A DNA stretch of 35,429 nucleotides, from positions 1 through 35,429 of the forward strand of contig JAEPQF010000025.1 in assembly GCA_017640685.1 (NCBI GenBank), given 5' to 3'. Source of the DNA: Hyphomicrobiales bacterium (GTDB lineage: Bacteria > Pseudomonadota > Alphaproteobacteria > Rhizobiales > HXMU1428-3). A program made the position numbers and the translations under genes. The notes below the pieces were generated by a model. That model saw nothing but the letters and a program-made list of their open reading frames with translations. It was not told the DNA's origin and did no database searches. This document shows, piece after piece, positions 1 through 35,429 of this stretch (position 1 is the stretch's first letter; each line of letters begins with the position of its first letter).

Positions 1-104
1 TATAATTAACTGAGGGGACTTAAGAGACTTTCTAGACGGGGGTCTTTGTCTTTAAGGTTTTTAAAATCTAACGTGCATTGGGGCACATGTTAAGGGAGAG
101 ATAA

Positions 105-977
105 ATGGCAGATCAACACGGAAAACACCATGATTATCATTTGGTGGACCCTAGTCCGTGGCCTTTACTAGGCTCAATCGCAGCTTTTGTTATGGCTTAT
201 GGCGCTATTCAATTGATGCACGATAATGGTTCGGTTGTTTTTGCGATCGGTTTTGGCTTGGTTTTGTTGACCATGTTTTTGTGGTGGCGTGATGTTATTA
301 AGGAAGCTGAAAAAAATGGTGACCACACACCTGTTGTTCAGATCCACAATCGCTATGGTATGATTTTATTCATTGCTTCTGAAGTGATGTTTTTTGCAGC
401 TTGGTTTTGGGCTTTCTTTGATATTTCTCTTTTCCCTGGTTTAGGTGATGAGGTGATTAAAACGGCTGGAGGAGCTGAAACCGCTTTAGGTCAGGTGACA
501 CGTAATGAAGTGACACAAGGTGTATTCCCACCAGCTGGGACAGAGACGTTTAACCCTTGGAAACTTCCATTGGTGAATACTTTGATTTTGCTTCTTTCTG
601 GTACGACAGTGACATGGGCTCACCATGCTATGCTTAAAGATGACCGCAAGGGACTTATATGGGGCCTTCTTTTAACTGTTATCCTTGGTGTTATTTTTAC
701 CATCTGTCAGGTTTATGAATATATGCATGCCGGTTTTGCTTTCAGCAATGAAAATGGTGGCAATATTTATGGATCTGTATTCTATATGGCAACAGGTTTT
801 CACGGGTTCCACGTGGTTGTAGGTACAATTACACTAGCAGTGATGATGTTTAGAGCGATGGCTGGACACTTTACGGCAAAGCAACATTTTGGTTTTGAAG
901 CTGCTGCTTGGTATTGGCACTTTGTTGATGTTGTTTGGTTGTTCTTGTTTGCTTGTATTTATGTATGGGCGCAATAA
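105..977 (+). CDS. ctaE: Cytochrome c oxidase subunit III
   Basis: Seven-TM COX3 family; motifs HDYHLVDPSPWPLLGSIAAF, SEVMFFAAWFWAFF, FHGFHVVVGTITL and WYWHFVDVVWLFLF; AGGGAGAG ribosome-binding site upstream. Confidence 0.97.
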   Translation: MADQHGKHHDYHLVDPSPWPLLGSIAAFVMAYGAIQLMHDNGSVVFAIGFGLVLLTMFLWWRDVIKEAEKNGDHTPVVQIHNRYGMILFIASEVMFFAAWFWAFFDISLFPGLGDEVIKTAGGAETALGQVTRNEVTQGVFPPAGTETFNPWKLPLVNTLILLLSGTTVTWAHHAMLKDDRKGLIWGLLLTVILGVIFTICQVYEYMHAGFAFSNENGGNIYGSVFYMATGFHGFHVVVGTITLAVMMFRAMAGHFTAKQHFGFEAAAWYWHFVDVVWLFLFACIYVWAQ

Positions 978-1021
978 GTATCAAACAGTGATCAAAATAA
1001 ACTTTTGAAGTTTGATTTGCT

Positions 1022-1061
1022 AAAAAAGCCCGCCTGTATATTGCAGGTGGGCTCTTTTTTT
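1022..1061 (+). terminator. Intrinsic terminator downstream of ctaE
   Basis: AAAAAA-GCCCGCCTG-tatattg-CAGGTGGGC-TCTTTTTTT: 9-bp stem (one G-U) flanked by A and T tracts. Confidence 0.9.
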
Positions 1062-1225
1062 GTGCTTCAGGTTGCTCACCAGCAACCGCACTATTTTGTG
1101 CTTCAGGTTGAGTTGTTCTTGCTTCAGATGCCCACTAGGCATCCGCAAAAAGCAACCATATATTGTGTTTATAATTTGGGTTGTTATTTTTAATGGACTT
1201 TCAGGTTTCCTACCAGAAACGGTCG
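1062..1225 (+). repeat. Intergenic stem-loop repeat cluster A (three hairpins)
   Basis: GGTTGC-TCACCA-GCAACC (1070-1087), GATGC-CCACTAG-GCATC (1127-1143), GTTTC-CTACCA-GAAAC (1205-1220), each preceded by TTCAG. Confidence 0.8.
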
Positions 1226-1264
1226 CTAACGACAGCTTGAAAATCTCATAAGAGAGACGTTTAT

Positions 1265-1633
1265 ATGTCAGAAAAACAGGTTAATCCGATTGTTGCTGGA
1301 ATTTTAGGGCGGTGTCCGCGGTGTGGTAAGGGGCATTTGTTTGAAGGGTTTATTTCATTGAAACAATCCTGCTCTTCTTGTGATCTTGATTATGATTTTG
1401 CAGATAGTGGAGATGGGCCCGCGGTTTTTATTATTCTCATTGTAGGCTTCTTGGTGGTTGCTCTTGCTATTTATGTGGAAGTGCATTACCGCCCTGATTA
1501 TTGGGTGCATGCGGCGCTTTGGTTGCCAAGCATTCTTATTCTCTCAGCAGGGTTATTAAGGCCGTTTAAGGGCATATTGATTTGTTTACAATTTAGCAAT
1601 GATGCACATGAAGGGCGCCGGATTGATGATTGA
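1265..1633 (+). CDS. DUF983 family protein
   Basis: GRCPRCGKGHLFEGF zinc-ribbon-like start followed by two TM segments; lies between ctaE and surf1. Confidence 0.9.
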   Translation: MSEKQVNPIVAGILGRCPRCGKGHLFEGFISLKQSCSSCDLDYDFADSGDGPAVFIILIVGFLVVALAIYVEVHYRPDYWVHAALWLPSILILSAGLLRPFKGILICLQFSNDAHEGRRIDD

Positions 1634-2357
1634 TAAATTTAAACGAAGTGGACTGATTTTTCCGTCTCTCTTTGCAATTATAGGATTGGTCATTTTGATT
1701 GGTCTTGGAAATTGGCAGATGGAGCGAATGGCTTGGAAGGCCAATTTGATTGAATTGGTGAACGAACGGATTGAGAGCCCTTCGCGTTCTTTTGAAGAGG
1801 TGCTTAAACTTTCGAAAAATTTGGAAGATATTCGCTTTCAACCTGTGACTGTGCGCGGCGTTTTTGATCATAACCAAGAGCGTCATTATTTCTTGCCTTA
1901 TAAGGGTAAGATCGGGTGGCATATTATCACACCTCTCAAAATGCAAAGTGGCCAGATTGTTTTGATTGATCGGGGCTTTGTGCCTGATGAGCTTAAAGAT
2001 GCGTCTCGACGCCCTAAAGGATTGGTTGAGGGAGAACAAGTTATTGATGGCTTGGTTCGTTTAAGTGAACAGGGGAACTATTTTTCTCCTCTTAATGATG
2101 TTGCTAACAACAAGTGGTATGTTCGTGATATAGCAGAGCTTTATGCCAGCCTTGGTGAGGGAGTGAAACAGCCACTTAACTTTATGATTGATCAAAAACG
2201 GCTTAAATCTTCTGGTGAATGGCCGTTGCCTGGTGTGACCAAGGTTGAGTTTTCAGATAAGCATTTTGGGTATGCGTTAACCTGGTATGGTTTGGCTCTG
2301 ACTTTGATTGGGGTGTTTATTGCTTTTGCCTATAGTCGTTTTTCCAAATTAGACTAG
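1626..2357 (+). CDS. SURF1 family protein (cytochrome oxidase assembly)
   Basis: GLGNWQMERMAWKANLIE, RGVFDHNQERHYFLPYKGKIGWHIITPL and YALTWYGLALTLI motifs. ATG at 1626 overlaps the DUF983 stop; the ORF track starts at 1599. Confidence 0.92.
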   Translation: MIDKFKRSGLIFPSLFAIIGLVILIGLGNWQMERMAWKANLIELVNERIESPSRSFEEVLKLSKNLEDIRFQPVTVRGVFDHNQERHYFLPYKGKIGWHIITPLKMQSGQIVLIDRGFVPDELKDASRRPKGLVEGEQVIDGLVRLSEQGNYFSPLNDVANNKWYVRDIAELYASLGEGVKQPLNFMIDQKRLKSSGEWPLPGVTKVEFSDKHFGYALTWYGLALTLIGVFIAFAYSRFSKLD

Positions 2358-2551
2358 AAGCTAAATTAATGTAACGGTTAATAAGGCCGTTTGATTGAAT
2401 GCTGGTAAATTTCTAAAAAAACAAATATATAGTCATTTGGAATTCTTAAAGGCGTCTTTCTTTTCCTGTGAGAAGCTTTTAAGTGAGATATACCTTTTTT
2501 AAATTGTCTTTTTAAATTGATTAGGCTTTGCCTGCTTGAAGGAGAAATCAG

Positions 2552-3961
2552 TTGAAATATGTGAGCACGCGCGGGCAAGCGCCAGTTCTTGAATTTGAAG
2601 ATGTGATGCTCTCAGGCCTCGCCCGTGATGGGGGGCTTTACGTGCCTGAAACATGGCCAACTTTTAGTGCTGAGCAAATTGCTGCGCTAAGAGGGTGCTC
2701 ATATCAAGAAATTGCGTTTCAGGTGATGTTTCCTTTCGTTAGTTCTTCTATAGATGAAACTGAATTTAAAGAGCTGATTAATGAGGCTTATTCAGGCTTT
2801 AGCCACAGGGCTGTGGCGCCACTTGTCCAGATGGATGATAATTTATGGTTGCTTGAATTATTTCATGGTCCGACATTGGCGTTTAAAGATTTTGCTATGC
2901 AGATCCTAGGGCTTTTAATGGATCGCGCGCTCATTAAACGAGGCGAGCGTGCGACTATTCTTGGTGCGACTTCAGGTGACACTGGGGGGGCCGCTATTGA
3001 GGCGTTTAGGGGCCGTGAGCAAATTGATATTTTCATTCTTCACCCCTCTGGCCGTGTTTCAGATGTTCAACGGCGGCAAATGACAACAGCACAGGAGAAA
3101 AATGTATTTAACATTGCTCTTGAAGGCACGTTTGATGATTGCCAAGCCATGGTCAAGGCTATGTTTAATGATCATGAATTTCGTGATGGCATGAAAGTAA
3201 CCGGCGTGAACTCGATTAACTGGGCACGCATCATGGCACAAATCGTTTATTATTTCACAGCAGCTGTTGCTTTGGGGAGCCCAAATAGACCGCTTTCTTT
3301 TGCTGTGCCAACCGGGAATTTTGGTGATGTGTTTGCCGGGTTTGTTGCGCATAAAATGGGATTGCCAATTGAGAAATTCGTTGTGGCAACAAATGTAAAT
3401 GATATTTTGGTGCGCACATTGGAGACTGGCACGTACAAACCGGATGGGGTGATGGCAACTTATAGCCCGAGCATGGACATTCAAGTTTCTTCCAATTTTG
3501 AGCGGTTGATGTTTGAAATGGCTGGACGTGATGCGACACGAGTTTCTGCACTTATGTCAGACCTATCGACAAAAGGTGAGTTCCAACTTTCTGAAAATGA
3601 ATTGGCACCTATGAGAGACTTATTCATAGGTATGCGGATCGATGAAGATGAGACCGTATCTCGCATTGCAGCTGAATATGAGGACAATGATTATGTTATT
3701 GATCCGCATAGTGCGATTGCGCTTGAGGCGGGGGCTCGTTGCTCTGGTAGGGCTAAAGATGTACCTATGATTGCTTTGGCAACGGCTCATCCAGCCAAAT
3801 TCCCTGATGTGGTCACAAAAGCGACAGGGGTAGAGGTGGCTCAACCAGCGCGGTTGATTGCTCAATTAAAAAGTGAAGAGCGCGTAAGCCAATTGCCAAA
3901 TGATTTAGCTACAATTTCTCAATTTATTGCGGACAAGACCAGAGCGAGCAAGGTTGCTTAA
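2552..3961 (+). CDS. thrC: Threonine synthase
   Basis: MKYVSTRGQAPVLEFEDVMLSGLARDGGLYVP, LAFKDFAMQ, GATSGDTGGAAIEAFRG; TTG start with GGAG ribosome-binding site. Confidence 0.97.
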   Translation: MKYVSTRGQAPVLEFEDVMLSGLARDGGLYVPETWPTFSAEQIAALRGCSYQEIAFQVMFPFVSSSIDETEFKELINEAYSGFSHRAVAPLVQMDDNLWLLELFHGPTLAFKDFAMQILGLLMDRALIKRGERATILGATSGDTGGAAIEAFRGREQIDIFILHPSGRVSDVQRRQMTTAQEKNVFNIALEGTFDDCQAMVKAMFNDHEFRDGMKVTGVNSINWARIMAQIVYYFTAAVALGSPNRPLSFAVPTGNFGDVFAGFVAHKMGLPIEKFVVATNVNDILVRTLETGTYKPDGVMATYSPSMDIQVSSNFERLMFEMAGRDATRVSALMSDLSTKGEFQLSENELAPMRDLFIGMRIDEDETVSRIAAEYEDNDYVIDPHSAIALEAGARCSGRAKDVPMIALATAHPAKFPDVVTKATGVEVAQPARLIAQLKSEERVSQLPNDLATISQFIADKTRASKVA

Positions 3962-5238
3962 TGGAGGCACGTGTTTCTACACTTGCGAACGGTCTTCGGG
4001 TTGTGAGCTATGAGATGCCGCATTTAGAGACCGTTTCTCTTGGAGCGTGGATTGCTGCTGGGAGCCGGAATGAACGGCCTGAGCAACATGGTATCGCCCA
4101 TTTTCTTGAGCATATGGCCTTTAAGGGCACAACGACGCGCTCAGCTTACGAGATTGTTGAAACGATTGAGAATGTTGGTGGTGATTTAAATGCTTCCACA
4201 GGGCTTGACCAAACGTCATATTATGCCGTTGTCATGCGCTCTGATGTTGAGTTGGCTGTTTCTCTTCTTGGTGATATTTTGCAAAACCCTTCATTTGAAG
4301 AGGATGAGCTTCTTCGTGAGAGAGATGTGATTTTGCAAGAAATTTTGGCGAGTGAAGACCAGCCAGATGATGTTGTTTTTGATTTAGCGCAGTCTCTTGC
4401 TTTTAAAGATCAATCTGTTGGCCGGCCTGTGATGGGCACTACCGCGACCGTTTCTAGTTTTATTATTTCGGATTTAACCGACTTTATGAAGACGCATTAC
4501 CGGGCAGAGAATATGGTTTTATCAGCGGCTGGTGCCATCAAACATGATGAGTTCGTTCAGTTTGCTGAGACTTATTTTTCTCAACTGCTAAGTGGTCACC
4601 TTTGTTCCCTAGAGAAGATTACCTACACAGGAGGAATGGCTGCTGCGTCTCAAGAATTTGAGCAGGGTCATGTTGTTATTAGTTTTAAAGGAGTGGCGTT
4701 TAAATCATCCGATATTTTTACGATGCAGATTATAAGCTCTGCTCTTGGCGGGGGGATGTCGTCTCGTTTGTTTCAAGAGGTTCGCGAGAAGCGAGGGCTT
4801 GCTTATCATGTGTATAGTTTTCACTCTTCTTATGAAGATGCAGGATTGTTTGGGCTTTATGTTGCCTGTGATAAAAAGAGGCAGTTGGAAGCCACGGAAG
4901 TTATGCTGAATGAGATTGCAACTCTTTGTGAGAGTGGGTTAAACTTAACTGAGTTAAATCGTGCGAAAGCTCAGTTAAAATCTAGCCTTGCGATGAGTTT
5001 GGAAAGTTCAGCTGTTCGGGCTGAACAACTTGCTCGCCAGATTTTGTTTTTTAATCGTGTTATTCCGGTTTCTGAGCTGATTGAAGAGATTGATGCTGTC
5101 ACCTTGGAAATGTGCCAAGATTTAATGAAAAGAGTTGTGAGTGAAACTGAGCCAACGATTGCTTTGGTTGGTGGTGGACAGAATATTGACGAATTTAAGA
5201 GGTTTAAGTGTTTTTTCGACACTTCAGATGCCTGCTAA
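3961..5238 (+). CDS. M16 family zinc metallopeptidase (mitochondrial processing peptidase-like)
   Basis: HFLEHMAFKGTTTRSA (HxxEH), GGDLNASTGLDQTSYY; TAATG coupling to the thrC stop. Confidence 0.96.
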   Translation: MEARVSTLANGLRVVSYEMPHLETVSLGAWIAAGSRNERPEQHGIAHFLEHMAFKGTTTRSAYEIVETIENVGGDLNASTGLDQTSYYAVVMRSDVELAVSLLGDILQNPSFEEDELLRERDVILQEILASEDQPDDVVFDLAQSLAFKDQSVGRPVMGTTATVSSFIISDLTDFMKTHYRAENMVLSAAGAIKHDEFVQFAETYFSQLLSGHLCSLEKITYTGGMAAASQEFEQGHVVISFKGVAFKSSDIFTMQIISSALGGGMSSRLFQEVREKRGLAYHVYSFHSSYEDAGLFGLYVACDKKRQLEATEVMLNEIATLCESGLNLTELNRAKAQLKSSLAMSLESSAVRAEQLARQILFFNRVIPVSELIEEIDAVTLEMCQDLMKRVVSETEPTIALVGGGQNIDEFKRFKCFFDTSDAC

Positions 5239-5300
5239 TTTGCCTTTGGTTGTTTATTTTGTCCGGCTTCAGTTTTCTGCCAGAAACCTGCGAGCAACTT
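5203..5300 (+). repeat. Stem-loop repeat cluster B, overlapping the 3' end of the M16 peptidase gene
   Basis: TTTAAGTG...ACTTCAGATGCCTGCTAA matches the left part of the repeat family; CTTCAG-TTTTC-TGCCA-GAAACC hairpin at about 5272-5288; AAGTGT/ACACTT hairpin 5206-5224. Confidence 0.6.
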
Positions 5301-5354
5301 AGACAGAGTATCTTGACTGATTTTAGGGCTAAGTTTTTAGCATTTTGAGAGGTT

Positions 5355-5948
5355 TTGCAAAAGATGGTGTTTCTTCGATCTGCAACATCATTAGATATGG
5401 GGCCTATTTTAACAACAGATAGGTTGATTTTACGTTTGCCGCAACAGGCGGATTTTGCGGAATGGTCCCACTTGCGCGGGCTTAGCAAAGAGGGATTGGT
5501 CCCATATGAGCCGAAATGGGCTGAAAATGAGCTATCTAGAGATAGTTTTCGGCTGCGTTTGCGGTTTTATCAACGTGAATTTCGTGATAGTACTGGGTAT
5601 CCGTTCTTTATTTTTACTAAAGATGGCAATAATCTTTTAGGAGGCATTACCCTTTCAAATGTGAGACGGGGGGTGACGCAATCGGGATCTATTGGCTATT
5701 GGATTGGACTGCCTTTCCAGAAAAATGGGTATATGACTGAAGCGGTTAAGGCGCTTGGGGTTTATGCATTTAAGGAATTGGGATTACATAGGATTGATGC
5801 TGCAAGTTTGCCGGAAAATTCAGCATCTATTCGTGTTCTTGAGAAATGTGGATTTAAAAACGAGGGATTAGCTAGAGAATATTTATGCATAAATGGTCAG
5901 TGGCAAGATCATCTCTTGTTTGGTTGGCTTTTTAGTGATTTACGTTAG
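5355..5948 (+). CDS. GNAT family N-acetyltransferase (RimJ/RimL-like)
   Basis: LTTDRLILRLPQQADF, GSIGYWIGLPFQKNGYMTEAV, LHRIDAASLPENSASIRVLEKCGFKNEGLAREYL. Confidence 0.92.
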   Translation: MQKMVFLRSATSLDMGPILTTDRLILRLPQQADFAEWSHLRGLSKEGLVPYEPKWAENELSRDSFRLRLRFYQREFRDSTGYPFFIFTKDGNNLLGGITLSNVRRGVTQSGSIGYWIGLPFQKNGYMTEAVKALGVYAFKELGLHRIDAASLPENSASIRVLEKCGFKNEGLAREYLCINGQWQDHLLFGWLFSDLR

Positions 5949-6117
5949 ACATAGATTGTTACGTAATAGCGCCGTTTTTAATTGATTTTTTAGTTTACAT
6001 TTTGGGATTCATCTATTTGCCCTATTCCTATGGCATAGTTTTTGATGCCTGTTTGGATGAATTGAGGATTGGTTTGACGCAGATTTGCGCAAAAATAATT
6101 ATTAGGTTGCGGGAAAT

Positions 6118-9100
6118 GATACTTTTTATGGCGCATTCTGTGATTTCAGGGGCCGTATCAACGCTAAATTTTATGATGTCATGTTTTTTGAAACTTGTTT
6201 CATTAACGGCATCTTATTTTTGCTCGCCTGTAAAAAATATGTTTCATTTTTCTAGATTTAAAGCACTTTCTGTTGTTTTACTGAGCTTTTTTACTGTTGT
6301 TTTAGGTTTGTCTCAGGCTCATGCACTTGAGCCGATTGAGCTCACTTCTGAAATTGAACGAATTGAGATCACCAAGTTTAGTGAGCACTACAAAGGCGCT
6401 GGTGATACGCTGCAAGTTGAGACAGCGCGAGATGCTGATGGCATTTCGAACCGGATGGCTGTGAAAGCTCAAACACCAGGTACGGACCCAAAATGGATTG
6501 TATTTGCTCTTAAAAATAATACTGATAAACAGATTGTCCGTGTTGTAACAACCGATCGTTATAATATTGTTGGTTCTCGTATTTTACGTCCTGATTTGGA
6601 TGCAAAACGGCTTATTCATATGACGCCTTCCGTTGGCTTTTTGCCGTTGCGCGTCCCAAATGATGCTGTTGATATTTTTAGTCTTACAATTGAACCTGGC
6701 CAGACGGTGACTTTTGTTGCTGAGCTTTCAAATTCTCGTTTCCCGCGGGTGTTTTTGTGGCATCCATTAGCTTTGAGTAAGAAGCTGCGCGATATGGCGC
6801 TTTTCAACGGGATCATGCTTGGTATCGTTGGTATTTTAGCGATTTTCCTTACAGCTGTTTTTGTAGCCAACCATAAAGCAATTTTCCCAGCAACGGCGTT
6901 TATTGCCTGGTGTGTTGGAGCCTATTTATGTGTTGATTTTGGTTTTTGGCATAAATTATTCCGACTAGATCCTGAGATGAACTCGCTTTATCGAGCTGGT
7001 GCTGAGGCTTCAATTGCGTCTAGTCTTGTGGTTTTTCTTTATACCTTCTTGCGGTTAAGGTTTTGGCATGGGTGGATCAAGCTTTTATTCGGCGTTTGGA
7101 TTTTAGGGCAATTTGGCCTTATTGCGCTTGCGGTTCTTGACCCTATTCTTGTTTCTGGTTTAGCGCGTCTTTCGCTTTTGGCGATTGGGACCTTTGGCTC
7201 ATTGCTGATTGGTTATTTGGCTATTCGCGGGCAAGACAGAGCGCTTGCACTGGTGCCAACCTGGCTCCTTTTTGTTGTTTGGTTGTTTGGTGCTGGGGTT
7301 GCGACACTTGGCCAGCTTTCTGGTGACATTGTTGCGCCAGCTTTGACCTCTGGTTTGGTGCTTATTTTGGTTCTCCTTGGTTTTACCGTGACGCAATTTG
7401 CATTCCGTTCTTTTGAACCGTTGGCAGGTGCGCCGCCAAGTCAATTGCAATTACGTTCACTAGCCCTAGAAGGTGCGGGTGCAGCCGTATGGCAATGGAA
7501 TTCACGCCGTGATGAGATTTCTGTTAGCCCTGAAGTTGAAGATGCTTTGGGATTGCATGAAGGTGAGTTGACCTGCCGGGTTGAGCAATGGATGCAATAT
7601 TTGCACCCCTCTGACAGAGAACGCTTTCGTTTGCTCATGCGAACGTTGCAAGAGAAAAATGGCGGCGAATTGCAACTTGAGTTTCGTATGCGAGGGCATG
7701 AGGGACATTTCCTATGGTATGAGCTTCGCGCGCATTCAGTGACTATGCCGCATCAAAGATCATTACGCTGCGTTGGTTTGATGAGGGACGTTACAGATGG
7801 TAAGCGCTCGCAAGAGCGGTTGCTTGGTGACGCGGTGCATGACAGTTTAACTGGCCTTCCTAACCGTGAGTTATTTCTTGACCGTCTGCAAATTGCCATT
7901 ACGCGCGTGAAAGATGAGGGGGGTGTTCGCCCGCCGACCATTCTGTTTGTTGATATTGATCGCTTTAAACATGTGAACCAATCTTTTGGTATGGTGATTG
8001 GCGATACGATGTTGCTGACAATTGCACGCCGGTTACAGCGCCACCTTGGACCACAAGATAGTTTGGCACGTTTAAATGGTGATCAGTTTGCTGTTTTGCT
8101 TGTGACCGAAAACAATCCGCAAGAGATTGCGCTTTTGGCTGAGCGTATTCGGCGCTCTTTGCGCAGCCCTATGAAAATCGGTGGTAAGGAAATTATCCTA
8201 ACTGGTTCCATTGGTATCGCTGTTTATGATGGCACGCAGCTAAGCCATCAAGATTTGGTCAATGAGGCTGAGCTTGCCATGTACCGAGCCAAGCGCTCTG
8301 GCACAGACCGGATTGAGATTTTCAAACCGACTATGCGCGGTGAGCGGGATAACCGTTTGGCGCTTGAAAGTGATTTGCGCCGGGCGATTGAACGCCGGCA
8401 GATCAAGGTGCTTTACCAGCCAATTACCAAACTTAAAGGTGAGGATTTAACAGGGTTTGAAGCCCTTATTCGTTGGGATCATCCAAAACATGGGCGTTTA
8501 TCGCCGGATGAATTTATTCCGATTGCGGAAGAATCTGATTTGATTTCTGAGCTTGGGTCTTATGTACTTAACCAGGCTGTGAAAGATGCTGTTCAATGGA
8601 ATAGAATTTTACCACGTGCTGATGAACCGCTTGTGGTTAGTATTAATATTTCTAGCCGTGAGCTTTTCCGCCAAGAGCTTTATCAAGAAGTTCGTATGAT
8701 CCTAACGCGCGAGTCATTGCCTGAAAATAGTTTGCGGCTTGAAGTGACCGAATCTCTTGTTATGGAGAACCCTGAAGGGGCTGTTGAGATTTTAGGATGG
8801 CTTCGAAATGCTGGTGCCTCTTTGGCATTAGATGATTTTGGAACGGGTTATTCAAGCTTGAGCTATTTACATCGTTTTCCTTTTGATACGTTGAAAGTTG
8901 ATCGCTCGATTGTTCATAATGTCTCTTCAGGGAAAACGGGACCGGCTATTTTACGCTCGGTTGTGGCACTTGCTAGTGAACTGCATATGGGCGTGGTTGC
9001 TGAAGGGGTTGAAAGCGAAGAAGATGTTTCTTTCCTTCGCTCAATTGGTTGTGGTTATGCTCAAGGGTTTTACTTTGGCGAACCGATGAACCAAAAGGAT

Positions 9101-10231
9101 GTGATTTATCTCCTTGAGGCCTTGGCAAAAGATGTCAAAATTAAAGGGCGGTCAGGTATGTTTGGCGCTATTCGAGCGAAAACCGGAGCTGATAGCAAAC
9201 AAGTTAGTGAGGGTGCACCAAAACAAGTTGATGACCAGATTAGTGGACAAGGGAATGATGTTTCTTTAAATGACAAAGTTTCTAATGGTCATATTTCTAA
9301 TGGTCATATTTCTAATGAGCATATTTTGACTGAAAGGGAAGCAACTCCTCACGTTTCAAATGGACAAGTGGCGACAAATAATAATGGTGATGGAAATCGT
9401 CATGTGCCTCATGCTGATCATTCCTCTGGCTCTGGTTATGAAGAGCAGGTTCAAAATCTTGGGGGCAATGGGGCCTTGCAAGGTGAATTGGGTGCGCAGA
9501 ATTTACATCATCACGAACACAACCAGAAAAATTTGAAACCGCAGAATGGTGCTGGAGAAGTCACTGAAGCAGTTGGCCAAAAGGTGGACCCTTCTGTTGC
9601 GGCTGCTTTGGCCAATTTGCAGAATAGCGAACTACAAAAAGATCATTTGAAATCAGCGCATTTAAATGGTGAAGGACATTCACCTGCGGCTCAGACAGCT
9701 GTTGATCATTTATCTCAACAAGGGCAATCAGCTGAGTTTTCTGGTGCTAATGGTGCAGATGCTGAGCAAGTTTATTTACAAAGGCATGCTGCTTTGGGAG
9801 AAAAAGTCGGGCAGGACTTAAGCCATGTTTCAGGGCAAGAGCCCAAACGTTCAGGGTTAACTGACGCTTTGAAACTTGCCGAACAAGCAGCCGTTGCCGG
9901 TTCGGCCGAGATTGCACGGCGAAAAGAAACTAAAAAAGATTTAGCGCAAAAGGTGAGGAAAGAGCCTCTTTCTACAGCTCAGCCAACTGGTGAGTTAAAT
10001 CCAAAAGTTATGGATGTTTATGCGCAATTAGCCAGTGGTGGTGGATATTCTGATGTGGGTGATGCGACATATCAGGAAAAAAATGACAAAAAAGAACGTA
10101 AGTTCAATTTCAATAATGGCCAATTGAATGGCGGCCCTCAATCAGGTGTTCCAGGTGATGTTCACCCACAAGCCAATCAGAAAAAAGGGGCTAAGCCTCC
10201 TAAAAAAGGGAATAGAAAGGGCAAGAAGTAA
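6118..10231 (+). CDS. Membrane-anchored PAS-GGDEF(degenerate)-EAL protein with long low-complexity C-terminal tail
   Basis: Signal/TM N-terminus, multiple TM helices, PAS-like segment, GGDEF-like domain with NGDQF, EAL domain with FEALIRW, DDFGTGYSSLSYL and VVAEGVES. The ORF track starts at TTG 6002; ATG 6118, 6130 or 6240 are plausible starts. Confidence 0.9.
9281..9325 (+). repeat. 15-bp in-frame tandem repeat (three copies) in the EAL protein tail
   Basis: TCTAATGGTCATATT x2 then TCTAATGAGCATATT, encoding SNGHI-SNGHI-SNEHI. Confidence 0.9.
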
Positions 10232-10274
10232 AGTTTGCTTCTTTTAGAGCGCATTCGTTTCTTGTTAGCTTGAT

Positions 10275-10883
10275 CTAAGCATGACCTGTTTGGTTCACAA
10301 GATGTGTTGGATCAATGCCAAGTGAATTAAACGCTGTGTCATATTTAGAAGCGGCGTCGGTTTCAAAGATCAAATCAGGGTTGGCTTTACAATGTAGCCA
10401 TCCGTTATCACTTAGCTCTTCTTCTAATTGGCCTGGGGCCCAACCTGCGTATCCAAGAGCGAGTAAAACTTGTTCTGGGCCAGTACCTTCTGCAATTGCT
10501 TTTAAAATATCAATAGTTGCTGTGAGGGAAATATTATCATTTACCGGAAAGGTATGACTTTTAGAGTGATAATCAGATGAATGAAGCACAAAGCCTCTTT
10601 CTGTTTCAACTGGACCACCCAGATGAATAAAGGGTACGTTTTTGGTATTTTGTGAGATTGAGAGTGGTTTGTTGTCTATGGTTGGGAAGACTTGTTCTAA
10701 AATATCACTGAAGTTCATGGATTTTGCTTGGCGATTGATAATCAGGCCCATGGCACCTTCTTCAGAATGAGCGCATATGTAAATGACGCTTTTTGAGAAG
10801 CGGTCATCTTGCATGCTGGGCATGGCTAAGAGAAGTTGGCCACTAAGACCTGATGCATTGTTATTTTTTAATAAGTTTTGCAT
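10275..10883 (-). CDS. YqgE/AlgH family protein (DUF179)
   Basis: GQLLLAMPSMQDDRFSKSVIYICAHSEEGAMGLIINR and LGYAGWAPGQLEEEL are family signatures. Confidence 0.96.
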   Translation of the reverse strand: MQNLLKNNNASGLSGQLLLAMPSMQDDRFSKSVIYICAHSEEGAMGLIINRQAKSMNFSDILEQVFPTIDNKPLSISQNTKNVPFIHLGGPVETERGFVLHSSDYHSKSHTFPVNDNISLTATIDILKAIAEGTGPEQVLLALGYAGWAPGQLEEELSDNGWLHCKANPDLIFETDAASKYDTAFNSLGIDPTHLVNQTGHA

Positions 10884-11172
10884 TTGTTTTATCCATGACA
10901 GGCATTATCTATATGATAGTTAGGGCTTTTTTATTTTCAAAGCACTTTTGACTTTTGTTTAGTCTAGCTAAAAAAGATTGGTTTTGGGAAGAGTGAGCTT
11001 GTTATTGGTTAATTGGATGTTTTTCGCTGTTGCCTAATTGTGTCACCTAATTGTGATATATGTTTTAAAGCTTAGTTATTTGGAAATGGGTATTATTTAA
11101 TTGTCGATCAGAGGTATTGATGGATTTAATTGATTGACTTAAATGTTGTTTCTTGAATGATTTAAAGGACTT

Positions 11173-12054
11173 ATGGTGAGCTTTTTGTTTAAATCTCATG
11201 TTGAAAAACTAACTTTAGCTACTTTGCTTTTAATATTAACATTTGCTTCAACTATGCCTGCTTTGGCCTTTGAAGCTGCTGAGAATGCTAAATGGCAAGG
11301 TAATGCTAAATCTCAATTGCGGTTAATAGCGGCTAAAACCGAGTGGTTAGGTCAGAAACAATTATTTGCTGGTATTGAGATCAGTTTAGCGCCGAAATGG
11401 AAAACCTACTGGCGCACACCTGGGGACACTGGGATTCCGCCGTTCTTTGATTGGACTGGTTCTGAGAATTTGAAAATGGCCAAAGTTATGTATCCAGTAC
11501 CTGGGCGATTTCAAGACCCGATGGGCATGACTATTGGGTATAAATCCCGAGTGACTTTACCTGTTTTATTAAAGCCTGAAGATCCTTCAAAACCCATAAA
11601 GCTCAAATTAACAGCTCAATATGCCATTTGTTATGATTTGTGTGTGCCTGTTAGTACCTATCAAAATTTGACGGTTAATGAGAGTGAAGCCCAACGATTT
11701 GCTCCTGTATTATCAATGGCATTAGCGCTTACGCCGAAACCGGTTGAAACCGTAACAGATGGTTTGGGCGTACAAACCGTTAAAATGAGCAAGGAGCAAG
11801 ATAAATCCTCTTTGACATTAGATGTTTTAGTGCCTCCTTCTTCTCAAAAGGTTGATTTGTTTGTTGAGGGGCCTGATGGCATGTATGTGCCAACACCAAA
11901 ATTGGTTAAAAGAGCTGAAAAGAGTGATAAGCCATTGCTTTATAAAATTAGCCTTGCTGATGTTGATGAGCCGCATAAATTTAAAGGGCTTGTTTTAACC
12001 TGCACCTTACGAGCTGATGATTTAGCCGTAGTTCAGCCGTGTCCAGTTCGCTAA
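11173..12054 (+). CDS. DsbD-alpha-like exported protein (protein-disulfide reductase domain-containing)
   Basis: Signal peptide ending PALAFEA; LAPKWKTYWRTPGDTGIPPFFDW and AQYAICYDLCVPV motifs. Confidence 0.88.
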   Translation: MVSFLFKSHVEKLTLATLLLILTFASTMPALAFEAAENAKWQGNAKSQLRLIAAKTEWLGQKQLFAGIEISLAPKWKTYWRTPGDTGIPPFFDWTGSENLKMAKVMYPVPGRFQDPMGMTIGYKSRVTLPVLLKPEDPSKPIKLKLTAQYAICYDLCVPVSTYQNLTVNESEAQRFAPVLSMALALTPKPVETVTDGLGVQTVKMSKEQDKSSLTLDVLVPPSSQKVDLFVEGPDGMYVPTPKLVKRAEKSDKPLLYKISLADVDEPHKFKGLVLTCTLRADDLAVVQPCPVR

Positions 12055-12138
12055 TTTCTCTCATAAAATGATTGTAAATAATTATTATTCTTTTAGGCTA
12101 AGTCCTAAGATATTTGTTTTCAAAAAAGGGGCTTTACT

Positions 12139-12624
12139 ATGGCTATTTCTGTTGGAGAAAAATTACCTGACGTTCAACTTACTATCATGACGGCTGATGG
12201 CCCGACTGCTCAATCTACATCAGAGCTTTTTAAGGGTAAGAAAACGGCTTTATTTGCGGTGCCTGGCGCCTTTACTCCAACTTGTCATATGAACCATGCG
12301 CCTGGTTATCTTGCCTCTCATGATGAACTGAAAGCTAAAGGTGTTGACCAAATTGCTTGTGTTTCTGTGAATGATGTTTTTGTGATGGATGCTTGGAGTA
12401 AATCTCTTGGAGCTGATGGTAAGATTGTTATGCTTGCTGATGGTAGCGGAGAGTTCACAGAAGCTCTTGGCTTAGAACTTGATGCAACGGCTCATGGCCT
12501 TGGGGTTCGCTCACAACGGTTTGGCATGCTTGTTGATGATGGGGTTGTTTCGGTTTTGAATATCGAAGGTAATCCAACTGAGGCTGATGCAAGTTCTGCA
12601 GAGAGTTTATTGAAAAGTCTTTAA
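12139..12624 (+). CDS. Peroxiredoxin (Prx5 type)
   Basis: ALFAVPGAFTPTCHMNHAPGYL active site; VNDVFVMDAW. Confidence 0.95.
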   Translation: MAISVGEKLPDVQLTIMTADGPTAQSTSELFKGKKTALFAVPGAFTPTCHMNHAPGYLASHDELKAKGVDQIACVSVNDVFVMDAWSKSLGADGKIVMLADGSGEFTEALGLELDATAHGLGVRSQRFGMLVDDGVVSVLNIEGNPTEADASSAESLLKSL

Positions 12625-12663
12625 TTTCTCTCACGGCTATTCTAAGCGCTTTTTTTGCACTTC

Positions 12664-12960
12664 ATTACCCATTGTTTAAGTGCTCCTTTAGTTACCTACT
12701 AGGGGCAACTGTCGCATGCAATCGCGCTTAGGCCTCCGAGGGGCGGCGCTAGGCGCCGGACTTCGCTGGCACTTCGTCATGTCTCTCAACCCGAAGTGGG
12801 TTGAGTTCCTTCTTTGTGTAGCTTGTATTAAATTTTTGTCTTATGGGCGGTGGGTACTTTTAGTGCTTTGGATTGCCCACTGTTTAAGTGCTCCTTCAGT
12901 TGCCTCCTCTTTACTTGCTCCTTCAGTTGCCCACTAGGCAACCGTCGCATGCAACCGCAT
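12664..12960 (+). repeat. Composite intergenic repeat cluster C
   Basis: Two diverged copies of TTGCCCACTGTTTAAGTGCTCCTTCAGTTGCC (from about 12665 and 12874), GTTGC-CCACTAG-GCAAC hairpin 12926-12942, and GTCGCATGCAAyCGC after both copies. Confidence 0.8.
12744..12807. repeat. GC-rich hairpin and CTCAACCC/GGGTTGAG hairpin (second repeat type)
   Basis: CGGCGC-tag-GCGCCG (12744-12758) and CTCAACCC-gaagt-GGGTTGAG; CATGTCTCT..GGGTTGAGTT recurs at 28711-28740. Confidence 0.7.
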
Positions 12961-13130
12961 AACTGCTGCCCTGCGATGGCGCGGGGCTAAGCACTAACAG
13001 TCTCTTTTCGTTTTGCTTTTGATTATCCATCAATAACCGTGCTGAGGTCTTGTGTTTTTTATCTTCAGCTAAATGTTAGAGTTTTAACTCATCTCTTTTA
13101 GCGTTTTGAGTTTTGGAAGCTATTGTCATT

Positions 13131-13174
13131 AAAAAAATGCGCCCCTGCCTCAAAGGCAAGGGCGCATTTTTTTA
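13131..13174. terminator. Strong bidirectional terminator
   Basis: AAAAAAATGCGCCC-CTGCCTcaaAGGCAA-GGGCGCATTTTTTT near-perfect palindrome with A/T tracts. Confidence 0.93.
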
Positions 13175-14296
13175 AAGGACTGCTTTGACTTCTTCGATAA
13201 TTCTATCTTGCACATCTGGTTTGAGATAAGGGTGCATAGGCAGGCTGATTACATTGTGTGAAAGGTCATCTGTGACTGGGAGTTTGCCGCCTGCAATTGG
13301 AAATTTGGCATAGACCGTTTGGCTATGCATTGGTTTTACGTAATAAATAGCCGTTGGGATATTTTTCTCTCTCAAATGGTCAGCTATTGCATCTCTTTTT
13401 GATGTTTGAATTGTGTATTGTGCCCAGGTTGAGATGATGTTTTCTGGTACAAATGGAACCTCAACTACATCTTTTAAGCCTTGGCTATATCTGGCAGCTA
13501 TTTCATTTCTAGATTCGATTTCTTCGGGGAAAATTTCTAGCTTGAGTAACAGTATAGCTGCTTGAATTGAATCGAGGCGGCCATTGATGCCGATGCGGAC
13601 ATTGTCATATTTATCAACGCCTTGGCCGTGGTTTCTTAATGAGATGAGTGTGTTGTAAATTTCATCATCATTGGTGAGAACAGCACCACCATCTCCATAA
13701 CAGCCAAGAGGTTTTGCTGGGAAGAAACTTGTTGTTAGCACATCAACATACTCACCAGCTTGTGTGTTATTAATGGTTGAGCCAAAGCCTTGAGCGGCAT
13801 CTGCAATGACTTTCAAACCAGCGTCTTTGGCGATTGGGCATAGGTCTGGGTAGTTTGCAATTTGACCAAATAAACAAACAGGCATCACAGCTTTAGGTGT
13901 GAACTCACCTTTTTCTTTCACCTCTTTGATCGCTTGTTTTAAATTTTCTGGGTCCATGTTCATAGTGTCAGGCAAGACATCAACAAAAACAGGAGTTGCC
14001 CCTGAAAGAGCGACCATTTCACCAGTGGCTGCGAATGTAAAACTTGGAACAAATACCGCGTCACCTGGGCCGATTTCTAGAGCTAATAATGCCAGCAAAA
14101 TAGCGTCTGAGCCATTAGAGCAAGACAGAGTGTGTTTTGTGCCTGCAAATGCGCTTAGCTTTTCTTCTAGTTCAGTGATTTCAGGGCCCATAATATAACG
14201 GCCATGGCCTAGAATATCATTGATTTTGCTGTTTATTTTATCAACGCCAATATGGGCTTGTTGGGCTTTTAAGTCGATGAACTGGATTGGTTCCAT
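13172..14296 (-). CDS. DegT/DnrJ/EryC1/StrS family PLP aminotransferase (sugar aminotransferase)
   Basis: FIDLKAQQAHI, SCSNGSDAILLALLALEIGPGDAVFVPSFTFAATGE, FFPAKPLGCYGDGGAV (PLP lysine), GINGRLDSIQAAIL. Confidence 0.95.
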   Translation of the reverse strand: MEPIQFIDLKAQQAHIGVDKINSKINDILGHGRYIMGPEITELEEKLSAFAGTKHTLSCSNGSDAILLALLALEIGPGDAVFVPSFTFAATGEMVALSGATPVFVDVLPDTMNMDPENLKQAIKEVKEKGEFTPKAVMPVCLFGQIANYPDLCPIAKDAGLKVIADAAQGFGSTINNTQAGEYVDVLTTSFFPAKPLGCYGDGGAVLTNDDEIYNTLISLRNHGQGVDKYDNVRIGINGRLDSIQAAILLLKLEIFPEEIESRNEIAARYSQGLKDVVEVPFVPENIISTWAQYTIQTSKRDAIADHLREKNIPTAIYYVKPMHSQTVYAKFPIAGGKLPVTDDLSHNVISLPMHPYLKPDVQDRIIEEVKAVL

Positions 14297-14321
14297 TTTC
14301 TTTTTATTCTCTTTCTAAGTT

Positions 14322-14436
14322 GCGCTTTAGGTTGCCCACAAGCAACCGCGCTTTTTAGCGCTCCTTCAGTTGCCTTGTCTTTGCTTCAGATGCCCACGGA
14401 GCATCCGCAAAACAACCATCGCTGTTGCCTACAGGG
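14322..14436 (+). repeat. Stem-loop repeat cluster D
   Basis: GGTTGC-CCACAA-GCAACC (14330-14347), GCGCT-tttt-AGCGC (14348-14361), GATGC-CCACGGA-GCATC (14389-14405), then CAACCATCGCTGTTGCCTACAG. Confidence 0.82.
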
Positions 14437-14467
14437 ACCGGAGCATTGTACGTCTAATATTTCTTTT

Positions 14468-15466
14468 TTAACTTGCTTTACTTAGTGAGTTCCCTGTTTC
14501 AATTGCAGGATCGGCGGTTTCGAGGAGCTTGATTACTCTGCATGCTTCTTCACCGTTGCTTGGGGGCTGGGTGTTTGTTTCAATGCAGCTTAGGAATGTA
14601 GCGCATTCATTGAGTAAAGGTTCTTTGAAAGGCACTTTAATGGCTTCGCCTTCCATATCGCGCTCTAGTATCGCTGGTTTGTCATATTCCATTGCGCAAT
14701 TATGACGATGAATACGAAGTTTTTCATCCCATTCTAATGTATCATCAAAAACGGCCATGGCTTTTGAACCTACAACAATGAGGCGGTGTTCTTTTTGTGG
14801 TGTGAGCCATGAAAGGCTAAGTTCTGCGTTGATATTGTTTTTAAATTCTAGATTGATGGTTGCAAAATCGCTAACCGTTGGCAGTAAGTAGCTGCTAGCG
14901 CTGGTTTGAATTGACGTCGGCTCATCATTCACTAATGAGAGAACCATTGATGCATCATGAGGCCCTAAATCCCAAATGACATTTTCTTCTTGGCGGAATT
15001 TTCCAATATTGAAACGGCGTGAATGGACATGCCTTAACTCGCCTAAATCACCATTTAAGACAAGTTCTTTCATTTTTTCAAAGCAAGGATGATATTGTAA
15101 GAGATGGCCGATCATTAAAATGAGGCCTTTATCATTGGCTGCTTTGGTTAGGGCTTCAGCATCAGCTAAATTAAGAGCAATTGGTTTTTCAATGAAAAGA
15201 TGTTTGCCTTGCTCAATAGCTTTTAAACCAAGGTTTTTATGAGTATTTGCTGGGGTGACAAGGACGATTGCATCAATCTCAGGATCGTTAATGATTTCAT
15301 CGAATGATTTATTCACAACGCCGAAATCATCATGTATTTTTTGTGCAACTGTAGGGTTTGTTTCACAAATGGCTTTTAGTGATCCAAGTTCGTGAAATTT
15401 GCGGACGTGGTTTTTTCCCCAATCGCCTGCGCCGATTACGGCTGTTGATACCGCATGGCTGGTCAT
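14468..15466 (-). CDS. Gfo/Idh/MocA family oxidoreductase (nucleotide-sugar dehydrogenase-like)
   Basis: AVIGAGDWGKNHVRKFHELGSL NAD-binding motif, VTPANTHKNLGLKAIEQGKHLFIEKPIAL, GHLLQYHP, DLGPHDASM. Confidence 0.94.
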   Translation of the reverse strand: MTSHAVSTAVIGAGDWGKNHVRKFHELGSLKAICETNPTVAQKIHDDFGVVNKSFDEIINDPEIDAIVLVTPANTHKNLGLKAIEQGKHLFIEKPIALNLADAEALTKAANDKGLILMIGHLLQYHPCFEKMKELVLNGDLGELRHVHSRRFNIGKFRQEENVIWDLGPHDASMVLSLVNDEPTSIQTSASSYLLPTVSDFATINLEFKNNINAELSLSWLTPQKEHRLIVVGSKAMAVFDDTLEWDEKLRIHRHNCAMEYDKPAILERDMEGEAIKVPFKEPLLNECATFLSCIETNTQPPSNGEEACRVIKLLETADPAIETGNSLSKAS

Positions 15467-15637
15467 GTGCAGTTCCTCACTTTTATGGCCGTTAATTCCA
15501 TCGGATAAATAGCATTAAAATGCCTTATCGCAAGGAAAATGAGGGGTGATATGAAGTGAAATTATGTTTCTGAATGTTGCACGGAATTATCTATTGTATG
15601 TCTGAAAACAAGCTTTGATCAGAAATGATCATCTATC

Positions 15638-16045
15638 TTATAGATAGTTTTGTAGAAATGGGAGCTTGTAGCCGGCTTTTTCGACTGAATTGATGATGTC
15701 TTCAGTTGCTGATTGACCAAGTTGTGAGAAGGCCCAGAGGGTTATAGATCTGGTGCCAGAGCGACAATAAGCAAAAGCTGGTCCGTCGATTTGGGCAATG
15801 AGTTCTTTTGTTTGCTCAACAGCTTCCATTGGAAGTGTTCCTGATTGGATAGGAAGGAAGTGATAATCTAAGCCAGCTTCTTCAGCTAACTTGCTTAATT
15901 CTTCTGAGGTTGGTTGTCCTTCAACTTCATTATCTGGGCGATTGTTAATAATAGCGACATACCCAAGTGCTTTAATTTCTTTGATATGATCAGGGCTGAT
16001 TTGGGGCGCGACGGCAAAATCGCTGGTGACAACTCTATAATCCAT
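15638..16045 (-). CDS. TIGR01244 family protein (DSP-like/beta-lactamase hydrolase-like phosphatase fold)
   Basis: MDYRVVTSDFAVAPQISPDHIKEIKALGYVAIINNRPDNE and AYCRSGTRSITLWA (CX5R signature). Confidence 0.88.
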   Translation of the reverse strand: MDYRVVTSDFAVAPQISPDHIKEIKALGYVAIINNRPDNEVEGQPTSEELSKLAEEAGLDYHFLPIQSGTLPMEAVEQTKELIAQIDGPAFAYCRSGTRSITLWAFSQLGQSATEDIINSVEKAGYKLPFLQNYL

Positions 16046-16355
16046 GTTTTCAGTTTCCTGTTTCAGTCTCTTGGAAATATCAAAACTTTGAGATGATAAA
16101 GTTTAGGCACTTATAGGACCTAAGTTTGCTTTTTTATCATTCTCTCTTGGTCTAAAACCTCACTTAGAGTGTTTATTGTTGATTGAAGTGATAGTCAATT
16201 TAGAAAATCATCCAAATTTGAGGCTGGAGTTTATTAAAAGCTCTAAAAAAAAGGTTTAATTACGAATATTATCATATGTGCGATTGCCTAAGTACAAAAG
16301 ATATTTATAAGATAAAAGATGGGTATTTCATTTAATTTAGGAGGAGAACGAGTTT

Positions 16356-17540
16356 ATGTCGAATGATCAAGACATTGTAATTGCTAGTGCTGTTCGGACA
16401 GCTGTTGGTTCATTTAATGGTAGTTTAGCGACTGTATCAGCTCACGAGCTTGGACAAACGGTTATTTCTGAAGCAATTTCTCGTGCTGGTGTTGCCCCAG
16501 AAGATGTTAGCGAAGTTATTTTAGGGCAAGTTTTAACAGCTGGTCAGGGACAAAACCCTGCGCGTCAAGCGTCTGTTGGCGCTGGATTACCACATGAAAC
16601 TCCTGCTGTGACCATCAACCAGGTTTGTGGCTCTGGTCTTAGAACTGTGGCTTTGGGCATGCAATCCATTAAAAGTGGTGATGCGAACATTGTTGTTGCT
16701 GGTGGTCAGGAATCAATGAGCCAATCAACTCATGTGGCTCATATGAGAAATGGTACAAAAATGGGCAACCTTGAAATGGTTGACTCTATGATTAAAGATG
16801 GCTTGTGGGATGCTTTTAATGGCTATCACATGGGCACAACAGCTGAAAATGTAGCTAAAGAGTTTCAAATTGATCGTCAAACACAAGATGAATTTGCTCT
16901 TGCATCTCAAAATAAAGCTGAAGCTGCACGTTCAGCCGGTAAGTTTAAAGACGAGATTGTTCCAGTAACAGTTAAAACTCGCAAAGCTGAAGTTGTTTTT
17001 GACCAAGATGAATATATTCGTGAAGGTGCGGTTATTGATAATATGACCAAACTTCGCCCGGCTTTTGACCGTGAAGGCACTGTGACAGCGGGTAACGCGT
17101 CTGGCATCAATGATGGTGCAGCTGCACTTGTGCTTATGACTGCTGCTGAAGCTGAGAAGCGTGGCATTGAGCCACTTGCTAAGATTGTATCATTTGGCCA
17201 AGCTGGTGTTGACCCAGCTGTTATGGGAACGGGCCCTATTCCAGCGTCTAAAGTGGCTCTTGAAAAAGCTGGCTGGTCAATTGATGATTTGGATGTTGTT
17301 GAAGCTAACGAAGCTTTTGCAGCGCAAGCGATTGCGGTGAATAAAGGCCTTGGCTGGGATACATCTAAAGTTAATGTCAATGGCGGTGCTATTGCTATTG
17401 GTCACCCAATTGGTGCATCTGGCGCGCGTGTTCTTGTGACGTTGTTACATGAGATGAAACGTCGTGGCAGTGCAAAAGGTTTGGCAACACTTTGTATCGG
17501 TGGTGGTATGGGTGTGGCTCTTTGTGTTGAGCGTGCTTAA
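16356..17540 (+). CDS. phaA: Acetyl-CoA C-acetyltransferase (beta-ketothiolase)
   Basis: [70 protein letters not shown]; followed by phaB; strong AGGAGGAG ribosome-binding site. Confidence 0.96.
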
Positions 17541-17587
17541 TTTACAAAAACTGAAATAAAAACATTAAATAATTTAGGAGAAAACAT

Positions 17588-18313
17588 ATGGCACGTGTAG
17601 CTGTTGTAACTGGTGGAACCCGGGGTATTGGTCGGGCGATTTCTGAAAATTTGAAAGCTAAGGGCTATCAAGTTGCTGCTAACTATGGCGGCAATGATGA
17701 TGCTGCTAATCAATTTCAAAGTGAAACAGGGATTCCTGTTTTTAAATTTGATGTTGGCTCTTTTGAAGGTTGTACAGAAGGTTTGGCTGCTGTTGAAGAA
17801 AAGCTAGGCCCTGTTGATGTGATTGTGAATAATGCTGGTATCACAAGAGATGCTATGCTTCATAAAATGTCACTTGAGCAATGGGAAGATGTGATCCGTG
17901 TTGATTTAACATCTCTCTTTAACATGACACGTCCTGTGATTAATGGGATGCGTGAACGTGGCTTTGGTCGTATCATTTCGATTTCATCTATTAACGGTCA
18001 AAAAGGTCAAATGGGTCAGGCAAACTATTCAGCTGCGAAAGCTGGTTTGATTGGTTTTTCTAAAGCTTTGGCGCAAGAAAATGCACGTAAAGGCATTACT
18101 GTGAATGTTGTGGCACCAGGTTATGTTGATACTGAAATGGTAGCTGCTGTGCCTGAGAAAGTGCTTGAGAGCATTATTGCACAAATTCCTGTTGGCCGTC
18201 TTGGTAAGGCAGAAGAGATTGCTGATTGTGTGGCATTCCTTGCTGATGACAATACAGGCTTTATTACTGGCGCGACCATTACTGCAAATGGTGGACAGTA
18301 CTTTACATCTTAA
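17588..18313 (+). CDS. phaB: Acetoacetyl-CoA reductase
   Basis: SDR TGGTRGIG motif, NNAGITRD, ISSINGQKGQMGQANYSAAKAGLIGF; paired with phaA. Confidence 0.96.
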   Translation: MARVAVVTGGTRGIGRAISENLKAKGYQVAANYGGNDDAANQFQSETGIPVFKFDVGSFEGCTEGLAAVEEKLGPVDVIVNNAGITRDAMLHKMSLEQWEDVIRVDLTSLFNMTRPVINGMRERGFGRIISISSINGQKGQMGQANYSAAKAGLIGFSKALAQENARKGITVNVVAPGYVDTEMVAAVPEKVLESIIAQIPVGRLGKAEEIADCVAFLADDNTGFITGATITANGGQYFTS

Positions 18314-18376
18314 AACTTAAATTAAGATGCACAAGGATTATGAATAAGCATTAGCTTATCTTATTAATTTTAAAAC

Positions 18377-18414
18377 AAAAAAACATAGGTGATTAATTTC
18401 ACCTATGTTTTTTT
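18377..18414. terminator. Bidirectional terminator between convergent phaB and the NYN gene
   Basis: AAAAAAACATAGGTGA-ttaat-TTCACCTATGTTTTTTT. Confidence 0.93.
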
Positions 18415-18449
18415 ATGTTCTGATTTTTGAATAATTTTTTTTTGAGATT

Positions 18450-20195
18450 TTAGCCATCTGATCCTAAACGGAACATTCTGGGTAATTCTTTTTCTAAATG
18501 TTCTTGAGGTTCATGGTGGTTAATTTGTTCATGAACTGAATGGTTTGGATTTAGAGGATCTATATATGGATGGCGTAATTGTTGCGCTGGTTCCATATAG
18601 GCTTCATTCTCACTATTTGGTAAGAGCCATGCTTCTTGGCTATTGTTTGTGAGTTGTTCCGTTTCTCCATAAGCTTGATGAGCTAGGCTTTTGGTGTTGC
18701 CAGTGAACCAAGCTGAGACGAGCTCATATTCTTCTTGTGTGAGATGTAGACCATTTGAGCGGCATCTTGCAATAATCGCGTTTAGAAACCGTTCTGCAAA
18801 TAGAGGTGGGCTTATGCCTTTTTCAAACCAGGGGTCAGCTTCGGAAATAATATCAAGGACGAATTGAGCATCTTCAGCTGTTAGTTCAACGGCTTCAACT
18901 TTGGCGCGACTTGATATGTTATAAGCTGTTTGCCTTCCCTTTAAACCAACTTCGCTGAGTTCATCAGTGATGACTTCAAACATGATTTGATATTCACTTG
19001 GCGCTAATGCGGGCACGTGAGTGTATTCATGGACACGGCTGATTGTGTCGCGAATAGACTGGTTATTTTCTAAAAGTCTGTTTGCTTCTTGTTGGCGCGG
19101 CGGAATGGAATATGTGTTTTGTTCCAATTCATTATGATCTGTCTCAGTATAATAATCACTCACAGGTGGCGCAGCATTGTAACTATGCTCAATAGGCCGA
19201 CTGTTTGCTTTTGCGTTTGTTTCAGCAGTTTTTGTTTGTTCAGAAGAAACGCTTGGTGATTTATGGCGTCTTTCATCAACGACATAATAGGGTTGATTGC
19301 TGGTGACACGCATGGTTTCTGGCAAGTTGTTTTGCAAAAAGTTTAAAAAGCTGCCATAGCCAGCCCAATTTGAGCCCACCGTTTTATCATGACCGACTGT
19401 GCGTTGGGCTTTATCAGCTAAGAATGAAAGTGGCACCGGTGCGCTTGAATTTGCAACGGCTTGCTCGATTTCGTTAGTGATTTGTGTGCGAATATCAGCC
19501 AGACCTGTATTTTGAAGTTCGGTGGTTTCGAAGCTGTTTTTTTGAGGCTCTGGTAATAAGTTTTTATTTTTGCGCTCAAGCTTTTTATTGCTACTGGCTT
19601 CTTCTTTGGCAAAGCGTTGCATTCGATTGAGCAAGTCTTGTTCGCGCACTTGTGCATCACAGAGGGCTACATATGGCACTGCTGTGTTTTCATTCACATA
19701 AATGGTTGTGCTGCGCGCATGAGTGCGAAGCCTTTGCAGAATTGGTGCAAAGTCGGCATCACCAGAGAGGATCATAAATTCATCAAAATGAGTTTTATGG
19801 TCTAGAAAATCTTGAATATCCATGACCATGCGGATGTCTGATGAATTTTTCAGCTGTGAAGTTAATGGCGGGCAATCGACAATGTCGAAACCTGCACGAA
19901 GAAAATGATGGCGTACAAAGGGGAATGATCCAATATCTGTGCTTTGGTCGCTGCTGTTCCGGCGCGGCACGGGGTTGCCATAGCACCGACACATGACAAG
20001 GCGTCGCTCAATTTTAGCACCATTACCGCTTGTCTCGGTGATGAGTTCACCGGTTTCCAATTGACGTAGCCAATGGATCACGCTTTTAGGAAATTGTTTT
20101 GCCGCAAGCTCATCCTGCCGTCTGAGAGACAGGTAGATATTGTCGTAATCAACAAAGACCGCGCAGAGACGTGTCTCAGCTGGTACTTTTTTCAT
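18450..20195 (-). CDS. NYN (LabA/MARF1-type PIN-like) domain protein with OST-HTH/LOTUS domain
   Basis: VFVDYDNIYLSL, DIRMVMDIQDFLDHKTHFDEFMILSGDADFAPILQRLR; LOTUS-like SAPVPLSFLADKAQRTVG..SNWAGYGSFLNFLQNNL. Start at 20195 has a GGGGGA ribosome-binding site; the ORF track start is 20258. Confidence 0.9.
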   Translation of the reverse strand: MKKVPAETRLCAVFVDYDNIYLSLRRQDELAAKQFPKSVIHWLRQLETGELITETSGNGAKIERRLVMCRCYGNPVPRRNSSDQSTDIGSFPFVRHHFLRAGFDIVDCPPLTSQLKNSSDIRMVMDIQDFLDHKTHFDEFMILSGDADFAPILQRLRTHARSTTIYVNENTAVPYVALCDAQVREQDLLNRMQRFAKEEASSNKKLERKNKNLLPEPQKNSFETTELQNTGLADIRTQITNEIEQAVANSSAPVPLSFLADKAQRTVGHDKTVGSNWAGYGSFLNFLQNNLPETMRVTSNQPYYVVDERRHKSPSVSSEQTKTAETNAKANSRPIEHSYNAAPPVSDYYTETDHNELEQNTYSIPPRQQEANRLLENNQSIRDTISRVHEYTHVPALAPSEYQIMFEVITDELSEVGLKGRQTAYNISSRAKVEAVELTAEDAQFVLDIISEADPWFEKGISPPLFAERFLNAIIARCRSNGLHLTQEEYELVSAWFTGNTKSLAHQAYGETEQLTNNSQEAWLLPNSENEAYMEPAQQLRHPYIDPLNPNHSVHEQINHHEPQEHLEKELPRMFRLGSDG

Positions 20196-20493
20196 TTTCA
20201 ATTCCCCCACTGAAATTGCGCACGTCAATTGGCCTTCATTTTGACATGCCTTCGCCATATTAAGTGAAGCTTTGTTGGGAACTCAATAGAAGTTGGGGGA
20301 GTGCTTGTTGAGATGCACAGTTTTCGGACGTTTTCTTTCGATGTTTCTATAAATTGCGACAGATATGTTACAAATTTGAGGGATGTTTTGGGAATTTTCT
20401 CAATGAAAGTTACGATTTTTACTTAAAAAAACGAATCACCTGGGCTTTTAAAATGATGCTGTGGGGGCTTGACAAAAGGGTTGGCCTTGAGGG

Positions 20494-21273
20494 TTAGTTT
20501 GATTCGTTTTTGTTGTTCGTTGTTGGATCTAAGCGATTGAGTTCATTTGTTATATGTTCGGCGAGTTTGCTTTTATCACTTTGACTTTGTTTTTGACTTT
20601 CAGAGTTTACTTCATTGTTGTTCCAATGATTTTTCATGATTAATTCATTAAGGTTTAGTCGTTTGCGCCAGCCTTTTCTTGAAAGATCTGGTTCTTGATG
20701 AAAGTTACTGACATGCCCTACTGTGAGATAGGCAATGAGATGAATTTCTTCTGGGATTCCTAATAGCTCTTTGACTTCTTTTTCATGAAAAATACTCACC
20801 CAACCAACACCTATATTTTCAGCTCTGGCTGCAAGCCAAAAGTTTTGGACGGCGCAAACGGTTGAATATAAATCCATGTCGCTCATATGAGTTCGCCCTA
20901 AAACAACGGGGCCTGCTCTGTTGCGATCGCACGTTATGCAGACATGAAGAGGGGCTGTTAGTAACCCTTCGAGCTTTAGTGATTGATAGAGGCTTTGTTT
21001 TTCCTCTTCAAACATTTTCGCGGCTTCTTCATTTGCTTTGACGAAAAGTGAGTGAACGTTTTTTTGAACGTCTTTATCGTCAATAAGGAGAAAGTTCCAA
21101 GGCTGCATGAACCCTACAGAAGGGGCATGATGAGCAGCGATGAGTAACCTAGCGAGGATAGCATCATCTATAGGTTCACTATTAAATTCACCTCTCACGT
21201 CTCTTCTATTGAAAATAATATCATAAAGAGTGTTTCTGGCTGTTTCGGTGAAGGTTATATTTTCGTTGCTCAT
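20494..21273 (-). CDS. bluB: 5,6-dimethylbenzimidazole synthase
   Basis: FNRRDVRGEFNSEPIDDAILARLLIAAHHAPSVGFMQPWNFLLI; nitroreductase fold, BluB signature. Confidence 0.95.
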   Translation of the reverse strand: MSNENITFTETARNTLYDIIFNRRDVRGEFNSEPIDDAILARLLIAAHHAPSVGFMQPWNFLLIDDKDVQKNVHSLFVKANEEAAKMFEEEKQSLYQSLKLEGLLTAPLHVCITCDRNRAGPVVLGRTHMSDMDLYSTVCAVQNFWLAARAENIGVGWVSIFHEKEVKELLGIPEEIHLIAYLTVGHVSNFHQEPDLSRKGWRKRLNLNELIMKNHWNNNEVNSESQKQSQSDKSKLAEHITNELNRLDPTTNNKNESN

Positions 21274-21358
21274 GTTATTTTTTCATAAGGCTAGAGTTTT
21301 GAATTACCCCTAAATTTAGAGGGTGGCTCTAGCCTTAAGTTTCTTCTTTTTTGTGAAA

Positions 21359-22126
21359 TTACTCGTTGTTTTTTCTTTCGCGAATTTCTGTGAAAACGTC
21401 TTCATCTGTCGCGTCTGTTAGATTTAGTTTTTCTCTTAGCTCTGGGCTTGAGGCTCTTAAAAATGGGTTTGTGAGCAATTCTTTTTCGATCGTTGTTGGA
21501 AGAGTAGGTTGGTTTTTAGCTCTTGCAGCTCTGATTTCAAGAATTCTGGTTTGCAGGTCAATATTGTTCGGCTCATATTTAATGGCAAACTCGGCATTTG
21601 AGAGGGTGTACTCATGCCCGCAATAAACCTTTGTTTTTTTAGGTAAGGTCATGAGTTTTGAGAGAGATTGCCACATTTGAGCAGGTGTGCCTTCAAATAA
21701 GCGACCACAACCTAGGACAAATAAAGTGTCACCAGTAAAGATGATATCGTCTTCTTTAAAATGAAAGCAAACATGCCCTAAAGTATGCCCTGGGGTCTCG
21801 TAAATATCGATTTCTCTATTTGACCAATTTATAGGGGTGCCTTCGCTGACGAGTTCATCAAGATTTGGTATTTTAAGTTTCTCGGCTGCTGGTCCGTAGG
21901 TTTTTGCCCCTGTGATTTCTTTTATCTGATCAATGCCAGCTGTATGATCTTGATGATGATGAGTGATTAGGAGTGTGTCTAGAGACCAGTTGCGCTCAGA
22001 AAGAGCTGAGAGGATTGGCCGTGCTTCTGGAGCATCTATGCAAACTGTTTTGTTGGTTTTGTCATCATGAAGAAGGACTGCGTAATTATCTGTATAGCAG
22101 GGGACGAGGATGGTCTCTAAGCTCAT
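21359..22126 (-). CDS. gloB: Hydroxyacylglutathione hydrolase (glyoxalase II)
   Basis: ITHHHQDHTAGIDQI, GHTLGHVCFHF, FTGDTLFVLGCGRLFEGTPAQMWQSL, YCGHEYTLSNAEFA. ATG at 22126 preferred over 22141. Confidence 0.96.
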   Translation of the reverse strand: MSLETILVPCYTDNYAVLLHDDKTNKTVCIDAPEARPILSALSERNWSLDTLLITHHHQDHTAGIDQIKEITGAKTYGPAAEKLKIPNLDELVSEGTPINWSNREIDIYETPGHTLGHVCFHFKEDDIIFTGDTLFVLGCGRLFEGTPAQMWQSLSKLMTLPKKTKVYCGHEYTLSNAEFAIKYEPNNIDLQTRILEIRAARAKNQPTLPTTIEKELLTNPFLRASSPELREKLNLTDATDEDVFTEIRERKNNE

Positions 22127-22319
22127 TGTGCTTTCTCTCACTTTAATTTCGGTGCAGTTTAGTTTGTAAACTTATATTTGTCATGTTTGGTGTTATTACA
22201 ATAAGGCTCATTGTAGTTTTCTGGGCTAAATGTTCATTTACTATCCACAAAATTTATTGTGTTTGGAGGTGAGCTAAGTGTTATTATTTTTCAAGTGCTT
22301 ATAAAGCGCTCTTAACCTT

Positions 22320-23069
22320 TTGATAAATGGTTTTGGTTCTATGCATTTAGATGTTGTTGAAATTCGTGATTTTTATGCAAGTGCCCTTGGTTTGCGGGTT
22401 CGAAAGCAAATAACGCAAAAAATAAAAGAACATTGGCCCTCTGGTGATCAATTGAATTTAGCTGGTGTTGGTTATCCTTCTCCTTATTTAAGGCCTTATT
22501 TGACTGATTCTTTTCAAGTGGGGGCTTTTAGCCCTGCCGGGCAAGGTGGGTTAATTTGGCCAAGTGAGGGGCCTTTGCGCTCTGTGATGATTGATGAAGA
22601 TATGTTTCCCGTTTCTGATGAGTGTTTTGATCGGGTGATTGAAATTCATGGGCTTGAGTTTTTTTCTGATATTGAAATGCATTTAAAAGAAGTGTGGCGC
22701 ATTATGAAACCTGAAGGGAGATTATTGCTTATTGTGCCTAATCGCTCTGGTTTGTGGGCGCGGGTTGATACGACGCCTTTTGGTTATGGGCAACCTTTTA
22801 GCCGTGGGCAGTTGAGAGATCTACTCATTCGCTCTTGGTTTCGTCCGCTCTCTATTGAGCCGCTTGTTCATTTTGCCCCGTTTGACAAGAGACTAAAATT
22901 GGCTACTAGCCCTGCGATTGAGCGAATAGGTGCTAAAGTTTGGCCGAGATTTTCTGGAATGCTACTAGTTGATGCGATTAAAGAGGTTGCGCAACCAATT
23001 CGCCCTAAAGGTATTAAAGTTAGTCGGATGAAAACAGCGCCAATGCAGGTTCGTCCATTGCCAGCTTAG
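22320..23069 (+). CDS. Class I SAM-dependent methyltransferase-like protein
   Basis: Methyltransferase-type segment FDRVIEIHGLEFFSDIEMHLKEVWRIMKPEGRLLLIVPNRSGLWAR. The exact start is uncertain because the track start is not ATG. Confidence 0.85.
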   Translation: MINGFGSMHLDVVEIRDFYASALGLRVRKQITQKIKEHWPSGDQLNLAGVGYPSPYLRPYLTDSFQVGAFSPAGQGGLIWPSEGPLRSVMIDEDMFPVSDECFDRVIEIHGLEFFSDIEMHLKEVWRIMKPEGRLLLIVPNRSGLWARVDTTPFGYGQPFSRGQLRDLLIRSWFRPLSIEPLVHFAPFDKRLKLATSPAIERIGAKVWPRFSGMLLVDAIKEVAQPIRPKGIKVSRMKTAPMQVRPLPA

Positions 23070-23131
23070 ATTATTGCCAGCTTAGATTTATGCTTTTTCT
23101 ATAAGAGATTATTTTTGATGAGATTACATTC

Positions 23132-23764
23132 ATGAAACCTGGTTTAGAAATAAAAAACAATAAAGAATTTGATGAAAGCTCTATAATCTCTCCTGAGCTA
23201 CTATCTTCTAATGCCGATAAAACAACGAGTAGAGGTTTATGGGTTTTTGGTTATGGGTCTTTGATGTGGCGACCTGAATTTTCCTATGAGCACAGGGTTA
23301 ATGGGCGTTGTGCTGGGTTGCGGCGGTCATTTTGTGTGCGCTCGGTTTATCATAGAGGGACTTATGAGCAACCTGGCCTGGTTCTTGGACTTGATCGTGG
23401 TGGGGCTTGTGATGGCGTTTTGTTTTATGTGCCGCCTTCAAGTGCATTGAAAACACTAAGTTATTTGCGCAAGCGTGAACAGGTAACACGGGTTTACCGT
23501 GAAGTTTATATGCCTGTTGAGCTTTTGGATGGAAGTGGGCGGGTGTGCCGTGCGCTCTGCTATGTGGCTGAACGGGGGCATAAGCAATATATTGGGTCTC
23601 TTTCTATTCAGAAGAAGGCTGAAATCATAAAAAGATGTACTGGGCGTTCAGGCAAGAATATTGATTATTTTCTCTCGACCTTGCGGCACATGGATGAGCT
23701 TGGGTTTTATGATGCCGAGCTTGCGCGAATTTTAGCGCTCACCGGGTGTGCTTATAGATTGTAG
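23132..23764 (+). CDS. ChaC-like gamma-glutamylcyclotransferase
   Basis: LWVFGYGSLMWRPEFSYEHRVNGRCAGLRRSFCVRSVYHRGTYEQPGLVLGLDRGG is a ChaC signature. Confidence 0.94.
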   Translation: MKPGLEIKNNKEFDESSIISPELLSSNADKTTSRGLWVFGYGSLMWRPEFSYEHRVNGRCAGLRRSFCVRSVYHRGTYEQPGLVLGLDRGGACDGVLFYVPPSSALKTLSYLRKREQVTRVYREVYMPVELLDGSGRVCRALCYVAERGHKQYIGSLSIQKKAEIIKRCTGRSGKNIDYFLSTLRHMDELGFYDAELARILALTGCAYRL

Positions 23765-23782
23765 GAGAGATAGAACCAGCAT

Positions 23783-23859
23783 TACGAAGAAGGAGCTAAA
23801 CCTTTTCTCCCTTCAGTTGCCAACCAGCAACTGGATTAAGGCTGAGTTTCTTCTTCGTA
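23783..23859. repeat. Stem-loop repeat E with an additional outer inverted repeat
   Basis: CAGTTGC-CAACCA-GCAACTG (23814-23833) inside a 10-bp inverted repeat TACGAAGAAG (23783-23792)/CTTCTTCGTA (23850-23859). Confidence 0.75.
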
Positions 23860-23928
23860 TCGATGGGGTTTCGTTTTTTAGAAGTAACTTTACTTTTTGA
23901 GCATTTCATTTGCCTAATGGCAATCGTA

Positions 23929-24369
23929 TTAGTGCTTTGGGTTTTGGCCGTTGATTGATTGGCAGCCAAGAAGATCAAGGCGAACCAAGTTGCGTTCATG
24001 GTCATTTTTCGTCATCACATTAACATGGATTTCATTCGCGCCGAATTTTGCGGCACTTTGGCGAAGGAAAGCCAAGTTTAATGAATTAGCGTCAGCTGTT
24101 GTTTGACCAATTGAAAGAGCCGTGCACTCATCATTTTCATCGCGTTTCACCAAGACATAATTTGCTTTTGGTAATTCAGGGCAGGTGAAAAGAGTGTAAA
24201 CACTGTGAATGTATCTTTTGCCTGAAGCGCCTTGCCAAAAATGAAAGGCATTTTCTAAATCGGCATCGTTTGAAATGTGAAGGGGTTCATTTAAATTTAT
24301 TTGCTCAACAATTCGTTGAGAAGAGGTTTTACGCATGATACTGGACTTACATTCTACATTTACTAACAT
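23929..24369 (-). CDS. Hypothetical protein
   Basis: 146-aa ORF filling the gap between chaC and plsC, no competing ORF, non-repetitive protein-like composition. Family not recognised. Confidence 0.65.
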   Translation of the reverse strand: MLVNVECKSSIMRKTSSQRIVEQINLNEPLHISNDADLENAFHFWQGASGKRYIHSVYTLFTCPELPKANYVLVKRDENDECTALSIGQTTADANSLNLAFLRQSAAKFGANEIHVNVMTKNDHERNLVRLDLLGCQSINGQNPKH

Positions 24370-24551
24370 ACTACTGCCTCCCCATTTTCAGACTGATTCC
24401 GCTTTCATTAATCAATATAATTGCGAGAATTGCCGAAAAAAGGGCTGACTTATGGCCTTCTTGGGGCGCATTGATAACTTTATTGTTAAGTACTAAATGT
24501 TAAGAGGAGGTAAGCGGCAGGATTTTTTTCAAAATAAATAGACTAATTTTT

Positions 24552-25406
24552 CTATCTAGCTGAATTTAAATAGCTTTCTTTTTCTGCTTCGCCTTCTTTT
24601 TGAAGCACATCACATTTGTCTTCAATGGTTTTAATGAGAGTTTCTTTAAATGTTTTGCGCTCGAGCCCGGCTGGGATTGGCGGGAGAAATTCCACAATAA
24701 TGGTGCCTTTATAGAGCTTTTTCTCATTTCTTGGCCAAAATACGCCCGAATTTAGTGCAACGGGCACACATGGAATATTCAAACTTTCATAAAGCTTTAT
24801 GACGCCTGGTTTGTAATCAGGCTCGGCTCCGGGCACTTTTCTTGTGCCTTCTGGGAAGATGATGATTTCTCTCTTATCTTCTTTTCGAATTTCCGCTTCT
24901 TTGAGCATTTCTTTTAAAGCTATGGCGGCACGTTCTCTTCGAATGGGGATCATCTCAAATTTACGAGAAAACCAGCCGTAAAACGGGATGGCCATAAGTT
25001 CTTCTTTCATAATAAGAGCTGGGTCTTTTAAAATGGCGGGGAAGGCAAAGGTTTCCCATGGGGCTTGGTGTTTGGCTGCGATAAGCACTGGGTTTTGAGG
25101 TAAGTTCTCAAGGCCGCGTACTTCTATTTTGGTGCCGACCGTTAATTTAAGCCACCAGAGAACAAACCGGCCGTGAAATGCGAGACCTGCCATAGCCCAA
25201 GCTCTTTTACCAAACAATAGCGGAGAGCCAATAACAAGAATGAGCGCTGATCCGATGTAAAAGCCGATTTTAAAAATGAGCGAGGCCACGAATAAAATTC
25301 CTATGATGCTTAGAGAGATAAGGAAAATTTTAGTGCGAGAACTTTTTAAGCACTCTTGCTGTTTGTTGTTAATGATGCTGGGAGTTGAGTATGCGGTAGA
25401 CACCAT
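24552..25406 (-). CDS. 1-acyl-sn-glycerol-3-phosphate acyltransferase (PlsC family)
   Basis: AAKHQAPWETFAFP (an HQAPWE variant of HX4D), IPIRRERAAIALKEML, IIFPEGTRKVPG, VALNSGVFW. Confidence 0.94.
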   Translation of the reverse strand: MVSTAYSTPSIINNKQQECLKSSRTKIFLISLSIIGILFVASLIFKIGFYIGSALILVIGSPLLFGKRAWAMAGLAFHGRFVLWWLKLTVGTKIEVRGLENLPQNPVLIAAKHQAPWETFAFPAILKDPALIMKEELMAIPFYGWFSRKFEMIPIRRERAAIALKEMLKEAEIRKEDKREIIIFPEGTRKVPGAEPDYKPGVIKLYESLNIPCVPVALNSGVFWPRNEKKLYKGTIIVEFLPPIPAGLERKTFKETLIKTIEDKCDVLQKEGEAEKESYLNSAR

Positions 25407-26364
25407 AGCGGGTTGTTAGCATACAAAGAGCAGCAATTACCACAACAACTATTCCTAGCAAAATAAAGCCGGGTAAATCAAGGGCTGCTGAGCCAATGAG
25501 GCGGCGCACTTCAGCGCTTGTCATATTGCTTCCGCCTAAAACGCGCATGAAAAAAGGCATAAAAATAAACACTATGAGTGACCCTGTGGCGCCGACCAAC
25601 CCAGAGCGGATGCCTAGTGAGAGGAAGTGGCGTTCGAATTCACGGGCAATGAACCTGTCTGTTGCGCCAACAAAATGAAGGACTTCTACAATCTCTCTAT
25701 TTGATGCCATTGCTGACCTGGTGGCGGAAACAATGACAGCTGTTGTGGCTAAGCCCACAAGGATGAGAACTGCGAGACCAGCTAATGCCATAGAACGCGT
25801 GACTGTTTGAATTTGGGATTGCCAGCGGCGATGATCATCAAGCGTGGCGTTTTTGAAATTTTTCTTAATATCTTCTCGAAGCTTATCAAGGTTTGGTTTG
25901 CTGTCTCTATCAAGCTCAACGGCAATGAGGCGGGGGATGGGCAGATCTTTTAAATTTGCGCCATCTCCTAGCCAAGGCTCCAGGAGGTTTGCGCTTTCTT
26001 CAAGTGGAAGAGGGCGCACGCCTGTAATGCCAGGTTGATTAGTTAGAAAGAATGAGACTTTAGAGAGCTTATCTTCAACGTTTTCTGTTCGATTAATGCT
26101 GATCTGAACAGTCACTTCACTGGCGATGTTTTCAGTCCATGCTGCGGCAGATTGATTGATTAGATAAACCCCACCTGCCGTGAGAGAGGCAAGGAAGCAC
26201 ATGATCGAAATCACGACAACTAGCGAGCTACCTGTAACTGATTTAGCTTGTACAATAGGTGTGTTTTGGGTGCCCCAACCGCGCTCTTTTGGGCGCGAGG
26301 GGGAGTATAATTCCTTGCTAGCTGGGCCTCCTTGGGGCGCTGAATTATTTGGTTGGAAGGTCAT
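25369..26364 (-). CDS. ftsX: Cell division protein FtsX
   Basis: Permease topology; WTENIASEVTVQI; SNREIVEVLHFVGATDRFIAREFERHFL; immediately downstream of ftsE. Confidence 0.93.
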   Translation of the reverse strand: MTFQPNNSAPQGGPASKELYSPSRPKERGWGTQNTPIVQAKSVTGSSLVVVISIMCFLASLTAGGVYLINQSAAAWTENIASEVTVQISINRTENVEDKLSKVSFFLTNQPGITGVRPLPLEESANLLEPWLGDGANLKDLPIPRLIAVELDRDSKPNLDKLREDIKKNFKNATLDDHRRWQSQIQTVTRSMALAGLAVLILVGLATTAVIVSATRSAMASNREIVEVLHFVGATDRFIAREFERHFLSLGIRSGLVGATGSLIVFIFMPFFMRVLGGSNMTSAEVRRLIGSAALDLPGFILLGIVVVVIAALCMLTTRYGVYRILNSQHH

Positions 26365-26366
26365 GT

Positions 26367-27026
26367 TTATCCTACCTGGTGAATTCGGCCATCGTGAAGT
26401 TCAAGACGTGGGGCCTGAAATTGTTGCATGAGCTGATGATCGTGAGTGGCAATGATAACCGAGGTTCCCAAGCGGTTCAATTCTATGAATAGGCGAAGGA
26501 GACGACGGGCCATTTGTGGATCCACGTTACCAGTTGGTTCGTCAGCAAGCAGAAGTTCTGGTTTGCCAATCACGGCTCTTGCTATGGCAGCTCTTTGTTT
26601 TTCACCGCCTGACAAGACTGGGGATAGCGCGTACATGCGTTCGCCAAGGCCTACCCATTGGAGAAGGTCTGTGACGTCTTCTTGATATTCGTTTGGTTTT
26701 TTGCCGGTTACTCTTAAAGGAAGTGCCACGTTTTCCCAGGTGCTTAGGTGATCTAGTAAGCGGAAATCCTGGAAAACAATGCCAATTCTGCGACGTAAAT
26801 CTGCCCGTCTTGAAGGGGTGATTCGGGTAACATTTTGCCCAAACAGGTGAATGAGGCCGCGTGTGGGCTGAATAGACATAAATAAAAGCCGTAAAAGAGA
26901 TGTTTTACCTGAACCAGAAGGGCCGGTTAAAAAGTGGAGTGACCCAGGGCGAAGGTGAAAATTAACATCTCGTAGGATTTCAGGCCCTCTTCCATAACGA
27001 AGAGCGACGTTTTCTAATCGAATCAA
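26367..27026 (-). CDS. ftsE: Cell division ATP-binding protein FtsE
   Basis: Walker A GPSGSGKTSLLR, LSGGEKQRAAIARAVI, LLADEPTGNVD; MIRLENVALRYGRGPEIL. Confidence 0.96.
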   Translation of the reverse strand: MIRLENVALRYGRGPEILRDVNFHLRPGSLHFLTGPSGSGKTSLLRLLFMSIQPTRGLIHLFGQNVTRITPSRRADLRRRIGIVFQDFRLLDHLSTWENVALPLRVTGKKPNEYQEDVTDLLQWVGLGERMYALSPVLSGGEKQRAAIARAVIGKPELLLADEPTGNVDPQMARRLLRLFIELNRLGTSVIIATHDHQLMQQFQAPRLELHDGRIHQVG

Positions 27027-27285
27027 TGGTCTAATACCCTCTATTTGATGTGTTTTGGCTTATTTTTGAACTTTTCAGCAGATTTGGGCCGTTGGTTTAG
27101 AAGTTAGTGAAATTATTCTTTATCTTAGCCGCCATTATTGCCAGCAAAAAGTGTTTTGTAAATTTTATTTAGCCGCTGAATGAGGCCAAAGCGGGGATAA
27201 GTCTGGAAAAGAAGGGCTTCTTTAATTATTTCTCGGTTATTTCTAGATATTCTTTATTTTTGAACTGCAATTGGTGCATTTTATT

Positions 27286-28545
27286 ATGATTTTGGTTTGT
27301 CCAGAATGTTCGACCCATTATGAAATTCCTTCAGCTTTGCCTGAGGGGGGGACGAAAGTGCGCTGTACGAGTTGTACTCATGTTTGGATGGCAACCGCAG
27401 ATGATGTGTTTGAAAATGCCGCTTTGGCTGAAGAAAGTGCTCAAGCTAAAGAGGCTGCTCCAGAAGAGACTGCTTCTAGTTTAGTAGAGGAAGAAGAAGC
27501 TGGTATTCCTGCGATTTCTCCTTTTGACGAAGACCCTTTTGAAGAGCTTGATTTTGAAGAAATTGAGGAAGAAGCTCTGAACGAGACTGAAGAATTAGAT
27601 CAAGCAGAGCTCGATAGTTTGTTTGAAGAGATGGGGGTCGACCCGGAACCTGAGCCTGAGCCCGAACCTGAGCAGGCTGAAGAAAACTCTCAAGGTGATA
27701 TTGATAGCCTATTTGATGAGATGGCTGATGAAGAACCTGAGGATGATAATTCTCAAGATGATATTGATAGTCTCTTTGATGAAGTGGGTGATGATGCTGG
27801 AGAGGAAAACTCTCAGGATGATATTGATGGTTTGTTTGACGAACCTGAGGCGGCTGAGGAAAACTCGCAAGATGATATTGATGGCTTGTTTGATGAGCCA
27901 GCTGCAGATGAGGGAGAAGAAAACTCTCAAGATGATATAGACGGACTTTTTGATGAAGAGCCGGCTGTTTCAGAAGAACCTCAAGCTGAAGAACCACTAG
28001 CTGCAGCAGAAGAAGATGCGGAAGATCCATTTGAGAATGAGACAGTTGAAGTAGAGCTTGATGATGAGCCTGCTGTTGAACCCGAGCCAGTTGCAGCAAA
28101 ATTACCGATTTGGAAAAAACTTAGCCGCAATGAAATGATTGGTTGGGGAGGTTATGCCCTTTCTATTGTTTTGGTTTTTTCCATCATAATCATGGCTCGT
28201 GTTTCCATTGTTAAGGCCATTCCTAGCATGGCGGGTGTCTATGCGGCATTGGGTATGAATGTGAATGTTAGAGGTTTGACCTTTACGAATGTGCAGCAAA
28301 AATGGGTGATCGAAGATAATCGGCTTTTGCTTAAAGTTCGAGGTGAAGTTACCAATTTAACAAATCGCTATAAAACTCTACCTCCTATGGTTTTTGGAGC
28401 TGTTGGGCCAAATAAAAAAGAAATTTTCCGTTGGGTTATGAAGGTTAGAAAAAAACCTCTCTTACCTGGTGAGAAAGCCCCTTTCATGGCGATGGTACCT
28501 TTGCCGCCAGAGCAGGCTCGTCATTTATATATTAGTTTTCAGTAG
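27286..28545 (+). CDS. MJ0042-type zinc-ribbon protein with acidic repeats, one TM segment and a DUF3426-like C-terminus
   Basis: ILVCPECSTHYEIPSALPEGGTKVRCTSCTHVW; acidic repeat region; TM AL(S)IVLVFSIIIMA; C-terminal RGLTFTNVQQKWVIEDNRLLLKVRGEVTNLTN. The track start is 27271. Confidence 0.92.
   Translation: MILVCPECSTHYEIPSALPEGGTKVRCTSCTHVWMATADDVFENAALAEESAQAKEAAPEETASSLVEEEEAGIPAISPFDEDPFEELDFEEIEEEALNETEELDQAELDSLFEEMGVDPEPEPEPEPEQAEENSQGDIDSLFDEMADEEPEDDNSQDDIDSLFDEVGDDAGEENSQDDIDGLFDEPEAAEENSQDDIDGLFDEPAADEGEENSQDDIDGLFDEEPAVSEEPQAEEPLAAAEEDAEDPFENETVEVELDDEPAVEPEPVAAKLPIWKKLSRNEMIGWGGYALSIVLVFSIIIMARVSIVKAIPSMAGVYAALGMNVNVRGLTFTNVQQKWVIEDNRLLLKVRGEVTNLTNRYKTLPPMVFGAVGPNKKEIFRWVMKVRKKPLLPGEKAPFMAMVPLPPEQARHLYISFQ
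27682..27957 (+). repeat. In-frame repeat encoding ENSQ(D/G)DID(S/G)LFDE, five copies
   Basis: Units at 27682-27720, 27745-27783, 27805-27843, 27859-27897 and 27919-27957; degenerate upstream copy DQAELDSLFEE at about 27598-27630. Confidence 0.95.
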
Positions 28546-28552
28546 TTTTCTC

Positions 28553-28642
28553 TCACTTTTTAGCGCTCCTTCGGTTGCCTCTATTGCGCTCTAGATGCCC
28601 ACAAAGCAACCGCGCTAAGGCAACCTTCGTTGTTACCTACAG
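28553..28642 (+). repeat. Stem-loop repeat cluster F (degenerate)
   Basis: CTTTTTAGCGCTCCTTCGGTTGCC...GATGCCCACAAAGCAACCGCGC...GCAACCTTCGTTGTTACCTACAG aligns to cluster D. Confidence 0.75.
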
Positions 28643-28710
28643 AGTTTTTAGTATTTTCCTAAATAATTTTTCCTTTTTTACTACTGATAGTTTTAATTCT
28701 TGAGTTTTGG

Positions 28711-28740
28711 CATGTCTCTTAGTCCGAAACGGGTTGAGTT
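28711..28740. repeat. Second copy of the CATGTCTCT...GGGTTGAGTT repeat
   Basis: CATGTCTCTTAGTCCGAAACGGGTTGAGTT matches 12778-12807 at 25 of 30 positions. Confidence 0.65.
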
Positions 28741-28852
28741 AACTTAAAAGAATAGTTCAATAATGAAATTTAAGTTTTGTTAACTCTGCATTGAGGATTG
28801 CGGGCTTATCATGGGGGATAAGATCGATTTTTTCTAATCTTAGGTGATGTTC

Positions 28853-29257
28853 ATGGCTCGGATATTAATTGCTGAAGATGACTTTGCGGTGAGGGATTTT
28901 ACTTACCGTGCTCTTTCTATGAGTAATCATGATGTGGTGGTCGCTCATGAGGGGCAAGAGGCGCTTCGTTGTTTAACTGTGCCAGATGAGAGTTACGATC
29001 TTGTGATTAGTGATATTCGGATGCCAGTTATTGATGGGGTAACTTTGGCGAAGTTGATTTTTAAACAACAGCCTCATTTGCCAATTTTATTGATGACTGG
29101 GTATTCAACTGCAGAAGAAGCTGATTATGCACCGTCTGTTGTTGGTGTTTTGCAAAAGCCGTTTACTCTTGAGATGATGAGACAGGCTGTGCAATCTGCT
29201 TTGGGACAATCACGACAAAAACCTAGGGAAAAGCAACTTAAGCTTGGATTGCGTTAA
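28853..29257 (+). CDS. Single-domain response regulator, CpdR/CheY-like
   Basis: MARILIAEDDFAVRDF, LVISDIRMPVIDGV (phospho-Asp), LLMTGYS, VLQKPF; no output domain. Confidence 0.93.
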   Translation: MARILIAEDDFAVRDFTYRALSMSNHDVVVAHEGQEALRCLTVPDESYDLVISDIRMPVIDGVTLAKLIFKQQPHLPILLMTGYSTAEEADYAPSVVGVLQKPFTLEMMRQAVQSALGQSRQKPREKQLKLGLR

Positions 29258-29260
29258 AGC

Positions 29261-31819
29261 TTAAAATCTTTTGAGCAATCTTTCTATGTAATCAATTTCA
29301 GGCGCAGGGCGGTTGGGATCGCTCAATTTGTTTTGCAAATTTCTCAAAATTTCTCTTGCGCGTTGGATGTCAATTTTATCTGGCACTTTTGTGCTTTCGC
29401 TTGTGTCCATTCCTTTTGCACCTTGATTTCTTCCCAATGGATCTTTGCCACCAGCTTTTTTGCCGCCGCCATTTCCTGACATGCCTTTCATGTCTTTGGC
29501 CATTTGTTGCATGCCTTTACGCAGCTGATCAAGGGCTTGGCCTTCTTGGTTAAGAGCGTTGCCTAAATCATTACCTTTTAACAGTTCTTCAGCTCTTTGC
29601 ATGGCTCTGTCAGCATTTTCCAAGGGGGATCCGCTCTGGCGATTGTTTTGTTCGCCCTCTTGACCCATTCCTTTTTTTCCTTGTTTGCCAGCTTGCCTTG
29701 CTTTTTCAAGTTCTTTCATTAATCGTTGTAATTGCTCTCTTAGGGCTTGTTGTTGTTGTTCTAAACCGTTATTGCCATTTGGTTGGCTAAGTTGTCTTTG
29801 GCTATTATTGTCTTGTTGAGTTTGATTTCTCTCGCCTGCACGTCTTTTTTGTTGCCTGTTTTGCTCAAAGGTTTTGTCCATCAATTTTTGTTGTTCTTGA
29901 AGAATTTTTCCAAGCTCTTCTAAATTTTTGGCGGCTCTATTTTGTTGCTGTTGATTTTGGTTTTTACCCGTTTGCAAATTTTCGAGCATATTTTGTAGCT
30001 GACTTAGCATTTGATTGGCTAAATCTTTTGCACCGGATTTTGAGAGCTCTTCAATGGTTTTGAGCATTTGCTCAAAATCTTCTGGGCTCATGTTTCTTTG
30101 ATTTTGATTTGAATTTTGATTTTGTGCCTGGTTGTTTTGGTTTTGTTGTTGCTTGGCTAGAGCTTGCATGTATTTTTGCAAAGCTTTACGCAAATTATCG
30201 ATGCGTTTTTGAATTTCTTTAGCAGATGCATTTTCTTGTAAGGCTTTGCGCAATTCTTCTTGTGCGGTTCTTAGTTCGCGTTCAGCGGCAGACAGATCTC
30301 CATCTTCGGCATGACGAGCTAATTGATATAAAAGTTTTGAAAGTTCTTCTTTTTCTTGGCGAGTTTGTGCCGTCAACAAGCGATTGGCTGTGACTTTTAG
30401 CCCTAAATAAAGGGTAAGGTCTTTTTCAAATGGTTTTTTGTTGCTCAATAACCCGTGGAGTAACTCTGACAATAAAGGCGTTTCTGAAGGTGTCATAATG
30501 AGTTGTTTGCGAAGGCGAATTATGTTTTTTGCAATGGGTTTTGTGAATTTATATTCTGGCAAAACAATATTTATCTCAGGGCTGTTAGACGTGTTTTCGC
30601 CTTCATCAGTTGCTGAGAGGTAGAGGGTGATTGGGAGGCCTGCCCAAGGGTGATCTGTTAGATCTTTGTATGTTGTTCCCTCACTTGATTTTGTTCCTTG
30701 TTCAGATAGGTTTAGAGGGTATTCAATAGGGGCACCGAGAGGGCGTTCTTCTTTAAAAAAGATTTTTGGTTTTGTTTGATCTTTATCTTTTTGAAAAATT
30801 TCTTTCACATGGGCTTTTGCTTCAATAACACCATAATCATCAACCACGCGGTATTTTAACTTCAATGCACGGCTTTGCGCTGGAGCTGGTAGTTCCACCA
30901 ATCCAATAATTGGAGGATTATCTGGTGTGATTTCAAAACGCCAATCTTTTAGGGGAATTGTATCTATGGTGAGTTTTACTGGCCCGTTTTCAGTTAGTTT
31001 TAAGTGGAACTCTTTGGTTTTAACCGGTTTGGATGATTGATTTTGAGCCGTGTTTCTAGGTGATGTTTTTTTTGTTGATTTGATTAGTTTATTTAAACTT
31101 TCAACCTCAACTTGTTTGGCCTCGTTGCCATTAATGCGGATTGTTAAGGTTGAATTTTGTGGTGCAGTGAAAACAGGTTTCTTATCACTGTTTTTATTAT
31201 CTGAATGATTTGATGCTGTTTTGGCATTTTTCCCACCATCTGCGATTAAGATCGGAGCTTTGCCTGTGTAAGATGGCGGGGTGACCCATGCATCAACTCT
31301 AAGGTGTGAAGTGTTGATCATTGGGGGGAGTGTCACTGCGTTTGCAATCAATGACTGGATGTTGCCATTTTGGAAAAATAAACCACAAGCGACCACGAGC
31401 ATCAGAACCATTCTTAGAGCGTAAGGATCTTGCTTGTAAGTTTCTGGTTGAGGGGGGCGAACTTTGAGCTGCTTTATTTTCTCAACAAGGCGATTTTTAA
31501 ACTGAAGCCAGATGGCTTCTGTTTGGCTGTTAGACGTACCAGAGAGGTTTGGTTCTAGTTTATCTTTAAAAGCTTGGGCGGGTTGATGAGGCAGAGTTGA
31601 ATTTTTATCTAGCCTTTTTAGTGCTTCTTTATCTTTGGGCGAGCGCAGGGATAAAAGCGGATAAAAACTTGCAATAAAGCCCATGGCAAAAAGAGCAAGA
31701 GCCAGACGATGCATTAACGGAGATAATAGAGGCCATACATGAAAGAGAGTGAAAATTAAAAAGAGGGAGACGACAATAAAAGGAGCCCACAATTTTATCC
31801 AGAGGCGTTCCAGAAGCAT
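29261..31819 (-). CDS. TIGR02302/DUF4175 family large membrane protein
   Basis: Two N-terminal TM segments, WVTPPSYTGKAPI, YRVVDDYGVIEAKA, WAGLPITLYLSATDEG, Q/N-rich coiled region, GAKGMDTSESTKVPDKIDIQRAREILRNLQNKLSDPNRPAPEIDYIERLLKRF. The open frame extends upstream to about 31951. Confidence 0.93.
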   Translation of the reverse strand: MLLERLWIKLWAPFIVVSLFLIFTLFHVWPLLSPLMHRLALALFAMGFIASFYPLLSLRSPKDKEALKRLDKNSTLPHQPAQAFKDKLEPNLSGTSNSQTEAIWLQFKNRLVEKIKQLKVRPPQPETYKQDPYALRMVLMLVVACGLFFQNGNIQSLIANAVTLPPMINTSHLRVDAWVTPPSYTGKAPILIADGGKNAKTASNHSDNKNSDKKPVFTAPQNSTLTIRINGNEAKQVEVESLNKLIKSTKKTSPRNTAQNQSSKPVKTKEFHLKLTENGPVKLTIDTIPLKDWRFEITPDNPPIIGLVELPAPAQSRALKLKYRVVDDYGVIEAKAHVKEIFQKDKDQTKPKIFFKEERPLGAPIEYPLNLSEQGTKSSEGTTYKDLTDHPWAGLPITLYLSATDEGENTSNSPEINIVLPEYKFTKPIAKNIIRLRKQLIMTPSETPLLSELLHGLLSNKKPFEKDLTLYLGLKVTANRLLTAQTRQEKEELSKLLYQLARHAEDGDLSAAERELRTAQEELRKALQENASAKEIQKRIDNLRKALQKYMQALAKQQQNQNNQAQNQNSNQNQRNMSPEDFEQMLKTIEELSKSGAKDLANQMLSQLQNMLENLQTGKNQNQQQQNRAAKNLEELGKILQEQQKLMDKTFEQNRQQKRRAGERNQTQQDNNSQRQLSQPNGNNGLEQQQQALREQLQRLMKELEKARQAGKQGKKGMGQEGEQNNRQSGSPLENADRAMQRAEELLKGNDLGNALNQEGQALDQLRKGMQQMAKDMKGMSGNGGGKKAGGKDPLGRNQGAKGMDTSESTKVPDKIDIQRAREILRNLQNKLSDPNRPAPEIDYIERLLKRF

Positions 31820-32105
31820 AGCAACTTTGGTCCAGCGCAGTTTTCTTTCTAGAAGAATTTCACCCTGGTGACGGTGTTCAGGACCAAGCTCTTGATTGAG
31901 CTCTGTATTTTGATTTTGTGAGTTCGGATCTGTAATTATTGGCTTGCTCTTTCAATTTCAATAATCTTGATTTGGTACAGGAATACACTTCATAAAGATG
32001 TTTTGCACTATAGCATAGAAATGAGATCTTTGCCTATGGGGGACATCTTGCCTAAAGGTAAGGTTATTGTGAGATAGAGGCTATTTTGGGGTAAAATCCC
32101 TGTTA

Positions 32106-33374
32106 CTAACCGATCCAGTTCGGTAATTGATCCAAATCGATCAAATCTTCGTAAGCTGGACGGGGGCGAACAACTGCGTATTCATCCCCTTTAACCATAA
32201 CTTCTGGGATGGTTAAGCGGCTATTGTAAGTGCATGATTGTACAGCACCATAAGCACCTGCTGACATCACAGCTATGAGGTCATCTGGGGCAAATTCTGG
32301 CATTTGGCGATTTTCAGCTAAGAAATCACCTGTCTCGCAAACGGGGCCTACCACATCCATTAAAGATTTCGGAGCTTCATTTTTGCTTTCATCAATGGGC
32401 ATAATCTGATGATAAGCTTCATAAAGTGTTGGGCGGATGAGATCATTCATTGCGGCATCAACAATGAGGAAGTCTTTCGCTGCACCTTTTTTCAAATAAA
32501 GGACTTTTGAGACGAGAATTCCTGCATTACCAGCGATTAAGCGGCCAGGTTCAAAAATTAGTGTGGCGTCGAGGTCACCAATTGCTTTTTCAATGATGGC
32601 TGCATAATCATTTGGGTGAGGAGGATCTTTGGCGTCTTCCTCATAAGGTATGCCAAGACCGCCACCTAAATCTATATGAGTGATTTTATGGCCATCTGCT
32701 CTTAGATCAGTTACGAGTTCACGCATGAGGCGGAAGGCATTATCAAAAGGGGTCAAATCAGTGATTTGACTGCCAATATGCATATGCACGCCGTGAGGCT
32801 CTAGCCCTGGTAATTTGGCGGCAATGGCATAGATATCTCTTGCTCTTTCAAAAGGAATGCCGAATTTATTTTCAGCCTTACCCGTTGAAATTTTCGCGTG
32901 TGTTTTCGCGTCTACATCTGGGTTCACACGAATGGCAATACTAGCGGTTTTGCCAAGATTATCAGCCACTTCGCTTAAAGTGTGAAGTTCAGGCTCTGAC
33001 TCAATGTTAAAACTTAAGATGTTGGCGTTTAATGCGGCGGCCATTTCATCTTTGGTTTTACCCACACCAGAGAAACAGATTTTATCAGGGCTGACGCCCG
33101 CTTGAAGTGCGCGGCGTAATTCTCCTTCAGAGACAACATCCATGCCTGCACCAAGATTTGCGAGCGTTTTGATCACCGCTTGGTTGGAATTGGCTTTAAT
33201 CGCGTAACAAACAAGGTGATCAACATTTGCAAAAGCTTGATCAAACACTTGAAAATGGCGCTCTAACGTGGCGCTTGAATAGCAATAGAACGGGGTTCCA
33301 ACATTTTGAGCGATGGTTGTGAGGGCCACATTTTCAGCGTGGAGCACACCATTTATGTATGAGAAGTGGCGCAT
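32106..33374 (-). CDS. lysA: Diaminopimelate decarboxylase
   Basis: YAIKANSNQAVIKTLANLGAGMDVVSEGEL, HMHIGSQITDL, DLGGGLGIPY, GPVCETGDFLAENR, MSAGAYGAVQSCTYNSR. Confidence 0.97.
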   Translation of the reverse strand: MRHFSYINGVLHAENVALTTIAQNVGTPFYCYSSATLERHFQVFDQAFANVDHLVCYAIKANSNQAVIKTLANLGAGMDVVSEGELRRALQAGVSPDKICFSGVGKTKDEMAAALNANILSFNIESEPELHTLSEVADNLGKTASIAIRVNPDVDAKTHAKISTGKAENKFGIPFERARDIYAIAAKLPGLEPHGVHMHIGSQITDLTPFDNAFRLMRELVTDLRADGHKITHIDLGGGLGIPYEEDAKDPPHPNDYAAIIEKAIGDLDATLIFEPGRLIAGNAGILVSKVLYLKKGAAKDFLIVDAAMNDLIRPTLYEAYHQIMPIDESKNEAPKSLMDVVGPVCETGDFLAENRQMPEFAPDDLIAVMSAGAYGAVQSCTYNSRLTIPEVMVKGDEYAVVRPRPAYEDLIDLDQLPNWIG

Positions 33375-33398
33375 ATTATTTTTATTCTGTTAAAAGCA

Positions 33399-33440
33399 TA
33401 AAAGAACAAGAGATGAGATTTTCATCTGCTTGTTCTTTTA
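33399..33440 (-). terminator. Hairpin between lptM-like gene and lysA
   Basis: AAAAGAACAAGagATGA-gatttt-TCATctgCTTGTTCTTTT inverted repeat with A/T ends. Confidence 0.75.
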
Positions 33441-33492
33441 AATGTTGGTTGTTTTAGGCTTTCAGTTTTCGAGCCATAAAATTATTAAAAGG

Positions 33493-33675
33493 TTAGTTCA
33501 AAAGGCCATCTAGAATGAAGCCGCGATGCGGTTTTTTCTCTTCAACGACAACACTTGTATCACCTTCAATTTTAGCTTCAGGCGGTGCTTCTAATGGTCC
33601 CTTTGCACCACATGCTGTGAGGGATAATGCCAGCCCAGCTAAAATGATGATAGCTTTTGCAGTGCGCAATAACAT
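33493..33675 (-). CDS. lptM: Small lipoprotein (LptM/YifL-like)
   Basis: Lipobox LSLTACGAKGPLEAPPEA; located between argH and lysA as is typical. ATG at 33675 preferred over 33684. Confidence 0.85.
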   Translation of the reverse strand: MLLRTAKAIIILAGLALSLTACGAKGPLEAPPEAKIEGDTSVVVEEKKPHRGFILDGLLN

Positions 33676-33691
33676 AATTAGCAATCCTTTT

Positions 33692-33905
33692 TAAGTGCTC
33701 CTTCAGTTGCCATTTTTGTGCTTCGGTTGCCCACCAGCAACCGCAACATTGTGCTTCAGCTGTTCACATGGCATCCGCACTAGCAACCGTTTTTTTTAAT
33801 TGGCCTTCAGTTGCCATTTCTTTGCTTCAGATGCCCACAAGGCATCCGCAACGGCAACCGGCCTTTTTTAGTTGGCCTTTAGGTTGCCCACAAGCAACCG
33901 GCCCA
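33692..33905 (+). repeat. Stem-loop repeat cluster G (four hairpins, largest array)
   Basis: GGTTGC-CCACCA-GCAACC (33725-33742), degenerate GCTGT-TCACATG-GCATC (about 33759-33775), GATGC-CCACAAG-GCATC (33830-33846), GGTTGC-CCACAA-GCAACC (33882-33899). Confidence 0.85.
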
Positions 33906-33983
33906 CCCATAATTGTTGTTACGTGCCTGTTTCAAGTTTTAGTCGGCGCGTAAATTTCATATTTGGTGATGAACTTACCTTGC

Positions 33984-35360
33984 TTAAGTTTGTTTTTCTA
34001 GTGATTTTATCCATTTCTTCGCCATTTTTCGAACCTCTGTGGGCGCTGTGCCACCATATGATTTGCGGCTTTTTACTGAATTTTCGACAGAAAGAACGTT
34101 AAAAATGTCTTTTGTGATTTTTGGCTCTACTGATTGCATGTCATCAAGGCTTAATTCATGAAGGCGTAGATTTTGTTTTTCAGCCAAAGCTACAATGCTT
34201 CCCGTGACATGATGGGCGTCTCTAAAGGGAAGGTTTATCACTCGAACAAGCCAATCAGCGATGTCTGTTGCCGTTGAGAAACCACCGCCGGCAGATTTTG
34301 CCATTTTTTCCTTATTTGGGTGCATATCTTCAATCATGCCAGTGAGGGCGGCTAACGCCAGGGAATAATTATCCAAAGCGTCAAAGGCCATTTCTTTGTC
34401 TTCTTGCATGTCTTTAGAATAAGCAAGTGGGAGGCCTTTCATAACCATTGAAAGCCCGTTGAACGCACCGATGATGCGGCCAACTTTTGCTCTAATGAGC
34501 TCAGCTGCATCGGGGTTGCGTTTTTGAGGCATGATGGATGAGCCGGTTGTAAAGCTATCTGAGAGCTTGATAAAGTTAAACTCAGCTGAGGACCAAATGA
34601 CGAGCTCTTCCGCAAAGCGAGAAAGGTGAATGGCACTAATTGACGCTGCGCTTAGTGTTTCCAGGATAAAATCTCTATCAGCAACGCTATCGAGTGAGTT
34701 AGCTGTTGGTTTGTCAAAATCCAAAGCTTTTGCTGTCATTTTACGATCAATTGGAAATGAAGTGCCGGCTAATGCTGCTGAGCCTAGGGGGCATTCATTT
34801 AATCTTTTTCTTGCGTCTTTAAAGCGGGTGACATCACGGCCAAGCATTTCAACATAAGCCAGGCAATGATGACCAAAGGTCACAGGTTGCGCGGTTTGCA
34901 AGTGCGTATAGCCGGGCATGACTACTTCTGCATGCTCTTCTGCTTTTTTGGCGAGTGCCAATTGCAATGTGGTTAATTGACTTAGAAAGTGATCAATTGT
35001 GTCTCTGACATAGAGTTTGAAATCTGTTGCGACTTGGTCATTTCTTGATCTCGCGGTATGAAGACGGCCTGCTGCATCACCAATGAGCTCTCTAAGACGT
35101 GATTCGACATTCATATGAATGTCTTCTAACTGACGAGAGAAGGTGAATTGATCGGTTTCAATTTCTTTTTGAACTTGCTTTAGCCCTGTGATGATTTTCT
35201 TGCCATCTGCTTTGCTGAGGATACCAGCATCAACCAACATTTCGGCATGAGCAATTGAGCCTTTTATATCTTGTTTATAGAGGCGTTTATCGTATCCGAT
35301 GGAGGCGTTAATTTCTTCCATGATTTCGGAGGGGCCTGAGGCAAATCGTCCGCCCCACAA
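33984..35360 (-). CDS. argH: Argininosuccinate lyase
   Basis: [60 protein letters not shown] start in the ORF track. Confidence 0.97.
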
Positions 35361-35429
35361 TTTATTTTTAAAACACGTTGGCCTTCTTTATTTTTTGTGT
35401 TAAAAATTTTTTGTTTATTGTGTTAAAAT

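Follow-up and report, generated by a model that had tools for sequence, protein, structure and literature searches.

A ZitP-like protein of a Hyphomicrobiales bacterium carries a tandem array of FliM-like motifs that may dock CheY at the cell pole

The zinc-ribbon membrane protein encoded at 27286-28545 raises the question why a peptide familiar from the flagellar switch should be repeated in the middle of its chain and which protein would read it. LSQxEIDxLL is the established CheY-binding motif of the FliM N-terminus, CheY is also the ligand of the C-terminal motif of CheZ, and both proteins usually bear the motif once and close to a terminus. Based on the comparison presented here, we assume with a probability of about two thirds that we are dealing with a polar organiser of the ZitP type, in which the linker array docks CheY at the pole. 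The relevant features of the window, which is the whole analysed stretch of 35,429 nucleotides, are the following:

27286..28545 (+), zitP-like gene, 419 aa plus stop: zinc ribbon, acidic linker, transmembrane helix and C-terminal domain
27286..27393 (+), MJ0042/Zn_ribbon_4 zinc ribbon, aa 1-36: Cys5, 8, 27 and 30; profile matches
27598..27630 (+), motif 1, degenerate, DQAELDSLFEE, aa 105-115: predicted helix
27685..27720 (+), motif 2, NSQGDIDSLFDE
27748..27783 (+), motif 3, NSQDDIDSLFDE
27808..27843 (+), motif 4, NSQDDIDGLFDE
27862..27897 (+), motif 5, NSQDDIDGLFDE
27922..27957 (+), motif 6, NSQDDIDGLFDE
28126..28218 (+), predicted transmembrane helix, aa 281-311: AlphaFold2 helix, hydrophobic sequence GWGGYALSIVLVFSIIIMA
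28261..28539 (+), C-terminal beta-rich domain, aa 326-418: occupies the position of the ZitP DUF3426 domain, without Pfam match
28853..29257 (+), CpdR-like single-domain response regulator: without the CheY/FliM docking face

The coding part of the open reading frame (27286-28542, (+) strand) specifies 419 aa, and profile searches confirmed that the zinc ribbon seen in the initial annotation is real (Zn_ribbon_4, E 4.8e-12; TIGR02098, E 4.9e-10). AlphaFold2 places a single transmembrane helix (281-311) between ribbon and C-terminal domain, and the linker, which is acidic and predicted to be disordered, has mostly low confidence in the model. The C-terminal domain gave no Pfam DUF3426 match at E <= 1, and in a fold search with the whole AlphaFold model nothing passed E <= 0.001, the sole returns being weak ones to ApaG-like beta-sandwiches. 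Kinship to GltJ, a zinc ribbon of the gliding machinery, was considered and rejected, as the match is weak, confined to the ribbon and far under the cut-off.

We filed the protein as ZitP-like because of its match to 2nb9, its status as the sole MJ0042 protein of the genome, two conserved residues, the presence of a PopZ gene and the synteny with a distant genus. The only PDB match was 2nb9, a 49-aa zinc ribbon (E 1.8e-4), which we take to be Caulobacter ZitP, because its Cys5, Cys8, Cys28, Cys31, Trp35, Arg24 and Arg27 fit the residues described for that protein (PMC5182065). In Caulobacter, Trp35 and the basic residues R24 and R27 of ZitP are needed for PopZ binding (PMC5182065). The alignment to 2nb9 revealed that the PopZ-binding Trp35 is kept as Trp34 and Arg27 as Arg26, while the position of Arg24 is occupied by Thr23 with Lys24 adjoining. 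The PopZ gene was found at G000:C185:14481-14603 (PF10691, E 1.2e-10). Furthermore, the gene order plsC, ftsX, ftsE, zitP-like, cpdR-like is common to the window and the distant genus g70, which differs by one additional gene adjoining plsC; the names plsC, ftsX and ftsE were given on the basis of the sequences. The assignment as putative ZitP ortholog is based on zinc ribbon, architecture and synteny, the C-terminal domain being without a DUF3426 match.

All six motifs noticed in the initial annotation lie in frame in the acidic linker between ribbon and transmembrane helix, and consist of DQAELDSLF followed by five copies of NSQ(D/G)DID(S/G)LFDE. Motif 1 starts 29 aa ahead of motif 2, and the five NSQ copies are spaced by 21, 20, 18 and 20 aa. 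Five of the six copies have the core Q-x-[DE]-I-D-x-L-[LF] with its critical Ile-Asp pair, motif 1 having Leu instead of Ile. TRF detected the 60-bp array independently at 27682-27957. Between the copies in the window pS is 0.783 and pN is 0.050 (pN/pS ~0.06), so that synonymous sites are near saturation and the peptides almost fixed. A divergence of 78% at synonymous versus 5% at non-synonymous sites means that the peptide has been kept and not the DNA repeat, as had been supposed from the letters alone, and shows that selection acts on the array peptide. Elsewhere in the window, TRF also listed a 71-bp imperfect tandem repeat at 33752-33888, and a similar-looking ATGCCCACAA word occurs in the intergenic region downstream of the zitP-like gene (~28560-28630); the two are perhaps an interspersed repeat.

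To which proteins of the same organism the peptide belongs was analyzed by scanning the 3.5-Mb genome with Q-x-[DE]-I-D-x-L-[LF] back-translated to a degenerate DNA pattern. This strict pattern yielded nine matches, five of them in the array, and none in the reversed control. The four matches outside the array are FliM, the C-termini of two CheZ proteins and the C-terminus of a 187-aa protein. In detail, FliM carries NQDEIDNLL near its N-terminus (reading ERILNQDEIDNLLG), and the two CheZ end with NQADIDALFD and SQNDIDNLF at the very C-terminus. A relaxed pattern (I/L/V/M) added the DQAELDSLF copy and four more matches, two of which read as unrelated proteins, at one match in the reversed control. 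Genus relatives have CheZ proteins with the C-terminus (S/N)QDDIDALFD, the ending given for CheZ of the genus being (S/N)Q(D/A)DIDALFD, and the repeat is therefore close to the genus's own CheY-binding tail. The 187-aa protein, which has no known family (G000:C201:1765-2328 (+), locus L043), ends with VQNEIDALFD like a CheZ tail and is possibly a further CheY-binding protein. The CheZ proteins of some other alphaproteobacteria (L138, L307, L308, L310, L332) bear two or three tail motif copies, not one.

Motif conservation and copy number in orthologs, proposed in the initial annotation as a check, spoke for the array: 4-6 copies are kept in each of the seven genus members (counting that of the window) for which the gene was detected, and the other six proteins share 52-83% identity with the window protein. 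MAGs under the labels Methyloligella, Rhodomicrobium and Hyphomicrobiales/Hyphomicrobiaceae are the nearest records with a name. Separate arrays in ZitP-like proteins were found in genome G057 (5x DQ(S/N/D)(S/D/A)IDDMF), in five genomes of genus g70 (SQDDIDALF-type, x5-9) and in a Cohaesibacteraceae MAG (x5), with a spacing of mostly 18-22 aa. Across 13 arrays tested, pN/pS ranged from 0.00 to 0.15, again with high synonymous divergence and a nearly fixed peptide. In a FliM tree that took in the window's clade and G057, the arrays of g70 and the MAG being absent from it, well-supported branches put these two on opposite sides, and at least two changes are therefore needed. The nearest lineages on this tree (G018, G009, G039) have no motif in ZitP, as far as the protein of G039, seen partially, extends.

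When the tandem motif or the window protein served as query, the PopZ proteins of G019 and G049 also came up, and a census revealed that PopZ of many families has 1-4 motif copies in the linker after the N-terminal helix (SQDDLDALF x2-3, SQDDLDKLF, SQDDIDALL, GQDDIDAML, STDDVDALF x4 and others). Compared with residue shuffles, strict motifs are enriched in ZitP-like proteins (40 observed versus 0.01 expected, in 8/48 proteins including the seven genus members) as well as in PopZ (10 versus 0.03, in 8/51 proteins). In the window genus the motif sits in ZitP and none of the four PopZ sequences that were read contains it, whereas the majority of the other families with the motif bear it in PopZ and not in ZitP; genus g70 has it in both. 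As the motif occurs in PopZ itself in other families, it belongs to the hub and not to one protein. The PopZ of the window genus (G000:C185, locus L079) has ~566 aa and a long Gln/Met-rich linker, compared with the usual acidic form of 200-270 aa.

A further line of evidence comes from the distribution of flagellar genes. With one genome per alphaproteobacterial family, a motif in ZitP or PopZ was found in 10 of 33 FliM-positive and 0 of 19 FliM-negative families (Fisher p 0.006), and a looser motif in 12/33 versus 0/19 (p 0.0017), the families being counted as if independent, although this holds for them just partially, and some genomes having yielded just one of ZitP and PopZ. The 19 FliM-negative families without the motif include some that retain ZitP and PopZ. 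As 21-23 of the 33 FliM-positive families are without the motif in either hub protein and the genus's own PopZ also lacks it, the function is optional. Searches for tandem motifs in three overlapping sets of 199 (order), 386 (class) and 399 (phylum) genomes returned only ZitP and PopZ proteins, tails of CheZ and single examples of an EAL phosphodiesterase and a CheY-like receiver, the classes being assigned via signature residues and reading and FliM bearing the motif singly; all of them have to do with chemotaxis, the cell pole or signalling by c-di-GMP/receivers. The EAL-domain membrane phosphodiesterase (G031, L047:3267-5312 (-)) has four SQ(D/G)DVDA(L/M)F motifs in its C-terminal tail and is a candidate for CheY-linked c-di-GMP turnover. 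The CheY-like receiver (G137, L249:4708-5454 (+)) has a tail with four SQDDIDNMF and thus combines receiver and docking peptides on one chain; the open reading frame directly after it (5467-6024) may encode an Hpt protein.

Which receiver would be bound was to be checked, according to the initial annotation, with the neighbour at 28853-29257 and with genomic CheY/Cle proteins. The best NCBIfam equivalog of the neighbour is CpdR, under its cut-off, and the docking face of CheY is missing: Tyr106 is replaced by Val, Val108 by Gln and Lys119 by Ala, and alpha4 is two residues shorter. The genome has one canonical CheY (C201:9313-9693), which adjoins a CheZ and matches solved E. coli-type CheY structures with 143.8 bits (E 2e-41); 1f4v, 2fka and relatives among them are complexes with FliM and CheZ peptides. 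This CheY keeps Lys91, Tyr106, Val108 and Lys119, with Ile95 changed to Val (E. coli numbering), and the next receiver of the genome is just 34% identical to it. Because canonical CheY retains the docking face and the CpdR-like neighbour has Val106, Gln108 and Ala119, CheY is the likelier ligand, and the partner of the motifs is likely the protein at C201:9313-9693. The claim of FliM-like CheY docking gained strong comparative support from the genome's own FliM and CheZ, the seven orthologs, the recurrence in PopZ and ZitP and the link with FliM, but the neighbouring receiver is probably not the partner.

Nevertheless, the motifs might dock the adjacent CpdR-like receiver, in which case the array would recruit the ClpXP adaptor system to the pole instead of a chemotaxis protein. 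In Caulobacter, CpdR is a response regulator with polar localization (PMC5182063), and zitP and cpdR adjoin here and in the distant genus g70. We regard this as quite improbable, since the residues of the docking face are changed, the other carriers of the motif are FliM and CheZ, and families without FliM are without the motif even when ZitP and PopZ are retained. An unlikely, but in our opinion less strained, alternative is a non-canonical CheY-like receiver, for example of the Cle type that responds to c-di-GMP, in which case the array would couple the pole to c-di-GMP or to a different signal. The FliM peptide is also a ligand of Cle receivers: the Caulobacter peptide ERILNQDEIDSLLG binds the CheY-like CleD, and when its Ile-Asp is changed, both CleA binding and motor reversals are lost (PMC5677366). 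Furthermore, at E <= 1e-8 another 20 receiver matches occur in the genome, one of which lies in a 125-aa open frame at C164:52375, and in other genomes an EAL phosphodiesterase and a receiver protein bear such tails. Against this, canonical CheY is far nearer to the peptide-binding structures, the next receiver being just 34% identical to this CheY, and the CheZ C-terminal motif with its known ligand CheY has nearly the same sequence.

An acidic, disordered linker with variable copy number could also have grown by slippage into a low-complexity tract that binds nothing specifically, and PopZ linkers are acidic in general. Pure slippage repeats are, however, ruled out by the pN/pS of the 13 arrays, and the excess of strict motifs over the shuffled expectation in both ZitP and PopZ, together with near-identical cores that arose separately and only alongside FliM, makes an array without ligand highly improbable. 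A shared motif names no reader, and another, unrelated polar or flagellar protein could read it in the array as well as at the termini of FliM and CheZ; the motif at the end of the 187-aa protein at C201:1765-2328 would fit this. We give very little credence to such a reader, as we know of none for the FliM/CheZ peptide besides receivers of the CheY family.

Therefore, we favour the docking of CheY by a ZitP-like organiser. The cytoplasmic zinc ribbon, judged from known families, would bind PopZ at the cell pole and the transmembrane helix would anchor the protein in the inner membrane, while the long, acidic, disordered linker seems to have become an array of 5-6 motifs equivalent to the CheY-binding peptides of FliM and CheZ. 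Each copy would form a short helix that lies on the alpha4-beta5-alpha5 surface of CheY, as in the known families, and CheY-P is probably the bound form. In this way, the array could retain CheY at the pole, where chemoreceptor arrays, CheZ and possible polar flagellar motors are close by, and compete with FliM and CheZ for it; buffering or relay of CheY near polar motors with an effect on reversals is conceivable. In other alphaproteobacterial families, motifs in PopZ itself may take the same role. The best explanation for the whole distribution seems to be that the PopZ-ZitP hub repeatedly gained multivalent CheY docking sites. That the alphaproteobacterial hub repeatedly became a multivalent CheY sponge or relay, by which the polarity machinery captures CheY and shapes its route to the motor, we hold to be slightly favoured by the balance of evidence. 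The motifs suggest that the cell pole itself may bind CheY, as a direct link between polarity and the control of swimming.

PopZ and ZitP have been studied as cell-cycle and pole organisers, and a CheY-docking array on either of them would, if true, be a direct molecular link from polarity to chemotaxis. To our knowledge, PopZ and ZitP of Caulobacter have no such arrays, and the same mechanism therefore need not act there. In Caulobacter, loss of zitP impairs swarming, a fliG switch mutation suppresses this defect, and the way in which ZitP promotes swarming is stated as unexplained (PMC5182063), and in Magnetospirillum loss of PopZ impairs magneto-aerotaxis (PMC6414705). The ZitP papers (PMC5182065, PMC5182063) mention neither CheY nor chemotaxis, and searches of open-licence papers returned no report of a link between CheY and PopZ/ZitP or of FliM-like motifs in them.

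In comparison with Caulobacter crescentus ZitP (PMC5182065, PMC5182063), the window protein has the same N-terminal MJ0042-type ribbon with its four Cys and a Trp in the PopZ-binding position, a cytoplasmic linker, one transmembrane helix, a C-terminal domain and a PopZ in the genome, but its linker comprises ~240 instead of ~70 aa and bears the 5-6 FliM-like motifs, and its C-terminal domain is without Pfam match. The PopZ (DUF2497) linkers of other alphaproteobacterial families are similar in being acidic, in belonging to a polar hub protein and in carrying 1-4 copies of the same motif, with a spacing of ~20 aa in the measured tandem cases, although PopZ is a self-assembling scaffold and ZitP its membrane-anchored partner. 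The FliM N-terminal peptide (LSQxEIDxLL) has the core SQ-x-[DE]-I-D-x-L-[LF] in common with the array, whereas FliM is a part of the motor with one copy near the N-terminus and the array has 5-6 internal copies in a membrane protein; the last motif position is Leu in FliM and Phe (LF) in the array, and Phe is also found in CheZ of the genus. CheZ is a phosphatase with one C-terminal copy here and several in some other genomes, but the tail of the genus CheZ equals the ZitP repeat almost letter for letter. The CheY-binding peptide of the FliM/CheZ type is usually single and near a terminus in these proteins, whereas the motif of the window protein is internal and tandem.
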